64,000 bases of DNA. Source: Streptomyces mutomycini. GTDB taxonomy: Bacteria; Actinomycetota; Actinomycetes; Streptomycetales; Streptomycetaceae. The position numbers were made by a program, and so were the translations under genes. Position 1 is the first letter of the stretch. Each line of letters starts with the position of its first letter. The DNA is taken from positions 1 through 64,000 of the forward strand of contig NZ_MAPV01000031.1 in NCBI RefSeq assembly GCF_001700505.1, in the 5' to 3' direction. Shown here piece by piece: positions 1 to 64,000 of this stretch. Under the pieces are notes generated by a model, which had not been told where the DNA came from, made no database searches, and saw nothing but the letters and a program-made list of their open reading frames with translations.

Positions 1-1
1 G

Positions 2-97
2 CAGGGCGTCGACGCCCTGCCCGCCGCCTCCGCCCCGCTGCTCGACATCTCGGCCGAGGCCCACGCGGCCTGGCCGGTCCGCCTGTTCGCGTCCTGA
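2..97 (+). CDS. ureF: Urease accessory protein UreF, C-terminal end only
   Basis: The window opens inside a gene whose last 31 codons end in [20 protein letters not shown] followed by TGA. This matches the conserved C-terminus of UreF, part of the UreD-UreF-UreG complex that loads nickel into urease. It lies 44 bp upstream of ureG on the same strand, the usual actinobacterial order ureF-ureG-ureD. Only the tail is visible, so the call rests on the tail motif and on context. Confidence 0.8.
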
Positions 98-141
98 ACC
101 CGCGCCCCTCACCCCGCCCGTCACCACCAGGAGCCGCACCC

Positions 142-815
<674 letters not shown>

Positions 816-819
<4 letters not shown>

Positions 820-1595
820 GCGTCTCGGCCACCGCCCGGATCACGGCGGTCGCCGACGGACGGGGCGGCACGGCACTGCCGGTGCTGGAGAGCGACGGGC
901 CGCTCGCCGTGCGCCGGACCAGATCACCGGATCCCGCGTACGCGCGTGCCACCGTGGTCGGCGCGATGAGCGCGCCCCTCGGCGGCGACCGGCTAGCCAT
1001 CGAGGTCCGGGCCGAGGACTGCGCGCGGGTGACGGTGGACTCCGTCGCCGCCACCGTGGCGCTGCCGGGGGCGGGCCCGGACGCCGGCCCCGCCTCGTAC
1101 GACGTGCGGCTGCGCGTGGGGGAGGGGGCGGAGCTCCGCTGGCTCCCCGAACAGCTCGTCTCCGCCTGCGGCAGCGAGCTCGACATGACCACACGGGCCG
1201 AACTCGCGGGCACCGCACGCCTGGTGCTGCGCGAGGAACAGATCCTCGGCCGTCACGGAGAACGCACCGGGCGGCTCTCGACCCACCTCACGGTGCGAAG
1301 AGCCGGACGGCCACTGCTCGACCAGCAGTTGGCCTACGGGCCCGGGGCCCCCGGAGGCTGGGACGGCGCGGCCGTCCTGGGCGGTCACCGGGCCGTCGGG
1401 CAACTGCTCGTCGTCGACCCCGCGTACGACGACGGGCTTCCCGCGCCGCGGCTGATCGGCCCCACCGCCGTGCTCACCCCGCTCGCGGGCCCCGCTGTCC
1501 TGGTCACCGCGATCGCCGCCGACGCCCGCCTGCTGCGCACGGTGCTGGACGAAGCGCTGGAGACTCTGCAAAACGGGTCAAAGGGTGTGTGCTGA
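816..1595 (+). CDS. ureD: Urease accessory protein UreD
   Basis: This 259-aa protein matches UreD (UreH), the scaffold that binds apo-urease and channels nickel from UreG. Recognisable family segments include the [17 protein letters not shown]-like strand region and the central [19 protein letters not shown] region, typical of the family's 'W.PEp.i' strand. The gene starts inside the ureG stop (ATGA overlap) and closes the urease accessory operon. After it comes a weak hairpin (CTGAG-TTCG-CTCAG) just past the stop. The sequence is divergent, as UreD proteins usually are; context makes the call firm. Confidence 0.88.
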
Positions 1596-1755
1596 GACTG
1601 AGTTCGCTCAGCGGGACATGAAGCACCGGTTATTGGTTCGGTAAAGAAACATGTCTACGCCCTGTCTCAGCAACCTCACAGACGAAAGGATCCTCCCGCA
1701 CACGTAGAACGAACGCGCCGCCACCCGCGGCGCATCACGCAGGGGGAGGTTCCAC

Positions 1756-3333
1756 TTGAGACGCACAGCGATGCTCGGTCCGGCCGGCACTCTGATCGCG
1801 GGCACGCTCATAGCGGGGGCGATAGCCGCACCGGCCGCGGGTGCCGACAGCCGGCACCACGGCGACCGGGAGACCCGCGGTGTCCAGATCGCCGCGGCCC
1901 GGGCCGCGAAGGCCGGTATCGACTGGACGGACTGTCCGGCCGACTGGGCGATCGCCGCACCCATCCAGTGCGGCTGGGTGAGCGTTCCGCTCGACTATGC
2001 CAAGCCGAACGGCAAGCAGATCGAGCTCGCGGTCGACCGGCACGTCAGCACGGGTACGAAGGAAGAGCGCCAGGGCGCACTCGTCTACAACCCCGGAGGC
2101 CCCGGCGGCTCCGGTATGGCGTTCCCGAAGCGCATCGTCACGAAGAACCCGCTCTGGACGAAGACGGCGAAGGCTTACGACTTCGTCGGCTTCGACCCGC
2201 GCGGCGTCGGCCACTCGGCGCCGATCTCCTGCATCGATCCGCAGGAGTTCGTGAAGGCCCCGAAGGCGGATCCGGTCCCGGACAGCGAGGCCGACAAGTC
2301 GGCCCAGCGCAAGCTCGCGGCCGAGTACGCCGACGGATGCGCCGAGCGCAGCGGCGACATGCTGCCGCACATGACCACGCCCAACACCGCGCGCGACCTG
2401 GACGTCATCCGCGCCGCGCTCGGTGAGAAGAAGCTCAACTTCCTGGGCGTCTCCTACGGCACCTACCTGGGCGCGGTCTACGGAACGCTCTTCCCGGCGC
2501 ACGTACGCCGCATGGTCGTCGACAGCGTGATCAGTCCGGCGAAGGACAACATCTGGTACGAGGCAAACCTCAACCAGGACATCGCCTTCCAGACGCGCTG
2601 GAACGACTGGAAGGCGTGGGTCGCCCAGAACGACGCGGCCTACCACATCGGTGACACGCCCGAGAAGGTCGAGCAGGCGTGGCTGACGCTGCGGGCCGCG
2701 GCCAAGAAGAGCCCGATCGGCGGCGTCGTGGGCCCCGCCGAGCTCATCGGGTTCTTCCAGAGCGCGCCGTACTACGACTCCGCCTGGGCTCCCACCGCCC
2801 GGGTCTGGAGCGACTATCTGGGCGGCGACACCCAGGCGCTGATCGACGCCGCGGCACCCGACCTGTCGGACACCGCGGGCAACATCCGTGCGGAGAACAG
2901 CAACGCCGTGTACTCGGCGGTCGAGTGCGCGGACGCCAAGTGGCCCACCAGCTGGAGTAAGTGGGACCGCGACAACACCCGGCTGCACCAGGACTACCCG
3001 TTCATGACCTGGGCCAACGCCTGGATGAACCTGCCCTGTGCGACCTGGTCGTCCAGGCAGCAGACGCCGCTGGAGGTCCGTACCGGCAAGGGTCTGCCCC
3101 CGGTGCTGATCGTGCAGTCCACGCGCGATGCCGCCACTCCGTACGAAGGCGCCGTCGAACTGCACAAGCGCTTCAAGGGCTCCCGTCTCATCACCGAGAA
3201 GGGCGCCGGCTCCCACGGTGTCACCGGCCTGGTCAACCCCTGCGTCAACGAGCGGGTGGACGCCTACCTGCTCACGGGAAAGACCGACCGGAGCGATGTG
3301 ACGTGCACCCCGCACGCCACACCGAAGCCGTGA
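1756..3333 (+). CDS. Secreted alpha/beta-hydrolase, tripeptidyl aminopeptidase type
   Basis: This 525-aa protein resembles the Streptomyces SlpD/SlpE and tripeptidyl-aminopeptidase family, extracellular serine peptidases that take short peptides from N-termini. The start is TTG, chosen because an excellent Shine-Dalgarno (AGGGGGAGG, 1740-1748) sits just upstream. A Sec signal peptide covers roughly residues 1-30 and ends in AAPAAGADS. The oxyanion-region motif NPGGPGGSG is present. The nucleophile elbow is GVSYGTYLG (serine at about residue 234), the acid residue lies in STRDAATPYEGA and the histidine in GAGSHGV. It stands alone and ends at a strong bidirectional hairpin. Substrate is not determinable from sequence. 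Confidence 0.87.
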   Translation: MRRTAMLGPAGTLIAGTLIAGAIAAPAAGADSRHHGDRETRGVQIAAARAAKAGIDWTDCPADWAIAAPIQCGWVSVPLDYAKPNGKQIELAVDRHVSTGTKEERQGALVYNPGGPGGSGMAFPKRIVTKNPLWTKTAKAYDFVGFDPRGVGHSAPISCIDPQEFVKAPKADPVPDSEADKSAQRKLAAEYADGCAERSGDMLPHMTTPNTARDLDVIRAALGEKKLNFLGVSYGTYLGAVYGTLFPAHVRRMVVDSVISPAKDNIWYEANLNQDIAFQTRWNDWKAWVAQNDAAYHIGDTPEKVEQAWLTLRAAAKKSPIGGVVGPAELIGFFQSAPYYDSAWAPTARVWSDYLGGDTQALIDAAAPDLSDTAGNIRAENSNAVYSAVECADAKWPTSWSKWDRDNTRLHQDYPFMTWANAWMNLPCATWSSRQQTPLEVRTGKGLPPVLIVQSTRDAATPYEGAVELHKRFKGSRLITEKGAGSHGVTGLVNPCVNERVDAYLLTGKTDRSDVTCTPHATPKP

Positions 3334-3342
3334 CCACCTGAC

Positions 3343-3383
3343 GTGAGCGGGCGGCCGATGACATCGGGCGGCCGCCCGCTCAC
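3343..3383. terminator. Bidirectional terminator hairpin
   Basis: A perfect 14-bp inverted repeat (3343-3356 and 3370-3383, arm GTGAGCGGGCGGCC) with a 13-nt loop sits between two convergent genes, the secreted peptidase and the epimerase. There is no U-tract, as is usual for Streptomyces terminators. Confidence 0.7.
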
Positions 3384-3405
3384 CCCCCGGACCGGGGCGG
3401 CGCGC

Positions 3406-4455
3406 TCATGCGTCGCGGTCGTACCGGTTCAGCCAGGCATCCTCCGCCGCGTAGTCGAAGAGCGTCTCGCCGTAGCCGCGCACCATCTTCGGAAAGACCT
3501 CCTTCCAGTCACGTCCGTCGAGCTGTGCGACGAGCCACTCGACGGTCTGCGGCAGTGACCGCGCGTACTCCGTCACCGGGCGGTAGCCCAACTCCTGTTC
3601 GGCGGCCGACATGTCGTAGACGACAGGATGCGCACCGCTCCACGGAGTCTCACCCACGCCCCTGTCCGGCGGCGCGCCCGCGACCAAGACGGTCTCGGTC
3701 TCCAGCCCGAGTACGCCGTCGACCGCCGCGCCGATCTCCGCGACGGTCGGAGCCTGTGGGTCCCCCGCGTTGAGGACCCGGGAGGCCGGCCGCAGCGCGG
3801 CGAGCCGTATGAGCTCGGCGACATTGGACACATGGACCGGATGGAAGCGGCTCGCCCCGCCGTACGCGAGGACCCGTCGCCTGCGCCCGTCCAGCAGACG
3901 CTTCACGAAGTACAGCTCTCGCGGTGTGCGGCAGTGCGCTCCGTGTATCGCGCCCGCCCGCAGCAGAGTCACCGGCAACGCGTCGCCTGCCGCAAGCAGC
4001 TCCTGTTCCAGCGCGGCCTTCCTCGTTCCGTACGTCGAGTCCCCCGGCGTCACCGTGCGCTGCCTCTCCGGGATCGGCACCGGATACCGGGGGAAGCCGT
4101 CCGGCTCGCCCTGCGTGTCGAAACTGCGGCCCTGTTCGTCCTCGTACACCGCGCCGCTGGAGACCACGACCGCGGACCCGACCCGGTCCGCCGTCCCCGT
4201 CAGCTGTGCGGCATGACCCCGGCCGAAGGCGACCATGTCGACGAGGACGTCGCAGCCGTCCTCGAGCGCGCCCGCCAGGGCGCCCTCGACCTCGCGGTCG
4301 AGGGCGAGGGTGCGGACGTCATCGCCCCAGGTGTCGTCGCGGCCACCGCCACGGGAGGCCGCGGTCACCTCCCAGCCGTCCGCGGCCAGAGCCCTCACCG
4401 CGGCCCGGCCGATCTGTCCCGTCGCGCCCAGCACGAATGCCCGTCCTCTGCTCAT
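3406..4455 (-). CDS. NAD-dependent epimerase/dehydratase (extended SDR)
   Basis: This 349-aa protein has an N-terminal Rossmann fold with the dinucleotide motif GATGQIG at about residues 10-16 and the SDR catalytic pair in STYGTRKAALE (Tyr-x3-Lys). The length and the C-terminal substrate-binding half fit the extended SDR family (NAD-dependent epimerase/dehydratase). The substrate, possibly a nucleotide sugar, cannot be read from the sequence. The gene is monocistronic, convergent with the secreted peptidase, and the first ATG (MSRGRAFVLG) puts the nucleotide-binding strand right at the N-terminus as expected. Confidence 0.85.
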   Translation of the reverse strand: MSRGRAFVLGATGQIGRAAVRALAADGWEVTAASRGGGRDDTWGDDVRTLALDREVEGALAGALEDGCDVLVDMVAFGRGHAAQLTGTADRVGSAVVVSSGAVYEDEQGRSFDTQGEPDGFPRYPVPIPERQRTVTPGDSTYGTRKAALEQELLAAGDALPVTLLRAGAIHGAHCRTPRELYFVKRLLDGRRRRVLAYGGASRFHPVHVSNVAELIRLAALRPASRVLNAGDPQAPTVAEIGAAVDGVLGLETETVLVAGAPPDRGVGETPWSGAHPVVYDMSAAEQELGYRPVTEYARSLPQTVEWLVAQLDGRDWKEVFPKMVRGYGETLFDYAAEDAWLNRYDRDA

Positions 4456-4520
4456 ACGGGAAACGCTACGGCCGCCCCGGCCGCCGGAACAGGGACATCT
4501 GCCCGCAGCAGATTCCCCGC

Positions 4521-5231
4521 TCAGCGTGAGCGGCGCGGGAACTTCCTGGACTCCTCGGCCTGCGTGGCCTTCGCCTTGACCGCGTACTCGTCGACGTACT
4601 CCTGGCCGGAGAGGTTGAGGATGGCGTACATGATCTCGTCCGTGACCGCCCGGATCGCCGCCTTCTGGTCCTCCAGGCCGGCGTAGCGGGAGAAATCGAG
4701 CGGTTCCCCGAACCGGATCGTGACCCGCTTGACCTTCGGCACCTTCTGTCCGGGCGGCTGGATCTCGAACGTTCCGACCATCGCGCAGGGGATGACGGGG
4801 ACCCCCGCCCTGATGGCCATCACCGCGACCCCGACCTTGCCCTTGTACAGCCGTCCGTCGTGCGAGCGGGTGCCTTCCGGATAGATGCCCAGCAGCTCAC
4901 CCTTGCTCAGCACCCCCAGCCCTTCACGGATCGCCGCCTGTCCCGCTTCCTTGCCGGACCGGTCCACGGGGATCTGCCCGATGCTGTGGAAGAACGCGGC
5001 GGTCAGCTTGCCCTTGATGCCGGGGCCGGTGAAGTACTCCGCCTTCGCGAGGAACGTGATGCGGCGCTTGAGGATCGCGGGCATCAGGAAGTGGTCGGAG
5101 AAGGAGAGATGGTTCCCGGCGACGATGGCCGCACCCTCGTCGGGAATGTGTTCCAGTCCCTCGATGCGGGGCCGGAACGTCAGCCGCAGCAAGGGGCCCA
5201 GCACGACATGCTTAAGGACGTAATAGAACAC
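4521..5231 (-). CDS. 1-acyl-sn-glycerol-3-phosphate acyltransferase (PlsC family)
   Basis: This is a phospholipid-biosynthesis acyltransferase of about 236 aa. The catalytic HX4D motif is NHLSFSDH and the substrate-binding motif is YPEGTRSHDGRLYKGKVG. The N-terminal segment FYYVLKHVVLGPLLRL is hydrophobic, which fits membrane association. I chose the GTG at 5231 because a GAGGAG Shine-Dalgarno lies 6 nt upstream and family members begin with a 'FYY.LK' segment; the frame remains open to an ATG at 5288, which would add 19 non-family residues. Probable function: acylating lysophosphatidic acid at the inner membrane face. Confidence 0.87.
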   Translation of the reverse strand: MFYYVLKHVVLGPLLRLTFRPRIEGLEHIPDEGAAIVAGNHLSFSDHFLMPAILKRRITFLAKAEYFTGPGIKGKLTAAFFHSIGQIPVDRSGKEAGQAAIREGLGVLSKGELLGIYPEGTRSHDGRLYKGKVGVAVMAIRAGVPVIPCAMVGTFEIQPPGQKVPKVKRVTIRFGEPLDFSRYAGLEDQKAAIRAVTDEIMYAILNLSGQEYVDEYAVKAKATQAEESRKFPRRSR

Positions 5232-5798
5232 AGCTATCTCCTCGTCTTCCGGACCGGGCCGGTCGCCGCGTTCTGCCAGGTCACGCACGCTGTTGTTGCT
5301 CTGGTCGGCTCGGTCGCACCGCCTGCCCCGGCCCGGCCCCTCCGGAACGGGTACCCGCTCCTCGCCGCCTTACCTGATGGCTCATCAGTCGATGGTCCTC
5401 AGACCATGGTCCGTACGAACCCCGTGCTTCTCCTCGGTGATCGATCGTAGCCCTGTTTCGGGTGCTACCGGGAAGTTGCGCGGGACGGGCCGCCGGGCCT
5501 CGGTACCCGGGCCGCGGAAAGTGTGCGGGACGGTGCCGACCCCGGGCCGGGGGCAGAACTGGCGGGAGTGCGATCCGCGTCCAGCCCCGGCTCGCCGTCC
5601 ATCAGCTGCCTGCCGCCGAGCGGGCGGGACCGAGTGCCACCGAGCGGGCGATCGCGCTGCGCATCCTGAAGTGCGTCGGCCGGACCGCAGCGTCGGACAT
5701 CCGCCCCGGAGCACTACGGGGCGGACGCGGCTCCTGCCTGACGCGGCGGGACGCAGGGAGCGGTGCGAACGCACACGCGCGCCTGCGCAAGCGGCCCC
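5232..5798. other. 567-bp region without a supportable gene
   Basis: Open frames here are short and show no recognisable protein sequence. The part next to the acyltransferase start should hold its promoter. Two small inverted repeats are visible: TGATG-gct-CATCA near 5378-5390, and ATGGTC/GACCAT near 5392-5408. No tRNA-like or riboswitch-like fold was recognised. Confidence 0.4.
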
Positions 5799-6176
5799 TT
5801 ACCCCCGCACCAGTCGCCCCAGCGCCCACCGTGCCGGGCCGGCATAGGCGGCGAGCGCGACGGCAGGCCCTTCGATCCGGAGTGTCGTGGCCGATCCGCC
5901 CGGCCGGCGCAGGACCTCGTGAAGCAGACGCAGACGCACCGGTCCGAGCAGAACACGCCACGTCCACAGCCGCCGCTCCTCGTCCACGGACTCGACTGCG
6001 AAGGCCGCTCTGACGCCGAACAGCGAGACGATCTCACCCCGGGTGCCCGGCACGATCCGTCTGTCGTCCACGCGCACCGCCCTGATCTGCGGCGACCACG
6101 ACGGCCAGCACGCGGGTGTGACGTAACGCAGCCACACGTCCTCGGGCGACGCCGGCCCTTCGGCGCGGAGCGTCAT
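5799..6176 (-). CDS. SRPBCC (START-like) ligand-binding protein
   Basis: This protein of about 125 aa resembles the polyketide-cyclase/dehydrase SRPBCC superfamily, with small hydrophobic-pocket folds. The visible signature is the segment SPEDVWLRYVTPACWPSWSPQI, the family's 'vW....d...wp.W.p.i' opening, followed by alternating strands and a long C-terminal amphipathic helix (ALAAYAGPARWALGRL). The ATG at 6176 is favoured because it opens directly into this signature; no strong ribosome binding site is visible. It lies 25 bp downstream of the HU-like gene on the same strand, so the two are probably cotranscribed. Ligand unknown. Confidence 0.72.
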   Translation of the reverse strand: MTLRAEGPASPEDVWLRYVTPACWPSWSPQIRAVRVDDRRIVPGTRGEIVSLFGVRAAFAVESVDEERRLWTWRVLLGPVRLRLLHEVLRRPGGSATTLRIEGPAVALAAYAGPARWALGRLVRG

Positions 6177-6201
6177 GACCGCCACAGGCCCGGTACCCGC
6201 G

Positions 6202-6456
6202 TCATCCGGCCCGGTCGTGGACGAACTCGTTGAGGGCCTTGCCCGGCCGCAGGGCGGCCTCCCCGCCGACGATGTGGAAACTGCCGAAGCCGACCAGAGT
6301 GACCGTCCTGCCCGCCTTGAGCGCCTCGGCGACGGCACCGGCCTCCGCGACCGTGCCGAACACGGCGTCGACGACCCGGCCGATCTGCTCGGCCGGCAGC
6401 TCGCCGCCGGCCGCGGTCTTACGCCCGATCGCCTCCACCAACCCGGACCTGTCCAT
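6202..6456 (-). CDS. HU-like protein lacking the DNA-binding beta-arm
   Basis: This 84-aa protein has the HU/IHF dimerisation core. The N-terminal helix pair is MDRSGLVEAIGRKT...IGRVVDAVFGTV, the strand motif is TVTLVGFGSF, and the C-terminal helix is RPGKALNEFV. Between GFGSF and RPGKAL there are only 9 residues (HIVGGEAAL), whereas canonical HU has about 29 there, including the RNPQTG arm tip that intercalates into DNA. The protein therefore lacks the beta-ribbon arms. The ATG at 6456 gives the standard HU N-terminus, although the frame is open further upstream. It may act as a dimeric scaffold or a partner of other HU proteins; this is inference. Confidence 0.78.
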   Translation of the reverse strand: MDRSGLVEAIGRKTAAGGELPAEQIGRVVDAVFGTVAEAGAVAEALKAGRTVTLVGFGSFHIVGGEAALRPGKALNEFVHDRAG

Positions 6457-6637
6457 GCGCAGCACCCTTTCCGCCGAGGAAGACGTGCGACGGAAACGAC
6501 CCGCCCACTCGCACCGGCCGGGTCTTCCGCCACACAGTGGCACAAGGGTGTCACCGCGGAGGCGTCCCCGCACGGCGGGCGGCACGGCTGACCGGCTGCG
6601 GGGGAACCGTCCGGAACGCCGTGCCCCGGCTCGTGCC

Positions 6638-6796
6638 TCAGGTGTCGCGGGTGGCGACCATCCCCAGCGTGGCCAGCCCGAGGACCACCCAGCCGAACCA
6701 GAGCCAGCCATTGCTCCCCAGTGCCACCGAGTACGCCGTCACCGCGACCAGCGCGCCGACGGTGAGCACTCCCATGGTCTTCGTGGATCCAGGCAT
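6638..6796 (-). CDS. Small two-helix membrane protein
   Basis: This 52-aa protein is predicted to have two transmembrane helices: GVLTVGALVAVTAYSVAL and WLWFGWVVLGLATLGMVA. The ATG at 6796 has a GAGGAG Shine-Dalgarno 9 nt upstream; an in-frame ATG at 6844 would add 16 residues without such a site. It sits 67 bp downstream of the CtaG-type gene on the same strand, so it may be cotranscribed with it. I do not recognise a named family. Base composition and the ribosome binding site favour a real gene. Confidence 0.55.
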   Translation of the reverse strand: MPGSTKTMGVLTVGALVAVTAYSVALGSNGWLWFGWVVLGLATLGMVATRDT

Positions 6797-6863
6797 GAGC
6801 ACACGCTCCTCACCCGGCCGCACGGCCGTTGCAGCCATGGTCACCCCTCGGGCGGGCCCACCG

Positions 6864-7814
6864 CTACTGTCCGCGTGCCTGCAGTGAGGCGAGATAGGCG
6901 TTGTAGGCCTTCAGCTCCTGGTCGCCGTCACGGTCGGCGGCACGGTCGGAACGCTTGGCCGTCCGCTGCTCGGAGCGGTACCACTGGAAGACCAGCGCGA
7001 TCAGCACCAGCACGGACGGGATCTCGCTGAACGCCCAGGCGATCCCGCCGGCCGCGGTCTGGTCGGCCAGGGCGTCGATGCCGAGCGAGGCCGGAGGATT
7101 CTCGTACGCCTTCACCATCGGCTGGCTCGCCATCATCAGCGCGATCCCGAAGAACGCGTGGAACGGCATGCCGGCGAAGAGCTCCAGCATCCGCATCACG
7201 TAGCCGGGCCGGTGCGGGCCGGGGTCGACGCCCATGATCGGCCAGAAGAACACCAGGCCGACCGCCAGGAAGTGCACCATCATCGCGATGTGGCCCGTCT
7301 TCGACCCCATCAGGAAATCGAACAGCGGGGTGAAGTAAAGCCCGTACAGGCTCGCGATGAAGAGCGGGATAGTGAAGACCGGATGCGTGACGATCTTCAT
7401 GTAACGGCTGTGCAGCAGCTTGAGCAGCAGCTCGCGCGGACCTGTGCGGCCCCGCCCTGCCACCGGCAGCGCCCGCAGCGCCAGCGTCACCGGAGCGCCG
7501 AGCAGCAGCAGGATCGGCGACACCATGCTGATCACCATGTGCTGCACCATGTGCACGCTGAACATGACCATGCCGTAGTCGTTGAGTCCCGTGCACATCA
7601 CCAGGGCGATGGACAGTACGCCGACGGCGAAGAGCACGGTCCGGTTCACCGGCCAGCCGTCGCCCCGGCGGCGCAGCCGCACGACCCCGTAGCCGTACAG
7701 GGCGAGTGCGACGAGGCAGCCGATCAGGAAGAACGGGTCCGCGGAGAACTCCAGCCCACGTCCCAGCGTGAACGGCGGCAGATCCATGTTCATGCCGTGC
7801 CCGCTGTGATCCAT
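6864..7814 (-). CDS. Cytochrome c oxidase assembly protein (caa3 CtaG type)
   Basis: This 316-aa polytopic protein with about seven hydrophobic helices matches the CtaG/Caa3 family implicated in assembling aa3/caa3 cytochrome oxidase copper centres. Conserved family features include NDYGMVMFSVHMVQHMVISM, with several His and Met residues suitable for copper, and the HFLAVGLVFFWPIMGVDP segment. The N-terminus MDHSGHGMNMD is also His/Met-rich. I chose the ATG at 7814 because it has a GGGAG site at the proper distance and begins with that metal-binding peptide; a longer open frame reaches 7910. Confidence 0.85.
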   Translation of the reverse strand: MDHSGHGMNMDLPPFTLGRGLEFSADPFFLIGCLVALALYGYGVVRLRRRGDGWPVNRTVLFAVGVLSIALVMCTGLNDYGMVMFSVHMVQHMVISMVSPILLLLGAPVTLALRALPVAGRGRTGPRELLLKLLHSRYMKIVTHPVFTIPLFIASLYGLYFTPLFDFLMGSKTGHIAMMVHFLAVGLVFFWPIMGVDPGPHRPGYVMRMLELFAGMPFHAFFGIALMMASQPMVKAYENPPASLGIDALADQTAAGGIAWAFSEIPSVLVLIALVFQWYRSEQRTAKRSDRAADRDGDQELKAYNAYLASLQARGQ

Positions 7815-7870
7815 CTGTTCACTCCCGCTGGGGACGTCCCCGATTCGTGCCGGTTGTCCGGTCCAGACTA

Positions 7871-7908
7871 GAACCGCCCCCGGCCGGAGGTGCGGCCGGG
7901 GGCGGTTC
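7871..7908. terminator. Terminator downstream of pfkA
   Basis: A perfect 15-bp stem (7871-7885 with 7894-7908, arm GAACCGCCCCCGGCC) with an 8-nt loop lies 17 bp past the pfkA stop, between pfkA and the next same-strand gene. Confidence 0.75.
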
Positions 7909-7925
7909 ACGGGGCGTCGGGACGG

Positions 7926-8951
7926 TCAGAGCACGACCTGGGCCTCTGCGTAGCGCTCGGCCGGGACCGTCTTCAGGGTCTCCACGGCCGCCGCCAGCGG
8001 AACCATCGTGATGTCCGTGCCGCGCAGCGCGGTCATCATGCCGAACTCACCGCGGTGGGCGGCCTCCACCGCGTGCCAGCCGAAGCGGGTGGCCAGGACA
8101 CGGTCGTAGGCGGTGGGGGTGCCGCCGCGCTGCACATGGCCGAGGATCACCGGGCGGGCCTCCTTGCCGAGGCGCTGCTCCAGCTCACCGGAGAGCTGCG
8201 TCGCCACACCGGCGAAGCGCTCGTGGCCGTAGATGTCCTTCTTGCCCTGGCTGAACTCCATGGAGCCCTCCCGGGGCTTGGCGCCCTCCGCCACGACCAC
8301 GATCGCGAACTTCTTGCCGTCCGAGAAGCGCCGGCCGACCAGTTCGGTCAGCTCGTCGATGTCGAAGGGCCGCTCGGGTACGACGATGGCGTGCGCGCCG
8401 GCCGCCATGCCGGAGTGCAGCGCGATCCAGCCGGTGTGCCGGCCCATGACCTCGACGATCAGCACGCGCTGGTGCGACTCGGCCGTCGTCTTCAGCCGGT
8501 CCAGCGCCTCGGTGGCGACCCCGACGGCCGTGTCGAAACCGAAGGTCACGTCGGTGGAGGCGATGTCGTTGTCGATGGTCTTGGGCACACCGACGATGGG
8601 CAGGCCCGCCTCGGAAAGGAGGTTGGCGGCCTTCAGCGTGCCCTCGCCGCCGATCGGTATGATCGCGTCCAGGCCGAGGTCCGCGACATGGCCCTTCGCA
8701 CGCTCCACGCCGTCACGCAGATGCGCGGGCTGGACGCGGGAGGAGCCGAGGATCGTGCCGCCGCGGGCGAGGATGCCGCCGACCGCGTCGAGGTCGAGCT
8801 TGCGGTAGTCGCACTCGAGGAGGCCCTTCCAGCCGTCGTGGAAGCCGATGACCTCGTCGCCGTGGTCGACCACCGCGCGGTGCACGACGGAACGGATGAC
8901 GGCGTTGAGGCCGGGGCAGTCGCCGCCGGAGGTGAGCACACCAATTCGCAT
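7926..8951 (-). CDS. pfkA: 6-phosphofructokinase
   Basis: This 341-aa phosphofructokinase phosphorylates fructose 6-phosphate in glycolysis. The N-terminal nucleotide loop is LTSGGDCPGLN, the second nucleotide-site motif is PIGGEGTLK, the catalytic motif is PKTIDNDI, and the substrate-site motif EVMGRHTGWIA is intact. The GGEGT/PKTIDND combination is that of the actinobacterial group, in which ATP- and PPi-dependent members are close relatives; the Gly at the GGEGT position points to ATP use, but this is not certain. It is transcribed alone, flanked by hairpins on both sides. Confidence 0.94.
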   Translation of the reverse strand: MRIGVLTSGGDCPGLNAVIRSVVHRAVVDHGDEVIGFHDGWKGLLECDYRKLDLDAVGGILARGGTILGSSRVQPAHLRDGVERAKGHVADLGLDAIIPIGGEGTLKAANLLSEAGLPIVGVPKTIDNDIASTDVTFGFDTAVGVATEALDRLKTTAESHQRVLIVEVMGRHTGWIALHSGMAAGAHAIVVPERPFDIDELTELVGRRFSDGKKFAIVVVAEGAKPREGSMEFSQGKKDIYGHERFAGVATQLSGELEQRLGKEARPVILGHVQRGGTPTAYDRVLATRFGWHAVEAAHRGEFGMMTALRGTDITMVPLAAAVETLKTVPAERYAEAQVVL

Positions 8952-9095
8952 TGCCCGGGAAACCTTTGCAACGTGGGCCGACGCCGGACCACGTCGTCCG
9001 GTTGGATCCCCGCCACCCTACCGGCGCGGGGTGGCCGGACCGAACCCACTGTCCGACTGCTGGACGTCCACCGGATGTACACAGGTCACACGCAC

Positions 9096-9125
9096 GCGGA
9101 CCGGCCCCCGGGAGGGCCGGTCCGC
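9096..9125. terminator. Terminator downstream of murT-gatD
   Basis: A perfect 12-bp inverted repeat (arms 9096-9107 and 9114-9125, GCGGACCGGCCC) with a 6-nt loop lies 9 bp after the gatD stop. Confidence 0.72.
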
Positions 9126-9134
9126 AACGGTACG

Positions 9135-9863
9135 TCAGGCGGGCTGGGTCGCGGCCGCGATCCGCTCGGCGCGCAGCGCCTCGTACCACCGGTCGTCGCT
9201 CGGCGGCAGCGCGTTCACGTCCAGCGCCAGCTTCAGCAGGTGGTCCGCGATCAGCGGGTTGCGTGCCAGGACCGGCCCGTGCATGTAGGTGCCGAACACG
9301 GTGTCGTTGTACGCGCCCTCCGTGCCGTCACCCGTGCCGTTGCCCCGGCCGAGCCGCACCCGGGCGAAGGGCCGCGCCGCCGGGCCGAGGTGGGTGATGC
9401 CCTGGTGGTTCTCGAAACCCGTCAGCGGCGGCAGACCCAGGTTCGGATCGATGTCCCCGAGTACGTCGCCGACGCACCGGGCACCCTCACCCCGGGTCGA
9501 GACGACGTCGAGCAGCCCGAGGCCGGGCTCGCGCTCGCCGAGGTCGTTGATGAACTCGTGGCCGAGGATCTGGTAGCCCGCACAGACGGAGAAGATGATC
9601 GCACCGTTCGAAGCGGCCCTGTTCAGCCCGCCGTCCCGGCGCAGCCGCTCCGAGGCGAGCCGCTGCGGCCGGTCCTCACCGCCGCCGATCAGATAGATGT
9701 CGCCCGACGTGGGGATGGGCTGGTCGCTGCGCACGTCCACGCGCGACACGTCGAGACCGCGCTGGCGTGCCCGGCGCTCCACCACCAGGGCGTTGCCCTG
9801 GTCGCCGTAGGTGCTGAGGAGGTCGGGGTAGACCCACACCAGCCGCAGGCTGTTGTTGCTCAT
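9135..9863 (-). CDS. gatD: Lipid II isoglutaminyl synthase, glutaminase subunit GatD
   Basis: This 242-aa class I glutamine amidotransferase is of the CobB/CobQ-like type. The nucleophile Cys is in the motif FSVCAGYQILGHEF, the conserved GGGEDRPQ strand is present, and a C-terminal His lies in YMHGPVLARNP. Paired with MurT, GatD releases ammonia from glutamine to amidate D-Glu of the lipid II stem peptide. The ATG at 9863 (MSNNSLRLVWVYPDLLSTYGD) gives the standard N-terminus. It follows murT by 34 bp on the same strand, the conserved order. Confidence 0.92.
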   Translation of the reverse strand: MSNNSLRLVWVYPDLLSTYGDQGNALVVERRARQRGLDVSRVDVRSDQPIPTSGDIYLIGGGEDRPQRLASERLRRDGGLNRAASNGAIIFSVCAGYQILGHEFINDLGEREPGLGLLDVVSTRGEGARCVGDVLGDIDPNLGLPPLTGFENHQGITHLGPAARPFARVRLGRGNGTGDGTEGAYNDTVFGTYMHGPVLARNPLIADHLLKLALDVNALPPSDDRWYEALRAERIAAATQPA

Positions 9864-9897
9864 GCTTCGTCCTCTCCGGGGGTTGCCCGCGCGGGGG

Positions 9898-11136
9898 TCA
9901 GTTGCCGACACGACGGCGCAGATCCTGGAAGGCGGTGTAGTTGGCGATGACCTCGATGCGGCCCGGCGGCGCCATCTGGACGGCCTCGTCCAGGGTCTCG
10001 CAGACACGGAAGTCAAGTCCGGCCACCTCGAGCCGGACCGCGAGGTCCAGCTTGCGGTCACCGAGCACGAAGATCGGGTGACCGTAGAGCTGGGTGTAGT
10101 CGACGTCCCACAGCCAGGAGGTGTCCGTGCCGTCGGCGCCCCGCGCGTTCACCGAGAGGATGACCGGGGTGGGCGGCGGGTCGATCAGGGAGAACGTCTC
10201 GAGCCAGCCCGCCGGGTTCTTCGCCAGCAGGAGCCGGAGCTCGCGGCCGAGGAAGGTGACGACGTCGTAACGGCCCGCCACGGCCTGAACCTGGTACATG
10301 CGCTCCAGGGCCACCTGCGGCGGTACGCCGAAGACGGCGGCCACCGCGGCCGAGCTCGTGGCGTTGGCCTTGTTGGCCCGGCCCGGCAGCTGGAGGTGGA
10401 TCGGCCATGCGGAACCGTGCGGGTCCAGGACGTAGTCCCCGTTCAGCGCCCAGCTCGGGGCGGGGCGGCGGAAACCGCACTCGCCGCAGAACCAGTCGTC
10501 ACCGGGGCGCTGCATCACTCCACCGCAGGACGGGCAGGACCAGGCGTCGTCCTTCCACGCCTGTCCCGCCGCGACCCACACCACATTGGGCGAGGAGGAA
10601 GCGGCCCAGACGATGAGCGGATCGTCGGCGTTGGCCACGATCACGGCCTTGGAGCCCGAGAGGCCCTCACGCCACTTCTCCGCCAGCATCCGGGTCTCCG
10701 CCGCGCGGTCCAGCTGGTCGCGGGAGAGGTTGAGCAGCGCGATCACCTTCGGGGTCGTGTCACGTGCCACACCGGCGAGGTACTTCTCGTCGACCTCGAT
10801 CACGCCGTACCGTGCGTCCGAGCCCCCTGCCAGCGCGGAGGTGATCCCCGCGGGCATGTTGGCCCCGAGCGCGTTCGACACGACGGGCCCCGCGGCCGTC
10901 AGTGCCTCCGCGATCAGCCGGGTCGTCGTCGTCTTGCCGTTCGTCGCGGACACGAGGATCACATCCAGGTGCTGCGCCAGCCGCCCGAGCAGGTCGGGGT
11001 CGAGCTTGAGCGCCACCCGGCCGCCGATCACCGATCCGCTGCCGCGCCCCGCAGCGCGCGACACCGCCGCCGCGGCCTTGCCCGCCGTCACGGCGAGCTT
11101 GGCCCGCGGCGACAACGGCTCCGTGTTGCCTGCCAT
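9898..11136 (-). CDS. murT: Lipid II isoglutaminyl synthase, Mur ligase subunit MurT
   Basis: This 412-aa protein has a Mur-ligase fold. The ATP loop is SATNGKTTTT, the family segment is EVDEKYL, and a C-terminal domain corresponds to DUF1727. An inserted zinc ribbon with two CxxC knuckles (CPSCGG and CGECGF, near residues 205-230) is characteristic of MurT and separates it from MurC-F. It activates the alpha-carboxyl of D-iso-glutamate for amidation by GatD. The start has an AAGGAGG site. It is the first gene of a murT-gatD operon. Confidence 0.93.
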   Translation of the reverse strand: MAGNTEPLSPRAKLAVTAGKAAAAVSRAAGRGSGSVIGGRVALKLDPDLLGRLAQHLDVILVSATNGKTTTTRLIAEALTAAGPVVSNALGANMPAGITSALAGGSDARYGVIEVDEKYLAGVARDTTPKVIALLNLSRDQLDRAAETRMLAEKWREGLSGSKAVIVANADDPLIVWAASSSPNVVWVAAGQAWKDDAWSCPSCGGVMQRPGDDWFCGECGFRRPAPSWALNGDYVLDPHGSAWPIHLQLPGRANKANATSSAAVAAVFGVPPQVALERMYQVQAVAGRYDVVTFLGRELRLLLAKNPAGWLETFSLIDPPPTPVILSVNARGADGTDTSWLWDVDYTQLYGHPIFVLGDRKLDLAVRLEVAGLDFRVCETLDEAVQMAPPGRIEVIANYTAFQDLRRRVGN

Positions 11137-11229
11137 CGTCCTAGATCCTCCTTGCGTAAGTCCGCGCCCAGCCTATCGATGTCCGGCGCTACGACCGCAC
11201 CTCGGCACCACGGGGAACGTGGAGGTCAC

Positions 11230-11805
11230 GTGGAACGTACGCTTCTCCCCATGCGAAACCGCCCGATCCCCGGCAGTTCCGGACGCGTTCGTGCCATGAG
11301 CCTGTTCGGCGCCCCGTCGCTCCACAGCCCGTGCGACGACGTCACCGACTTCGGGCCGTCGCTCTCCCGGCTGGTGGAGGACATGTTCGCCACCATGTAC
11401 GCCGCGAACGGTGTGGGGCTCGCCGCGAACCAGATCGGCGTGCCGCTCAAGGTGTTCGTCTACGACTGTCCCGACGACGACGAGGTGCGCCACCTGGGAC
11501 ACATCGTCAATCCCGTACTCGTCGAGGCGGACGGGATCACCGTACGCGGACCGGAGGGCTGTTTGTCACTTCCCGGGCTCGAAGCCGGCACCCCGCGTTT
11601 CGACCGCGCGGTGGTGGAGGGCCGGACGGTCACCGGGGAACCGGTGCGGATCACAGGCACCGGCTGGTTCGCCCGCTGCCTGCAGCACGAGTGCGACCAT
11701 CTCGACGGCATGGTCTACACCGACCGGCTCACGGGGCTGCGCCGGGCCAGGGCACTGCGCGCGGTCCGGCGCTCGTCGTGGGGCCGTACGGAGAAGTCAG
11801 GCTGA
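11230..11805 (+). CDS. def: Peptide deformylase
   Basis: This is a metalloprotease of about 191 aa that removes N-formyl groups from nascent proteins. All three family motifs are intact: GVGLAANQIG, EGCLSLPG (metal-ligand Cys) and QHECDHLDG (HExxH with catalytic Glu). I place the start at GTG 11230 because GGAGG lies 4 nt upstream; ATG 11251 (MRNRPIPG) is the alternative and gives 184 aa. It is divergent from murT and convergent with the TetR gene. The open frame extends far upstream, but that part is antisense to murT and shows no protein features. Confidence 0.9.
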   Translation: MERTLLPMRNRPIPGSSGRVRAMSLFGAPSLHSPCDDVTDFGPSLSRLVEDMFATMYAANGVGLAANQIGVPLKVFVYDCPDDDEVRHLGHIVNPVLVEADGITVRGPEGCLSLPGLEAGTPRFDRAVVEGRTVTGEPVRITGTGWFARCLQHECDHLDGMVYTDRLTGLRRARALRAVRRSSWGRTEKSG

Positions 11806-11809
11806 CTTC

Positions 11810-11832
11810 GGGCCCCGGGCCCCGGGCCCCGG
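11810..11832. repeat. Short GGGCCCC tandem repeat
   Basis: Three near-exact copies of a 7-bp unit (CGGGCCC) follow the deformylase stop, between convergent def and the TetR gene. Each unit is self-complementary, so the run may fold and help terminate transcription. It could also be a mere low-complexity tract. Confidence 0.4.
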
Positions 11833-11861
11833 AAAGCGGGTCCCTAGGCCCGGGCGGCCGC

Positions 11862-12512
11862 TCAGAACCCCTGGCCGCCGGGCAGGTCGCCGGCCTCGGC
11901 CAGCCTGCCCCACAGCAGGTCGGCGAGGCTGCGCACCAGCTGCTCGCGCGAGCACGGCCGGTCGCCCAGCCACCAGTCACCGGCCGCGTGCATCATGCCG
12001 ACGATGCCGTGGCCCCAGATGCGGGCCATCTGCTCGCTCTCCGGTCCGAGATCGACCCTCTCCGCGATCACCTTGCCCAGTTCCTCGCCCAGGCGGCGCA
12101 GCAGCGGGGCCGAGTGCCGGCCGACGTCGAAACCCTGCTCGGGGGAGGGGGCCGAGTCGTCGGACGGGTGCATCAGGAAGCGGTAGACCTGGGGACTGGC
12201 CTCGATCGCCGCGAGATACGTGTCCAGGGTCGCCTCGACCCGCTCGCGCCGCTCGGACGGCGCGTCGAGCGCAGCCCGCAGGGCGCTCAGCAGTGCGTCG
12301 GTGTGGCGCTTGGCGAGTGCGCGGTAGAGGCCGCCCTTGTCGCCGAAGTGCCGGTAGAGGATGGGCTTGGTGATCCCGGCCTCAGCGGCGATGGCGTTCA
12401 TCGACGCCTGGGGGCCGTCCCTGAGCACCACCCGGTCCGCGGCTTCGAGCAGCTCCCGTCGGCGGCGTTCGGCCGCCGTCCGCTGCCGTTCCGCCCCTCG
12501 TGTGGTCTCCAT
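11862..12512 (-). CDS. TetR-family transcriptional regulator
   Basis: This 216-aa protein has an N-terminal helix-turn-helix (ASMNAIAAEAGITKPILYRHFGDKGGLYRAL, about residues 36-66) of the TetR class and an all-helical ligand domain. It is divergent from an acyl-CoA dehydrogenase gene. The 164 bp between coding starts contains overlapping palindromes (see 12626-12659), so it very probably represses that gene and possibly itself, with an acyl-CoA or fatty acid as plausible inducer. The ATG has a GGGAGA site about 7 nt upstream. Confidence 0.9.
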   Translation of the reverse strand: METTRGAERQRTAAERRRRELLEAADRVVLRDGPQASMNAIAAEAGITKPILYRHFGDKGGLYRALAKRHTDALLSALRAALDAPSERRERVEATLDTYLAAIEASPQVYRFLMHPSDDSAPSPEQGFDVGRHSAPLLRRLGEELGKVIAERVDLGPESEQMARIWGHGIVGMMHAAGDWWLGDRPCSREQLVRSLADLLWGRLAEAGDLPGGQGF

Positions 12513-12609
12513 GTCGTTTCTCCCGCCCCGCCCAGCTGTCCAGCGATCTCGTCACGCCCGGGCAACGTAACACCATGCTCCGACACCCTGCGGATCCGAA
12601 GCTGACCGG

Positions 12610-12639
12610 TTGACAGAAGCTACTTGTTGGTAACAGACT
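12610..12639 (+). promoter_or_regulatory. Candidate promoter for the acyl-CoA dehydrogenase gene
   Basis: A perfect -35 box TTGACA (12610-12615) is followed after 18 nt by CAGACT (12634-12639), which keeps the key A2 and T6 of a -10 element. The -10 lies inside the palindrome cluster, so a bound repressor would block polymerase. The exact -10 is uncertain. Confidence 0.5.
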
Positions 12640-12659
12640 GTTTGTTACCGCTAGTAACA
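12626..12659. promoter_or_regulatory. Overlapping palindromic operator sites
   Basis: Two overlapping perfect inverted repeats are present. One is GGTAACA-N7-TGTTACC (12629-12649). The other is TGTTACCGCTAGTAACA (12643-12659, 6-bp arms, 5-nt spacer). A smaller one, TGTT-GGT-AACA, opens the block. The half-site GTAACA is repeated three times in alternating orientation, as in TetR-family operators. The block lies between the divergent TetR and acyl-CoA dehydrogenase genes and covers the likely promoter. Confidence 0.72.
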
Positions 12660-12688
12660 GGTTTATCCGGAAGTGCATGGAGGGAACC

Positions 12689-13915
12689 ATGGCCGAGTTC
12701 ACGCTCGAGCTCAACGACGATCAGAAGCAGGTCCGTGACTGGCTGCACGGATTCGCCGCCGACGTGATCCGGCCGGCCGCTTCGGAGTGGGACGAGCGTG
12801 AGGAAACGCCCTGGCCCGTCATCCAGGAGGCGGCCAAGGTAGGCATCTACTCCCTCGACTTCTACGCCCAGCAGTTCTTCGACCCTACGGGGCTCGGTAT
12901 ACCCATGGCCATGGAGGAGCTCTTCTGGGGTGACGCGGGCATCGCCCTGTCGATCGTCGGCACGGGCCTGGCGGCCGTGGGCGTCCTCGCCAACGGCACC
13001 GAGGAGCAGATAGGTACCTGGATCCCCCAGATGTACGGCGACGCGGCCGACGTGAAGGTCGCCGCCTTCTGCTCGTCGGAGCCGGACGCCGGCTCGGACG
13101 TGGCCTCGATGCGTACCCGCGCGGTGTACGACGAGGCCAAGGACGAGTGGGTGCTCAACGGCACCAAGACCTGGGCGACGAACGGCGGGATCGCCAACGT
13201 CCACGTCGTCGTCGCCGTCGTCGACCCGGAGCTCGGCTCGAAGGGCCACGCCTCCTTCATCGTCCCCCCGGCCACCCCCGGCCTCTCGCAGGGGCAGAAG
13301 TTCAAGAAGCACGGCATCCGCGCCTCGCACACGGCCGAGGTCGTCCTCGAGGACGTCCGTATCCCCGGCCACTGCCTGCTCGGTGGCAAGGAGAAGCTCG
13401 ACGAGCGCCTCGCCCGGGCCCGTGAGCGTGCGAGGTCCGGTGGCGAGCGCGTCAAGAACGCCGCCATGGCGACCTTCGAGGCCTCCCGGCCGGCTGTCGG
13501 CGCCATGGCGGTCGGCACCGCCCGCGCCGCCTACGAGGTCGCTCTCGACTACGCGAAGACGCGGACCCAGTTCGGCCGCCCGATCATCGACAACCAGGGC
13601 ATCGCCTTCCAGCTGGCCGACATGCGTACGCAGATCGACGCGGCGCGGCTGCTCGTCTGGCGCGCCTCCTGGATGGCGAGCGCCGGCAAGCCGTTCACCG
13701 CGGCCGAGGGTTCGATGTCGAAGCTCTACGCGAGCGAGACCGCCAAGACGGTCACCGCGCAGGCCGTGCAGATCCTCGGCGGCAACGGCTTCACCCGTGA
13801 GTACCCCGTCGAGCGCATGCACCGGGACGCCGCGATCTACACCATCTTCGAGGGCACCAGCGAGATCCAGCGCCTGGTGATCGCCCGGACCCTGTCGGGA
13901 ATGCCGATCCGCTAG
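12689..13915 (+). CDS. Acyl-CoA dehydrogenase
   Basis: This 408-aa FAD enzyme of fatty-acid or branched-chain acyl-CoA oxidation catalyses alpha,beta-desaturation of the thioester. Signature regions are visible: AFCSSEPDAGSDVASMRTRA (acyl-CoA dehydrogenase signature 1), GTKTWATNGGIA, RTQFGRPIIDNQGIAFQLADM, and QILGGNGFTREYPVERMHRDA near the C-terminus. The catalytic base is likely the Glu in IFEGTSEIQR. The start at 12689 is preceded by GGAGGG; an ATG 12 bp earlier is in frame but lacks a site. Regulation is probably by the divergent TetR protein. Chain-length specificity cannot be read from sequence. Confidence 0.93.
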   Translation: MAEFTLELNDDQKQVRDWLHGFAADVIRPAASEWDEREETPWPVIQEAAKVGIYSLDFYAQQFFDPTGLGIPMAMEELFWGDAGIALSIVGTGLAAVGVLANGTEEQIGTWIPQMYGDAADVKVAAFCSSEPDAGSDVASMRTRAVYDEAKDEWVLNGTKTWATNGGIANVHVVVAVVDPELGSKGHASFIVPPATPGLSQGQKFKKHGIRASHTAEVVLEDVRIPGHCLLGGKEKLDERLARARERARSGGERVKNAAMATFEASRPAVGAMAVGTARAAYEVALDYAKTRTQFGRPIIDNQGIAFQLADMRTQIDAARLLVWRASWMASAGKPFTAAEGSMSKLYASETAKTVTAQAVQILGGNGFTREYPVERMHRDAAIYTIFEGTSEIQRLVIARTLSGMPIR

Positions 13916-13940
13916 ACCGTGCCCGGCATGGTCGCGGCAA

Positions 13941-13975
13941 CGCGGGGCGGGACCGTACGCCGGTCCCGCCCCGCG
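13941..13975. terminator. Bidirectional terminator hairpin
   Basis: A perfect 14-bp stem (13941-13954 with 13962-13975, arm CGCGGGGCGGGACC) with a 7-nt loop lies between the convergent acyl-CoA dehydrogenase and glutathione peroxidase genes. Confidence 0.75.
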
Positions 13976-13986
13976 TGCTGTCCGCC

Positions 13987-14478
13987 CTACGCCCGCGGCA
14001 GGTTCGCCTCGATGGCCGCCAGGACCTCGGGCGCCTCCGGCTCGGTGCGGGGGCGGATCCGGGCGACGGGCTCACCGGCCGGGGAGATCAGGAACTTCTC
14101 GAAATTCCACTGGACGTCACCGGCCGCGCCCTCCGCGTCACCGAGCTTCGTCAGCTCCGCGTAGAGCGGGTGCCGGTCCTCGCCGTTGACGTCGATCTTC
14201 TCGAGCAGCGGGAAACTGACCCCGTACGTCGTCGAGCAGAACGTCCGGATCTCCTCCGCCGTACCCGGCTCCTGACCCGCGAACTGGTTGCAGGGCACCC
14301 CGAGAACGGTGAAACCGCGAGCTCCGTACTCCTTCTGCAGCCTCTCCAGGCCGGCGTACTGCGGGGTGAGCCCGCACTTGGAGGCGACGTTCACCAGCAG
14401 GACCGCAGAGCCCTCGTAGGCTCCCAGCGTGGTCGGTTCGCCGGTCAGAGTGCGGAGCGGGATGTCGTGCAGCGTCAT
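13987..14478 (-). CDS. Glutathione/thioredoxin peroxidase family protein
   Basis: This 163-aa thiol peroxidase reduces hydroperoxides. The peroxidatic Cys lies in NVASKCGLTPQYAGL, the position of Sec in animal enzymes, and the catalytic tetrad partners Gln (NQFAGQEPG) and Trp-Asn (WNFEKFL) are present. In actinobacteria lacking glutathione such enzymes probably use thioredoxin or mycothiol-linked reductants; that is family knowledge. The ATG has a GAGGAG site 7 nt upstream. The GNAT acetyltransferase gene lies 31 bp upstream on the same strand and may share its transcript. Confidence 0.92.
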   Translation of the reverse strand: MTLHDIPLRTLTGEPTTLGAYEGSAVLLVNVASKCGLTPQYAGLERLQKEYGARGFTVLGVPCNQFAGQEPGTAEEIRTFCSTTYGVSFPLLEKIDVNGEDRHPLYAELTKLGDAEGAAGDVQWNFEKFLISPAGEPVARIRPRTEPEAPEVLAAIEANLPRA

Positions 14479-14509
14479 GGGATGTCTCCTCGGTGGCGTG
14501 GCGTCGCCT

Positions 14510-15061
14510 TCATTGTGACGCCCCCTCGGCGGAGGCGTCCCGGCGGCCGAGTGTCTTGTAGTAGAACGTGGTCGCCCTGAGCGTGCCGTAGGGGTCCGCC
14601 GCGTAGTCCGGGACGGAGCCGCACGGGTTCCAGCCCGCCGAGCGGTAGAGGTGTTCGGCGTCGCACCCCGTCTCGGTGTCCAGGACGAGGAGGGTCAGCC
14701 CCTCGGCGGCAGCCGAACGCTCCAGTGCCGTCAGCAGTGCCCGTCCGATTCCCCGGCGTCGCGCCGAGGGCCTGACGACGAGCTTGGCGACCTCTGCGCG
14801 GTGGCGGGCGTTGGGCAGGGCCGCCTTCACCAGGCCGATCGTGCCGGCCACCCGTTCGTCGTCCCGGGCGATCCAGACCTGCTGGCTGCCCGCCTCCACG
14901 GCGGCGGCCCGCTCCCGCCACCAGGTGGCGGCCGAGGTCCGGTCCAGCGAGGCCAGGAATCCCACCGAGGCCCCGCCCTCCACGCTCTCGATCAGCAGGG
15001 CGGCGAGCTCATCGGCGTAGGTGACCAGTTCGGGGCCGGACACCGGGACGATCTCGGTCAT
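14510..15061 (-). CDS. GNAT-family N-acetyltransferase
   Basis: This 183-aa protein has the GNAT fold. The acetyl-CoA pyrophosphate loop motif is RPSARRRGIGRALLTAL (the R/Q-x-x-G-x-G/A type), preceded by strand AEVAKLVV and followed by GLTLLVLDTETGCDAEHLYRSAGW. The frame is open to 15094, but ATG 15061 has AAAGGA 8 nt upstream and begins MTEIVPVSG. The substrate is unknown. It lies just upstream of the thiol peroxidase gene on the same strand. Confidence 0.88.
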   Translation of the reverse strand: MTEIVPVSGPELVTYADELAALLIESVEGGASVGFLASLDRTSAATWWRERAAAVEAGSQQVWIARDDERVAGTIGLVKAALPNARHRAEVAKLVVRPSARRRGIGRALLTALERSAAAEGLTLLVLDTETGCDAEHLYRSAGWNPCGSVPDYAADPYGTLRATTFYYKTLGRRDASAEGASQ

Positions 15062-15255
15062 GAAGGAGGTCCTTTCGCGGTCAGGTCGGGACAATCATCC
15101 GTTGCGGACCATATCTCCGAACCTCCCGGACCGGGACGGCCCGGCGGTGGCCCAAATGCCGACCGGGGGAGGGCGTGCCAGTCTGATAAAGAGTGCATAA
15201 GCCGTTTTGCCGGCATATCAGTGCCGAGATCGGCTGAAGAATCAAGGAGGCCGGC

Positions 15256-15687
15256 ATGGCTGGAAGTGTGAGCGGGGCGCGGAAAGGCCAGGACGCCGCC
15301 GCGGGGCGCAGGACCGCTGCGTCGGGCTGGACAGTCTTCGCGGCGGTCATGATGATCTTCGGTGGCGCCATGGCCATCCTGGAGGGCATCGCCGCCATCG
15401 CCAAGGACGACCTGTTCGTCACCACGAGCGACTACGTCTTCAAGTTCAGCCTGACGGGCTGGGGCTGGGTGCACCTCATCCTGGGGATCGTCGTCGTCCT
15501 GGCGGGCTGCGCGCTCTTCACAGGGGCTCTCTGGGCGCGCGCGGTCGGTGTCCTGCTGGCGGGGCTGCTGGCCGTCGCCAACTTCCTGTGGCTCCCGTAC
15601 TACCCGTTCTGGTCCATCGTCCTGATCGCGATCAACATCTTCGTCATCTGGGCGCTGTGCTCGCCGCAGAAGGACGCTCGAACCTGA
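15256..15687 (+). CDS. DUF7144-type four-helix membrane protein
   Basis: This 143-aa protein has four predicted transmembrane helices: WTVFAAVMMIFGGAMAILEGI, VHLILGIVVVLAGCALFTGAL, ARAVGVLLAGLLAVANFLWL and FWSIVLIAINIFVIWAL. The pattern GGAMAILEGIAAI..DDLFV....Y.F......WGWVHLILG is that of a widespread actinobacterial family (DUF7144, from memory) of unknown role. AAGGAGG lies 4-5 nt before the ATG. Its last 44 bp overlap the 3' end of the convergent ClC gene, an unusually long convergent overlap. Confidence 0.8.
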   Translation: MAGSVSGARKGQDAAAGRRTAASGWTVFAAVMMIFGGAMAILEGIAAIAKDDLFVTTSDYVFKFSLTGWGWVHLILGIVVVLAGCALFTGALWARAVGVLLAGLLAVANFLWLPYYPFWSIVLIAINIFVIWALCSPQKDART

Positions 15688-16975
15688 GGACCAGGACGTA
15701 CGAGACCACCACGGAGACGATCACGAGCGGCATGACCGTGACGCCCTCGGATCCCAGCAGCAGCGTGGCCAACAGCACCGAGGTCATCGGCAGCCTGAGC
15801 ATCGCCACGCACATGGCTCCGATACCCATGGCGAAACCGGAGGTGGCGTTCAGGCCGGGCAGGTGTGACAGTGCCAGCCCGCCTGCGGCGCCCAGGAACA
15901 TCGCGGGGAAGATGGGGCCGCCCCGCAAGGCGCTCAGCGACGCGGAGTAGGCGAGCGCCTTGCAGGTGATCAGCACCAGGAGCGTCCCGACCGCGTACGT
16001 GGCGTCCTCGGCGAGCAGGCCGCCGAGGGCGTCCTGGCCGGAGTACAGGACCTCGGACGCCTCCCTGCCCGTGCTCTCGGCGTAGAGGAGCGCGAGTACA
16101 CCGACGGCCAGGCACATCAGTACGGTCGCCGTCACCCGCCGCTGCTCGACCTGCTCCTGCAGGGACAGCGCAAGCCACTTCACACCCGTGCCCGCGAGGG
16201 CCGCCGCGACTCCCAGGGCGATGGCCCAGCCGAACTCGGCGACGGTGGGCTGGGGTGCGTGCGGGACGTGGGGAAGGGCCAGGGAGTACGTTCCCAGGCC
16301 GGTCCATGATCCCAGACCGACGAAGATGAGTGAGCCGATGCCGGCGGCCAGCAGCCCCGGCACGAGCACCAGGCCCAACGTCATCCCGGCGAGTCCGGAC
16401 GCCTCCATCAGGAGGAACGCACCGAGGAGCGGTGAGCCCAGCAGGGCGCTGACGGCCGCGAAGCTCCCCGCCGCCGCCACCATGGCGCTCACGCTCGCCG
16501 GGATGCCGGGCTTGAGCAGGCGTACCGCGTACACGGCCAGGCCGCCGCCGAGGGCGATGAGCGGGGCCTCGGGCCCGAGGACCGCGCCGAGCCCGAGGGA
16601 CGCCAGGGCGGCGAGCGCGACCCCCGGCAGCTCGGCGGCCGTAGGAGCCCCCGTGTTCTTGAACCCCTCGGCCGGCCTGTGTCCGCCCGTACCCGGGAGG
16701 TGGCGCACCGCGAGCCCGGTCAGCAGTCCTGCCGCGGCGAGCAGCGGAACCGGCCACCACGAAGGTGTGCTCCCGAAGCCCAGCGCGCCGGGGAGGTCCT
16801 CGTAGGTCAGGGTCTGGATCTCGTGGACGAGCGCCAGGAAGCCGAACGCCGCCGCGGAGATGGGAACGCCGAGGATCGCCACCATGATCAGAAGTGCTGC
16901 GTACCCCCGGGTGCGGATCACCGCGAGCGGATCCGGGGACTCTGCGCCGGGTGCTCCGACCGGTTCGGCCGACAT
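15644..16975 (-). CDS. ClC-family chloride channel/transporter
   Basis: This 443-aa integral membrane protein of the voltage-gated chloride channel (ClC) family has about ten hydrophobic segments. Selectivity-filter regions are recognisable: GPEAPLIALGGG corresponds to GK/REGP in helix F, and GGPIFPAMFLGAAGG corresponds to GGxFxP in helix N. The GSG-type filter around helix D is not clear, so transport selectivity (Cl- or another anion) is uncertain. Two ATGs are in frame (16981 and 16975); the second is better spaced, 9 nt, from GAGGAG. It overlaps the DUF7144 gene tail to tail. Confidence 0.82.
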   Translation of the reverse strand: MSAEPVGAPGAESPDPLAVIRTRGYAALLIMVAILGVPISAAAFGFLALVHEIQTLTYEDLPGALGFGSTPSWWPVPLLAAAGLLTGLAVRHLPGTGGHRPAEGFKNTGAPTAAELPGVALAALASLGLGAVLGPEAPLIALGGGLAVYAVRLLKPGIPASVSAMVAAAGSFAAVSALLGSPLLGAFLLMEASGLAGMTLGLVLVPGLLAAGIGSLIFVGLGSWTGLGTYSLALPHVPHAPQPTVAEFGWAIALGVAAALAGTGVKWLALSLQEQVEQRRVTATVLMCLAVGVLALLYAESTGREASEVLYSGQDALGGLLAEDATYAVGTLLVLITCKALAYSASLSALRGGPIFPAMFLGAAGGLALSHLPGLNATSGFAMGIGAMCVAMLRLPMTSVLLATLLLGSEGVTVMPLVIVSVVVSYVLVLRFERPSAASTAPR

Positions 16976-17083
16976 GGTCATGGTCTCCTCGGTGTCGGGT
17001 CCCGGCCGGGGCGTTCCGACCGGCCGGGGTCCACACGGTGATACCACGATGTCCGGTTATGTCTGCCAAGTACCCGCTGTCGG

Positions 17084-18535
17084 TCAGTGAGGAATCCGGG
17101 CGGGCCCGTTCTCGCGCTCCCCGGCCGCCGGCAGGCTGCCCGCGGCCACCGCGTCGACGAGTGCCCGGTGGTCCCTCTCGTTCTGGTCCGCGTACCGCTC
17201 GGCGAACGTCTCCAGCGCCCGGTCGAACACGTCGCCGTGGCCGAGATAGGCCGCGATGGCGATACGGTCTCCGGACCGCGCGTGCGCACGGGCCAGTGTC
17301 GTCCCGCACAGCTCCCCGAAGGCGGCCATGCCGCGCGGCGGCATCAGCTCCGGTTCGGCGACGCCCTTCCAGTCGCGCAGTTGGCGTACGTAGAAGTCGC
17401 GGCGCTTCCCGTCGAGCCCGTCCACCCGCTCCCAGCCCAGGAAGATGTCACCCGCGGTCTGCATCAGGCGCTGGCCGGCCACCACCCGCTCGCCCTGGTT
17501 GCGGTACGTACTCGCCCCCGCGTAGGGCGCCAGTACCGAGGAGTCCGCCTCCTTGGCCTGGAGGAGGAGCGGATCCCCGTGGTCCCTGCCCAGCAGGAGG
17601 ATGATCCAGCAGCGGGTGCCGACGCTTCCCACCCCCACGACCTTGCGGGCCAGGTCCACCGGCTCGAAGTCGGCGAGGAGAGCGCGCCGGTCGGAGGGCA
17701 GGCTGCGGGCATAGCCCCGCAGCAGCTTGCGGAACTGACCCTCCGTCACACGGCGTTCCGCGTCGGGCAGCAGGTCCGCGACGGGCACGATCAGCGGCGG
17801 GTCCGCGGCGATGCGGAGCCGCCCGCCGCTCACCTCGGCGAGTTTGCCGAACGCCTGCAGACTGTCCCGGGTGCGGGCCTTCGCCGTCACACTGGCGACG
17901 CGCTTGCGGCCCCGGGCGGCCAGTCGCCCGGCGGCCATGGCCCCGAGGCGGTCCTCGTCTGTCTTCGTGTACCAGACATCGAGATTGCGCATGTCCGCGA
18001 ACCGGATCATCGACTCCCGGTACGACCGCACGGTGACCCGTACGATGCGCGCCCGCTCCCTGTCCGTGAAGCCGTTGGCGCGACCCGCGATGACCAGGCT
18101 GGCCGCCAGCCTCTTGACATCCCACTCCCAGGGCCCTGGCAGTGTCTCGTCGAAGTCGTTGATGTCGAAGAGCAGATGGCGTTCGGGGGAGGCGAGCAGC
18201 CTGAAGTTCATGAGGTGGGCGTCGCCGCAGAGCTGGGCCCTGATGCCGGAGTCCGGCGTCCCTGACAGGTCGGATGCCATGATCGCTGCGGCGCCCCGGT
18301 AGAAGCGGAACGGTGACTCCGTCATCCGCCCGTACCGGATCGGGACGAGATCCGGCACCCTGGCCGCCGACTGGGCTTCCAGGACGGCCAGCGGATCCGT
18401 CCGGCCGGCCGGTGGCTCGTACGCCTGATGGCTGGACCTGGGGGCCTTCTTCCGGGCCGCCCTGCCGAGCGCCGCCCGTTCCTTCGGCGTCGCGCCCGGT
18501 ACGGCACGGAGCGGTGAGGTGCGTTGCTGGGGCAT
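17084..18535 (-). CDS. DUF2252 domain protein
   Basis: This 483-aa protein matches the DUF2252 family throughout. Conserved blocks include RYGRMTESPFRFYRGAA, the signature LCGDAHLMNFRLLASPERHLLFDINDFDE, PWEWDVKRLAASLVIAG, and VGSVGTRCWIILLLGRD. The GDAH-x-NF and DxNDFDE motifs resemble the catalytic and metal loops of kinase-like phosphotransferases, so a small-molecule kinase role is plausible but unproven. The N-terminal 40 residues are basic and low-complexity. It stands alone on the strand with the DUF389 gene upstream. Confidence 0.85.
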   Translation of the reverse strand: MPQQRTSPLRAVPGATPKERAALGRAARKKAPRSSHQAYEPPAGRTDPLAVLEAQSAARVPDLVPIRYGRMTESPFRFYRGAAAIMASDLSGTPDSGIRAQLCGDAHLMNFRLLASPERHLLFDINDFDETLPGPWEWDVKRLAASLVIAGRANGFTDRERARIVRVTVRSYRESMIRFADMRNLDVWYTKTDEDRLGAMAAGRLAARGRKRVASVTAKARTRDSLQAFGKLAEVSGGRLRIAADPPLIVPVADLLPDAERRVTEGQFRKLLRGYARSLPSDRRALLADFEPVDLARKVVGVGSVGTRCWIILLLGRDHGDPLLLQAKEADSSVLAPYAGASTYRNQGERVVAGQRLMQTAGDIFLGWERVDGLDGKRRDFYVRQLRDWKGVAEPELMPPRGMAAFGELCGTTLARAHARSGDRIAIAAYLGHGDVFDRALETFAERYADQNERDHRALVDAVAAGSLPAAGERENGPARIPH

Positions 18536-18650
18536 GGCGGCCCTCCTGACTGCGCGCGAAGCCGTGCGGTGGCTTCGCTCCCATCATCCCGGGCCGGGCC
18601 GGTTCCGGCCGCTCGGAGCGGTCCGGTGACGGGACGACTGCCGCAGGTCG

Positions 18651-19607
18651 TCAGGCCAGGCCGCCGCTCCGTGCATGTCCCAGGCCCACTCGCCGCCAGA
18701 TCGCCCGCTGGCACCGGAGCGCCGCCGCGCCCACCGCGATCAGCACCGTGATGTTGACCAGGAGCTGGACGAGGGAGCCCCATGCCTCGGACCAGCTGGC
18801 GAAGGCCGTGGAGACGCTGACCGCCGCGGCGGCGGGGATGGTGGTGACCGAGATGAAGACCCCGAGCAGGGCACTCGCACGGGCCTCCGTGAGCGACACG
18901 ATGCCGACGACGCCCGCCAGCGCCGCGACGGCGAAGGAGAAGAAGTTGGGGGTGTTGATCAGGTCGGAGACGGGCCGCAGTCCCCGGTCGAACGCCGCCG
19001 ACTGGAGACCGAATCCGCGGATGAGCAGACTGAAGAGGAAGGTGACCGCCATCGTCAGCAGGAGGCCCGCGCACAGGGCGGAGAGACCTGTGCGGACCAT
19101 GGTCCGGTTCCTCCGGTCGATGCCCAGAGCGACGGCGACGATCGCCCCGTACTCGGGGCCGACGACCATCGCCCCGACGATGAGGATCTGGGAGTTGGTG
19201 ACGATGCCGACCGAGCCGATGAGTCCGGCGATGACCAGGTAGAGGTAGAAGCTCGGCGCGTACCTGCCCTCGGACCGGATGCGGGCTTCCACCTGGTCCC
19301 AGACCGGCGCGTTGGCCAGCGCGCCCAGTCTGCGCGTCGCGCCCTCCGCGGCGCGCCCCGGGAACGCCATGTCGACCGGTTCGATGACGAGGGACCCACG
19401 AAGGTCGAGCCGCAGCTCCCGCAGGCCGTGCAGGACCTCGTTGGCCGCCCCCGTCAGCACATCGCACGCGACGGAGTCGCCGACGGGGTTCCGCGCGGCG
19501 CCCCGCTGCACGATCAGGTTCAGGACGTACGGGTCACCGGCGAGAAGCTCCTCGACCCGGTCGGTGAGGTCCGGCGGGCTGACGGCGCGGACATGGATCA
19601 TGTCCAT
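18651..19607 (-). CDS. DUF389 membrane protein
   Basis: This 318-aa protein has a soluble N-terminal part of about 120 residues followed by six or so hydrophobic helices. The diagnostic DUF389 segment is SFYLYLVIAGLIGSVGIVTNSQILIVGAMVVGPEYG, and the second repeat-like segment EARASALLGVFISVTTIPAAAAV also fits. The family is widespread and its function unresolved. Start ATG 19607 or ATG 19601 (MIHVRAV) are both reasonable; GGGGGCG lies upstream. The frame remains open to 20156, but that part reads as low-complexity Arg/Pro and is not coding-like. Confidence 0.85.
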   Translation of the reverse strand: MDMIHVRAVSPPDLTDRVEELLAGDPYVLNLIVQRGAARNPVGDSVACDVLTGAANEVLHGLRELRLDLRGSLVIEPVDMAFPGRAAEGATRRLGALANAPVWDQVEARIRSEGRYAPSFYLYLVIAGLIGSVGIVTNSQILIVGAMVVGPEYGAIVAVALGIDRRNRTMVRTGLSALCAGLLLTMAVTFLFSLLIRGFGLQSAAFDRGLRPVSDLINTPNFFSFAVAALAGVVGIVSLTEARASALLGVFISVTTIPAAAAVSVSTAFASWSEAWGSLVQLLVNITVLIAVGAAALRCQRAIWRRVGLGHARSGGLA

Positions 19608-19959
19608 GCGGCGCCCCCGCGGGGCTGGGGGAGCGGGCCCGTAGCGCTTGTCGGACAGTGGCTTTCGCGGGGGTATGTCTGAGATCGTACGGTCATGGAC
19701 CGATACCCTCCCACAGCGGTACACGGTCCGGTGGACGACCTGCAGCCGGGCGCGCTCGTTTCGGCGCAGGTGGCTCGGGGCCGGTCCGTGCATGTTCGGG
19801 AAGACGCTCGCCCACGCCGGCCACGCCGGCCTCTCCGCCGAGGAGATCGGCCCGGGCTGTGAGCAACCGGGCCACTTCGCAAAGCCGTTCACGCACCTGT
19901 CCCTCATCATCGCGGCGCGCACCCTCGACGAGGCACTCGGCCGGCAGCGGGACCGGACA
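19608..19959. other. 352-bp stretch without a confident gene
   Basis: A minus-strand frame of 67 codons (19693-19896) starts with GTG behind a GAGGGA site and reads VRERLCEVARLLTARADLLG at its beginning. The rest is Pro/Arg-rich and no family is recognisable. I leave it unannotated as a gene, but the ribosome binding site means it cannot be excluded. Confidence 0.3.
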
Positions 19960-20652
19960 TCACTTCTTGCTGTCGTCCCACTCCGTGCCGAGCAGCCAGC
20001 TGTCGAAGGTCCCCAGGAGGGCCACCAGAGCCACGCCCAGCCGCCAGTCGTACCCCGGCTCGCACACACGCACCGTGTTGTCCTTCGACCTGAACTCCAG
20101 CGGAACCCGCCCGCCGGCACGCCACACGATGCGACGGGGCCCGCGCGCCGCGTCACCGTCGCCGCTGAGCAGGCTCAACACGATGATCAGCGTCTGCAGC
20201 GGGGAGAGCAGCCACCACACGTACCACCAGAAGATCCGGCCCTTGAAGCCCACCGCCTCCGGTCCGCCCGCCGGAGCCACTGTCCAGCGGGTCCGCAGGC
20301 CCCGGCCGCGCAGCGCCTTCTCGCGTACGAACGTGCCGATCGGCTCACCGTGCGCGCCGAGCACCTGGTAGGTCGCGACGCCGCCCCCGGCCGACAGCGT
20401 CACAAGGGTGGCGAGCCGCTCCCGTCGGTGCTCGTCCGCCCACAGCACGAAGGAACGCGCACCGCCGGCGCGTGCCGCCCGGTAGGCGGGTATCCCGCCC
20501 GGCGGCAGTTCGCGCTCCACGTACGCCACCACGCGCTCGGGCGCCGAGCCGTCCGCGCACAGCACCAGGTGCCCCACCGGAGCGGGAGCGCCGCCCCCGG
20601 CCGCCGGGCCCGTGTCCCGTGGTGCGGGCCCCATCCTCAGTACGCTGCTCAC
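19960..20652 (-). CDS. Membrane-anchored protein of unknown function
   Basis: This 230-aa protein is unrecognised. Its first 120 residues form a soluble alpha/beta-looking domain (LVLCADGSAPERVVAYVERELPPGG onward). A hydrophobic hairpin follows (GRIFWWYVWWLLSPLQTLIIVLSLL), then a basic and polar segment, and a second hydrophobic stretch near the C-terminus (WRLGVALVALLGTFDSWLLG). I chose GTG 20652 because GGAGGGG lies about 9 nt upstream; the open frame to 21054 runs over the DUF6011-like gene on the other strand. It is divergent from that gene, with 48 bp between starts. Confidence 0.68.
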   Translation of the reverse strand: MSSVLRMGPAPRDTGPAAGGGAPAPVGHLVLCADGSAPERVVAYVERELPPGGIPAYRAARAGGARSFVLWADEHRRERLATLVTLSAGGGVATYQVLGAHGEPIGTFVREKALRGRGLRTRWTVAPAGGPEAVGFKGRIFWWYVWWLLSPLQTLIIVLSLLSGDGDAARGPRRIVWRAGGRVPLEFRSKDNTVRVCEPGYDWRLGVALVALLGTFDSWLLGTEWDDSKK

Positions 20653-20700
20653 CGCTGTGCCCCTCCGTGCTGTGTCGTACCGGCTTGAGAGGATCCTCAC

Positions 20701-20931
20701 GTGGAATCCCCCGAGCCCTTTCCCGAACTCTTTTCCGGACCGCAGCCGGAAGCCGGCCGTCGCGAGGCCCGTCGCCCGGTGCGGTGCGCCCTGTGCGGAC
20801 GGCCCCTCACCGGCACGGAATCGCGCCGCACCGGGCTCGGTCCCGCCTGCGACGCCAAGCTGCACCCGGCGGGCCCGGACATCCGGACCCGCCGTCACGA
20901 GGTGGACCAGGACCCGCTGCCCGGCACCTGA
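20701..20931 (+). CDS. Small DUF6011-like zinc-ribbon protein
   Basis: This 76-aa protein starts with GTG behind GAGGA. It carries the motif CALCGRPLTGTESRRTGLGPACDAKL, in which CxxC, the 'R.T.GLGP.C' turn and the final Cys match DUF6011, a small zinc-binding domain often found alone or in phage and plasmid proteins. The likely role is structural zinc binding; no partner is known. It is divergent from the membrane protein gene and convergent with tesB. Confidence 0.68.
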   Translation: MESPEPFPELFSGPQPEAGRREARRPVRCALCGRPLTGTESRRTGLGPACDAKLHPAGPDIRTRRHEVDQDPLPGT

Positions 20932-20953
20932 TCCGCCGGGGCGGGCCGGCGCC

Positions 20954-21829
20954 CTACGCGCCGTCGAGGCGCCGGAAGAGCCCCTCCTGGACCACGGACA
21001 CCAGCAACTGCCCCTGGCGGTCGTAGATCCGCCCCCTGGCCAGCCCACGGCCACCCGTGGCGATCGGCGACTCCTGGTCGTACAGGAACCACTCGTCGGC
21101 CCGGAACGGCCGGTGGAACCACATGGCGTGGTCCAGCGAAGCCATGTCGAAGCCCCTCGGCCCCCACAGCGGCTCCACCGGGATCCGTACCGCGTCCAGC
21201 AGCGTCATGTCGCTCGCGTACGTCAGCGCGCAGGTGTGCACGAGCGGGTCGTCGCCCAGCGGGCCGACCGCGCGCATCCACACCGCGCTGCGCGGGTCCG
21301 CGTCCTTGATCTCCTCCTGCGTCCAGCGCAGCCGGTCGACGTAGCGGATGTCGAAGGGCTGGCGCCGCGCCATCCGCTCCAGCGCCTCCGGCAGGCCGCC
21401 CAGATGCTCGCGCACCTCGTCGGCGACCGTCGGCAGCTCGTCCGGATCGGGCACGACGCGGGCGGGCGGCAGCTGGTGCTCGAAGCCGGCCTCCTCAGGG
21501 CGGTGGAAGGACGCCGTCAGGTTGAAGATCGTCCGGCCCTGCTGCACGGCCGTGACCCGGCGCGTGGTGAACGACCTGCCGTCCCGCACCCGCTCCACGT
21601 CGTACACGATCGGCACGCCCGGGCGGCCCGGACGCAGGAAATAGGCGTGCAGCGAGTGCACCGGACGGTCCCCGTCCGTGGTGCGGCCGGCCGCGACCAG
21701 CGCCTGGCCCGCGACCTGACCGCCGAAGACCCGCTGCAGGGACTCCTCGGGGCTCCGGCCGCGGAAGATGTTGACCTCGATCCGCTCCAGGTCGAGCAGG
21801 TCGACCAGGCTGTCGGCGGGGTTCGTCAT
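20954..21829 (-). CDS. tesB: Acyl-CoA thioesterase II
   Basis: This 291-aa double-hotdog protein hydrolyses acyl-CoA to free acid and CoA. TesB features are visible: an N-terminal repeat with VFGGQVAGQALVAAGRTT and HSLHAYFLRPG, and a C-terminal repeat with SLDHAMWFHRPFRADEWFLYDQESP and the GLARGRIYD strand. The expected catalytic Asp lies in the SLDHAMWFHR segment. The ATG at 21829 gives the family's start, MTNPADSLVDLLDLERIE. It follows the large helicase gene by 34 bp on the same strand and is probably cotranscribed. Confidence 0.92.
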   Translation of the reverse strand: MTNPADSLVDLLDLERIEVNIFRGRSPEESLQRVFGGQVAGQALVAAGRTTDGDRPVHSLHAYFLRPGRPGVPIVYDVERVRDGRSFTTRRVTAVQQGRTIFNLTASFHRPEEAGFEHQLPPARVVPDPDELPTVADEVREHLGGLPEALERMARRQPFDIRYVDRLRWTQEEIKDADPRSAVWMRAVGPLGDDPLVHTCALTYASDMTLLDAVRIPVEPLWGPRGFDMASLDHAMWFHRPFRADEWFLYDQESPIATGGRGLARGRIYDRQGQLLVSVVQEGLFRRLDGA

Positions 21830-21863
21830 GCGGTTCTTCTCCACTCTCCCGGCCGGCGCGCCG

Positions 21864-24377
21864 TCACAGCTGGCCCACGGCCGTGACCCGGACGATCGCC
21901 CGGCCCTCCTCGTCGGAGGCCGCGAGATCGACCTCCGCACGAATTCCCCAATCGTGGTCCCCGGCAGGGTCGGCGAAGGCCTGCCACACCCGCCAGAGAC
22001 CGTGCTCGGGGTCCTCGTCGATCTTCAGCAGCTTCGGGCCGCGCGCGTCCGGGCCGGTGCCCAGCTCCTCGTGCGCGTCCCAGTAGTCGTCCATCGCCTC
22101 ACCCCACGCGTCCTCGTCCCAGCCCGCGTCGGCGTCCAGCTCACCCAGGTCACGGACCCGGTCCAGAGCCGCCAGCTCCACCCGGCGGAACATCGCGTTG
22201 CGTACCAGCACCCGGAAGGCGCGGGCGTTGGCCGTGACCGGCTTGACCTCGTCGGCCCGCTCCTGCGCCTGCTCGGCGGTCTCCACATCCGGGTTGGCCA
22301 GCTGCTCCCACTCGTCCAGCAGACTGGAGTCCACCTGACGCACCATCTCGCCGAGCCAGGCGATCAGATCCTCGAGGTCCTCGGACTTCAGGTCGTCGGG
22401 GATGGTGTGCTCGAGGGCCTTGTAGGCGCTCGCCAGATACCGAAGGACGATGCCCTCGGTGCGGGCCAGCTCGTAGTTCGAGGTGAACTCCGTGAAGGTC
22501 ATGGCGCGCTCGTACATGTCCCGGATCACCGACTTGGGCGACACCGGGTGGTCGCTGACCCACGGGTGGCTCGTGCGGTACACGTCGTAGGCGTGCCAGA
22601 GCAGTTCGCTCAGCGGCTTCGGATACGTGACCTCCTGGAGCCGCTCCATCCGCTCCTCGTACTCGACGCCGTCCGCCTTCATCTGCCCGACGGCCTCGCC
22701 CCGCGCCTTGTTCTGCTGGGCGGCCAGGATCTGCCGCGGGTCGTCGAGCGTCGACTCGACGACGGAGACCATGTCCAGCGCGTACGACGGGGATTCGGCG
22801 TCCAGCAGGTCGAAGGCGGCCAGCGCGAACGTGGACAGTGGCTGGTTGAGCGCGAAGTTCTGCTGGAGATCGACGGTGAGCCGTACGATCCGGCCCTCGG
22901 CGTCCGGCGTGTCGAGCTGCTCCACCACACCCCCGTCGAGCAGCGAGCGGTAGATCGCGATGGCCCGCCGGATGTGCCGCAGCTGGGCACGGCGCGGCTC
23001 GTGGTTGTCCTCGAGCAGATGGCGCATGGCCTCGAAGGCGTTGCCGGGCCGGGCGATGACCGAGAGCAGCATCGTGTGCGTCACCCGGAAGCGCGAGGTC
23101 AGCGGTTCCGGGTCCGAGGTGATCAGCTTGTCGAAGGTGGTCTCCGACCAGGCGACGAAACCCTCCGGGGCCTTCTTGCGGACCACCTTGCGCTTCTTCT
23201 TGGGGTCGTCGCCCGCCTTCTTGACGGCCTTCTCGTTCTCGATGACGTGCTCGGGCGCCTGCGCGACGACGAAGCCCGCCGTGTCGAACCCGGCCCGGCC
23301 GGCGCGGCCCGCGATCTGGTGGAACTCGCGGGCGCGCAGCGTGCGCACACGGGTGCCGTCGTACTTGGTGAGGGCGGTGAACAGCACCGTACGGATGGGC
23401 ACGTTGACCCCGACGCCCAGCGTGTCCGTGCCGCAGATGACCTTCAGCAGGCCCGCCTGCGCGAGCTTCTCCACGAGCCGGCGGTACTTGGGCAGCATGC
23501 CCGCGTGGTGCACCCCGATCCCGTGCCGTACGTAGCGGGAGAGGTTCTGCCCGAACTTGGTGGTGAAGCGGAAGCTGCCGATCAGGTCGGCGATCTTCTC
23601 CTTCTCCTCCTTGGTGCACATGTTGATGCTCATCAGCGACTGCGCCCGCTCCACCGCCGCGGCCTGCGTGAAGTGCACGATGTACACAGGCGACTGCCTG
23701 GTGTCGAGCAGTTCGGTGAGCGTCTCGGTGATCGGCGTCAGCCGGTACTCGTAGCCGAGCGGGACCGGCCGCGTCGCCGAGCGCACCACGGACGTGGGGC
23801 GGCCGGTGCGGCGGGTCAGGTCCTCCTCGAACATCTTGACGTCACCGAGGGTCGCCGACATCAGGACGAACTGGGCTTGGGGCAGCTCCAGGATCGGGAT
23901 CTGCCAGGCCCAGCCGCGGTCCTGCTCCGCGTAGAAGTGGAACTCGTCCATCACGACCTGGCCGATGTCGGCGTACTTGCCGTCACGCAGCGCGATCGAG
24001 GCGAGCACCTCGGCGGTGCAGCAGATGACCGGGGCGTCGGCGTTGACCGAGGCGTCGCCGGTCAGCATGCCGACGTTCTCCGTGCCGAAGAGCTTGCACA
24101 GGTCGAAGAACTTCTCGGAGACCAGCGCCTTGATCGGCGCGGTGTAGAACGTGACCTTGTCCTGCGCCAGCGCGGTGAAGTGCGCGCCCGCCGCCACCAG
24201 GCTCTTCCCGGAGCCCGTGGGGGTGGAAAGGATCAGGTTCGCCCCGGAGACCACCTCGATCAGTGCCTCCTCCTGAGCCGGGTAGAGGGTGATGCCCTGC
24301 GATTCGGTCCATGACGAGAAGGACTCGAAGAGGGCGTCCGGGTCGGAGGTCGGGGGGAGCTGATCGATAAGGGTCAC
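21864..24377 (-). CDS. DEAD/DEAH-box (Ski2-like) helicase
   Basis: This 837-aa SF2 helicase has motif I STPTGSGKS, motif Ia APIKALVSEKF, motif II DEFHFY (DExH type), motif III LMSATL, and motif VI FHQIAGRAGRAG. A long C-terminal part resembles the DUF3516 region found in actinobacterial Ski2-like helicases. A basic insertion (KKAGDDPKKKRKVVRKK) follows motif VI. The substrate (RNA or DNA) is not known; the Ski2/Hel308 similarity suggests RNA processing or repair. GTG 24377 is the likely start, giving MTLIDQLPP. It overlaps nothing and precedes tesB. Confidence 0.88.
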   Translation of the reverse strand: MTLIDQLPPTSDPDALFESFSSWTESQGITLYPAQEEALIEVVSGANLILSTPTGSGKSLVAAGAHFTALAQDKVTFYTAPIKALVSEKFFDLCKLFGTENVGMLTGDASVNADAPVICCTAEVLASIALRDGKYADIGQVVMDEFHFYAEQDRGWAWQIPILELPQAQFVLMSATLGDVKMFEEDLTRRTGRPTSVVRSATRPVPLGYEYRLTPITETLTELLDTRQSPVYIVHFTQAAAVERAQSLMSINMCTKEEKEKIADLIGSFRFTTKFGQNLSRYVRHGIGVHHAGMLPKYRRLVEKLAQAGLLKVICGTDTLGVGVNVPIRTVLFTALTKYDGTRVRTLRAREFHQIAGRAGRAGFDTAGFVVAQAPEHVIENEKAVKKAGDDPKKKRKVVRKKAPEGFVAWSETTFDKLITSDPEPLTSRFRVTHTMLLSVIARPGNAFEAMRHLLEDNHEPRRAQLRHIRRAIAIYRSLLDGGVVEQLDTPDAEGRIVRLTVDLQQNFALNQPLSTFALAAFDLLDAESPSYALDMVSVVESTLDDPRQILAAQQNKARGEAVGQMKADGVEYEERMERLQEVTYPKPLSELLWHAYDVYRTSHPWVSDHPVSPKSVIRDMYERAMTFTEFTSNYELARTEGIVLRYLASAYKALEHTIPDDLKSEDLEDLIAWLGEMVRQVDSSLLDEWEQLANPDVETAEQAQERADEVKPVTANARAFRVLVRNAMFRRVELAALDRVRDLGELDADAGWDEDAWGEAMDDYWDAHEELGTGPDARGPKLLKIDEDPEHGLWRVWQAFADPAGDHDWGIRAEVDLAASDEEGRAIVRVTAVGQL

Positions 24378-24533
24378 GCCCCCATCTTGCCTCTCTCCTG
24401 CCCGGATGAGGGAACCGGAGGACCCCGTGAAGATCACGGACGATACGCTTCCCACTCAACTCGGCCGCCGCGCAAAGGCCATGGCGGCCCGGCCCGGACG
24501 CACGGCCGAATCACGATGGGGGCGGAAACAGCC

Positions 24534-25325
24534 ATGATGGGACCGGCACACTCACTGTCAGGAGCAGCGGCCTGGCTGGGGGTGGGTGCCGCGGCCGCGG
24601 CTGCGGGCCACACGATGCCCTGGCCCGTCCTGGTGGTGGGGGCCCTGATCACCGCGGGCGCCGCGCTCGCCCCGGACCTCGACCACAAGTCGGCCACGAT
24701 CTCGCGTGCCTTCGGCCCGGTCTCCAAGGGTGTCTGCGAAATCGTCGACAAGCTCTCCTACGCCGTCTACAAGGCGACCAAGGGAGCCGGGGACCCGCGC
24801 AGGACCGGGGGCCACCGCACCCTCACCCACACCTGGCTGTGGGCGGTGCTGATCGGTGCGGGCTGCTCCGTGGCGGCGGTCACCGGGGGCCGGTGGGCGG
24901 TCCTGGCCATCCTCTTCGTCCACCTCGTCCTCGCCGTCGAGGGGCTGCTGTGGCGGGCGGCCCGCGTCTCCAGCGACGTCCTGGTCTGGCTCCTCGGCGC
25001 GACCAGCGCATGGATCCTGGCGGGCGTACTGGACCAGCCGGGGAACGGATCCGACTGGCTGTTCACCTCGCCCGGTCAGGAGTACATGTGGCTCGGACTG
25101 CCCATCGTCCTCGGAGCCCTCGTCCACGACATCGGCGACGCGCTCACCGTCTCGGGCTGCCCGATCCTGTGGCCCATACCCCTGGGCCGCAAGCGCTGGT
25201 ACCCGCTCGGCCCGCCGAAGTTCATGCGTTTCCGGGCGGGCAGCTGGGTCGAGATGAAGGTGCTGATGCCCGCCTTCATGGTCCTGGGGGGAGTCGGTGC
25301 CGCTGCTGCCCTCAACGTCATCTGA
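24534..25325 (+). CDS. Membrane-bound metal-dependent hydrolase (DUF457/YdjM type)
   Basis: This 263-aa protein has six to seven hydrophobic segments and the family's metal-binding pattern: GPAHSLSGAAAW near the N-terminus, LAPDLDHKSATISRAF, GHRTLTHTWLW, and VHDIGDALT. These His/Asp clusters match the YdjM/DUF457 family of predicted membrane metal-dependent hydrolases. Two adjacent ATGs (24534 and 24537) and one further upstream (24516) are possible. It is divergent from the helicase gene and followed by the DNA ligase gene 56 bp later. Confidence 0.82.
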   Translation: MMGPAHSLSGAAAWLGVGAAAAAAGHTMPWPVLVVGALITAGAALAPDLDHKSATISRAFGPVSKGVCEIVDKLSYAVYKATKGAGDPRRTGGHRTLTHTWLWAVLIGAGCSVAAVTGGRWAVLAILFVHLVLAVEGLLWRAARVSSDVLVWLLGATSAWILAGVLDQPGNGSDWLFTSPGQEYMWLGLPIVLGALVHDIGDALTVSGCPILWPIPLGRKRWYPLGPPKFMRFRAGSWVEMKVLMPAFMVLGGVGAAAALNVI

Positions 25326-25381
25326 CGGCCCCAGGGCCCTGCCAGGGGGCGGCGGGCCCGTGACCGTAGCACCATGACTGC

Positions 25382-26917
25382 ATGTTGCTCGCCCGGCTCG
25401 CCCACGTGTCCCTGGAGGTCGCCGCGACGTCGGCCCGGACCCGGAAGACCGCCCTGCTGGCCGGGCTCTTCCGGGATGCCGGGCCAGACGACGTGCCGGT
25501 CGTCATCCCCTATCTCGCCGGCCGCCTCCCTCAGGGACGGCTCGGGATCGGATGGAGCATCCTGCGCGTTCCGGTGACGCCTGCCGACGAACCCACGCTG
25601 ACCGTGGTGGGGACGAACGCGGAGCTGACGGAGATCGGCGCCCTCGCCGGCCCGGGTTCGCAGTCCGCCCGCAAGGAGCGTCTGGTGCGGCTGCTGGGTG
25701 CCGCCACCGCTGACGAACAGTACTTTCTGCGCGGACTGCTCACCGGAGAGGTACGCCAGGGAGCGCTGGACGCCGTCGCCGTCGACGCCCTGGCCGACGC
25801 CGCCGGAGCACCGCGCGCGGAGGTGCGGCGCGCCGTCATGCTCGCCGGTTCGCTGGGGCCCGTCGCCCGTACGCTGCTCGCGGAGGGCCCCGGTGCCCTC
25901 GCGTCCTTCCGGCTCACCGTCGGCCGCCCGGTCCAGCCCATGCTCGCCCACACCGCCCGCTCGGTCACCGAGGCGATCGACCGGCTGGGGCCCTGTGTCG
26001 TCGAGGAGAAGCTGGACGGCATCCGCGTCCAGGTGCACCGGGACGGGCCGCAGGTGCGCGTCTACACCCGCGCGCTCGACGACATCACCGACCGGCTCCC
26101 CGAACTCGCCGAGGCGGTGGCCGGCTTTCACACCGACCGGTTCATTCTCGACGGCGAGGTGATCGCGCTCGGGGCCGACGGGAGGCCCAGGCCGTTCCAG
26201 GAGACCGCCGGCCGGGTGGGATCCCGGCGTGACGTCGCCACCGCGGCGGGTGCCGTCCCCGTGGTCCCCGTCTTCTTCGACGTGCTGTCCGTGGACGGAC
26301 GTGACCTCCTCGACCTCTCCCTCGCCGAGCGCCACCGGGACCTGGCCGCGCTGGTCCCCGAGGAGATGCGCGTACGGCGCTTCGCCGTCGAGTACCCCGC
26401 CGACGAGTCGCGGCGCGCGGCCGCGGTGGCGTTCTCCGAGGACACACTGGCCCGCGGGCACGAGGGCGTGGTCGTCAAGGGCACGGCGGCGCCCTACATC
26501 GCGGGCCGGCGCGGCGCCACCTGGCTGAAGGTGAAGCCCGTCCACACCCTGGACCTGGTCGTGCTGGCCGCCGAATGGGGCCATGGCAGACGCACCGGGA
26601 AGCTCTCGAACCTGCATCTGGGGGCGCGACGGGAGGACGGCACGTTCGCGATGCTGGGCAAGACCTTCAAAGGGCTCACCGACACCATGCTCCTGTGGCA
26701 GACCGGACGCCTCCGGGAGCTGGCCACAGCCGACGACGGACACGTGGTGACGGTGCGTCCGGAACTCGTCGTCGAGATCGCCTACGACGGGCTCCAGAAG
26801 TCGACCCGCTATCCGGCGGGCGTGACGCTGCGGTTCGCCCGTGTCCTGCGCTACCGGGAGGACAAGCGGGCCCAGGACGCGGACACCGTCGACACGGTCC
26901 TCTCGCGCCGGACATGA
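25382..26917 (+). CDS. ATP-dependent DNA ligase (LigB type)
   Basis: This 511-aa ligase has an N-terminal DNA-binding domain, an adenylation domain and a C-terminal OB fold. Motif I is EEKLDGIR with the AMP-accepting Lys at residue 210. Other motifs are FILDGEVIA (III), EGVVVKG (IV) and WLKVKP (V). The family in actinobacteria supplements the NAD-dependent LigA, and some members work with repair modules. The start ATG lacks an obvious Shine-Dalgarno sequence. It ends in a hairpin shared with the convergent NDH-2 gene. Confidence 0.92.
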   Translation: MLLARLAHVSLEVAATSARTRKTALLAGLFRDAGPDDVPVVIPYLAGRLPQGRLGIGWSILRVPVTPADEPTLTVVGTNAELTEIGALAGPGSQSARKERLVRLLGAATADEQYFLRGLLTGEVRQGALDAVAVDALADAAGAPRAEVRRAVMLAGSLGPVARTLLAEGPGALASFRLTVGRPVQPMLAHTARSVTEAIDRLGPCVVEEKLDGIRVQVHRDGPQVRVYTRALDDITDRLPELAEAVAGFHTDRFILDGEVIALGADGRPRPFQETAGRVGSRRDVATAAGAVPVVPVFFDVLSVDGRDLLDLSLAERHRDLAALVPEEMRVRRFAVEYPADESRRAAAVAFSEDTLARGHEGVVVKGTAAPYIAGRRGATWLKVKPVHTLDLVVLAAEWGHGRRTGKLSNLHLGARREDGTFAMLGKTFKGLTDTMLLWQTGRLRELATADDGHVVTVRPELVVEIAYDGLQKSTRYPAGVTLRFARVLRYREDKRAQDADTVDTVLSRRT

Positions 26918-26948
26918 CCCCGGCCCGCCTCGCGTGCGGGGGCCGGGG
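26918..26948. terminator. Bidirectional terminator hairpin
   Basis: Arms CCCCGGCCC (26918-26926) and GGGCCGGGG (26940-26948) pair across a 13-nt loop immediately after the ligase stop, between convergent genes. Confidence 0.6.
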
Positions 26949-26956
26949 CGGGCGGC

Positions 26957-28318
26957 TCAGCCGTGGGCGGAGGCACCGGCGGTGTGCGCGCGGATCTCCT
27001 CGGGCGTGAGGTAGGCGTCGGTGTACTCGAAGTCGCGGAGGGTGGCCGGCTTACGGGCCTGGAAGCCCGTGCGCACGAAGTCGTCACCGGCGATCGCGTT
27101 GAGCAGCCAGTTGGTCATCACCCGGGTCTTGGCGACGTTCGTCCGCAGCGCCGACCAGTGGTAGCCGCGCGCCGCGGCCTGGGCGGGCATGCCCCGCAGC
27201 TCGATCCCGAGCGGCTTGGACACGGCGTCCCGGCCTCCGAGGTCCACGACCAGGCCGAGGTCCTTGTGGACGTACGGCTGCAGCGGACGGCCGCGCAGTG
27301 AAGCGATGATGTTGTCCGCCAGCTTGCGGCCCTGACGCATGGCGTGCTGAGCGGTGGGCGGGCAGATCGCCCCGTCGCCCTTGGCCAGGTCCGGCACCGC
27401 CGCCGCGTCACCCAGCGCGAACACACCGTCGACGCCCGGAAGGCTCATCTCCGGTGTCACGGCGAGCCGGCCGCGCACCGTCTCCGCTTCGAGGGTCGCG
27501 ACGAGAGGACTCGCGGCGACACCCGCGGTCCAGATCAGCGTGCGGCAGGGCAGTACCCGGCCGTCGGTGAAGGTCACCTTGTCCGGGGCCGCCTCGGCCA
27601 CGGAGACACCGAGCGAGACCTCGATGCCGCGCTTGCGCAGGATCTCGAGGGCGCTGAGACCGAGCTTGTCACCGAGCTCGGGCATGAGCTTGGGCGCGAT
27701 GTCGATCAGGTGCCACTTGATCAGCTTGGGGTCCAGCCTGGGGTAGTGCTTGACGGCGTTGCTGGTGAGCAGCTGCAGACACGCGGCCGTCTCCGTACCG
27801 GCGTACCCGCCGCCCACCACCACGAACTGCAGCCGCGACGCCCGCTCCTGCTCGTCGTGACTGGCGTCGGCCAGATCGAGCTGGGAGATGACGTGGTCCC
27901 GGATGTAGGCGGCTTCGGCCAGGGTCTTCATGCCCCGGGCGTTGTCGACGAGCCCCGGGATGTCGAAGGTCCTGGTGACACTGCCGGCGGCCAGCACGAT
28001 GTAGTCGTACGGCTCGTTCACGATCTCGTCCGTGATCTTGCGGACCACACAGACCTTCGCCTTGGTGTCCACTCCGATCGCCCCGCCGGGCACGATCCGG
28101 GTCCGGTGGCGCCTGCTGCGCCGCAGGGAGACGGCGACCGACTGGGGGGTGAGCACCCCGGAGGCGACCTGCGGAAGCAACGGCAGGTAGAGCTGGTACG
28201 AGAACGGGGTGACGAGCGCGATGTCCGCCTCGCCGGGCGCGAGGCTGCGCTCCAGCCGGCGCACGCACTCGACCCCGGCAAAGCCGGCGCCGACAACGAG
28301 AATCCTGGGTCGTGCCAC
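26957..28318 (-). CDS. ndh: Type II NADH dehydrogenase (NDH-2)
   Basis: This 453-aa flavoprotein oxidises NADH and reduces membrane quinone without pumping protons. The FAD-binding GxGxxG motif is VVGAGFAGVECV at residues 6-17, and the NADH motif is VVVGGGYAGTETAA. The LVTPFSYQLYLPLLPQVASG and FALGDAAAVPD segments are typical of NDH-2. The C-terminal region contains the amphipathic membrane-anchoring helices of the family. The start is GTG with AAGGGA upstream. The substrate assignment rests on family similarity. Confidence 0.87.
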   Translation of the reverse strand: MARPRILVVGAGFAGVECVRRLERSLAPGEADIALVTPFSYQLYLPLLPQVASGVLTPQSVAVSLRRSRRHRTRIVPGGAIGVDTKAKVCVVRKITDEIVNEPYDYIVLAAGSVTRTFDIPGLVDNARGMKTLAEAAYIRDHVISQLDLADASHDEQERASRLQFVVVGGGYAGTETAACLQLLTSNAVKHYPRLDPKLIKWHLIDIAPKLMPELGDKLGLSALEILRKRGIEVSLGVSVAEAAPDKVTFTDGRVLPCRTLIWTAGVAASPLVATLEAETVRGRLAVTPEMSLPGVDGVFALGDAAAVPDLAKGDGAICPPTAQHAMRQGRKLADNIIASLRGRPLQPYVHKDLGLVVDLGGRDAVSKPLGIELRGMPAQAAARGYHWSALRTNVAKTRVMTNWLLNAIAGDDFVRTGFQARKPATLRDFEYTDAYLTPEEIRAHTAGASAHG

Positions 28319-28476
28319 GGTGTGCGTCCCTTCTCGGGTTTACGCGGTCATCGCTCGCCTGCCCCGTATCCGGAGCCAGTCACTCCCTCATCCTTACCGG
28401 AGGGGACGGAGTTCGCCTCTTGTGCGGCGGGGCGGTGACATGCCTCGGGGCTTCGCGCATGCCGACGCCAGCGACC

Positions 28477-28514
28477 CGCGGGGTGCACCCGCGGGACGGC
28501 GGGTGCACCCCGCG
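28477..28514. terminator. Perfect 16-bp hairpin downstream of the ABC exporter operon
   Basis: The arms CGCGGGGTGCACCCGC (28477-28492) and their exact complement (28499-28514) flank a 6-nt loop. Each arm contains the self-palindrome GGGTGCACCC. It lies 60 bp past the stop of the last ABC gene and upstream of NDH-2, so it most likely terminates the ABC transcript. Confidence 0.65.
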
Positions 28515-28573
28515 TCCGGGAGCTCGGCGGCGGACGGTCCGCGCCTGGCGGGAGCGAACCGGCCGCCCGGGGC

Positions 28574-30355
28574 TCAGCCGTGCCAGGAGCGCCACAGCGC
28601 CGCGTACGCGCCGTCCGCCGCCACCAACTCGTCGTGGCTGCCCAGTTCGCTGATCCGGCCGTCCTCGACGACCGCGATCACATCAGCGTCGTGCGCGGTG
28701 TGCAGCCGGTGCGCGATCGCCACGACCGTGCGGCCGTCCAGCACCCGTGCCAGCGAGCGCTCCAGATGACGGGCGGCCCGAGGGTCGAGCAGCGAGGTCG
28801 CCTCGTCCAGCACCAGCGTGTGCGGGTCCGCCAGGACGAGACGCGCCAGGGCGATCTGCTGCGCCTGCGCCGGGGTGAGGGCCAGGCCGCCCGAGCCGAC
28901 CTCCGCGTCCAGCCCCTTTTCCAGGGCCTTCGCCCAGCCGTCCGCGTCCACCGCGGCGAGCGAGGCCCACAGCTCCGCGTCCTCGGCGTCCGTGCGGGCG
29001 AGCAGGAGGTTGTCCCGGAGAGAGCCGACGAACACGTGGTGCTCCTGGTTGACGAGAGCCACATGGCTCCGCACCCGCTCCGCCGTCATCCGGGACAGTT
29101 CGGCGCCCCCCAGCGACACCGAACCGGCCCGGGGAGCGTAGATCCCCGCCAGCAGCCTTCCCAGCGTGGACTTGCCCGCGCCGGACGGGCCGACCAGTGC
29201 CAGCCGTGTGCCGGGAGCGACGTCCAGCGACACCTTGTGCAGGACGTCGACGCCCGCGCGGTAGCCGAAGCGCACCTCCTCGGCCCTCACCTCCCGGCCG
29301 TCGGGCCCGACGAGGTCGTCCCCGGCGTCGGGCTCGATCTCCCGTACGCCGACGAGCCTGGCCAACGACACCTGGGCGACCTGCAGCTCGTCGTACCAGC
29401 GCAGGATCAGGCCGATCGGGTCCACCATCATCTGCGCCAGCAGCGCCCCGGTCGTCAGCTGCCCGACGGTGATCCAGTCCTCCATCACGAACCAGCCGCC
29501 GAGCATCAGCACCGCGCCGAGAATCGTCACGTAGGTGGTGTTGATGACCGGGAACAGCACCGAGCGCAGGAACAGGGTGTACCGCTCCCAGGCCGTCCAC
29601 TCCGCCACCCGCCGGTCCGACAGCGCGACCCTGCGGGCCCCCAGCCGGTGCGACTCGACGGTCCGTCCGGCGTCCACGGTCTCGGCGAGCACAGCCGCGA
29701 CCGCCGCGTACCCGGCGGCCTCCGAACGGTACGCGGAGGGCGCCCGCCGGAAGTACCAGCGGCAGCCGGTGACCAGCACCGGAAGCGCGATCAGCACGGC
29801 CAGGGCAAGCGGCGGGGCGGTGACGGTCAGAGCACCGAGCAGCAGCCCGGCCCAGACCACACCGATCGCCAGCTGCGGCACGGCCTCACGCATCGCGTTG
29901 GCCAGCCGGTCGATGTCCGTCGTGATCCTGGACAGCAGATCCCCGGTACCGGCCCGCTCCAGGACACCGGGCGGCAGCCCCACCGACCGTACGAGGAAGT
30001 CCTCGCGCAGGTCGGCGAGCATCTCCTCGCCGAGCATGGCCCCGCGCAGCCGCATCGTCCGCGTGAAGACGGTCTGCACGATCAGCGCCACGGCGAACAC
30101 GGCGGCTGTGCGCTCCAGATGGAGGTCGGTCACCCCGTTGGAGAGGTCCTCGACGAGCCCGCCCAGCAGATAGGGCCCGGTGATCGACGCGATCACCGCG
30201 ACCGCGTTGACCGCGATGAGCACCGCGAAGGCCTTGCGATGACGCCTCAGCAGAGCGCTCACGTACGTGCGTACGGTCGTCGGCGTCCCGACCGGCAGGG
30301 TCGTCGCCGACTCCGGTGCGGCCGGGTCGTACTCCGGTGGTGCCAGGCCGATCAT
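28574..30355 (-). CDS. ABC exporter half-transporter B with degenerate signature motif
   Basis: This 593-aa type IV ABC exporter subunit has a six-TM domain (about residues 35-330) and one nucleotide-binding domain. Walker A (VGPSGAGKST), Q-loop (VNQEHH), Walker B (TLVLDEATS) and H-loop (IAHR) are canonical. The signature LSGGQ is replaced by LTPAQAQQ. Its start overlaps the stop of the upstream half-transporter (ATGA), so the two almost certainly form a heterodimer. The partner has the opposite pattern of losses, so only one composite ATP site would be catalytic. Substrate unknown (drug, lipid or peptide). Confidence 0.88.
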   Translation of the reverse strand: MIGLAPPEYDPAAPESATTLPVGTPTTVRTYVSALLRRHRKAFAVLIAVNAVAVIASITGPYLLGGLVEDLSNGVTDLHLERTAAVFAVALIVQTVFTRTMRLRGAMLGEEMLADLREDFLVRSVGLPPGVLERAGTGDLLSRITTDIDRLANAMREAVPQLAIGVVWAGLLLGALTVTAPPLALAVLIALPVLVTGCRWYFRRAPSAYRSEAAGYAAVAAVLAETVDAGRTVESHRLGARRVALSDRRVAEWTAWERYTLFLRSVLFPVINTTYVTILGAVLMLGGWFVMEDWITVGQLTTGALLAQMMVDPIGLILRWYDELQVAQVSLARLVGVREIEPDAGDDLVGPDGREVRAEEVRFGYRAGVDVLHKVSLDVAPGTRLALVGPSGAGKSTLGRLLAGIYAPRAGSVSLGGAELSRMTAERVRSHVALVNQEHHVFVGSLRDNLLLARTDAEDAELWASLAAVDADGWAKALEKGLDAEVGSGGLALTPAQAQQIALARLVLADPHTLVLDEATSLLDPRAARHLERSLARVLDGRTVVAIAHRLHTAHDADVIAVVEDGRISELGSHDELVAADGAYAALWRSWHG

Positions 30356-32214
30356 GCTGTCTCCTCGATTTCCTCGACCGCCCGGGCCGGCTGAAGGCCG
30401 TCGACCGCGGTGAGCCCGTCCCCTGCTGCCGCTGCCGCTGCGGCTGTCTCGTCCTCGGTCTCGCGGGTCACGACCATCCGGTAACGCGGTTCGTCCCGCA
30501 GCAGTTCGCGGTGCGTGCCCGCCGCCACGACCGTGCCCCCGTGCAGGAGCACCACACGGTCGGCTACGTCCAGCAGCAGCGGGGACGAGGCGAACGCAAC
30601 CGTCGTACGGCCCCGGCGCAGCTGTTCGATGCCGGCGGCGACCCTGGCCTCCGTGTGCGAGTCCACGGCGGACGTCGGCTCGTCGAGGACGAGCGCCTCC
30701 GGGTCGGTGACCAGCGAACGGGCCAGTGCGAGCCGCTGCCGCTGACCGCCGGACAGGGACCTGCCGCGCTCGGTGATCCGGGTGTTCATCGGATCGCCGT
30801 CGGTCTCGGCCGACGCCTGGGCCAGCGCGTCCAGCACATCACCGCACCGCGCGGCGGCGAGCGCGTCACCGGCCGTCACGACCCCCGAGGACGGGACGTC
30901 CAGCAGCTCCCGCAGCGTCCCCGAGAGCAGTACCGGGTCCTTGTCCTGCACCAGCACCGCGGCCCGTGCCGAATCGAGCGGCAGCTCGTCCAGCGGCACA
31001 CCGCCGAGCAGCACCGAGGGCAGGGGGCCGGACGCGTCGTCCGGCAGGGACTCCTCATCGGGCTCGGCGTGACCGCCGAGCCGTTCCGCGAGCCTCCCCG
31101 CTTCGTCGGGATCGCCGCAGACCACGGCGGTGAACAGGCCCTGCGGCGCCATCAGTCCGGTCACCGGGTCGTACAGGTCCCCGCGGGGCGTCACAGCATC
31201 CTCCGTCGGAGGGCGGGTGGTGCGACGCAGGGACAGAACCCGGACGGCGCGCTGCGCCGACGGGCGTGAGAAGGAGTACGCCATGGCGATCTCCTCCACG
31301 TTGCGCAGCGGGAACAGCATCAGGGTCGCCGCGCTGTACACGGTGACCAGCTGGCCGACTTCGATGCGGCCGTCCCGGGCCAGCGTCGCGCCGTACCAGA
31401 CCAGTGAGATCAGCAGAACTCCCGGCAGGAACACCTGGATCGCCGAGATGACCGCCCACATCCGGGCGCTGCGCACTGCGGCCTCGCGGACCTCCTGGGA
31501 CGCACGCCGGTAGCGTCCGAGGAACAGCTCCTCGCCGCCGATGCCGCGCAGCACCCGCAGCCCCGCGACCGTGTCCGAGGCCAGCTCCGTCGCCCGGCCC
31601 GCCTTCTCGCGCTGCAGATCCGCCCGGCGGGTGGCCCGGGGGAGGAGCGGCAGGACGGCCAGCGCCAGGACCGGGGTGGCGACGGCGACCAGCACTCCGA
31701 GCGACGGCAGATAGAGGACCAGCCCGACGCAGATCAGTACGAGCGCGGTCGCGGCTGCGGCGAAACGCGACAGCGCCTCGACGAACCAGCCGATCTTCTC
31801 GACGTCTCCCGTACTCACCGCGACCACTTCTCCGGCCGCCACCCTCCGCGTCAGCGCCGAGCCCAGCTCGGCCGTCCTGCGCGCCAGCAGCTGCTGCACC
31901 CGGGCGGCGGCGGTGATCCAGTTCGTGACCGCCGTCCGGTGGAGCATGGTGTCGCCCAGGGCGACGAAGACGCCGAGGACGAACAGGAGGACTCCGGCCA
32001 CCGCGAGATCCCGGCCGGAGCGGTCGATGACGGCCTGTACGGCCAGACCCACGGCGAGCGGGATGCCCGCGATCGCACAGTGATGGAGCAGTCCCCAGCA
32101 GAGGGACTTGAGCTGGCCGGCGAGCTGGCTTCGCCCGAGCCAGAACAGGAAACGGGGGCCCGACCGTACATCGGGACCGCCGGGATCCGAGTACGGAAGA
32201 TCGCGAATCTGCAT
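30352..32214 (-). CDS. ABC exporter half-transporter A with degenerate Walker A
   Basis: This half-transporter of about 620 aa has six TM helices and an unusual nucleotide-binding domain. Where Walker A should be, the sequence reads AVVCGDPDEAGRLAERLGG, with no GxxGxGKS/T. The H-loop His is also absent (VAFASSP in place of the usual AHR). The signature is intact (LSGGQRQRLALARSL), as is Walker B (ALVLDEPTSAVD). The ATG 32214 has a GGGACG site; the open frame reaches 32286. It forms an operon with the downstream half-transporter (4-bp overlap). Confidence 0.86.
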   Translation of the reverse strand: MQIRDLPYSDPGGPDVRSGPRFLFWLGRSQLAGQLKSLCWGLLHHCAIAGIPLAVGLAVQAVIDRSGRDLAVAGVLLFVLGVFVALGDTMLHRTAVTNWITAAARVQQLLARRTAELGSALTRRVAAGEVVAVSTGDVEKIGWFVEALSRFAAAATALVLICVGLVLYLPSLGVLVAVATPVLALAVLPLLPRATRRADLQREKAGRATELASDTVAGLRVLRGIGGEELFLGRYRRASQEVREAAVRSARMWAVISAIQVFLPGVLLISLVWYGATLARDGRIEVGQLVTVYSAATLMLFPLRNVEEIAMAYSFSRPSAQRAVRVLSLRRTTRPPTEDAVTPRGDLYDPVTGLMAPQGLFTAVVCGDPDEAGRLAERLGGHAEPDEESLPDDASGPLPSVLLGGVPLDELPLDSARAAVLVQDKDPVLLSGTLRELLDVPSSGVVTAGDALAAARCGDVLDALAQASAETDGDPMNTRITERGRSLSGGQRQRLALARSLVTDPEALVLDEPTSAVDSHTEARVAAGIEQLRRGRTTVAFASSPLLLDVADRVVLLHGGTVVAAGTHRELLRDEPRYRMVVTRETEDETAAAAAAAGDGLTAVDGLQPARAVEEIEETA

Positions 32215-32335
32215 GACGTCCCAAGGAATCGGAAGCGGAGATCCGTGGTGGATCCGGTGGAACAGTGGGGGGACCAAACCGTGCAAGGTTCGCTTCCTGA
32301 CCCCCTCGGGGGCAACCGATTATTCTCGCGGCCTC

Positions 32336-35284
32336 TCAGGGCCACAGGACTGGACGGGTCGCCCGTTCGAGCTCGATGAGCGCCGAGTGGTAGCGGTGGC
32401 CGGTCGCCCGGTCCATCCCGATCTCGCACATCCGGTTGGCCGACAGGTAGGCGTCGTAGTGCCGGGTGTTGACCTCCGCCGCCTCCTTGGCGGTCGCCGA
32501 GTCGGTGAGTTCCTTGTGCAGCATGCCGCGGTCGCCCGCGAATCCGCAGCAGCCGGCGTCGTCAGGCACGACCACCTCCTCGGCGCATGCCTCGGCCAGT
32601 GTGCGCAGATGTGCCACATCACCCAGATGCTCCATCGAGCAGGTGGGATGCAGGACGGCCGACCCCGTCCGGCGGAACACCGTCAGATGGGGGAGCAGTT
32701 CGTCGGCGGCCCAGACGAGCGAGTCGACGAAGGTCAGTTCCCTGTGCAGCGCCCTGTTGTCCTCGGTGAGGTACGGCACCACCTCGTGCGCCAGGCCCAG
32801 CGTGCACGACGACGCGTCGACGACCAGCGGCAGCGAGCCGCCACCGGTCCAGCCCCAGGCGGCCTCCACGATGCGGTTGGCCATGACCGCGTTGGCGACG
32901 TCGTACCCCTTGGAGTGCCAGATCGTCGCGCAGCAGGTCCCGCCGACGTCCTCGGGAATCCATACCGGCCTGGCGGCCCGCGCGGACAAGGAGACGACGG
33001 CCTCTGCCAGCGACAGCGCACCCTCGTCCTCGGGGCCCGCGAAGATGCGGTTCACGCAGGCCGGGTAGTACACGGCTCTCGCCCCCGCCCGTGAGGTGGG
33101 CGGCAGGGCACGGGGGGCGGCGCCGGGGATCTCGGGCAGCCATTCCGGAAACAGATCCGGCCGAACGGCCTTGCGGGCGAGTCGGGTCACGGCCCCGAGC
33201 AGCCGGTCGCCGGCGTGGCGGGTGATGACGTCGGCCACACCGAGGGCGACCCGCGCCGAGGCCTCGACGACCTTGAAGTGCTGCGCGGTGAGAGCCGCGA
33301 TCCGCTCCTCACGCGGGGAGTGCCGGTGATGGCGGAAGTCCCTCATCATCGCGCCGGTGTCGATGCCGACCGGACAGGCGAGCTTGCACGTGGAGTCGCC
33401 CGCACAGGTGTCCACCGCGTCGTAGCCGTAGGCGTCCAGCAGTCCGGCCTCCACCGGTGAGCCGCCCGGCTGCCGCATCATTTCCCGGCGCAGCACGATC
33501 CGTTGACGTGGTGTGGTGGTGAGGTCCTCACTGGGGCAGGTGGGCTCGCAGAAGCCGCACTCGATGCACGGGTCGGCGACCGGCTCGACCTTGGGGATCG
33601 TCTTGAGGCCACGCAGATGTGCCGTCGGATCCCGGTCCAGGACGATGCGGGGGGCCAGGACCCCGTCGGGGTCGATGGCCTGCTTCGTACGCCACATGAG
33701 CTCGGTCGCGACGGCGCCCCACTCCCGCTCCAGGAAGGGGGCGATGTTGCGGCCGGTCGCGTGCTCCGCCTTCAGCGATCCGTCGAAGCGGTCGACGACG
33801 AGCGTGCAGAACGCGTCCATGAAAGCGGCGTACCGGTCGACGTCGGCCGGTTTCGCGGCGTCGAAGGCGAGGAGGAAGTGCAGATTGCCGTGTGCCGCGT
33901 GACCCGCCACCGCGGCGTCGAAGCCATGGGCGGCCTGGAGGGTCAGCAACGCCTCACAGGCCTCCGAGAGCCGTGACGGCGGGACGGCGAAGTCCTCGGT
34001 GATCAGCGTCGTGCCCGCGGGGCGGGATCCGCCGACGGCGGTGACGAACGCCTTGCGTGCCTTCCAGTACCCGGAGACGGTGGCGGCGTCCCTGGTGAAC
34101 TCATTGGTCACCGATGTGGTGGGCGCCACCAGCTCGAGATCCGCGACGACCGAGGCCGCCTCCCGCTCGCAGGCGGCCAGCGCGCTCTCGTCCGGGGCAC
34201 GGAATTCCACCAGGAGAGCCGTCGTCCCCCGGGGGAGACCCGCCCAGTCGGAGGGGACGCCCTCGACCCTTACCGAGGCGCGCAGGGTGTTGCCGTCCAT
34301 CAGCTCCACGGCGATCGCCCCCGCCCCGTTGAACCGCGGCACGGCCGCCGCTGCCGCCGTGAGCGAGGGGAAGAACAGCAGCGCGGAGGAGACGTGACGC
34401 TCCAGGGGCAGGGTGTCGAAGACGACCTCGGAGATGAAACCGAAGGTGCCCTCGGAGCCGACCATCAGGCCCCGCAGGATCTCCACGGGCGTCGATCCGT
34501 CGAGGAACGCGTCGAGGCGGTAGCCGTTGGTGTTCTTGATCTCGTACTTGGCCCGGATCCGGGCGGTGAGCCGCTCGTCGGCCTCGATCTCCGCCTTGAG
34601 CGCCAGCAGCTCGTCGCACAGACGCGGTTCCGCCCGGCGCAGGGCCCCGTCGGCGTCCGCCCCGCCCGTGTCGACCACCGTGCCGCTGGGCAGGACGAAG
34701 GTCAGTGAGGAGACCGTGCGGTACGAATTCCTCGTGGTCCCCGCGGTCATGCCGGAGGCGTTGTTCGCCACGACACCGCCGATGGTGCACGCGATGGCGC
34801 TGGCGGGATCGGGGCCCAGGATCCGGCCGTGCCGGGCGAGGGCGGCATTGGCCCGCATGACGGTGGTCCCGGGCCGGATCCTGGCCCGGGCACCGTCGTC
34901 CAGGACCTCGATGCCCGTCCAGTGCCGGCGTACGTCGACGAGGATGTCCTCGCCCTGTGCCTGGCCGTTCAGACTGGTGCCGGCTGCCCGGAAGACGACC
35001 CCGCGGCCGTTGCCGTGGGCGTAGGAGAGGATCGCCGAGATGTCGTCGAGGTCCTCGGGGACCAGCACGACCTGCGGCAGGAAGCGGTAGGGGCTGGCGT
35101 CGGAGGCGTACCGCACGAGGTCGGAGACCTTCCACAGGACCTTCTCCGGACCGAGCAGTGCGGTCAGGCCGGCCCGCAGTTCCGCCGGCGTCCCCGACGC
35201 TTTCCAGTCGGGCACCCGATCGGGGGACGGCGCACGCGCCGTACGAGGGCGCAGGGCATCCGGCTTCGGCTCCAGCAGCGGCAT
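32336..35284 (-). CDS. FAD-linked oxidase with Fe-S and CCG domains (D-lactate/glycolate dehydrogenase type)
   Basis: This large fusion of about 982 aa combines an FAD-binding type 4 domain, an FAD-oxidase C domain, a 4Fe-4S ferredoxin-like segment and two CCG-type cysteine-rich domains. The flavin domain shows VFRAAGTSLNGQAQGEDILVD and ACTIGGVVANNASGMTAG. The clusters are CIECGFCEPTCPSED and CAGDSTCKLACPVG. The CCG motifs include GTCCATIWHSKG and DDAGCCGFAGDRG. It resembles Dld-II/GlcD-GlcF fusions that oxidise D-2-hydroxyacids and pass electrons to quinone or cytochrome c. It lies between a MarR gene and the ABC exporter genes, all on one strand. Confidence 0.88.
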   Translation of the reverse strand: MPLLEPKPDALRPRTARAPSPDRVPDWKASGTPAELRAGLTALLGPEKVLWKVSDLVRYASDASPYRFLPQVVLVPEDLDDISAILSYAHGNGRGVVFRAAGTSLNGQAQGEDILVDVRRHWTGIEVLDDGARARIRPGTTVMRANAALARHGRILGPDPASAIACTIGGVVANNASGMTAGTTRNSYRTVSSLTFVLPSGTVVDTGGADADGALRRAEPRLCDELLALKAEIEADERLTARIRAKYEIKNTNGYRLDAFLDGSTPVEILRGLMVGSEGTFGFISEVVFDTLPLERHVSSALLFFPSLTAAAAAVPRFNGAGAIAVELMDGNTLRASVRVEGVPSDWAGLPRGTTALLVEFRAPDESALAACEREAASVVADLELVAPTTSVTNEFTRDAATVSGYWKARKAFVTAVGGSRPAGTTLITEDFAVPPSRLSEACEALLTLQAAHGFDAAVAGHAAHGNLHFLLAFDAAKPADVDRYAAFMDAFCTLVVDRFDGSLKAEHATGRNIAPFLEREWGAVATELMWRTKQAIDPDGVLAPRIVLDRDPTAHLRGLKTIPKVEPVADPCIECGFCEPTCPSEDLTTTPRQRIVLRREMMRQPGGSPVEAGLLDAYGYDAVDTCAGDSTCKLACPVGIDTGAMMRDFRHHRHSPREERIAALTAQHFKVVEASARVALGVADVITRHAGDRLLGAVTRLARKAVRPDLFPEWLPEIPGAAPRALPPTSRAGARAVYYPACVNRIFAGPEDEGALSLAEAVVSLSARAARPVWIPEDVGGTCCATIWHSKGYDVANAVMANRIVEAAWGWTGGGSLPLVVDASSCTLGLAHEVVPYLTEDNRALHRELTFVDSLVWAADELLPHLTVFRRTGSAVLHPTCSMEHLGDVAHLRTLAEACAEEVVVPDDAGCCGFAGDRGMLHKELTDSATAKEAAEVNTRHYDAYLSANRMCEIGMDRATGHRYHSALIELERATRPVLWP

Positions 35285-35332
35285 GTCAGGATCCCCTCGA
35301 CGGCGCGCGGTGCGGTGGCCGCACCGCATGCC

Positions 35333-35779
35333 TCAGCAGCGGCGGCGCTCCGGCATCCCGTCGACCAGAGCGGTGAGCAGACCGCCGAGCACCTCACGCT
35401 GTTCCGCGGTCAATGGAGCCAGGATCTCCTCCGCGGCGGCCTTCCGCGCGTCGCGCATCGAACGGAGCACCGCCCGGCCCTCCTCGGTGATCTCGATACG
35501 GATCACCCGGCGGTTGGCCGGATCCGGGGCACGCCGCACCCTGCCGCTCGCCTCCAGGCCGTCGACCAGGGTGGTCACCGCCCGCGGGACGACGTCCAGG
35601 CGCTCGGCGAGATCGGCCATCCGGGGTGGACCGTCGTAGTGCGCGGTCGTGCGGAGCAGGCGGAACTGTGCCGGGGTGATGCCGATCGGCTCCAGCTGCC
35701 GGCTCTGGATGCGCTGGAGGCGGCGGGTGAGCCGCAGCAGCTGCTCGGCGAGCATGCCGTCGGAGTCGGGGGAGTCCAT
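35333..35779 (-). CDS. MarR-family transcriptional regulator
   Basis: This 148-aa winged-helix protein has the MarR DNA-recognition region (RMADLAERLDVVPRAVTTLVDGLEASGRVRRAPDPANRRVIRIEITEEG) with the DxR wing. It is divergent from an ABC exporter gene and upstream, same strand, of the flavin dehydrogenase. A perfect TCATTGT-N11-ACAATGA palindrome lies 25 bp before its start, so it probably autoregulates and controls the divergent exporter. There is no strong Shine-Dalgarno site; the transcript may be close to leaderless. Confidence 0.88.
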   Translation of the reverse strand: MDSPDSDGMLAEQLLRLTRRLQRIQSRQLEPIGITPAQFRLLRTTAHYDGPPRMADLAERLDVVPRAVTTLVDGLEASGRVRRAPDPANRRVIRIEITEEGRAVLRSMRDARKAAAEEILAPLTAEQREVLGGLLTALVDGMPERRRC

Positions 35780-35802
35780 GAGGGAACAATATCAGGACCT
35801 GG

Positions 35803-35828
35803 TTCATTGTGAATAGAGGTAACAATGA
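35803..35828. promoter_or_regulatory. Probable MarR operator
   Basis: TCATTGT (35804-35810) and ACAATGA (35822-35828) form a perfect 7-bp inverted repeat with an 11-nt spacer. A second overlapping palindrome, TTCA-TTG-TGAA, starts at 35803, and another AACAAT half-site occurs at 35785-35790. The A/T-rich block stands out from its GC-rich surroundings and lies in the divergent MarR/ABC intergenic region. Confidence 0.65.
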
Positions 35829-35971
35829 GCTAGGCTCTCAAAGGTCGGCCCACCCGTCAGCTCTCGGGAGCTGCGCGCCGCCTGTGCCGACCCGGCCCGC
35901 TGTGCCGACCGTGCCCGCCGTCGCGAGCCCGGGCACCACACCTCTCCCGTCGCACGCTCTCGAAGGAGCCC

Positions 35972-37777
35972 ATGAAACCCGACGAACCCACCTGGACACC
36001 TCCGGCCGCAGACGCCGGGCAGCCGCCCGCCGAGCTGCGCCGTATCTTCCGGCTCTTCCGTCCCTACCGCGGCCGACTCGCCGTCGTGGGGCTGCTGGTC
36101 GGCGCTTCCTCGCTGGTGTCCGTCGCCTCCCCGTTCCTGCTCCGCGAGATCCTGGACACCGCGATCCCCCAGGGGCGTACGGGACTGCTCACCCTGCTCG
36201 CGCTCGGCATGATTTTCACCGCCGTGATGACCAGTGTCTTCGGTGTCCTGCAGACCTTGATCTCCACCACGGTCGGCCAGCGCGTCATGCACGACCTGCG
36301 CACCGCCGTCTACACCCAGCTGCAGCGGATGCCGCTCGCCTTCTTCACCCGGACCCGTACGGGCGAGGTCCAGTCCCGCATCGCCAACGACATCGGCGGA
36401 ATGCAGGCGACGGTCACCTCCACGGCGACCTCGCTGGTCTCCAACCTCACCGCCGTCATCGCCACGGTGGTCGCCATGCTCGCGCTGGACTGGCGGCTCA
36501 CCGTCGTCTCGTTGCTCCTGCTGCCCGTCTTCGTCTGGATCAGCCGTCGCGTCGGCCGGGAGCGCAAGAAGATCACCACCCAGCGCCAGAAGCAGATGGC
36601 CGCGATGGCGGCCACGGTGACCGAGTCGCTCTCGGTCAGCGGCATCCTGCTCGGCCGGACCATGGGCCGCTCGGACTCCCTGACCAAGGCCTTCTCCGAG
36701 GAGTCGGAGCGCCTGGTCGACCTCGAAGTGCGCTCCAACATGGCAGGCCGCTGGAGGATGTCGACCATCGGGATCGTGATGGCCGCCATGCCCGCCGTCA
36801 TCTACTGGGCAGCGGGCCTCACCCTCCAGTCCGGTGGCACAGCCGTCTCCATCGGCACGCTGGTCGCCTTCGTCTCGCTCCAGCAGGGACTGTTCCGCCC
36901 GGCGGTGAGCCTGCTCTCCACCGGTGTGCAGATGCAGACGTCCCTCGCCCTGTTCGCCCGCATCTTCGAGTACCTCGATCTCGAGGTGGACATCACCGAG
37001 CCCGAGAAGCCTGTCCGGCTGGACAAGATCCGGGGCGAGATCACCTTCGAGGACGTCACCTTCAGCTACGACGAGACGAGCGGGCCGACCTTGAGGGGCA
37101 TCGACGTGGCCGTGCCCGCCGGGAACAGCCTGGCCGTGGTAGGCCCCACCGGATCGGGCAAGTCCACGCTCAGTTACCTGGTGCCGCGGCTGTACGACGT
37201 CACGGCGGGCCGGGTCACGATCGACGGGGTCGATGTGCGCGACCTCGACTTCGGCACTCTCGCCAGGGCGGTCGGCGTGGTCTCCCAGGAGACCTATCTC
37301 TTCCACGCCTCGGTCGCGGAGAACCTCCGCTTCGCCAAACCGGACGCCACCGACGAGGAGATCGAGGCCGCTGCCCGCACCGCGCAGATCCACGACCACA
37401 TCGCCGGACTGCCCGACGGATACGACACCCTCGTCGGGGAACGCGGTTACCGGTTCTCGGGCGGCGAGAAGCAACGCCTGGCGATCGCCCGCACGATCCT
37501 CCGGGATCCGCCCGTGCTGATCCTCGACGAGGCGACCAGTGCTCTCGATACCCGTACGGAGCACGCCGTGCAGCAAGCCATCGACGCCCTGTCGAAGGGC
37601 CGCACAACTCTCACCATCGCGCACCGGCTCTCCACCGTCCGGGACGCGGACCAGATCGTCGTCCTGGACGACGGCCGTGCGGCTGAGCGCGGCACGCACG
37701 AGGAACTGCTCGCCCAGGACGGACGCTATGCCGCCCTGATCCGTCGTGATTCCCATCCGGCCCCGGCTGCCACCTGA
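35972..37777 (+). CDS. ABC exporter (fused TM and ATPase, homodimeric type)
   Basis: This 601-aa exporter half has six TM helices (residues 30-320) and a complete nucleotide-binding domain: Walker A VGPTGSGKST, Q-loop VSQETYLF, signature FSGGEKQRLAIAR, Walker B VLILDEATSALD, and H-loop IAHRLSTV. All motifs are canonical, so it can act as a homodimer, in contrast to the heterodimer pair at 28.6-32.2 kb. It starts with ATG after AAGGAG. It is divergent from a MarR gene, fitting a regulated multidrug-type export role. Confidence 0.9.
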   Translation: MKPDEPTWTPPAADAGQPPAELRRIFRLFRPYRGRLAVVGLLVGASSLVSVASPFLLREILDTAIPQGRTGLLTLLALGMIFTAVMTSVFGVLQTLISTTVGQRVMHDLRTAVYTQLQRMPLAFFTRTRTGEVQSRIANDIGGMQATVTSTATSLVSNLTAVIATVVAMLALDWRLTVVSLLLLPVFVWISRRVGRERKKITTQRQKQMAAMAATVTESLSVSGILLGRTMGRSDSLTKAFSEESERLVDLEVRSNMAGRWRMSTIGIVMAAMPAVIYWAAGLTLQSGGTAVSIGTLVAFVSLQQGLFRPAVSLLSTGVQMQTSLALFARIFEYLDLEVDITEPEKPVRLDKIRGEITFEDVTFSYDETSGPTLRGIDVAVPAGNSLAVVGPTGSGKSTLSYLVPRLYDVTAGRVTIDGVDVRDLDFGTLARAVGVVSQETYLFHASVAENLRFAKPDATDEEIEAAARTAQIHDHIAGLPDGYDTLVGERGYRFSGGEKQRLAIARTILRDPPVLILDEATSALDTRTEHAVQQAIDALSKGRTTLTIAHRLSTVRDADQIVVLDDGRAAERGTHEELLAQDGRYAALIRRDSHPAPAAT

Positions 37778-37887
37778 GTCACAGGCCCGGCTGCGGAGCC
37801 GACCGGGTGCGGGCCGGCGGCCGCCCGTGCGACGTGGGAGCACTGCTCGGGGCATGCCTACGCCCCGGATGCGCAGAGCGGCCTCCC

Positions 37888-37918
37888 CTTCCACGTGCTT
37901 CCACGTGCTTCCGCGTGG
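37888..37918. repeat. Three tandem copies of CTTCCACGTG
   Basis: Two exact copies and one copy with a single change of a 10-bp unit (CTTCCACGTG) lie in the intergenic region after the ABC exporter. Each exact copy contains the palindrome CACGTG. Function unknown; it could be slipped-strand sequence or a protein-binding cluster. Confidence 0.5.
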
Positions 37919-37961
37919 CGGACAACGCCGATGGGACGCGAAGTTCCCCGACCACGGTCCG

Positions 37962-38017
37962 GAGGTCAAGAGGTCCTGAGGTCCTGAGGTCCTGAGGTCA
38001 AGAGGTCCTGAGGTGCA
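37962..38017. repeat. 8-bp tandem repeat, seven copies
   Basis: The unit GAGGTCCT, with variants GAGGTCAA and GAGGTGCA, is repeated seven times in perfect 8-bp register, ending 4 bp before the stop codon of the convergent monooxygenase gene. Copies 1 and 5 carry the AA variant. It is a simple-sequence tract likely to vary in copy number. Confidence 0.85.
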
Positions 38018-38021
38018 GCTG

Positions 38022-39104
38022 TCAGACCGGAACACCGACCCCGTCCAGCAACCGGTTGACCGAGCGGACCGCCGCCCGCCCTGCCCGGTTGGCGCCGATC
38101 GTGCTGGCGGACGGGCCGTACCCGACGAGATGGACGCGCGCGTCCCGCACCGCCCGGGTGTTCTCGACGCGGATGCCGCCGCCCGGCTCGCGGAGTTTCA
38201 GTGGTGCGAGGTGATCGACGGCTGCCCGGAAGCCGGTCGCCCAGAGGATCGTGTCCGCCTCGACCGTGCGGCCGTCCGACCAGGCCACACCCTCGGGGGT
38301 GATCCGCTCGAACATGGGGAGCCGGTCCAGGACCCCCTGCTCGCGTGCGTGCCGGACGGCGTCATTGAGTGGCAGCCCCGTCACGCTCACCACACTCTGC
38401 GGCGGGAGCCCGAGGCGTACGCGCTCCTCCACCATGGCCACAGCGGCCCGCCCCTGCTCCTCGCCGAACGGCCCCTCCCGGAACACCGGGGGGCGGCGCG
38501 TCACCCAGTACGTCTCCGCCGCCACCTCGGCGAGCTCCATCAGATGCTGTGTGCCCGACGCGCCCCCACCGACCACGACCACCCTCAGGCCCGCGAACTC
38601 CGCAGGCCCCGGGTAGTCCGCGGTGTGCAACTGCCGCCCCCTGAAGGTCTCCTGGCCCGGATAGCGAGGCCGGAACGGCCGGTCCCAGGTGCCGGTGGCG
38701 CTGATCAGTGCGCGCGTGGCGTACGTACCCTCGGAAGTCTCGACGAGCAGCCGGTTCCCCTCACCCTCGCGTACGGCGTTCACGTCGACCGGACGGTGCA
38801 CCTGGAGACCGAACCGGCTCTCGTACGCGTCGAAATACGCGCCGATCACCTCGGACGAGGGGCTGCTGTCATCGGCGCCCGTCAGCTCCATGCCGGGCAG
38901 GGAGTGCATGCCGTGCACCTTGCCGTACGTGAGCGAGGGCCAGCGGAACTGCCAGGCGCCGCCGGGCCGGGGCGCGTGGTCCAGCACGACGAAGTCGCGG
39001 TCCGGCCGGAGACCGGCGCGCCGAAGGTGGTAGGCGGCGGACAGCCCCGCCTGGCCGGCGCCGATGACGACCACGTCCAGCTCACGCGTCCCGAAGTTGT
39101 TCAC
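38022..39104 (-). CDS. Flavin-dependent monooxygenase-like NAD(P)/FAD protein
   Basis: This 360-aa protein is related to flavin-containing monooxygenases (TrkA/CzcO-like). The FAD Rossmann motif is VVIGAGQAGLSAAYHL, and the NADPH Rossmann motif is VVVVGGGASGTQHL. The short C-terminal ATGF motif is ILWATGFRAAVDH. It probably hydroxylates or oxygenates a small nucleophile, although many members are annotated only as oxidoreductases. Start GTG 39104 places the FAD strand near the N-terminus; a weak GAGG site is upstream. It is divergent from the yjbQ-family gene, with 73 bp between starts. Confidence 0.85.
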   Translation of the reverse strand: MNNFGTRELDVVVIGAGQAGLSAAYHLRRAGLRPDRDFVVLDHAPRPGGAWQFRWPSLTYGKVHGMHSLPGMELTGADDSSPSSEVIGAYFDAYESRFGLQVHRPVDVNAVREGEGNRLLVETSEGTYATRALISATGTWDRPFRPRYPGQETFRGRQLHTADYPGPAEFAGLRVVVVGGGASGTQHLMELAEVAAETYWVTRRPPVFREGPFGEEQGRAAVAMVEERVRLGLPPQSVVSVTGLPLNDAVRHAREQGVLDRLPMFERITPEGVAWSDGRTVEADTILWATGFRAAVDHLAPLKLREPGGGIRVENTRAVRDARVHLVGYGPSASTIGANRAGRAAVRSVNRLLDGVGVPV

Positions 39105-39177
39105 GGTTCTACCAACCTCGGCAGCGCCCCGGATCTTCCCGGCGCGCGATCCTCCCGGGCGACGAGAGAATGGAACG

Positions 39178-39822
39178 ATGTCCGACAACTTCGCCACCCA
39201 CCTGCTGAGCCTCACCACGGGACGGACCGAGACGGTCCTGGACCTGACCGAGCACTGCGAGCAGTTCCTCACCCGCGCCGCTCACGGCAAAGACGGCCTG
39301 CTCAACGTCTTCGTACCCCACGCCACCGCCGGAATCGCCATCCTGGAGACCGGTGCGGGCAGCGACGACGACCTCCTCGCCGCCCTGCAGACACTCCTCC
39401 CCGCCGATGACCGCTGGCGCCACCGGCACGGGAGCCCCGGCCACGGCCGCGACCATGTACTCCCGGCACTCGTACCACCACACGCCACCCTGCCGGTCAT
39501 CGGCGGGAAGCTGGAGCTGGGGACTTGGCAGTCTGTCTGTCTGGTCGAGTCGAGGGTCAGCAACTTAGACAACTCTGGGGCAGCAGAGTCCCTGGCTGAG
39601 CTGAAGCCGTCGAACTGCACGCCAGCCGCTGCCGAGTGGGACCGCGGCACCGCCTGGAGCGTCGGCCGCCGCCCGGGAGGGATAGGTATCACGCTGTACG
39701 GAGACAATGCCTGCTGCCTGGTGTCTTTGTGTGAGTGCACCTTATGTGAGGGCAAGCGTGCCAAAGCGAGCACGCGTGAGTGCCACGTAGAGGGCGCGAT
39801 GGTCGGCCTGCGCGGGGTCTAG
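39178..39822 (+). CDS. YjbQ-family protein with a replaced C-terminus (chimeric)
   Basis: Residues 1-123 match YjbQ (UPF0047, reported thiamine-phosphate-synthase-like activity): FVPHATAGIAILETGAGSDDD, HRHGSPGHGRDHVLPALVPPHATLPV, and GTWQSVCLV. Family members end about 15-20 residues later with a final strand (RxVRLSFL-like). Here, after codon 123 (39,546), the frame runs into unrelated sequence for another 91 residues and ends at 39,822, antisense to the last 81 bp of the helicase gene. The native C-terminus is therefore lost. The protein may be inactive. The junction marks the left edge of the accessory island. Confidence 0.75.
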   Translation: MSDNFATHLLSLTTGRTETVLDLTEHCEQFLTRAAHGKDGLLNVFVPHATAGIAILETGAGSDDDLLAALQTLLPADDRWRHRHGSPGHGRDHVLPALVPPHATLPVIGGKLELGTWQSVCLVESRVSNLDNSGAAESLAELKPSNCTPAAAEWDRGTAWSVGRRPGGIGITLYGDNACCLVSLCECTLCEGKRAKASTRECHVEGAMVGLRGV

Positions 39823-41223
39823 GCCGAGCGCGAGGGCCGAGGCGTCTGCCTCGCTCAGCTTTATGGCTACCTTGTTCCACTCTCGCCCTTTGGACTGGTG
39901 GCAGGTCAGGCCAGGTACCAATTCGGCATCGCCAAGGCGGAGTTGCAGAAGAGCCAGTGCGCGGAGCGGCTTGCGCCCGTGCTGTTGCGCAGCGACCGCC
40001 GGAACGCAGTGGGCCAGACCGTCTATAAGGGTCTGCCACACCAGTGACGGCGGGATGGCGCTTTTGAGGTGAGTGATGGCCGTTTGCAGGTAGGGGTGGA
40101 GCGTTGTCGCTAGTGCCTCTTTCTCGATGTTGAGTGTGACCAGAGCATCGTGCAGGAATACCGCCTGTTGGCCGAGCGCGTTCTGAGTGATCTCATTGAG
40201 AAGCAGGGTGCATATTGCTTCCTGGACCTGACCCACGCCGGGCTTGATGGCGAGGGGCAGGACGCGAGGATCGGAGCCCCACAGAGTCTTCCATCTGTGT
40301 GCTAGGACTACATCGGCGTCGTGGGCAGAGCCAGGCGGCAGTGTCATGGGCATCCGCCGGCGCAGCCGCCGCATGAGCCATGCCTGCCTGTCGTTGCCCC
40401 ACCGGAATGACTCGTCCAGGTGGTGTGGGGTGAAGCCGCTCTCGCTGATGTACTCCTTCATGGCGGCGGGACGTGCACCTCTGAACTGGTAGAGAGCTTG
40501 CCAGGGATCACCGACCAGTGTGAGGAAGCTACACCCCGACAAGGCAAGCGAGAACACGTCTCGGTCCAGGTCGTTAGCGTCGAATACTTCGTCCACCGTC
40601 AGTGAACGCACGTTGCACTCAAAGTAGGAGATCAGCGCCTGCCTCGCGGAGTTTCCCGTCAGTGCTCCTTGCAGAGCCTCCCTTACGTTGTCGTGAGTGC
40701 ATCTGCCGTCAGAGACAGCTCGCTTGAAGTCCGTAGCTGAAGGATGGCTCGTGGACTGAGATTCGTTGACGGTTCTGACGACGACCTGACCTTTGTCGAC
40801 CTGCAGTACGGGCCTTATACGGCCAGACTTCGTAGGGAGCGTGGTCCGCCAGGTGTCCAAGACCTCAAGTTCTGTGTGCCCCCCCGGCCAGTGCAGAACG
40901 CCGTAGTGGAGCAGATGGAAGAGAAGATCGCACAGTAGGGTGTCCAGGGTCACAATGCGATGCGGCCAGGTCACTGATGACGGGCCCCATTGCCGGATGA
41001 CACGCGTTCGCAGTTCCTCGGTGGCTGACCTGGTGAAGCTGACTGCTACGACTGCCCGACGGTCGGTTGGAGCGGTAAAGCGGTGCAGGCCGAACCGCAG
41101 AGCTGACACGGTGGTCTTTCCGGAGCCGGGCGCTGCTTCGACGTAGACGCGGGGTTGCGGACTGTCACAAGCCGTGAGCTGCTGTGGTGTCAGGGTGCGA
41201 ATTCCGTTGCTGCCGCTAGGCAT
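39742..41223 (-). CDS. gajB: UvrD/Rep-like helicase, Gabija GajB-like
   Basis: This 493-aa SF1 helicase has Walker A (EAAPGSGKTTVS, K36), motif Ia (VVAVSFTRSATEELR), motif II (VDEVFDANDLD), motif III (LVGDPWQALYQFRGA) and motif VI (LYVALTRAR). Length and motif set match GajB (about 494 aa in the Bacillus cereus system). The ATG at 41223 overlaps the stop of the upstream OLD/TOPRIM gene by 8 bp, which indicates coupled translation; a longer open frame upstream is non-coding. In Gabija, GajB is proposed to be activated by DNA ends produced during infection and to assist GajA. Base composition is visibly lower in GC than its chromosomal neighbours. Confidence 0.78.
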   Translation of the reverse strand: MPSGSNGIRTLTPQQLTACDSPQPRVYVEAAPGSGKTTVSALRFGLHRFTAPTDRRAVVAVSFTRSATEELRTRVIRQWGPSSVTWPHRIVTLDTLLCDLLFHLLHYGVLHWPGGHTELEVLDTWRTTLPTKSGRIRPVLQVDKGQVVVRTVNESQSTSHPSATDFKRAVSDGRCTHDNVREALQGALTGNSARQALISYFECNVRSLTVDEVFDANDLDRDVFSLALSGCSFLTLVGDPWQALYQFRGARPAAMKEYISESGFTPHHLDESFRWGNDRQAWLMRRLRRRMPMTLPPGSAHDADVVLAHRWKTLWGSDPRVLPLAIKPGVGQVQEAICTLLLNEITQNALGQQAVFLHDALVTLNIEKEALATTLHPYLQTAITHLKSAIPPSLVWQTLIDGLAHCVPAVAAQQHGRKPLRALALLQLRLGDAELVPGLTCHQSKGREWNKVAIKLSEADASALALGLDPAQADHRALYVALTRARFGTLALT

Positions 41224-43456
41224 TGCTTTGCCCTTGTGGCCACTGAACGGATGTCTGTGCCTCTTTTGGCCAGCTTCCCGGTCGGCGGCTTGCTGTGTAA
41301 TCGTGCTGCATCGGGCGTGCGCGTGGAAGATCGTCCCAGGATGTGGCGTCGTCCGCATCGACTGATGCTGACACGGGCTCTCGCTCCTCGTCGCTGGGTT
41401 CCTGTTCCTGCCAGAACGCGGGATCGTCAAGCTCGTCGTCCCAACCAGGGTCGTCTGGCGAGTCGTCCCAGATGTTGTCCGGCGCGAGCCACGCGGGCGG
41501 TTCCATGGCGTACTCATCGGGCGTGAGGTCGGCAGTGGCAGTGTGTGGGGCAGCAGGGTAGAGAAAGTCGAAGAGCTTCTGGAGGTGGTCGGGTACGGAG
41601 ACACGGGATGTGCTGTCGGCCGCTTCGCGATCGCTGTCGTTCGTTTCGCGGAGCAGGGCGGCAAGTGTCAGAGCGAACTCTGCCTTTCGCCGTGCGCCAC
41701 GTCCTTCCTTGACAGCTTCCTCTCCGTCCTTGCCAGTCCTTCGGCTACCGAAGTAGGCGCGGACGCTGTCGGTGGTGACTTCGGCCAACGGGTGCTTAGG
41801 GTCCATCATTTGCTGGGCTTCTTCGATGAGGTCCTCGTTGCCGGGAGTGATCGCGGGCTCGAGGGTGGGGTGGCTGATGAAGGCTTGGACGACTGATGCG
41901 TCGTGCTCGATTACCCACTTGGGCGTATCGCGCGCTCTGTCGAAGGGGAGGTCGCTGTCGCTGTCACGGAGGATGGCAAGCTTCGTGCACAACTCTGCCC
42001 CTGGTGTCGCCAGGAGATGGGCGGCCCATTGACCTACTTTGGTGCCCATGGGGACGATGCTCAGGGCGTCTATGAAGGCTTGCTTCGCTTCGTCCTCTGC
42101 TGCCCAGGCTCGGCCGAATTCCCGCACGACAGCGCCTTCAGTCACCCCTTCGACCAGGAGTAGGCGTTCGGCGAAAAGTGCCGATGAACGGCTCGCGTCG
42201 AGATGCAGTCTGGCCATGCGCAGCGTGGCATCGCGATGCTGGGGTGGGAGGACGTCTTTGACGCAGCGGCTAACGCTTCCGTAGCTGGTGCGGCGCACGA
42301 CGACGAGTTCCGCAGGGTCGCATGCGGTGATGATGTCGGTCGCGTGACTGGTAAGGATCACCTGCAGCTCGGGTCGCGATTTGACGGTCCTGCGCAGGTA
42401 ACGCACCAGCGAGTGCTGTAGCTGGGGGTGGAGGTGTGCTTCGGGCTCCTCGATGATGACCGTCGCGTGAAAAGGGGCCGAGGAGAAAAAGGAGTCTTCC
42501 TCGGAAGCCGCTTCGGCTTGTGCCTGCGCCAGGTTCTCGAAGGCTTGCCTCACCTGCTCATCCGCTGAGGGGACCTCATCATCGCCGGTTCCTTCCGGCG
42601 GGTTCGGCGAAGAGAGGGGGACTTCGGTGGAGTCCGGTATTGCAGCCAACGTCACCGCAATATGTAGGAGGTTGACATACCCCAGCCCGGAGACCTCCAG
42701 GGGCCGGGCTGCGGAGCGGCCTTCGATGACAGCGAGCATGATTTCCAGGACGCGCGCGAGGTAGGTGTCGTCGATGACCTGGCCACGGACGTAGGGCCAT
42801 TGTGGACTTACCCCCGCAGACAACCTGCCCAGGTGTTCTCCGATTCGAGCCTCTACGGCATCGATCAAGCTGTCCTTTGCAAGGTCCTCCAAGAGCCGAG
42901 AGGCGCGAGCCCGTAGAGCCACTAGGTTCCGGCTGCCGTGGAGTTCCTGCTGGCGCGCCCGTAGCAGCTCGACCAGGATGCGTACCTCGCGTCGGGCCAG
43001 TTCGTCCAGCGGATGACGCCAGGCGGGAAGGTAGATCAATTTGAAGCGGTCGTTCCGCTCAACTCCGCGGCTGTTGGCCAGGCGAGAGGTCACCGTCCCT
43101 AGTTGACGGTGAAGGGAAACACTCCAAGATTCGGCTTCTCCACCGAGGCGCCGGTGCCCCGTGGTGTGAATCTCGCGGCCAAGCCGACCCTCCGCAGCGA
43201 GGTCGTCCCCCAGCGCATAGGTGATGTCCACGCTGCGCTCCACGCCGGCATCAGGTGATGCCAGAACGGCCGAAGTCGGCCTCGGCAGCACGGGAAACCG
43301 GCTCCCTGGATGTGCGAGGTAGAGAGCGTCCGTGAGCGTCGTCTTGCCCGCACCGTTCGCACCGATCAGCACGCTGAATCTGCCGGGTAGGTCGCAGCTC
43401 ATTGGAGTCTCTGCGCTCGCGCGCAGACCGCTCACCTTCACGCGGCTCAGATGCAT
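41216..43456 (-). CDS. gajA: OLD-family ATPase/TOPRIM nuclease, Gabija GajA-like
   Basis: This 746-aa protein has an ABC-type ATPase N-terminal half: Walker A GANGAGKT (residues 32-39), Walker B VIIEEPEAHLHPQ (333-345), and H-loop LTSHATD. It is followed by a TOPRIM nuclease: LLLVEGVTEGAVV (435-440) and LRDSDSD (498-502). This is the architecture of class 2 OLD nucleases. With the overlapping UvrD-like gene it forms a Gabija-type pair, an anti-phage system in which GajA nicks DNA when nucleotide pools fall. It is longer than typical GajA (about 580 aa); an acidic Asp/Glu-rich tail of about 120 residues accounts for much of this. The ATG 43456 has GGGGGA 6 nt upstream. Confidence 0.76.
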   Translation of the reverse strand: MHLSRVKVSGLRASAETPMSCDLPGRFSVLIGANGAGKTTLTDALYLAHPGSRFPVLPRPTSAVLASPDAGVERSVDITYALGDDLAAEGRLGREIHTTGHRRLGGEAESWSVSLHRQLGTVTSRLANSRGVERNDRFKLIYLPAWRHPLDELARREVRILVELLRARQQELHGSRNLVALRARASRLLEDLAKDSLIDAVEARIGEHLGRLSAGVSPQWPYVRGQVIDDTYLARVLEIMLAVIEGRSAARPLEVSGLGYVNLLHIAVTLAAIPDSTEVPLSSPNPPEGTGDDEVPSADEQVRQAFENLAQAQAEAASEEDSFFSSAPFHATVIIEEPEAHLHPQLQHSLVRYLRRTVKSRPELQVILTSHATDIITACDPAELVVVRRTSYGSVSRCVKDVLPPQHRDATLRMARLHLDASRSSALFAERLLLVEGVTEGAVVREFGRAWAAEDEAKQAFIDALSIVPMGTKVGQWAAHLLATPGAELCTKLAILRDSDSDLPFDRARDTPKWVIEHDASVVQAFISHPTLEPAITPGNEDLIEEAQQMMDPKHPLAEVTTDSVRAYFGSRRTGKDGEEAVKEGRGARRKAEFALTLAALLRETNDSDREAADSTSRVSVPDHLQKLFDFLYPAAPHTATADLTPDEYAMEPPAWLAPDNIWDDSPDDPGWDDELDDPAFWQEQEPSDEEREPVSASVDADDATSWDDLPRARPMQHDYTASRRPGSWPKEAQTSVQWPQGQSNA

Positions 43457-43845
43457 GGCAGATCCCCCGATCGTCTTGATCACTCTGCGAACATCATTGC
43501 TCAATGATGGGCTGCGTGGGCACCTCTTTTGATCGCTGCGCTACCGGAGTCTCGTGGCGTCTTGCTCAGCCCATCGGCTATTGAGGTATGTGTGCCCCTT
43601 GCTCTTTCCTCCTGACGTCTCCCCGGCTGCTTGGCTGGCGTGGCGTTGGTGCGAGCTGCGCGCGGATGTCGGCACGGCTCCGGGTACGCAGCGTCGAGAT
43701 AGGCAGTCGATACGGAGGCGGCAGCATGCGGCGAGGGGAGCGCCACGTGGGACGCCGGACCGTGGGCGTTTCTCCAACGAACCCCCGCTTGAGATAAAGG
43801 CCACTTGAGCCGATGGCCCGTAAGTGAGGCCGGTTCGTGCACATC
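43457..43845. other. 389-bp intergenic region between the TIR operon and the Gabija pair
   Basis: No open frame here looks coding. The segment must contain the end of the five-gene operon and any promoter for the nuclease-helicase pair. An 18-bp palindrome lies near its left end, described separately. Confidence 0.45.
43492..43509. promoter_or_regulatory. Palindrome upstream of the GajA-like gene
   Basis: CATCATTG-CT-CAATGATG is a perfect 8-bp inverted repeat with a 2-nt centre, ending 36 bp upstream of the start codon of the nuclease gene. Its size and A/T content suit an operator for a dimeric helix-turn-helix regulator. The XRE protein of the adjacent operon is one candidate; this is inference. 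Confidence 0.5.
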
Positions 43846-44292
43846 TCAGTCTTGCACCGGGACACTGGTATCACGGACATGAAAGGTGAGCCCCGTGATC
43901 CGGCCTGACTGGATCACAGGGCCGTGCTGAACTCCACCGTTGACGTTGTTGTATACAAGTACCGGGCGGGCCACGGATGTGTTGACCAGCTGCCGGAGAG
44001 AGGTCAGCGCCTCATGCAGCTCGGCGCTGGTGACGGAGGCCGTCTGCAGAAGTCTGTACAGGTCGGTGTGCCATCGGTCCGTGATCTCACGGGTGGCTTG
44101 CGCGTCGCCGGCGTCGGCGGCAAGCAGCCTGGTCCGTGTGGCGTCAAGGTCGGCGATCATGGTGCCGCCTGCATCAGCACGCGAGAAGAGCCGTCCGACG
44201 ACCGCACGCGCCTGTGTCCAGGAGTCGGTGACCATCAGTGAGACCAACGTGGTTGCTCCCGAGGCGGCAAGCGCGGCGAACTCGGTTTCCAT
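43846..44292 (-). CDS. Small conflict-system-associated protein with Gly/Gln-rich tail
   Basis: This 148-aa protein starts with an amphipathic, largely hydrophobic segment (EFAALAASGATTLVSLMV) and a helical middle region. It ends in a glycine-rich tail, NNVNGGVQHGPVIQSGRITG (residues 115-134), followed by LTFHV. Similar tails occur on many streptomycete proteins of predicted NTPase conflict systems, and they resemble short amyloid-like signalling motifs; this is recollection plus inference. It is the last gene of the five-gene operon, 17 bp after the two-TM gene, with AGGAG 7 nt before its ATG. Role: perhaps an adaptor or effector-associated partner. Confidence 0.68.
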   Translation of the reverse strand: METEFAALAASGATTLVSLMVTDSWTQARAVVGRLFSRADAGGTMIADLDATRTRLLAADAGDAQATREITDRWHTDLYRLLQTASVTSAELHEALTSLRQLVNTSVARPVLVYNNVNGGVQHGPVIQSGRITGLTFHVRDTSVPVQD

Positions 44293-44309
44293 TGCTTCTT
44301 CTCCTAGTG

Positions 44310-45392
44310 TCAGAGCCCGGACGTTGGTCGGTTTGCGCCGCCCGGGCTGTCCGGAGGCTCCCCGCCGTCTGGGGTGAAGGTCGCTGGCGGGTCGAACCTG
44401 CGCACCAGATCGTCAGCCGTCTCATGCTGGTCCTGGTCCCTGATGGCGTCGGCGAACTGCTTGGCCAGCAACCTCCTTTGGGTGTCCGCGTCCTCGAGGT
44501 TGAGAGCGGTCAGCGCGTCCGCGAGGTGGTCCGCGGCCGTCGGCGCTCGGCCGAAGGGGGCTGCCTGCCGATCCGCAAGCACCTGGCCGTCCTCCACCTC
44601 ACGCGGCTGCGGGATGAGGTCCCGCAGCCGTTCGGGAACGTCGGTGTCGTTGGCCGCGGAAGTAAGCCGGGCGAGCAGGCCGAGGTCTTCCACAGTCCTC
44701 TCGACCTTTTCGTCGTTCTTGGCTAGCCACCAGACCACGGCGCTGCCGGTGTCCTTCAGTACGTCTTCGCCCAGGTACTTGCGCTTGCTCTGCTCGTACT
44801 TCCGCTGGTGCTCCCAGACTGCCTGGTCCTTGCGTACCCCGGCGAGGCTGTCCAGGCGTTCCTGGTCGTGCTCGTGCAGGGTGAGCCGCACATCCTCCGC
44901 CATGGCGTGGAGCTGCCCCGTGCTGTCAGGAAGCAGCGAGCTGAGCGCACCGCTCAGCTCGTGCTGGACGAGTGAGACCCGACCGGGCTCCCGCTGCTCG
45001 GTGACCACTCGGGCACGGTCCAGTACGGATTCGACGGCGAGTCCCGCCGGGTTCAGTACCCGGCCGGGACGGGAAGCGTCGAGGGCGTACCAGCGAACAG
45101 TTGCGGAGATCAAGAAGTCGTAGTCGGGCCATTGACTGGGAAGTGCCACTCGGCTGACGTGGTGCTCCGTGCGCTCGATGGGAGCCGCCGTGTGGTGTTC
45201 CTCGAAGGCGACTGGCACGGAGCCGCGGCGACGCCCGGCGATTTTGAAAGCCACGCCGGGGGTCGCGACGAGGATCACCGCAAGGGGCGGCCAAGCCCAT
45301 GTGGGCCACTGTTCCGTCAGGCCGAAAATGGTCAGCACCAGACCGCACAGGATGGTGAGGAAGACGGTTGTCGTCTTGTGTCCGGTGGTCAC
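44310..45392 (-). CDS. Two-TM protein of the TIR operon
   Basis: This 360-aa protein has two N-terminal transmembrane helices (residues 8-25, TTVFLTILCGLVLTIFGL, and 35-49), a basic loop, and then about 300 cytoplasmic residues. The soluble part is helical, rich in charged residues, and contains EHQRKYEQSKRKYLGEDVLK and leucine-rich segments that could form a coiled coil. I recognise no named domain. It begins with GTG overlapping the stop of the P-loop gene by 4 bp (GTGA). It may anchor the TIR/NTPase complex to the membrane or form a pore; that is inference. Confidence 0.66.
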   Translation of the reverse strand: MTTGHKTTTVFLTILCGLVLTIFGLTEQWPTWAWPPLAVILVATPGVAFKIAGRRRGSVPVAFEEHHTAAPIERTEHHVSRVALPSQWPDYDFLISATVRWYALDASRPGRVLNPAGLAVESVLDRARVVTEQREPGRVSLVQHELSGALSSLLPDSTGQLHAMAEDVRLTLHEHDQERLDSLAGVRKDQAVWEHQRKYEQSKRKYLGEDVLKDTGSAVVWWLAKNDEKVERTVEDLGLLARLTSAANDTDVPERLRDLIPQPREVEDGQVLADRQAAPFGRAPTAADHLADALTALNLEDADTQRRLLAKQFADAIRDQDQHETADDLVRRFDPPATFTPDGGEPPDSPGGANRPTSGL

Positions 45393-47392
45393 GGTTCGGT
45401 CCCCCTGGTTGATTCCGCGCGAGGCGGTGTGGTCGGGCGGCTCAGGCGCTGAGCTGAGCAGATTTTCTGAAGTAGCAGGTCGGTAGTGAGCGCGGCGCGC
45501 GAGGATCCGACGGGCGCGGTGCGTTCGGCGTCGCGGGCGCTCGCGTAGAGCGCGGCGAAGGCTGCACCTCGTCGGCCCTCGCACCGGTCGGCGGCACTGA
45601 CGAGGAGTTCGAGCAAGAGGTCACCCTCGTGCCCGTCATCAGCCGCTGCGTGCATCCAGCGTTCCGCGTATGGTTGCCAGGTCGGCCGAGGCAACCCGTT
45701 CAGTACGGCGCGCCAGCAGGTGGTCACGGAAGACTGCACGCTCTCTTCCTCCACCAGCGTGCGTCCGTTGTCGTACGGGTCGGTCAGAGCTTCGGCGACT
45801 CCGACTCGCAGGAAAATGCCGAGGTCAGCCCGCGAGAGTTCGGAGCGTGCCAGCCGGTGAAACAACCTACGGCGCAGTCGGTGGCTCGTCTCCACCAGGT
45901 CGCTCAGCGCATGCAGCGCGCTGCCGGTGCTGTGCTCGCGGCGAGCCAGGTAGTACAGCCGGAGCATGGCTTGGTCGGGGTGGCCGGCTGCGACGACGTC
46001 GGCACAGACCTGGACCAGGACCTGGGCGAATTGCTCCTTGAGTTGCTTGCCGGTGCACCACTGGTAGATCCAGCCTCGGAAGCTCCGTGCTTGTACCCGA
46101 TCACCGAGACCACAGGTGAGTGCTTGGACGGCTGCCTCCAGCCCAGCCTTGCTCGCGGCCGTCGAGCCCCAGGCTTCGGCCAGCGACGCCAGTCCTTCCG
46201 GGCGACGCGTCCGTAGATACTCTCCGGCCAGCTTCGCCACGAGGCCGTCGCGGAGTTCCTGGGTGATGTGCGGGCCGTTCAGCGCCATGCTGCGCGCGGT
46301 CCACATGCCCAGATACTGGCGAAGGTCGGGCATGTGGTCCCAGAAGTGGGCGCGGACGGTGGAGTCGTGGTCCAACTCCCCGAACCGCACGTGACCGTCC
46401 GGTCCGACACCGGCGGAGATTTCCACCAAGCGCTCTGCGAGATCCTTACGCTGCAGCAGCGGAACATCGTCGGGCGGCAGGCCCACAGTATCCAGCAGGA
46501 GTTGAGCGGCGCGATGGATCACGTCGGCGTGAGCGCCGTGGAGCATGGCGACGGTGATCAGCAGTGCCCTCTGAGGACTGTCGCCCAACGTGGCGACGAG
46601 GGTGGCGACCTCTTCTCGCCGGTCGGCCCGCGCCTTGTGCGCAGTCGTGCACCACTGCGCGAACCCTTCGTCCCGCGCGGCGGCCTCGCGCGCACGCCGC
46701 ACCAGGTCGGCGAAGTCCGCTATCTCCCGCAGTGGCCTCTGCTCGTTGACGAATTCCGTGACTGTGGCATCCGGGCGGAGGTAATGCTCGCTCGGCACCC
46801 CATGCACACGAAGGTGCCGCCGCAGGACCCGCGCGCGGCATGGCTGCTGAATCTCGATCCTGTACTGCTGCAGGTCGGAGTCGAGGATTCCCCCATAAGG
46901 CATGACGACCACGAGATGTGCGTGCTGCTCGTGTACCGCCTTGCGGAGGGCGGAGAGATCGGCCCGAGCGGCGGCCCACCGTTCGACCTCAGCGGCCGAC
47001 ATATCCAGCAGAAGGCGGTCGCCGGCTCCGACCAGCTCCGGGTCGGTGAGGGGCAGTTCGCCTTCCTCGCCTGGCAAGAGCTCCCGGAAGGCGCCGACGT
47101 CCGTGTGGTGTTCGCGTAGGAGTACACGGGCCGCGGAAGTCCGGCCGCTGCCAGGTGCGCCGTCCAGAATCACGGTGCCAGCGCGGGCCAGTTGGAGGCG
47201 GGCGTTCCCCATGCCGGGCGGAGCGACCAGCACGCGCCGAAGCCACGCGAGCTGGTCATCGGCGACGCGCCGGAAGGAAGGTCTGCCCGAGCTCCGCTGG
47301 TCGGCGCCGAAGGTGACGTACATGTCCCCGGTGCCGTTGTGCAGGGCCCCGCTCGTGCTGGTGACCCACGTACTGCCGCTGCGCTCGCTCAC
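45389..47392 (-). CDS. STAND-like P-loop protein with N-terminal signalling motif
   Basis: This 667-aa protein contains a Walker A-like loop GAPGSGRTS (residues 78-86), in which Arg replaces the usual Lys, and a Walker B-like strand DRLLLDMS (125-132). About 400 residues of helical repeats follow. Its extreme N-terminus reads TSGALHNGTGDMYV (13-26), very like the TIR protein's C-terminal TGPVHTGQGDIYQ. The layout (motif, NTPase, alpha-solenoid) suits an NLR-like sensor whose partner is the TIR protein. It overlaps both neighbours by 4 bp (GTGA). It is probably the sensor of the operon; no experiment supports this yet. Confidence 0.7.
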   Translation of the reverse strand: MSERSGSTWVTSTSGALHNGTGDMYVTFGADQRSSGRPSFRRVADDQLAWLRRVLVAPPGMGNARLQLARAGTVILDGAPGSGRTSAARVLLREHHTDVGAFRELLPGEEGELPLTDPELVGAGDRLLLDMSAAEVERWAAARADLSALRKAVHEQHAHLVVVMPYGGILDSDLQQYRIEIQQPCRARVLRRHLRVHGVPSEHYLRPDATVTEFVNEQRPLREIADFADLVRRAREAAARDEGFAQWCTTAHKARADRREEVATLVATLGDSPQRALLITVAMLHGAHADVIHRAAQLLLDTVGLPPDDVPLLQRKDLAERLVEISAGVGPDGHVRFGELDHDSTVRAHFWDHMPDLRQYLGMWTARSMALNGPHITQELRDGLVAKLAGEYLRTRRPEGLASLAEAWGSTAASKAGLEAAVQALTCGLGDRVQARSFRGWIYQWCTGKQLKEQFAQVLVQVCADVVAAGHPDQAMLRLYYLARREHSTGSALHALSDLVETSHRLRRRLFHRLARSELSRADLGIFLRVGVAEALTDPYDNGRTLVEEESVQSSVTTCWRAVLNGLPRPTWQPYAERWMHAAADDGHEGDLLLELLVSAADRCEGRRGAAFAALYASARDAERTAPVGSSRAALTTDLLLQKICSAQRLSRPTTPPRAESTRGTEP

Positions 47393-48144
47393 CGATCGTC
47401 GCCCTCATGTTCTTGGGCTGCACCGAACCGGTGCCTGATGTCACCGTGGTGATCGCCCTCGAAGTACGTCATCCCGTTGCCCGAGAAGTGCCGGCCACCC
47501 GACTCATTGCGGGAATTCTGATAGATGTCGCCCTGGCCCGTGTGCACGGGCCCGGTGGAGGCTTTGATGACGGTGCCACCGACGTCGCCGGTGAAGTCAC
47601 GGCTCTGTACGGCCGTGCCGCTCACTTCTTCGATCGAGTTGGTCACCGAGTCCGGTGTGAGTGGGGAGACGGCGTCCCGGTCCAGGTCGCGCAGACCCGG
47701 GACGATGTCGGCCACCACGTCACCAAGGCGTTTCAGGCCTGCCTCGGTGTCATGTGTGCTGAACGGGACGGACTGGATCTCTGTAAGCCAGGCCAGTTCG
47801 TCAGGCAGGTCGGCTTTGTTCAGCCGGTCGGTCTTCCGGCCGTCGAGTACGGGGACGACGGCAAGCTCACAGTCGAACGCCTCCATGATCTCTTTGCGTA
47901 CCCAGTCCTCGGGGTCGTGCAGCCGGCTCTGAAAATTCGTCCAGTCCGGGCCGATGACAGCCAGAACCACCGCGCTGCGACGCAGGCCCGTCAGCAGTTC
48001 ATCGGGATATGCCTGACCGGGAGCGATGGACTTCGAGGCTCGGAAAATCCGGCCACTGCCGAAGCGACGCGAGAGCTCCTGGTCGATCAGGGCGGCCGTC
48101 TTGTCGCCGTCCCCTGTGCGGTAGTTGATGAATACATCGGTCAT
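47389..48144 (-). CDS. TIR-domain protein with C-terminal signalling motif
   Basis: This 251-aa protein starts with a complete TIR domain: MTDVFINYRTGD, RIFRASKSIAPGQAYPDEL, VVLAVIGPDW, and EDWVRKEIMEAF. The Glu at residue 85 aligns with the catalytic Glu of SARM1-type NADases (DWVHKE), so NAD+ cleavage is plausible. Residues 191-236 are Gly/Asn/His-rich with TGPVHTGQGDIYQN and GNGMTYFEGDHHGD, resembling the P-loop protein's N-terminus. I chose ATG 48144 with GAGAGG 8 nt upstream; the frame is open to 48477. It lies 14 bp after the XRE gene and overlaps the P-loop gene by 4 bp. Confidence 0.87.
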   Translation of the reverse strand: MTDVFINYRTGDGDKTAALIDQELSRRFGSGRIFRASKSIAPGQAYPDELLTGLRRSAVVLAVIGPDWTNFQSRLHDPEDWVRKEIMEAFDCELAVVPVLDGRKTDRLNKADLPDELAWLTEIQSVPFSTHDTEAGLKRLGDVVADIVPGLRDLDRDAVSPLTPDSVTNSIEEVSGTAVQSRDFTGDVGGTVIKASTGPVHTGQGDIYQNSRNESGGRHFSGNGMTYFEGDHHGDIRHRFGAAQEHEGDDR

Positions 48145-48158
48145 TTCAAAGCCTCTCT

Positions 48159-49451
48159 TCAGGATGCGGGAGGGCGCGTTAAGGTGCCGAGGCGCGGAGC
48201 AAGCCGGCGTACTGCAGCGTGCGTGGGATGCCGAGCCAGGAGACGGGCGAGACGCCGAAGATCGATCGTGACGGTCGCGGACCGGACCGTGGCTACCCCG
48301 ACAAGAAGCGGTTCCGTCACAGCGCACGCGTGGTCGATCTCGCCGTCCGACGCATAGGCCAGAGCCCGTCGTATCCCGTACCGCACCTGGGTGCGGACCG
48401 CGTCCCGAGAGACCAGGGCGAGCTGCCGGTCCAGTTCCGCAGCTGCCTCCCGTGGACGGCCGAGGTCGACCAGGCACCAGCCGGTGACCATGCCGACCGA
48501 GTCTGGCAGGTGCATGCTGCCGATCACCGGAGTATCGGCGCCGCCTTCCTTGCGGACAAGAAGCGTGCGGGCCCGGTCCAGGGCGCGCAGACAGGCGTCA
48601 CGATCGCCTGCCAGTGCATGGCCTTGCGCCTCGCGTTGCGCCGCCAGCCCGCGGATCCGCGGTGGCAGCGCGTCGCTCTGGGCCCGCTGCGCCAGTGCGA
48701 TCGTCTGCGCCGCGTCATCCTGGTACAACGTGATCAGCGCTCTGCGGACCAATGCGTAGCCGCCCAGTGCGTGGTCGCCGCCGGCGGCTGCGAGATCCAC
48801 CGCGCGTTGGGTCCACCAGAGTGCCGCGTGCTCGTCGCCTGTCTCCTGCATCAGCCAGCCCACGTACTCGGCGTAGCGGGAGCCGAGCGCCAACAAATCC
48901 CGGCGGGTGCCGTCATCGACATGCAGGGACAGTTCCCGCAGTGTGTGTGTCTGGGCGATCAGGCCGGGAAGCAGATACCCGGGCTCGACGCTCTGCCCCA
49001 GACGCCGGTAGTGCGTGAACAGAGAGCGGGACGCCTCCAGCATGCCCGCACCTGCAGCAGGGGCGACCGGTCCCGGGCCGCCCATGCCCAATCTCATCAG
49101 CGATGCGGCGCCTGCCCCCACGACCTGTCGCCGTCCTAAGGGCTGAAACCAGCTCGGGCCATCCGGTGACAATTGCATGGTCCACTCCTCCTCATCGATG
49201 GCGTCGGGAGTCTGCACAAGCGGTGTGTCGGCAACAGGTTTGGTGGCCAGGGCGACGAGTGCTCCGTCGGCCTGGAGGACGGCGTCGCACAGACGGACGA
49301 GATCCCGGCTGGGAGCCTTGATGCCTCGTTCGACCTTGCTCAGCTGCGCCTTGCTGTAGTGCACGGCGCCGGACAGTGTGGTGAGGCTGAGTCCTGCGTC
49401 CAGACGACGCTTTCTCAGCTCCTCGCCGAACCCGGTGGACGGCTGTGGCAC
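48159..49451 (-). CDS. XRE helix-turn-helix regulator with TPR-like C-terminus
   Basis: This 430-aa protein has an N-terminal XRE domain (GEELRKRRLDAGLSLTTLSGAVHYSKAQLSKVERGIKAPS, about residues 8-48). A long helical-repeat region follows, as in many streptomycete helix-turn-helix/TPR proteins. It begins with GTG behind AGGAG. As the first gene of the operon it probably senses a signal through its repeats and controls the TIR, P-loop, two-TM and small-protein genes, all downstream with 4-bp overlaps or gaps of at most 17 bp. Confidence 0.85.
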   Translation of the reverse strand: MPQPSTGFGEELRKRRLDAGLSLTTLSGAVHYSKAQLSKVERGIKAPSRDLVRLCDAVLQADGALVALATKPVADTPLVQTPDAIDEEEWTMQLSPDGPSWFQPLGRRQVVGAGAASLMRLGMGGPGPVAPAAGAGMLEASRSLFTHYRRLGQSVEPGYLLPGLIAQTHTLRELSLHVDDGTRRDLLALGSRYAEYVGWLMQETGDEHAALWWTQRAVDLAAAGGDHALGGYALVRRALITLYQDDAAQTIALAQRAQSDALPPRIRGLAAQREAQGHALAGDRDACLRALDRARTLLVRKEGGADTPVIGSMHLPDSVGMVTGWCLVDLGRPREAAAELDRQLALVSRDAVRTQVRYGIRRALAYASDGEIDHACAVTEPLLVGVATVRSATVTIDLRRLARLLARHPTHAAVRRLAPRLGTLTRPPAS

Positions 49452-50642
49452 GGAACTCTCCTGACCGACCGTCCAGGCGAAGGCGTTCGCAGGTAAGAGT
49501 GCGGCAGTGCCAGCCGGACGGACAAGGCGATTGATGCTGTTTCCCGTTTCCTTCTCCGCAGGTGAGGGGCGCTACTCCCTGAATCGGGTGCTGTTTGGGG
49601 CGTGGTGACCACCGGGATGTTGCGCGTGCGCCCCCGCATCCGACCGAGGTCCACCGCCCCTATGCCGACGGCAGTTGGTTGGCGGTGACGGGATCCGGGC
49701 TGAAGCGCAAGCCGGTGTGCAACTGGCGGCACTCGTCGAGCGCAACCAGCAGGTACTCAGACTTGACCACCGGATGGGCGTGGCTGGCTGCCTCGAAGGG
49801 CATCGCGACTGGCGCCCAGGTGCGACTGCCAGTCGCTCGGGGCATCCGCACCATCCGGCCGTCCCGATAGAAGACCGTGCGGCCTGAGAGGTGTTCGGCG
49901 GCTATCCTGCAGGTTGCCTTAACGGAGTTTGGTGGACACCAACATCTCTAATAACAACCGTCAGGTGCGGTTGAGTTTCCTCGGCTAAGGGGGTCCGGCC
50001 GCGCCAAAATGAGCACCGCGTTTTCCCAGCCTGGTGGGCGAGCGGCCAACTGCTCCCCTGTCTGCTGGTGATCTTGCCTGAGCGTCCAACCAGCTGTATT
50101 CAGTGGTCGGGCCCGGCTGCAAACGCTCGCACCCTCGGCCAGACAGTGGCGCCAATGTCGCCCCACATCTATCGCCCTGCATCAGCAAGGATCCACCCTG
50201 GCCCAGCGGCCAGAAGCACAGCGCACACCATGCGGCTCATCGTGCGGACTCCTCGGCGTGCGCGGCGGCGACCATTCCTGGGGTGACGAGGGGCAACGGC
50301 ACTCCCAGCGGGCGAAGGAACAGGCCGACGCAGAAGGGGAAGCGATCAAGGCCGGGCCGACCGAGCAGGAGCCACCTCAAGGGCCCCCACGATGGCTCAG
50401 CCATGGCGCCTACGGGACCCAGTCCGTCCAGGCCCACGCCCGCGAGGTGCCCAGCGGCTGCGGCGCCCCGCCTTCGGGAACGTCCGGCAGACCATCGAGG
50501 AGTCTTCGCCGTTGCCAACCTCCTCGCTCGCGGTGAGAACCGCGACACGGTTCAACGGACGCCAGTTCGCCGAGCTCCCGGCGCGGCAGGGCGTCCCTGG
50601 GCCCCCTGGTGGGGGCCCGGGCGCCCAAACGGCCGGGGTGGG
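49452..50642. other. 1.2-kb region of degenerate sequence upstream of the XRE gene
   Basis: Only one short coding-like fragment (49660-49854) is evident. The rest has several short frames on both strands without family resemblance, and looks like eroded island DNA. The promoter of the TIR operon should lie in its first 150 bp. Confidence 0.4.
49660..49854 (-). pseudogene. Truncated protein fragment, unknown family
   Basis: A 64-codon frame opens at ATG 49854 and encodes protein-like sequence (VAMPFEAASHAHPVVKSEYL and LVALDECRQLHTGLRF). The same frame continues 29 codons upstream without a usable start (reading FYRDGRMVRMPRATG), as if the 5' end of a longer gene were missing. No function can be assigned. 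Confidence 0.38.
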
Positions 50643-51126
50643 TCACGCGATGCCGGGTTCTTCCAGCGCCACAACGACCGTCACCGGAAGATCGGTGTCC
50701 TGCTGGATCACACCGGCGGTCAGGGTCCGGCCGTCGAGGGTCCACTTCTTCACCGTGATGAACTCGTCCTTGTCCGCCGCTGTCTGTTCGGCGTCGACGA
50801 GGTGGCCGGCGAGAGAGGACTCCTCGATCTCGGGCAGGAAGTCGGCCAGCGCCTGCTCTCCCTGCTCGTAGACGGTCTCCAGGTCGTCGAAGTAGCCCGA
50901 CTCGTCGATGTCGCGGATCCAGACGGCGAACGAGACGCTGACCGTCCCACTGGTGAACGTCTGGATCCAGGCCCCAACGCGGCCCTTGTCCCACGACGTC
51001 TCCACACCGTGACGGAGTTTGCCCCCCGGGCGTCCACTCCTGAGCCAGGAACCGGGACGCCGCGCCCGCGGCCGTCAGCGGGGCGAGGCCCCGGAGCTCT
51101 TCCAGCATTGCGATCGCTGCAGCCAT
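50643..51126 (-). pseudogene. Acidic protein of about 157 aa, broken by a frameshift
   Basis: Two frames read as one protein. The first, from ATG 51126, gives MAAAIAMLEELRGLAPLTAA up to EWTPGG. The second, +1 from it, gives KLRHGVETSWDKGRVGAW and continues to the stop at 50643 (FDDLETVYEQGEQALADFLPE and so on). The change of frame falls on a run of six G (51022-51027 as C on the given strand); five would restore one frame. The downstream part alone is 120 aa from GTG 51005. It could be a sequencing error, phase variation or real decay. The family is unknown; its acidity recalls immunity proteins. Confidence 0.55.
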
Positions 51127-51266
51127 GACTCATTCCACTCATGCTGTTGCCGGGCACGTGATACGCCTTCAGCTACCGCTGGCATAAGCCTCGGAGAAGG
51201 CGCTGGACAGCACTTCGTCACATGCGGCCCCCCATTGATTGGACACCATAGAGAGGACCCCCTTGC

Positions 51267-51440
51267 CCCAAGGAGTACCCGGGGCTGGTCCGGGACGGCC
51301 GCCTGTACCTCAAGGTCCCGTACGAGCAGAAGGACGATGCGAAGCGCTTGCTCAGGGCCCGGTGGGACAAGGCCGCCGGACACTGGTGGGTAGACGCGGC
51401 CCGGGTCACCCGGGAACAGGCGGCGCGCTGGCTGCCGTAA
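51267..51440 (+). pseudogene. DUF5710-like fragment without a start codon
   Basis: The frame ending in TAA at 51438-51440 reads RLYLKVPYEQKDDAKRLLRA, then RWDKAAGHWWVDAARV. This is the DUF5710 pattern (LxVPyxEKdeAKalGArWDxxxkxWyv), a small domain often attached to nucleic-acid or mobile-element proteins. No ATG, GTG or TTG lies between it and the upstream in-frame TAG, so it is probably the remnant of a longer gene (a CTG start at 51285 is conceivable). Confidence 0.5.
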
Positions 51441-51639
51441 TCGCCGCGCAGCAGCCTGCTGGACCTGCAGCGGAGGTGGGAGGGGGGAGCTGATGCCGGA
51501 TGAACAACAGCAACCGCTCGGGCCAGGCAGCCCGGCTGGCCCCGGAAGAGCACGGCATGGTCGACCCCGCCGAAGCCGAGACCTGGGCCCGGGAAAGTGG
51601 TGAACAGGGATCCTCCAACGCCCAGGCAAGCGTCGACGG

Positions 51640-52902
51640 CTACTTGGCGTCGCGCTGCTGGCGCGCGCGCTCGAACTCAGCGGTATCCGACATCCAGGAG
51701 CCGTGCTGTTCAAGTGCGGCGCAGCCGCCGCGGACGAAGGCGCTCACCAGGTTCCGGTACCCGCTGATCCCGTCGACCAGGCTGTACTCGACCCGGTATT
51801 CCGGATCCGACTCGCCGTCGCCCTCGTGCACTGTCGTGATCCGGGCGATGGAGTCCGCGTAGAAGTGGAGTTGGATCCCTTCGCCCATCTCCTCGTCCTC
51901 GATGGTGAACACTTCGTTGTCCGCGGCAGAGCGATCGCGGACGAACTCCCAGAACTCCGTGGTGGCAGTGCGGGGATTGTCCTGGATCCACTTCTTTTCG
52001 ACGCCCTTGTCGTCGGTGAACGACAGGGTCGTCTTCCTCGCGCTGTCGCCGAAGTCGGCGCGGTCGCCGGCTGCCTCCTCGTCATCCTCCATGGGCGTGC
52101 TCCTGGAGCGGTCCGCGGCCTCCGAGCACATCAGGAAGCTCACGGTACGCACCGCGTCATCGACGAGCTCAGGGTGTGCGCGGCGCACGGCCGCGTCGAC
52201 CGTCGTCGCCATCCGGTCCCAGTCGCGCTTGTCCGTGGCGCGCTTTCCCCGTCGCGGATCGCGGCCGATCCGCATCCCGGCGCATGCCTGCTCCGCGGTG
52301 GCGATCACACGCATGACCTCGGGCAGCAGCGCGGGGTCGACGGTATCGGGCATCCGCTTCGGAACCGTCGCGCCGTGCAGGTACTGGCCCGTGTACCTCA
52401 GTATCGCGGCGTCGAGTGGACCGAGCACTGTTCCGCGCTCGGCGCGACGACGGTTCGCGTGGTACTCCTGAGCCCGTTTCCCGTCGGACGTCTCTGTCGC
52501 CGCGCCCATCGCCGCGCAGACCTGACCGCGCTCGAGCAGACCGATGTCAGCTCCATGGGCGATGAGTCGACCCCTGTCCCACCGGATGCGCTGGAAGAGC
52601 GCGTCGACGTCCGCGGGCACGGAGAGGAGGATCGGGTCCAGGAGCGCGACGGCAGCGTTCTCGTCGAGCCGGTCCCGGGTTCCGGCTGCGTCGCACAGCG
52701 GAAGGACCGCACTCCACAGCAGTAGATGTCTGGCCAGGTCCTCCCGGATCACCGCAAGATGGGCCTCCCCGATCGAGAACGTGAACGTGCGAGGCTCATG
52801 GTTGGCGTCGGCCCCGGCACCGAGCATCAGCTTCAGCTCACCGGCCTCGCGGATCACGTTCGGGATCCAGCCGCTCCCGCGCGTGAAAACTATGTCTCTC
52901 AT
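51640..52902 (-). CDS. DUF6357-like protein with paralogous C-terminal domain
   Basis: This 420-aa protein starts MRDIVFTRGSGWIP. Its first 270 residues match what I recall as DUF6357 (LKLMLGAGADANHEPRTFTF, LLLWSAVLPLCDAAGTR, IRWDRGRLIAHGADI, LRYTGQYLHGATVPKR). The C-terminal 120 residues contain VFTIEDEEMGEGIQLHFYAD and YRNLVSAFVRGGCAALE, which align with FTIEDE-like and LPSAMLFFENGYSGLDYFG segments in the separate gene at 53254-53907. Function is unknown; duplication next to a stand-alone copy suggests immunity or binding-protein diversification. Confidence 0.68.
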   Translation of the reverse strand: MRDIVFTRGSGWIPNVIREAGELKLMLGAGADANHEPRTFTFSIGEAHLAVIREDLARHLLLWSAVLPLCDAAGTRDRLDENAAVALLDPILLSVPADVDALFQRIRWDRGRLIAHGADIGLLERGQVCAAMGAATETSDGKRAQEYHANRRRAERGTVLGPLDAAILRYTGQYLHGATVPKRMPDTVDPALLPEVMRVIATAEQACAGMRIGRDPRRGKRATDKRDWDRMATTVDAAVRRAHPELVDDAVRTVSFLMCSEAADRSRSTPMEDDEEAAGDRADFGDSARKTTLSFTDDKGVEKKWIQDNPRTATTEFWEFVRDRSAADNEVFTIEDEEMGEGIQLHFYADSIARITTVHEGDGESDPEYRVEYSLVDGISGYRNLVSAFVRGGCAALEQHGSWMSDTAEFERARQQRDAK

Positions 52903-53253
52903 GGACTCAGTCTTCCCCATCGGAAGAGACCCGCGACTCCCCCCTGCACCTATCTGACCGGCCGCTTTCGTGTACACCCACGCCGCCCGGAGCGAGCAGG
53001 CCCGTCCTTGGGCGGGTCAGACGTTGAACCTGACCTCCACCGAGTTCCGGTACAGGGCAACTTCGATCCGGCACCGACCTCGACAGGATGCGACCAGATG
53101 GGAACCGCAGACCACGCACCACCAGAGGGATACAGCAATCACTGGTCGACGCGTAGGCGAGTCATTTCCGGAACGGCACCGGCTGGACACGGTTGGCCTT
53201 GGGCCCGCGGCGGGCATCACGGCGACGTTGTGGCCCCATCCTGAGCCGTCTGT
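52903..53253. other. 351-bp region without a confident gene
   Basis: Only short frames are present. A 25-codon minus-strand frame (53162-53239 region) ends in RRGPKANRVQPVPFRK, which could be the tail of a lost gene but is too short to assign. Confidence 0.35.
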
Positions 53254-53907
53254 TCATGACCACCGTTCAAATTCGACGTCGAGGCGCGTGTCGGTGCGCA
53301 CCCAGACTTCGCCATCGGCAGCCTCGGCCGGGGCGTCGACTCGTTCGATACCGAGGAATTCGATCAACTTGAGGAGTTCGGCTCGTTCAGCTCGGTCATC
53401 GCCGGCATCATGTGAGTCGAAGAAGACGTAGTACTGGTTGCCCGGGTCCACGGTGCCCGAATCCGCCCAGATCCGAGCTATTTCTTCGATTGCCGCGGAT
53501 TCGGTCGTGATCGTGGCGGCGCGAGTAGCACCGCGAGTCTCCGGTGACGCGTCGAGGTCCGCGAGGTCCGAGAACCACTGGCCGAAGTAGTCGAGGCCGG
53601 AATATCCGTTCTCGAAAAACAGCATCGCGCTCGGCAAGTAGCGATTAGCCCTATCGACCTGGAGGTATTCCGACCGAGGCTGATCCGCCACCTCGATCCG
53701 GGCGATCACACCTTGACCGGGCATGAGCACCAAGCTTTGGCTCGCCGCTTCATCTTCGATGGTGTACGTATCAGAATCTCGAGTTCGGAAGAACGCGGAG
53801 AATTCTACGTACGCTTCCTGAGGGTCGCCTACGGAGACCTGCTGGTCGTTGCCATCACCGACAGTGAAGACGAACTGTTTCGGTCCGGGGTTGTAAGGGC
53901 GAGCCAT
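53254..53907 (-). CDS. Unknown protein sharing a domain with the DUF6357-like neighbour
   Basis: This 217-aa protein starts MARPYNPGPKQFVFTVGDGN behind AAGGAAGGA. The first 120 residues resemble the C-terminal domain of the protein encoded at 51640-52902: TYTIEDEAASQSLVLMPGQG aligns with FTIEDEEMGEGIQLHFYAD, and LPSAMLFFENGYSGLDYFGQ aligns with LVSAFVRGGCAALEQHGSW. The last 90 residues form a second domain (YYVFFDSHDAGDDRAERAEL, then VWVRTDTRLDVEFERW). It is acidic, as immunity proteins often are. No enzyme motif is visible. Confidence 0.62.
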   Translation of the reverse strand: MARPYNPGPKQFVFTVGDGNDQQVSVGDPQEAYVEFSAFFRTRDSDTYTIEDEAASQSLVLMPGQGVIARIEVADQPRSEYLQVDRANRYLPSAMLFFENGYSGLDYFGQWFSDLADLDASPETRGATRAATITTESAAIEEIARIWADSGTVDPGNQYYVFFDSHDAGDDRAERAELLKLIEFLGIERVDAPAEAADGEVWVRTDTRLDVEFERWS

Positions 53908-54123
53908 GTGTGTCCTTCCTTCAAGTGTGATGCCTCCACCAGCGCCGGAAGTCCCAGGTCGTCCCAGAAGCGGGCGCTGTGTGTCCGGCCTCGGTCATGG
54001 CTGCGGCGATCGGTGACATCGACCCGTAGCTGGGCACGGGCGAGCAATGCTGGGTCGCCTTGTGCCAGCACAGCGAGCTATGGGCCGGCGGTTCAGCTGG
54101 ACGCGAGTGTGTGCTGGTTTTGG

Positions 54124-54564
54124 TCAGCGGCGGCCGGTGGCCAGGGTGACTAGGAACTGGCCGCCGCCCGGCTCGATGGCAGCGGTCACCGGCAGCCCCG
54201 GTACCAGTCGGGAGAACCGGTCCACCAGCCAATCCGCTGCCTCTTGGGCGTCCCGCTTGGTCGGACAACGGCCCACCATCTCGCGGCCCCCTTTGCGCTC
54301 CAGCCTCCCGGCAACGGTGATCAGCGGCGCGGGTTCGACCACGTACAGGTGGTCCGGCCAGGCGATGACCACCTTGACCGCGCCCTTGCGGGTGTTGCAT
54401 CCGCGGTGCGCCAGCCGCTCGGCGACCTTGGCCTTCCGGTCAGCAGTACGGCTGTCGACGCTGGGCCCCCGCGGGTCGTTCACCGATTCGTCGGGGTCGA
54501 CCGCTTCGTCACACACCCAGCACCGCCAGCCGTCGCGCTCGGCCACATCATCAAGGAGACTCAT
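54124..54564 (-). CDS. HNH-like zinc-finger protein
   Basis: This 146-aa protein begins MSLLDDVAERDGWRCWVCDEAVDPD. It carries CxxC (C15, C18) and a distal HRGCNTRKG (H53, C56), the arrangement of HNH-type treble-clef fingers in which the C...HxxCN segment holds the catalytic site. The second half (YVVEPAPLITVAGRLERKGG and onward) is a separate alpha/beta domain. A restriction or DNA-modification-related nuclease role is possible, but a full HNH motif (H-N-H) is not certain. It lies at the right end of the island. Confidence 0.6.
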   Translation of the reverse strand: MSLLDDVAERDGWRCWVCDEAVDPDESVNDPRGPSVDSRTADRKAKVAERLAHRGCNTRKGAVKVVIAWPDHLYVVEPAPLITVAGRLERKGGREMVGRCPTKRDAQEAADWLVDRFSRLVPGLPVTAAIEPGGGQFLVTLATGRR

Positions 54565-55571
54565 CCGAGCAAACTAGCCTGCCCGGCCGCCACCCCGCGC
54601 ACGAGGGCCCCGGCAGGTTTCAACACCGGCCAACAATGCCGCAACGCGTGGCAACCAGAGTCACCGATGCTTTGCCTTGTGTGAATGCCGATACGTTGAT
54701 GGCCCACCAGGGTATCGAGGCGGTGGGCCCGAGGGGCATCAAGGTACGACGGGAAACTCTGGTGGACCGCGGCCGCCACCGTGATGACCAGGGGCCCCGG
54801 AGGGTACTGACGGCCCGGTGCGGCGTGGAGCGCGCGGCGGATCTGCTGGATGTTGGATGTCGCGGTCGCCGATGAGTGGGTGTCGCGGGCCGGGGCCGCG
54901 GGTGAGGCAGAGCCGTTGGCCGCGCTGGTGGCGTCGGAGTACGGCAGCCGGTCGAAGTTGTCGACGTTCAGGCCGATGTGGCGTCCGGTGGTGGTGGCCT
55001 GGTTGCCCGGGCTGGTCGCGCAGTCCAGGCGTTCGGCGGGCCCGCGACCAGTCACATCGGCAGCCGGGGAGGCTGGGCCCACTGCGGTCGGTTACCCGCC
55101 CTGACCGCCCACCCTCACGCCAGGCTTCCCCGGACAGGGCCAGGGCCTCGGGGAACGGCTTCGGCGTCCGGGTCGCCATGCCTGGGGAATGGGCTCGGTC
55201 ACCGCTTTCGCAGTGGGAGACCTCTCTGCACGGGCGGATCCAGCGGTCGAGACAGACCTCCTGCCCGATGGGGGAGCCGTGTCGGCCGACCACTGCGGCC
55301 AGAGTCTCTCGCACACGGGTCGCCGCCTGAAGCGCCGCAGCCCCAGCAGCTCGACCGTTCGCCGGCTGTTCAAAACCGTCACATGGACCGGCCACACGCC
55401 CCCTGCGGAGCAATGGACCAGGTCAAGTGCCGGCTGCGTGGTGGGGAACGTGACGCGCACAGCGGCTGATCCGGTCTTGGGTGGTCCAAAAGATTGACAG
55501 GGTCATGACTCTTGTCTACTTTCCTCAGCGGCTGCGGTGTCACACCGGACCCCGCCCCCGGGAGGATGCAC
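54565..55571. other. 1-kb right-hand island edge without a supportable gene
   Basis: Long open frames exist on both strands but are Pro/Arg-rich shadows without family resemblance. No transposase, integrase or repeat of the left junction was found. The last 80 bp hold the promoter of the envelope cluster. The true island boundary probably lies here. Confidence 0.4.
55494..55522 (+). promoter_or_regulatory. Strong consensus promoter for the MauE-like envelope cluster
   Basis: TTGACA (55494-55499), exactly 17 nt, and TACTTT (55517-55522) give a near-ideal housekeeping promoter about 44 bp upstream of the ribosome binding site GGGAGG. It reads into the gene cluster that begins at 55572. Confidence 0.72.
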
Positions 55572-56273
55572 ATGGCCGCATCATTCGTCACTCATCGCGC
55601 ACTCGATGGCGGGACGTACCACCTGGGGGGCGACATCGACCTCCAGGCGCCGTGCACTTCGGCTGTCGAGGTGGTGGCCGGTGGCCGGCTGGTCGAACTC
55701 ACTGCCGGGCCGGCCTCTTTGGGGGACGACGTCGCCGCCTCGCTGGGTATCAGGGCACCCGAATCCGAGCTCACCTTCCAGAAGGGCACGCTGCGCATTT
55801 TCCAGTCGGTCGAGCGTGAGCCACGGACGGGGCTCGTGGAGCGGCCGTCGCTCGTCGTGTGGCGTGGCGAGCGGCACTCGCTCGTGACCCGGCTGTACGG
55901 CCTGGACGTGGCCGCGGTGCTCGGGCTGCTCCGGTCGGTGCGCATCACGGAGAGCGAACACGGCCTCACCCTCCAGCCGGACCCCTCGGCCGGAAGCGCC
56001 TTCGCGCGGCCCGCGACGGTGATCAAGGAGGTGCCCGGCCTCGGGCTGCTGGAGCTGTCACGGCGCACCAAGGAACACACCGCCCAGCTCCCGCCCTGGA
56101 AGGGGGTGGCGGTCGCGTCCGGCGAGCTGTTCCGCGACACGCTGTCCGACGGCAGCCCGTTCTTCGTGCTCTCCTCCACCGCGATCTGGGCCACGGTGGT
56201 GCCGCTGGCGTCGACTCCCGTCGAGCGGGTGCCCGAACTCATCGGGCGACTCACGCTGCGGCACACCGGGTGA
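55572..56273 (+). CDS. Unknown protein, first gene of the envelope cluster
   Basis: This 233-aa soluble protein starts at ATG 55572, 6 nt after GGGAGG. It shows no signal peptide or recognised domain. It has two repeated-looking halves: VTHRALDGGTYHLGGDIDLQ and the strand-rich SLVVWRGERHSLVTRLYGLD, then VIKEVPGLGLLELSRRTKEH and LRDTLSDGSPFFVL-like segments. The gene stops 7 bp before the MauE-like gene, so it belongs to the same operon. Role unknown, perhaps a cytoplasmic chaperone or regulatory partner of the exported protein. Confidence 0.72.
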   Translation: MAASFVTHRALDGGTYHLGGDIDLQAPCTSAVEVVAGGRLVELTAGPASLGDDVAASLGIRAPESELTFQKGTLRIFQSVEREPRTGLVERPSLVVWRGERHSLVTRLYGLDVAAVLGLLRSVRITESEHGLTLQPDPSAGSAFARPATVIKEVPGLGLLELSRRTKEHTAQLPPWKGVAVASGELFRDTLSDGSPFFVLSSTAIWATVVPLASTPVERVPELIGRLTLRHTG

Positions 56274-56280
56274 TCCGCCG

Positions 56281-56916
56281 GTGACCGGCTTCTACGGCGG
56301 ACTGACCGCCTCCGTCGTCATCCTGACGCTGCTCCTGGGTGCGGGCTCCCATGTCGCCGCCCCGGCCGCACTGGGTGACGCGCTGTGGGCGCACGGCGTG
56401 CTGAGCCCGCGGAACCGCCGACTGGCGGCCGTCACCCTGCCGATCGCGGAGGGCGTCCTGGGGGCGGCCGGCGCAGCCGCACTCCTGACGGTGCATCAGC
56501 TCGTGCTGCAGTGCGTACTCGGTCTGGGTGCCGTTCTGTTCGGGCTCTACGCCGCCTACACGCGGCACGTCCTCGCCCTCGGCCGCGGGGGGCCGTGCGG
56601 CTGCTCCGGCCAGGACGTGCCCCTGAGCCGTTGGGTGACCCGGCGGGCCGCGGCCCTCGCCGTGCTCGCGACGACCGGCGCCCTCGTCGTCGGGGCGGGC
56701 CCCGTACGGCTCTCCACGGCGGAGCTGATCACGCTGGTGCTCGCAGCTCCCGCCTGCACCGCGCTCCTGTGGTCCCTGCCCGCTGCCATGCACGAGCCGA
56801 CCGCAGCCTCCGTTCACCTGTCGACCAGGGCGCCTGCGCACCACCAGGCCGAGCCCACCGTGCACCGGACCGCCGAAGGAGTGCCAACGCGATGGACTTC
56901 ACCACCAGCGCCCTGA
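56281..56916 (+). CDS. MauE-like/DoxX-type membrane redox protein
   Basis: This 211-aa protein has about four to five hydrophobic helices and a conserved loop, GRGGPCGCSGQDVPLSRW, with the paired cysteines (CGC) found in MauE. In methylamine dehydrogenase maturation MauE works with MauD to form disulfides in the exported light chain. The start is GTG, 7 bp after the previous gene. Its C-terminal 40 residues are hydrophilic and overlap the next gene by 25 bp. Confidence 0.78.
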   Translation: MTGFYGGLTASVVILTLLLGAGSHVAAPAALGDALWAHGVLSPRNRRLAAVTLPIAEGVLGAAGAAALLTVHQLVLQCVLGLGAVLFGLYAAYTRHVLALGRGGPCGCSGQDVPLSRWVTRRAAALAVLATTGALVVGAGPVRLSTAELITLVLAAPACTALLWSLPAAMHEPTAASVHLSTRAPAHHQAEPTVHRTAEGVPTRWTSPPAP

Positions 56917-57440
56917 TTGCCTCGTGGGCGGCGATCGCGCTGCTCGCGCTGGTCGTCTCGGGACTGATCAGGCAGGTGCACCAGCTGTCACGAACACAGC
57001 CGCACCGCCCCGGGCGGGTGGGCATCGCCCCCGGCGCACAGGCGCCCGGGCTCGATGAGGCCCGGACCGATCCGGCGGGGCTCGACGGCCTCCTGACGCC
57101 GGGCCGCGCCGCGCTGCTGCTCTTCCTCGACGCGGACTGCCGCACCTGCGGCCAGGTGCTCGCCGAGGCCGGCGCCTGGACGGTCCGCCAGGGCGACGCG
57201 GCCGCTCCACAGGTGCTCGGGCTCTACGCGGGCGCCGGACCGCAGGCCGACGAGGGCGCCGTCCCGGTCAGGGACCACCGTCCGGAGCTGTTCACGGCCT
57301 ACGACATACCCGCCACCCCCTACGCGGTGGCCATCGATCCGGAGCGCCGGATCGTGCGTTCCGAGCCGCTCGGTTCACCCACCGCGCTGCTGCGGCTGCT
57401 CGACGACATCGCACCCGCCACGCCGAGGAGCCGGCCATGA
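56892..57440 (+). CDS. MauD-like membrane-anchored thioredoxin-fold protein
   Basis: This 182-aa protein has one N-terminal TM anchor (ALIASWAAIALLALVVSGLI) and an extracytoplasmic thioredoxin-like domain. The active-site motif is FLDADCRTCGQVLAEA (CRTC, a CxxC redox centre), and the cis-Pro loop is IPATPYAVAID. It resembles MauD/TlpA thiol oxidoreductases. The gene overlaps the MauE-like gene and its stop overlaps the next ATG (ATGA), so the three form one unit. It probably introduces or isomerises disulfides in the next gene's product. Confidence 0.77.
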   Translation: MDFTTSALIASWAAIALLALVVSGLIRQVHQLSRTQPHRPGRVGIAPGAQAPGLDEARTDPAGLDGLLTPGRAALLLFLDADCRTCGQVLAEAGAWTVRQGDAAAPQVLGLYAGAGPQADEGAVPVRDHRPELFTAYDIPATPYAVAIDPERRIVRSEPLGSPTALLRLLDDIAPATPRSRP

Positions 57441-58357
57441 CTTCACTGGACGACGTGCCTACGCTGCGCCGCTCCGGGAGCGGTGGCCGCCGCCGCTCCC
57501 TGACCGGGCGCGGGGCCCTTCCCTCCTTCGCGCCGTCCAGGCGCACCGTGCTGCAGGCCGCGACCGCCGCGGGCTTCGCCGCGCTGGGGGTGTTCTCCGC
57601 CGCCCGGGAGGCCTATGCCGACGGATACGACATCTGGACCGGTGCGTGCCCCAGTTACGCCGCGGACCACAACTGCTCCCCGGGCTGCGGGCCCAGCACC
57701 ATCTATGCCGACGCGTGCGTGACCTCGGGGACGAACACAGGCTTCCACCGGACCGACGGAGTCGCCTGGACCCTGCGGCCCAACCAGTGCTACGCCGGTA
57801 CCTACGACGGCTGGCTGTGGCGCTACAGCGCGGCGTGCGGCAACTGCGGCTGCGGTATCGAGCGGCGCTGCCACGACGGGTACCGCAACACCGGCTCCGG
57901 CTGGGTGAAGTCCATCTGCCGCTGGACCACCGACTGCGACTGCCCCGGTTCCGTCACCTGGCCGACCATCGGCCGTGGCGCCACCGGACCCGACGTCTTC
58001 ACCATCCAGCATCTGCTCGCCCACCACGGTCATCCCACGGATGTCGACGGCATCTTCGGGGTGGACACCGAGGCGCAGGTCGAGGCGTTCCAGTCGGCGA
58101 AGGGACTCAGCCCCACGGGCAGCGTCAGCGCGGCGACCTGGCCGGTCCTGGTCGTCACCGTGCGCCAAGGAGACGTGAATGATGCCGTGCGGGGCGCGCA
58201 GCGGCAGCTCAACAAGCACGGTTCCGCACTGACCGTCGACGGCAACTTCGGTTCGCTCACACGGCAGGCCGTCGTCTCGTTCCAGTCCCTGCACGGCCTG
58301 ACCGCCGACGGCGTGGTCGGCAAGAACACCTGGCTCACACTGACCGGGACGGTCTAG
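57437..58357 (+). CDS. Tat-exported 12-cysteine protein with two peptidoglycan-binding repeats
   Basis: This 306-aa protein has a twin-arginine signal (SRRTVLQAATAAGFAALGVF, R35-R36) and a likely cleavage site at AYA/DG (61-62). The Cys-rich domain (residues 65-170) holds twelve cysteines (71, 80, 84, 94, 118, 134, 137, 139, 145, 161, 167, 169) and several Trp. Two peptidoglycan-binding (PG_binding_1) repeats follow (DVDGIFGVDTEAQVEAFQSA and VDGNFGSLTRQAVVSFQS). Twelve Cys equal the six disulfides of the methylamine dehydrogenase light chain MauA, and the CGNCGCG...C pattern is reminiscent of it. Role in the wall unknown. Confidence 0.82.
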   Translation: MTSLDDVPTLRRSGSGGRRRSLTGRGALPSFAPSRRTVLQAATAAGFAALGVFSAAREAYADGYDIWTGACPSYAADHNCSPGCGPSTIYADACVTSGTNTGFHRTDGVAWTLRPNQCYAGTYDGWLWRYSAACGNCGCGIERRCHDGYRNTGSGWVKSICRWTTDCDCPGSVTWPTIGRGATGPDVFTIQHLLAHHGHPTDVDGIFGVDTEAQVEAFQSAKGLSPTGSVSAATWPVLVVTVRQGDVNDAVRGAQRQLNKHGSALTVDGNFGSLTRQAVVSFQSLHGLTADGVVGKNTWLTLTGTV

Positions 58358-58546
58358 GTGGGCGAGCCCGTCCGTCCCGCGGACCGGCCGAGCGGCGCCC
58401 GTGCCGTACGGGTACTGCTCACCGACCCCGTCCTGCCCGTGGCGGCCCTGGGGATCGCGGTGATCGCCGCCGTCCTCCACGCCCCCGTGCTGACCTGGGC
58501 GATCACCGGCGGTCTGGCCGGCTACTCGCTCTCCGGCTCCGTTTGA
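58358..58546 (+). CDS. Small hydrophobic protein
   Basis: This 62-aa protein begins with GTG immediately after the stop of the Cys-rich gene. It has one or two TM helices (LTDPVLPVAALGIAVIAAVLHAP and VLTWAITGGLAGYSL). It ends in TGA, and the same frame stays open through the next gene. No family is recognised. It is probably a subunit or assembly partner of the envelope cluster. Confidence 0.55.
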   Translation: MGEPVRPADRPSGARAVRVLLTDPVLPVAALGIAVIAAVLHAPVLTWAITGGLAGYSLSGSV

Positions 58547-58618
58547 ACGCGTAACAGCGCATTCGCGCTGGCCTCGCCAGGTTGGCGGGCAACGTACAGG
58601 CAGGCGCTGGTCCTCGGC

Positions 58619-59122
58619 GTGTTCACCTGCGGTCTGCTGGCCGGCGGGGTGCTGACGGCCGGGGTGCTGTGGCTCCTGTCCGGTCTCTTCGCGCCGCTCC
58701 CGGCCGTCGTGCGGCAAGGGCTGATCGTGGCGGTCGTCCTGCTCGCCGCGCTGCGCGACGCGGGCAAGCTGTCGCTACGGCTGCCGCAGAACGCCCGGCA
58801 GATCCCGCAGGACGTCCTGCGCCGTCATCTGGCGCGCGGCGCGCTGCAGTTCGGCTTCGAGCTCGGTACGGGTGTGCGCACCTATGTCTCGGCGAGCGCG
58901 CCGTACGCGATCGCGGTGGCGGTGCTCCTCTCCGGGGGCTCCTACGCGCCCGCCCTGGCCGTCGGACTCGGCTTCGGAGCGGGCCGGGCGCTCACCCCGG
59001 CTCTGCGCAGACTCTCCGGAGACGGGGAGCGCTGGGACGACCTTCTCACGGCGCGGCTGAGCGGCATGACCGTCGTGTGCTCCGTGCTGATCGCCGCTGC
59101 CGCCCTCACGGTCCGGCAGTAG
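58619..59122 (+). CDS. Polytopic membrane protein of the envelope cluster
   Basis: This 167-aa protein has about four hydrophobic helices (CGLLAGGVLTAGVLWLLSGLF, VRQGLIVAVVLLAALRD, YAIAVAVLLSGGSYAPALAV, SGMTVVCSVLIAAAALTV). The GTG at 58619 has no clear ribosome binding site, and the frame upstream (WRATYRQALVLG just before the GTG) also looks protein-like back to the previous gene's in-frame TGA. Translation may therefore depend on coupling, an unusual start or readthrough. Unknown function. Confidence 0.6.
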   Translation: MFTCGLLAGGVLTAGVLWLLSGLFAPLPAVVRQGLIVAVVLLAALRDAGKLSLRLPQNARQIPQDVLRRHLARGALQFGFELGTGVRTYVSASAPYAIAVAVLLSGGSYAPALAVGLGFGAGRALTPALRRLSGDGERWDDLLTARLSGMTVVCSVLIAAAALTVRQ

Positions 59123-59332
59123 CGTCGTCACCTCGCTTCGCCGACCCACCCCGGCCGGGGGCCGTCCGTCGCATTGCATCAGATATCGCAACTCCCTTTG
59201 CTCGCAAGTTAGTTGTGCCGGAGGTCTGGTCCTGTGGCAGATGGGGATGGTGTGGACACGCCACTGAGAGGGGCGTCAAACTCGCCTCAGCCCTCTAGCG
59301 GGGGATCGGGAAGGACTCGCAACGGAGGCGCC

Positions 59333-60067
59333 ATGTTGAGGCGTACGATCCAGCTCGCCCTATCATTTGTCATGATCATGACGGCCGCGGTCGGAGGGGT
59401 GCTGGCCACGGCCGCCCCGGCCCAGGCCGACGAGTGCTACAGCTGGGGCCGCACCCTGTCCGAAGGCATGTCGGGCGCCGACGTGACCCAGCTGCAGATC
59501 CGGGTGGCCGGGCACGTCGACTACGGCGAGATCCTCTCCGTCGACGGCAACTTCGGCCCGCGGACCAAGGCCGCGGTCACCAAGTTCCAGCAGGCGTACG
59601 GCCTCGGAGCGGACGGCATCGCGGGTTCCCAGACGTTCAGCAAGATCTACGCACTGCAGGACCCGGACTGCACCCCCATCCACTTCACCTACGCCGAACT
59701 GAACAACTGCAACTCCGACTGGTCCGGTGGTGCGGTCAGTGCCGCGACGGCCAAGTCCAACGGACTGCGCACGATGTGGAGGCTGGAGGCCATGCGGCAC
59801 GCGATGGGCGACGTGCCGATCGTCGTGTCCAGCGGATTCCGCTCCACGGCCTGCAACAACGCGGCGGGCGGTGCCTCGAACAGCCGGCACCTCTACGGTG
59901 ACGCCGCCGACCTGGTAGGCAGCCCGTCGTTCTGCGCGCTCGCCCAGCGGGCTCGCTCGCACGGCTTCGGCGGCATCTACGGCCCCGGCTACCCCGACCA
60001 CAACGACCACACGCACGTGGACGGACGCACCAGCCGCTCCTGGTCCGCGCCCAACTGCGGCGTCTGA
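59333..60067 (+). CDS. Secreted zinc D-Ala-D-Ala carboxypeptidase (peptidase M15)
   Basis: This 244-aa protein has a Sec signal (TIQLALSFVMIMTAAVGGVL, cleaved after APAQA), one peptidoglycan-binding repeat (VDGNFGPRTKAAVTKFQQ), and a C-terminal M15A peptidase. The zinc and catalytic residues are in SRHLYGDAADLV and HNDHTHVDGR. The layout is that of the Streptomyces albus G D,D-carboxypeptidase, which trims peptidoglycan stem peptides. The ATG has GGAGG 5 nt upstream. It is the fourth peptidoglycan-associated product of this cluster. Confidence 0.9.
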   Translation: MLRRTIQLALSFVMIMTAAVGGVLATAAPAQADECYSWGRTLSEGMSGADVTQLQIRVAGHVDYGEILSVDGNFGPRTKAAVTKFQQAYGLGADGIAGSQTFSKIYALQDPDCTPIHFTYAELNNCNSDWSGGAVSAATAKSNGLRTMWRLEAMRHAMGDVPIVVSSGFRSTACNNAAGGASNSRHLYGDAADLVGSPSFCALAQRARSHGFGGIYGPGYPDHNDHTHVDGRTSRSWSAPNCGV

Positions 60068-60097
60068 CCGCCGAGTCTCCACGCACCCGCACAGCAG

Positions 60098-60138
60098 CCC
60101 GCCTTCCCCGGGCCGGCCTCCGGCCCGGGGAAGGCGGG
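60098..60138 (+). terminator. Terminator hairpin after the carboxypeptidase gene
   Basis: An 18-bp perfect stem (60098-60115 with 60121-60138, arm CCCGCCTTCCCCGGGCCG) with a 5-nt loop lies 31 bp downstream of the stop. Confidence 0.75.
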
Positions 60139-60270
60139 CCCGCACCGTCCGCAGGGTGCGCGGCCGATCCGCCTCCGGCCACGGGCAGGCGCCGCTCGTG
60201 GCCGAACCGGAGCAGACCCGCCGTGCCGCTCTCCCTCACTCTCCCCCCGCATCCGAGTAGGAGTGAACCG

Positions 60271-62019
60271 ATGTCGTCCTGGATCCCCTGGCGCGCCCGC
60301 GCCGGAACTGCCCTGCTGGCAGTGCTAGCCGGTATCGGCGCGTTCGCCGCCCCCGTTTCCGCCCAGGCAGATTCTCAACCCGAGGGTCTGCAGAGCGTCA
60401 CCTACCACGGCTACCGCATCGAGGTGCCTGCCGAATGGCAGGTGGTCGATCTGGCCGAGAACCCGCGTGCCTGTCTCCGGTTCGACAGACCCGCCGTCTA
60501 CCTGGGCGAGCCCGCCGAGCAGAACGACTGCCCCGCCGGAGTCGTCGGCCGTTCGGCGGGCATCGTCGTGGAGCCCATCACAGCCCGCTCCGCAGGCCAG
60601 GCGACGGCGGCGACCGCGCGGACCCAGCGCGGCAAGGCCATCGCCCCGACCGCCGCGTCCAGCAACGGCACCATCCAGATCGCGGTCGAGGACGCCGGCG
60701 TCCTCGTGACCGCAGCCCACACACCGGAGACCGAGAACCTCGTACGCGGCGTCCTCGCCTCGGCCGAGCTCACAGGGAGCGCCGAGCGCACCGCGCTGCC
60801 CAGCGCGGCCCGGCGCTCCGACGCCACCCCCCTGGCTGCGGCCGGACCGCAACCCGGCAGCTACGTGGGCAAGGGCTTCGACGCCTGTACCGCGCCCTCG
60901 CAGGCCGCCATGAACGCCTGGCAGGCGAGCTCGCCCTACAGTGCGGTCGGCGTCTACATCAGCGGCTCCTTCCGCGGCTGCGCCCAGCCGAATCTGACGG
61001 CGAGCTGGGTGACGAGCCAGACCAACAACGGATGGCGCCTGTTCCCCATCGATGTCGGCCGCCAGGCACCGTGCACCAGCTACTCGCTGAAGATGTCCAC
61101 CGATCCGGCCACGGCCAGGTCCCAGGGCGTCACCGCGGCGGCCGGCGCCATCACCGCCGCTTCGGGCCTGGGCATCCCGGCGGGCAGCGCCATCTACAGC
61201 GACATCGAGGCGTACACCTCCACGGCCTCCTGCAAGGCGTCCGTGCTGTCGTACCTGTCCGGCTGGACCGAACGGCTGCACAGCAGCGGCTACCTGTCGG
61301 GCTTCTACTCCAGCGCCGCCTCAGGCATCAAGGACGCCGCCGCCGAGTACAACAACGCCGCCTACACGCGCGTCGACCACCTCTTCTACGCGTGGTGGAA
61401 CGGCGCCGCCGACACCAACACCGGTACCTACGTGCCGTCCTCCTACTGGTCCAACCACCAGCGGATCCACCAGTACGCGGGCGAGGTCACCGAGTCCTAC
61501 GGCGGCTACTCGATCAACATAGACCGCGACTACCTGGACGTCGGCAACGGCTCCACGCCCACACCCAGCTGCAGTGGGGCGAACGTCGACTTCACCGCGT
61601 ACACCACCGTCCAGAGCGGCTCGAGCGGAGACCGGGTCAAGGCCGCCCAGTGCCTGCTCAAGGCCGCCGGCTTCGACCCGGGCACCCCCGACGGGATCTT
61701 CGGGCCCGACACGACCGCCGCCGCCCGGAACTTCCAGTCCAGTAAAGGGCTCACGGCGGACGGTGTGGTCGGCGCGAAGACCTGGACGGCCCTGCTGTCC
61801 CGCGGATCCACCCCGACCGTCCAGAGCGGCTCGACGGGAGAGGCCGTCACCCGGCTGCAGCGCGCCCTGACCGCCGCGCTCGCCCGGACGGTGGCCATCG
61901 ACGGCGTGTTCGGCTCGGGCACCGGTCAGGCCGTACGCGACTACCAGTCCTCGCGCGGGCTGGGTGCCGACGGCATCGTCGGCCCCGCCACCTGGGGCGC
62001 CCTCCAGTCCGGAAAGTGA
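60271..62019 (+). CDS. Secreted DUF1906 (glycoside hydrolase-like) protein with peptidoglycan-binding repeats
   Basis: This 582-aa exported protein has a signal peptide (ALLAVLAGIGAFAAPVSAQA). An N-terminal region of about 160 residues comes next, then a DUF1906 TIM-barrel domain (Rv2525c-like) opening with GKGFDACTAPSQAAMNAW and including YSDIEAYTSTASCKASVLSY. Two peptidoglycan-binding repeats follow (GIFGPDTTAAARNFQSSKGL and GVFGSGTGQAVRDYQSSRGL). DUF1906 proteins are predicted wall glycosidases. AGGAG lies 9 nt before the ATG. It is followed by the murein endopeptidase gene 34 bp later. Confidence 0.86.
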   Translation: MSSWIPWRARAGTALLAVLAGIGAFAAPVSAQADSQPEGLQSVTYHGYRIEVPAEWQVVDLAENPRACLRFDRPAVYLGEPAEQNDCPAGVVGRSAGIVVEPITARSAGQATAATARTQRGKAIAPTAASSNGTIQIAVEDAGVLVTAAHTPETENLVRGVLASAELTGSAERTALPSAARRSDATPLAAAGPQPGSYVGKGFDACTAPSQAAMNAWQASSPYSAVGVYISGSFRGCAQPNLTASWVTSQTNNGWRLFPIDVGRQAPCTSYSLKMSTDPATARSQGVTAAAGAITAASGLGIPAGSAIYSDIEAYTSTASCKASVLSYLSGWTERLHSSGYLSGFYSSAASGIKDAAAEYNNAAYTRVDHLFYAWWNGAADTNTGTYVPSSYWSNHQRIHQYAGEVTESYGGYSINIDRDYLDVGNGSTPTPSCSGANVDFTAYTTVQSGSSGDRVKAAQCLLKAAGFDPGTPDGIFGPDTTAAARNFQSSKGLTADGVVGAKTWTALLSRGSTPTVQSGSTGEAVTRLQRALTAALARTVAIDGVFGSGTGQAVRDYQSSRGLGADGIVGPATWGALQSGK

Positions 62020-62053
62020 GCAGGCGAATGAACAGGAAAGTGAGGCAGAAACC

Positions 62054-62992
62054 ATGAGACGACTCGCACGCGTCATCACGCTGTTCGCCGCGTTGGCGGG
62101 CCTGCTCCTCGGACTGGGCGTCCCCGCGCAGGCCTTCCCGCAGGCGGCGTTCCCGCTGACCAGCAGCGGCAACCGGGGCTCCGACGTCGTCGCGCTGCAG
62201 CACCTGCTTGCCGCGCACGGCCGCCCCGTGGCAGTGGACGGTGCCTTCGGCTCGGGCACCCGGAGCGCCGTGGTGGGCTTCCAGCAGTCCAAGGGCCTGA
62301 CCGCGGACGGCATCGTCGGGCCCGCCACCTGGGGCGCGCTCGCCATCACCGTTCGACAGGGCGACAACGGGCCGGCGGTGACGGCCCTCCAGTCGCTGCT
62401 CAACGCCAAGCGGGGCGCCGGCCTCTCGGCGGACGGGGCCTTCGGACCCGCCACCGGCACCGCCGTCCGCACCTTCCAGTCCCATGCGGGAATCGGGGCG
62501 GACGGCGTCGTCGGGCCGACCACCTGGCAGAACCTGCTGTGGCACTACGAGAACATCAACTTCGGCGGCAGCACGATGTGCGCGCAGAGCCCCGACGGCA
62601 ACGCGGGTGCCCACTGGGCGACAGCCGGCGCCGTCGGCCAGCTGGAGGCCGCCGCCGCCACCTTCGCCGCCACCGGGAACGGCAGACTGCCGGTCGGCGA
62701 CGCGGGCTTCGAGCACGGCGGGGACATCGCCGGCCACGGCAGCCACGAAGTCGGGATGGACATCGACGTGTGGCCCGCCCGCACCGACTCGGCGCAGTGC
62801 ACCGCGGGGCGTATCACGTGGCAGTCGAGCACGTACGACCGCGCGGCCACCCGCAGGCTCGTGCAGGAGATCCGGGCGAAGGCCCCCGGCCACGTCCAGC
62901 TGATCTTCTTCAACGACCCGCAGCTGATCTCGGAAGGGCTGACCACGAGCTACGCGAACCACGACAACCACCTGCACATCCGCTACCGGTAG
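62054..62992 (+). CDS. Secreted murein endopeptidase-like protein
   Basis: This 312-aa protein has a signal peptide (VITLFAALAGLLLGLGVPAQA) and two peptidoglycan-binding repeats (VDGAFGSGTRSAVVGFQQ and ADGAFGPATGTAVRTFQS). A C-terminal penicillin-insensitive murein endopeptidase (MepA/M74)-like domain follows. The predicted metal site includes HGSHEVGMDIDVWP and NHDNHLHIRY, the H-x6-D and HxH patterns of LAS-type peptidases. It probably cleaves D-Ala-mDAP cross-links. It lies 34 bp downstream of the DUF1906 gene and is likely in the same operon. Confidence 0.84.
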   Translation: MRRLARVITLFAALAGLLLGLGVPAQAFPQAAFPLTSSGNRGSDVVALQHLLAAHGRPVAVDGAFGSGTRSAVVGFQQSKGLTADGIVGPATWGALAITVRQGDNGPAVTALQSLLNAKRGAGLSADGAFGPATGTAVRTFQSHAGIGADGVVGPTTWQNLLWHYENINFGGSTMCAQSPDGNAGAHWATAGAVGQLEAAAATFAATGNGRLPVGDAGFEHGGDIAGHGSHEVGMDIDVWPARTDSAQCTAGRITWQSSTYDRAATRRLVQEIRAKAPGHVQLIFFNDPQLISEGLTTSYANHDNHLHIRYR

Positions 62993-62998
62993 CGAGCC

Positions 62999-63036
62999 GG
63001 CCGCGGGACCCGGGCCCCGCCCGCGGACCCGCGGCC
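62999..63036. terminator. Hairpin between convergent endopeptidase and selD genes
   Basis: Arms GGCCGCGGG (62999-63007) and CCCGCGGCC (63028-63036) can pair across a GC-rich 20-nt loop. Confidence 0.5.
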
Positions 63037-63047
63037 GTCCACAGCGC

Positions 63048-64000
63048 TCAGCGGATCACCAGCGTGGTGCCGGCCACGGCGGGAACCAGTTCCCCGATGA
63101 CCGGATGTCCAGGCACCTCGCCGGCGACCAGCAGCCCGCCGGAGGTCTGTGCGTCGGCGAGCAGGTGCAGTCGGTCCTCGCCCGCCCGTCCCGCGTCGAG
63201 GTGCGGGCGCACCCATTCGAGATTGCGCAGGGTGCCGCCGCTGACGTACCCGGCCCGCAGGGACTCCCGGGCGCCGTCGAGCAAGGGGACGGCGGCGGCG
63301 TCCACCACGGCCGTGACGCCGCTGGCCCGGGCCAGCTTGTGCAGATGGCCGAGCAGCCCGAATCCGGTCACATCGGTGGCGCACACGGCGCCGGCCTCCA
63401 GGGCGGCCGCAGCGGCCTTGTCGTTGAGCGCCGCCATGGAGGCGACGGCGTGCGCGAAGACCTCACCGGTCCGCTTGTGACGGTTGTTGAGTATCCCGAC
63501 GCCCAGCGGCTTGGTCAGGGTCAGGGGCACACCCGGCCGGCCGGCGTCGTTGCGCAGCAGCCGGTCCGGATCCACCAGGCCGGTCACGGCCATTCCGTAG
63601 AGCGGCTCCGGGCTGTCGATGCTGTGGCCGCCGCCGACGAAGCAGCCGGCGCCGCGGGCGACTTCGAGCGCACCCGCCAGGACCTCCCGGGCCAGCTCCG
63701 CGGGCAGTACGTCACGGGGCCAGCCCAGCAGGTTGAGCCCGACCACGGGCCGTCCGCCCATCGCGTAGACGTCGGACAGGGCGTTGGCCGCGGCGATCCG
63801 GCCCCAGTCGCGGGCGTCGTCGACGACAGGCGTGAAGAAGTCGGCTGTCGAGACCAGGGCGGTGCCGTCACCGGTGAGCACCACCGCGGCGTCGTCACCG
63901 TCGTCGAGTCCGACCAGCAGCCGGTCCTCGGCGCCGCCCGGGGCCTGTCCGGAGTTCCGGGGCGGCAGCAGTCCGGCGACCATCGCCTCCAGTTCCCCCG
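63048..64000 (-). CDS. selD: Selenide, water dikinase SelD, C-terminal part
   Basis: The gene runs off the end of the window; at least 317 codons are visible. Features are VGLDDGDDAAVVL, VSTADFFTPVVDDARDWGRIAAANALSDVYAMGG, the AIR-synthase-type C-terminal domain, and CATDVTGFGLLGHL. SelD makes selenophosphate from ATP and selenide for selenocysteine tRNA or selenouridine. The catalytic Cys/Sec and its lysine lie in the missing N-terminus, so activity and Sec versus Cys cannot be judged. Downstream is a convergent murein endopeptidase. Confidence 0.9.
   Translation of the reverse strand, partial: GELEAMVAGLLPPRNSGQAPGGAEDRLLVGLDDGDDAAVVLTGDGTALVSTADFFTPVVDDARDWGRIAAANALSDVYAMGGRPVVGLNLLGWPRDVLPAELAREVLAGALEVARGAGCFVGGGHSIDSPEPLYGMAVTGLVDPDRLLRNDAGRPGVPLTLTKPLGVGILNNRHKRTGEVFAHAVASMAALNDKAAAAALEAGAVCATDVTGFGLLGHLHKLARASGVTAVVDAAAVPLLDGARESLRAGYVSGGTLRNLEWVRPHLDAGRAGEDRLHLLADAQTSGGLLVAGEVPGHPVIGELVPAVAGTTLVIR

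What the first reader, a model, noticed from the sequence alone, without database searches (positions are those of the whole stretch)
45389..48144. Shared Gly/His motif on TIR C-terminus and NTPase N-terminus
TGPVHTGQGDIY (TIR residues 197-208) aligns with SGALHNGTGDMY (P-loop residues 14-25), identical at G, H, G, G, D and Y with hydrophobic matches between. Sharing a short motif at opposite ends of an effector and a sensor is the signature of homotypic, amyloid-like signalling, as described for actinobacterial NLR-associated motifs (RHIM/PP/BASS types, recalled). The small protein at 43846 carries a related Gly/Gln tail (GGVQHGPVIQSG).
Basis: partly seen in the sequence, partly recalled or inferred. 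Interest (0 to 1): 0.72.

Follow-up and report, generated by a model that had tools for sequence, protein, structure and literature searches.

The report
TIR–NTPase defence operon, paired motif
A conserved Streptomyces gene cluster, probably an anti-phage alarm, encodes an NAD-destroying-type TIR enzyme and a sensor-like ATPase that carry the same short peptide on facing ends and change it together in evolution, so the peptide most likely sticks the two proteins together, probably as an amyloid-like seed.

Summary
The peptide pair lies exactly where reported and is longer (16-20 aa). Its DNA pattern occurs only twice in the 7.07 Mb genome, at these two sites. Homologous loci from Streptomyces and other actinomycetes (41 plus 80 fetched, partly overlapping) nearly all keep TIR directly upstream of the NTPase, usually with a 4-nt start/stop overlap. 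Both ends carry the motif in 37/41 loci and in 73/78 scorable loci of the second set. Cognate pairs match each other far better than swapped pairs (p<=1e-5, even with NTPases <40% identical); control segments show nothing. The operon: XRE/NsdA-like regulator, TIR (SARM1-like, invariant Glu), nSTAND3-like NTPase with disordered head and helical repeats, two-TM SPFH-like protein and, in one clade, a Bell-like protein. In the window a Gabija system lies next to it. Best reading: a homotypic, probably amyloid-like receptor-to-effector link, like BASS Bell/NLR pairs but with TIR as effector; mechanistically a split Avs5. Corrections: the small protein's tail is a different motif; the Walker-A Lys is Arg; the motif is not RHIM-like. 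Fibril formation, NADase activity and defence are untested.

The parts
43807..49973 (-). discrete cassette: five genes on one strand
   Evidence: blastn to the closest relative (94%) covers exactly 43807-49973; five other relatives match about 43840-49588, with non-homologous flanks
48159..49451 (-). XRE-type HTH regulator with TPR-like part (NsdA family)
   Evidence: HTH_31 E=4e-12; NCBIfam NF053720 E=1e-51; homologue in 116/121 loci
47389..48144 (-). TIR effector, 251 aa
   Evidence: Pfam TIR_2 36 bits, cut-off 28; family profile hits SARM1 TIR E=2e-14
47890..47892 (-). TIR Glu85 codon, invariant in DWxxxE, aligned with the SARM1 DWVHKEI glutamate
   Evidence: invariant in 25-member alignment; DWxxxE in 118/121; PDB alignment
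47581..47640 (-). TIR tail block (i) NSIEEVSGTAVQSRDFTGDV, similar to the Bell-like protein's tail
   Evidence: HHalign probability 87-90% against Bell tails
47521..47568 (-). homotypic motif, effector copy: IKASTGPVHTGQGDIY (TIR residues 193-208)
47422..47502 (-). TIR tail block (iii) SGGRHFSGNGMTYFEGDHHGDIRHRFG, conserved, not present on the NTPase
   Evidence: alignment A2; the 22 aa after the motif show no cognate matching with the NTPase motif
45389..47392 (-). nSTAND3-like NTPase, 667 aa: disordered head 1-39, P-loop core, winged-helix-like part, helical repeats
   Evidence: nSTAND3 hit in 17/25 homologues, best E=1.6e-7; AF2 pLDDT 85.5 with residues 1-39 below 50
47318..47365 (-). homotypic motif, receptor copy: VTSTSGALHNGTGDMY (NTPase residues 10-25)
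   Evidence: conserved block inside an otherwise variable disordered head
47138..47161 (-). Walker A GAPGSGRT, Lys replaced by Arg
   Evidence: Arg in 115/121 homologues; alignment
44310..45392 (-). membrane protein: two TM helices plus SPFH-like domain
   Evidence: AF2 pLDDT 80; Foldseek prohibitin 1.6e-4, HflK/C 7.8e-4, stomatin 9.3e-4; present in 119/121 loci; no Pfam match
43846..44292 (-). Bell-like 148-aa protein; tail NNVNGGVQHGPVIQSGRITGLTFH at about 43879-43950
   Evidence: fifth gene in the window's clade; conserved tail in relatives; Bell assignment from memory of the published description
41216..43456 (-). neighbour: GajA-like OLD ATPase/TOPRIM (Gabija), not part of the cassette
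   Evidence: PADLOC GajA E=5e-42
39742..41217 (-). neighbour: GajB-like UvrD helicase (Gabija), not part of the cassette
   Evidence: PADLOC GajB E=2e-27

Best explanation
This is a two-component receptor-effector immune module in which a short homotypic motif replaces covalent fusion. The nSTAND3-like NTPase senses something, perhaps a phage product, through its C-terminal helical repeats and oligomerises, bringing several copies of its disordered N-terminal motif together (inferred). The cluster nucleates stacking of the matching motif in the TIR tail, probably as a cross-beta/amyloid-like assembly (inferred). TIR domains packed this way become active NAD hydrolases and stop or kill the infected hypha (inferred from the SARM1-like catalytic Glu). 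The SPFH-like protein probably anchors the complex at the membrane, and the XRE/NsdA-like protein probably controls expression (inferred). Shown here: operon conservation, the motif on the two facing ends, co-variation of cognate motifs, predicted disorder of the NTPase head, the TIR glutamate, and defence neighbours.
For: Pattern occurs only twice in the genome, both here. Both ends carry the motif in 37/41 and 73/78 loci; matched pairs beat swapped pairs at every redundancy level: 31 representatives below 50% identity 46.7 vs 32.2, z=8.4; 14 representatives below 40%, z=5.4; p<=1e-5. Control segments (TIR globular parts, flanking tail, flanking head) give z between -1.3 and 1.1. Other pattern hits are antisense, out of frame, low-complexity or unrelated. 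At sites with identical residues only 193/340 codons are identical, 172 expected from codon usage, so recent gene conversion is not the main cause. TIR-NTPase 4-nt overlap in 41/41 and 75/80 loci. AF2: NTPase residues 1-39 disordered. SARM1 is the nearest solved TIR. Gabija next door; a pPIWI-RE protein beside L061 and an nSTAND1-WD40 protein beside L063. Diverged relatives of the NTPase sit behind other effector-like genes with other tail/head pairs, e.g. Bell-like with RHIM-like TQVGGNQ.
Against: No experiment: fibrils, NADase activity and phage defence are all inferred. The motif is Gly/Asn/His-rich and not very hydrophobic. The Walker-A Lys is Arg, so ATP-driven oligomerisation may be altered or absent. 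Co-variation on the tree rests on few independent events (His/Asn: 4 of 6 independent pairs concordant, 0 opposite, sign test p=0.125). In many loci the cassette sits at a fixed core-genome site between priA and metK, which is also compatible with a housekeeping role.
Confidence: 0.66

Rival explanations
1. The motif is homotypic but not amyloid: the two peptides pair stoichiometrically, for example by beta-strand addition or a small glycine-rich fold, to hold TIR on the receptor.
For: All sequence evidence shows pairing or shared specificity, not the material state; very high Gly content and two nearly invariant Gly; few aliphatic residues.
Against: Position, length (about 20 aa), disordered setting and adjacent-gene layout match the published BASS description (PMC7889193), where tested motifs form fibrils; diverged NTPase relatives carry RHIM-like pairs in the same positions.
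Confidence: 0.2
2. Both tails bind the same third partner (for example the SPFH protein or a ligand), so they resemble each other without touching.
For: A conserved SPFH-like membrane protein is nearly always encoded next door (119/121).
Against: The SPFH and XRE proteins carry no copy of the motif. Reciprocal matching of TIR and NTPase copies is the expected result of direct homotypic contact, although a co-varying shared partner cannot be excluded from sequence.
Confidence: 0.1
3. The similarity reflects recent duplication or gene conversion of a short DNA segment, with no interaction.
For: Slight excess of identical codons at shared residues, 193 vs 172 expected.
Against: Conserved in about 110 fetched loci (sets partly overlap) with NTPases down to about 30% identity while the flanks diverge; codon identity is close to chance; cognate matching is absent in flanking segments.
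Confidence: 0.04

Closest known systems
Bacterial amyloid signalling sequences (BASS) with Bell/NLR pairs (Dyrka et al. 2020, as described in PMC7889193)
   Same: Short motif at receptor N-terminus and at effector C-terminus in adjacent or overlapping genes; mainly actinobacteria and cyanobacteria; the review states that BASS also occur, less often, with TIR domains.
   Different: Main effector is TIR, not Bell; the motif GPVHTGxGxxY was found only with TIR/NTPase pairs here; relation to BASS1-10 not tested; the operon adds XRE and SPFH-like proteins.
Avs5 (AVAST type 5), PMC12931631
   Same: NAD-consuming type of effector with an nSTAND3-type ATPase and C-terminal helical repeats; a weak Foldseek match to the Avs5 filament (9nc9, E=0.022).
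   Different: Avs5 has a SIR2 effector fused in one chain; here the effector is TIR on a separate chain joined by a shared motif, and the Walker-A Lys is Arg.
Effector-associated domains (EADs), Kaur et al. 2020, PMC7159879
   Same: Same coupling logic: a homotypic element on core protein and effector, with copies from adjacent genes closest to each other.
   Different: EADs are small folded domains; this is a roughly 20-residue motif in disordered tails.
SARM1 / bacterial TIR NADases
   Same: TIR domain with the conserved DWxxxE glutamate.
   Different: No fused SAM/ARM; activity not tested.
Thoeris (ThsB TIR)
   Same: TIR protein; 7/25 homologues hit ThsB models weakly.
   Different: No ThsA partner; the neighbour is an nSTAND3-like NTPase.

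Membership tests
BASS amyloid signalling motifs | same motif at receptor N-terminus and effector C-terminus encoded by adjacent genes | tested here: met
BASS amyloid signalling motifs | effector domain is Bell | tested here: not met
   effector is TIR; the Bell-like fifth gene carries a different tail
BASS amyloid signalling motifs | match to a BASS1-10 profile | not testable with these tools
   profiles and primary paper not held
BASS amyloid signalling motifs | forms fibrils and cross-seeds | not testable with these tools
   needs experiment
RHIM/PP/BASS3 | (V/I)Q(V/I/L)GxxN core | tested here: not met
   core absent from both copies (sequences); an RHIM-like TQVGGNQ occurs only in diverged NTPase relatives
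nSTAND3/STAND NTPase | Pfam nSTAND3 match | tested here: inconclusive
   17/25 homologues match, best 1.6e-7, but the window protein is below cut-off (16.9 vs 27.2 bits)
nSTAND3/STAND NTPase | canonical Walker A Lys | tested here: not met
   Arg in 115/121
nSTAND3/STAND NTPase | P-loop core, winged helix and superhelical repeats | tested here: met
   AF2 secondary structure in that order; the winged-helix label is my reading of H-E-E-H at 318-353
Avs5 | SIR2 effector fused to nSTAND3 | tested here: not met
   no SIR2 in the Pfam scan
TIR NADase | TIR fold with catalytic Glu | tested here: met
TIR NADase | NAD hydrolysis | not testable with these tools
   needs assay
SPFH/Band 7 | SPFH fold after N-terminal TM | tested here: inconclusive
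   Foldseek E 1e-4 to 1e-3 but global TM scores low, and no Pfam hit
Thoeris | ThsA partner | tested here: not met
   neighbour is the NTPase at 45389-47392

The most novel reading that the evidence does not exclude
The TIR tail is a two-motif adaptor: its GPVHTG motif is seeded by the NTPase, and its upstream VSGTAVQSRDFTGDV block in turn recruits the membrane-acting Bell-like protein, whose tail carries a related motif. One signalosome would then fire an NAD hydrolase and a pore former through two separate amyloid codes.
Probability: 0.25. Interest if true: 0.78.

Novelty: new variant of a known kind. Interest (0 to 1): 0.62.

Why it matters
It provides a large natural series of cognate motif pairs (95 loci below 95% NTPase identity) attached to a TIR enzyme whose expected output, NAD loss, is easy to measure. 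That makes it possible to test how specificity is encoded in homotypic, probably amyloid, immune signalling, and to ask whether fused effectors (Avs5) and motif-linked effectors are interchangeable. It also links TIR, nSTAND3-like, SPFH-like and Bell-like proteins in one actinobacterial, probably defensive, operon.

Tried and rejected
The motif as chance: rejected. The 43846 protein's tail as the same motif: rejected (HHalign 2-7%; shuffle tests). The motif in other Streptomyces proteins: inspected non-family hits were antisense, out-of-frame, low-complexity or unrelated; hits without a fetched locus were not read one by one. A TIR-Bell link by ungapped matching: not significant except in L174; profile comparison gives 87-90%, but the column-shuffle control returned no parsable scores and the first comparison used regex-picked blocks, so it stays a hint. 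Tree-based sign test of His/Asn co-switching: concordant but underpowered. Literature search for the motif string: no relevant paper; nSTAND3 with TIR returned only the Avs5 paper. Phage records: no NTPase homologue. First shuffle script timed out.
Full report
OBSERVATION. The match extends to 16-20 residues (IKASTGPVHTGQGDIY / VTSTSGALHNGTGDMY), and 1 of 20,000 shuffles of tail and head reaches its score. A degenerate DNA pattern for G..H.G.GD.Y is found twice in 7.07 Mb, both times here.

GENERALITY. In 247 genomes of the genus the same pattern is found in 15 genomes; the inspected hits outside this family lie on wrong frames or strands, contain a stop, or lie inside an unrelated membrane-protein-like frame. 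A relaxed pattern that admits GPVN hit 41 of 150 genomes; of the 27 new loci read, 17 or more belong to the family and the rest are low-complexity, antisense or unrelated. NTPase homologues occur in 73 of 247 genomes at E<=0.001, including weak hits from other families. They are rare outside the genus in a phylum-wide sample, but a GTDB contig scan also found Planomonospora, Streptosporangium, Frankia, Saccharopolyspora and others.

OPERON. In 41 loci (window plus L050-L089) and 80 more (L145-L224; some are the same strains) TIR precedes the NTPase. The NTPase start overlaps the TIR stop by 4 nt in 41/41 and 75/80 (three of the five exceptions involve broken or incomplete frames). An XRE/NsdA-like gene is found in 116/121 and an SPFH-like TM gene in 119/121. 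A Bell-like gene follows in the window's clade and a few others.

CO-VARIATION. A motif profile learned on set 1 was used to pick one site per tail and head without reference to the partner. Both sites exceed the 99th percentile of shuffles in 37/41 and 73/78 loci. Cognate pairs score higher than swapped ones: 44.7 vs 32.2 (95 representatives <95% identity), 46.7 vs 32.2 (31 representatives <50%), 46.8 vs 30.4 (14 representatives <40%), p<=1e-5 each. The strongest single column is His/Asn at position 12 (26/31 matched, 17.3 expected). Five TIR globular segments, the TIR tail before and after the motif, and the NTPase head after the motif show no effect. L068, L071, L074, L190 and L195 have lost or degraded the motif on one or both sides; at least L068/L071/L074 are related, so this may be one event. 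On a tree the His/Asn switch is concordant in 4 of 6 independent pairs and never opposite, too few for significance. Codon identity at shared residues is only slightly above chance, arguing for selection on protein sequence.

THE PROTEINS. TIR: Pfam TIR_2; nearest solved structures are SARM1, with DWVRKEI aligned to DWVHKEI; Glu85 invariant in the alignment. That this Glu is catalytic in SARM1 is established knowledge. NTPase: weak nSTAND3/AAA_16 in the window, nSTAND3 in 17/25 homologues. AF2 puts residues 1-39 below pLDDT 50, then a P-loop core, a short H-E-E-H part that I read as a winged helix, and helical repeats to about residue 650. Foldseek gives SAMD9 first (E=4e-4, low TM) and ARM/HEAT proteins, with the Avs5 filament at E=0.022. 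The Walker-A Lys is Arg in 115/121. Third gene: two TM helices and an SPFH-like domain, no Pfam family. Last gene: a 148-aa protein with hydrophobic N-terminal helix and conserved tail, which I call Bell-like from memory of the published description.

MOTIF SWAPS. Diverged NTPase relatives lie behind different small proteins: L111 and L228 with a tail ITQVGGNQ/VVQVGGNQ facing a head TQVAGDYEEHHH (RHIM/BASS3-like); L112 with VRQKVGTLRG facing VNQRVGTNRG (between 0 and 30 of 2000 shuffles reach the score, depending on word length and pair). This suggests that the NTPase family is a hub on which effector and motif are exchanged together.

CONTEXT. The window cassette has sharp edges (43807-49973) against relatives with different flanks, so it behaves as a unit in this clade. 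It is followed by GajA and GajB, a Gabija system. L061 has a pPIWI-RE gene and L063 an nSTAND1-WD40 gene alongside. Thirty-five other loci lie beside priA/metK/coaBC/gmk, a fixed site. No homologue in phage records; one on a large Streptomyces replicon.

MECHANISM. Shown: paired, co-varying motif on facing ends, in a predicted disordered head, in a conserved translationally overlapping operon. Inferred: homotypic docking; amyloid-like templating; TIR NADase firing; immunity. The Prion 2021 review (PMC7889193) reports BASS motifs mainly with Bell but sometimes with CHAT or TIR, so the kind is known; this motif, its nSTAND3-type receptor and the five-gene setting are, as far as I could search, not described. 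Avs5 (PMC12931631) offers the fused counterpart: SIR2, nSTAND3 and helical repeats with NAD depletion.

SECOND MOTIF. The small protein's tail does not match the main motif but resembles TIR-tail block (i) by profile comparison (probability 87-90%). All 9 representative loci with the Bell-like gene have a block of that pattern, against 17 of 44 without it (Fisher p=7e-4, not corrected for phylogeny). I treat this as a hint for a TIR-Bell link.

Noticed in passing
window 39742-43456: A Gabija-like pair (GajB 39742-41217, GajA 41216-43456) lies directly downstream of the cassette on the same strand.
   Followed up: partly
L111, L228: Related NTPases preceded by an effector-like protein whose tail ends in RHIM/BASS3-like ITQVGGNQ or VVQVGGNQ, facing an NTPase head TQVAGDYEEHHH.
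   Followed up: partly
L112, L229: A further tail/head pair in diverged NTPases (VRQKVGTLRG / VNQRVGTNRG in L112), with an uncharacterised small protein.
   Followed up: partly
L065-L074, L081 and others (35 loci): The cassette sits beside priA, metK, coaBC and gmk, apparently a fixed insertion site in many Streptomyces.
   Followed up: partly
L053 and L054 (same genome, about 20 kb apart): Two copies of the cassette; one has a truncated NTPase frame of 403 aa.
   Followed up: no
L182, L215 TIR tails: Expanded tandem-like repeats in the TIR tail (e.g. HYQGSAHYEGSAHYQNS; GDQVNGDQVAGGQVKADQV).
   Followed up: no
window 47422-47502: TIR tail block (iii) GNGMTYFEGDHHGDIRHRFG is conserved even where the paired motif is degraded (L068, L071, L074); function unknown.
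   Followed up: no
window 47138-47161: Walker-A Lys replaced by Arg almost throughout the NTPase family.
   Followed up: yes
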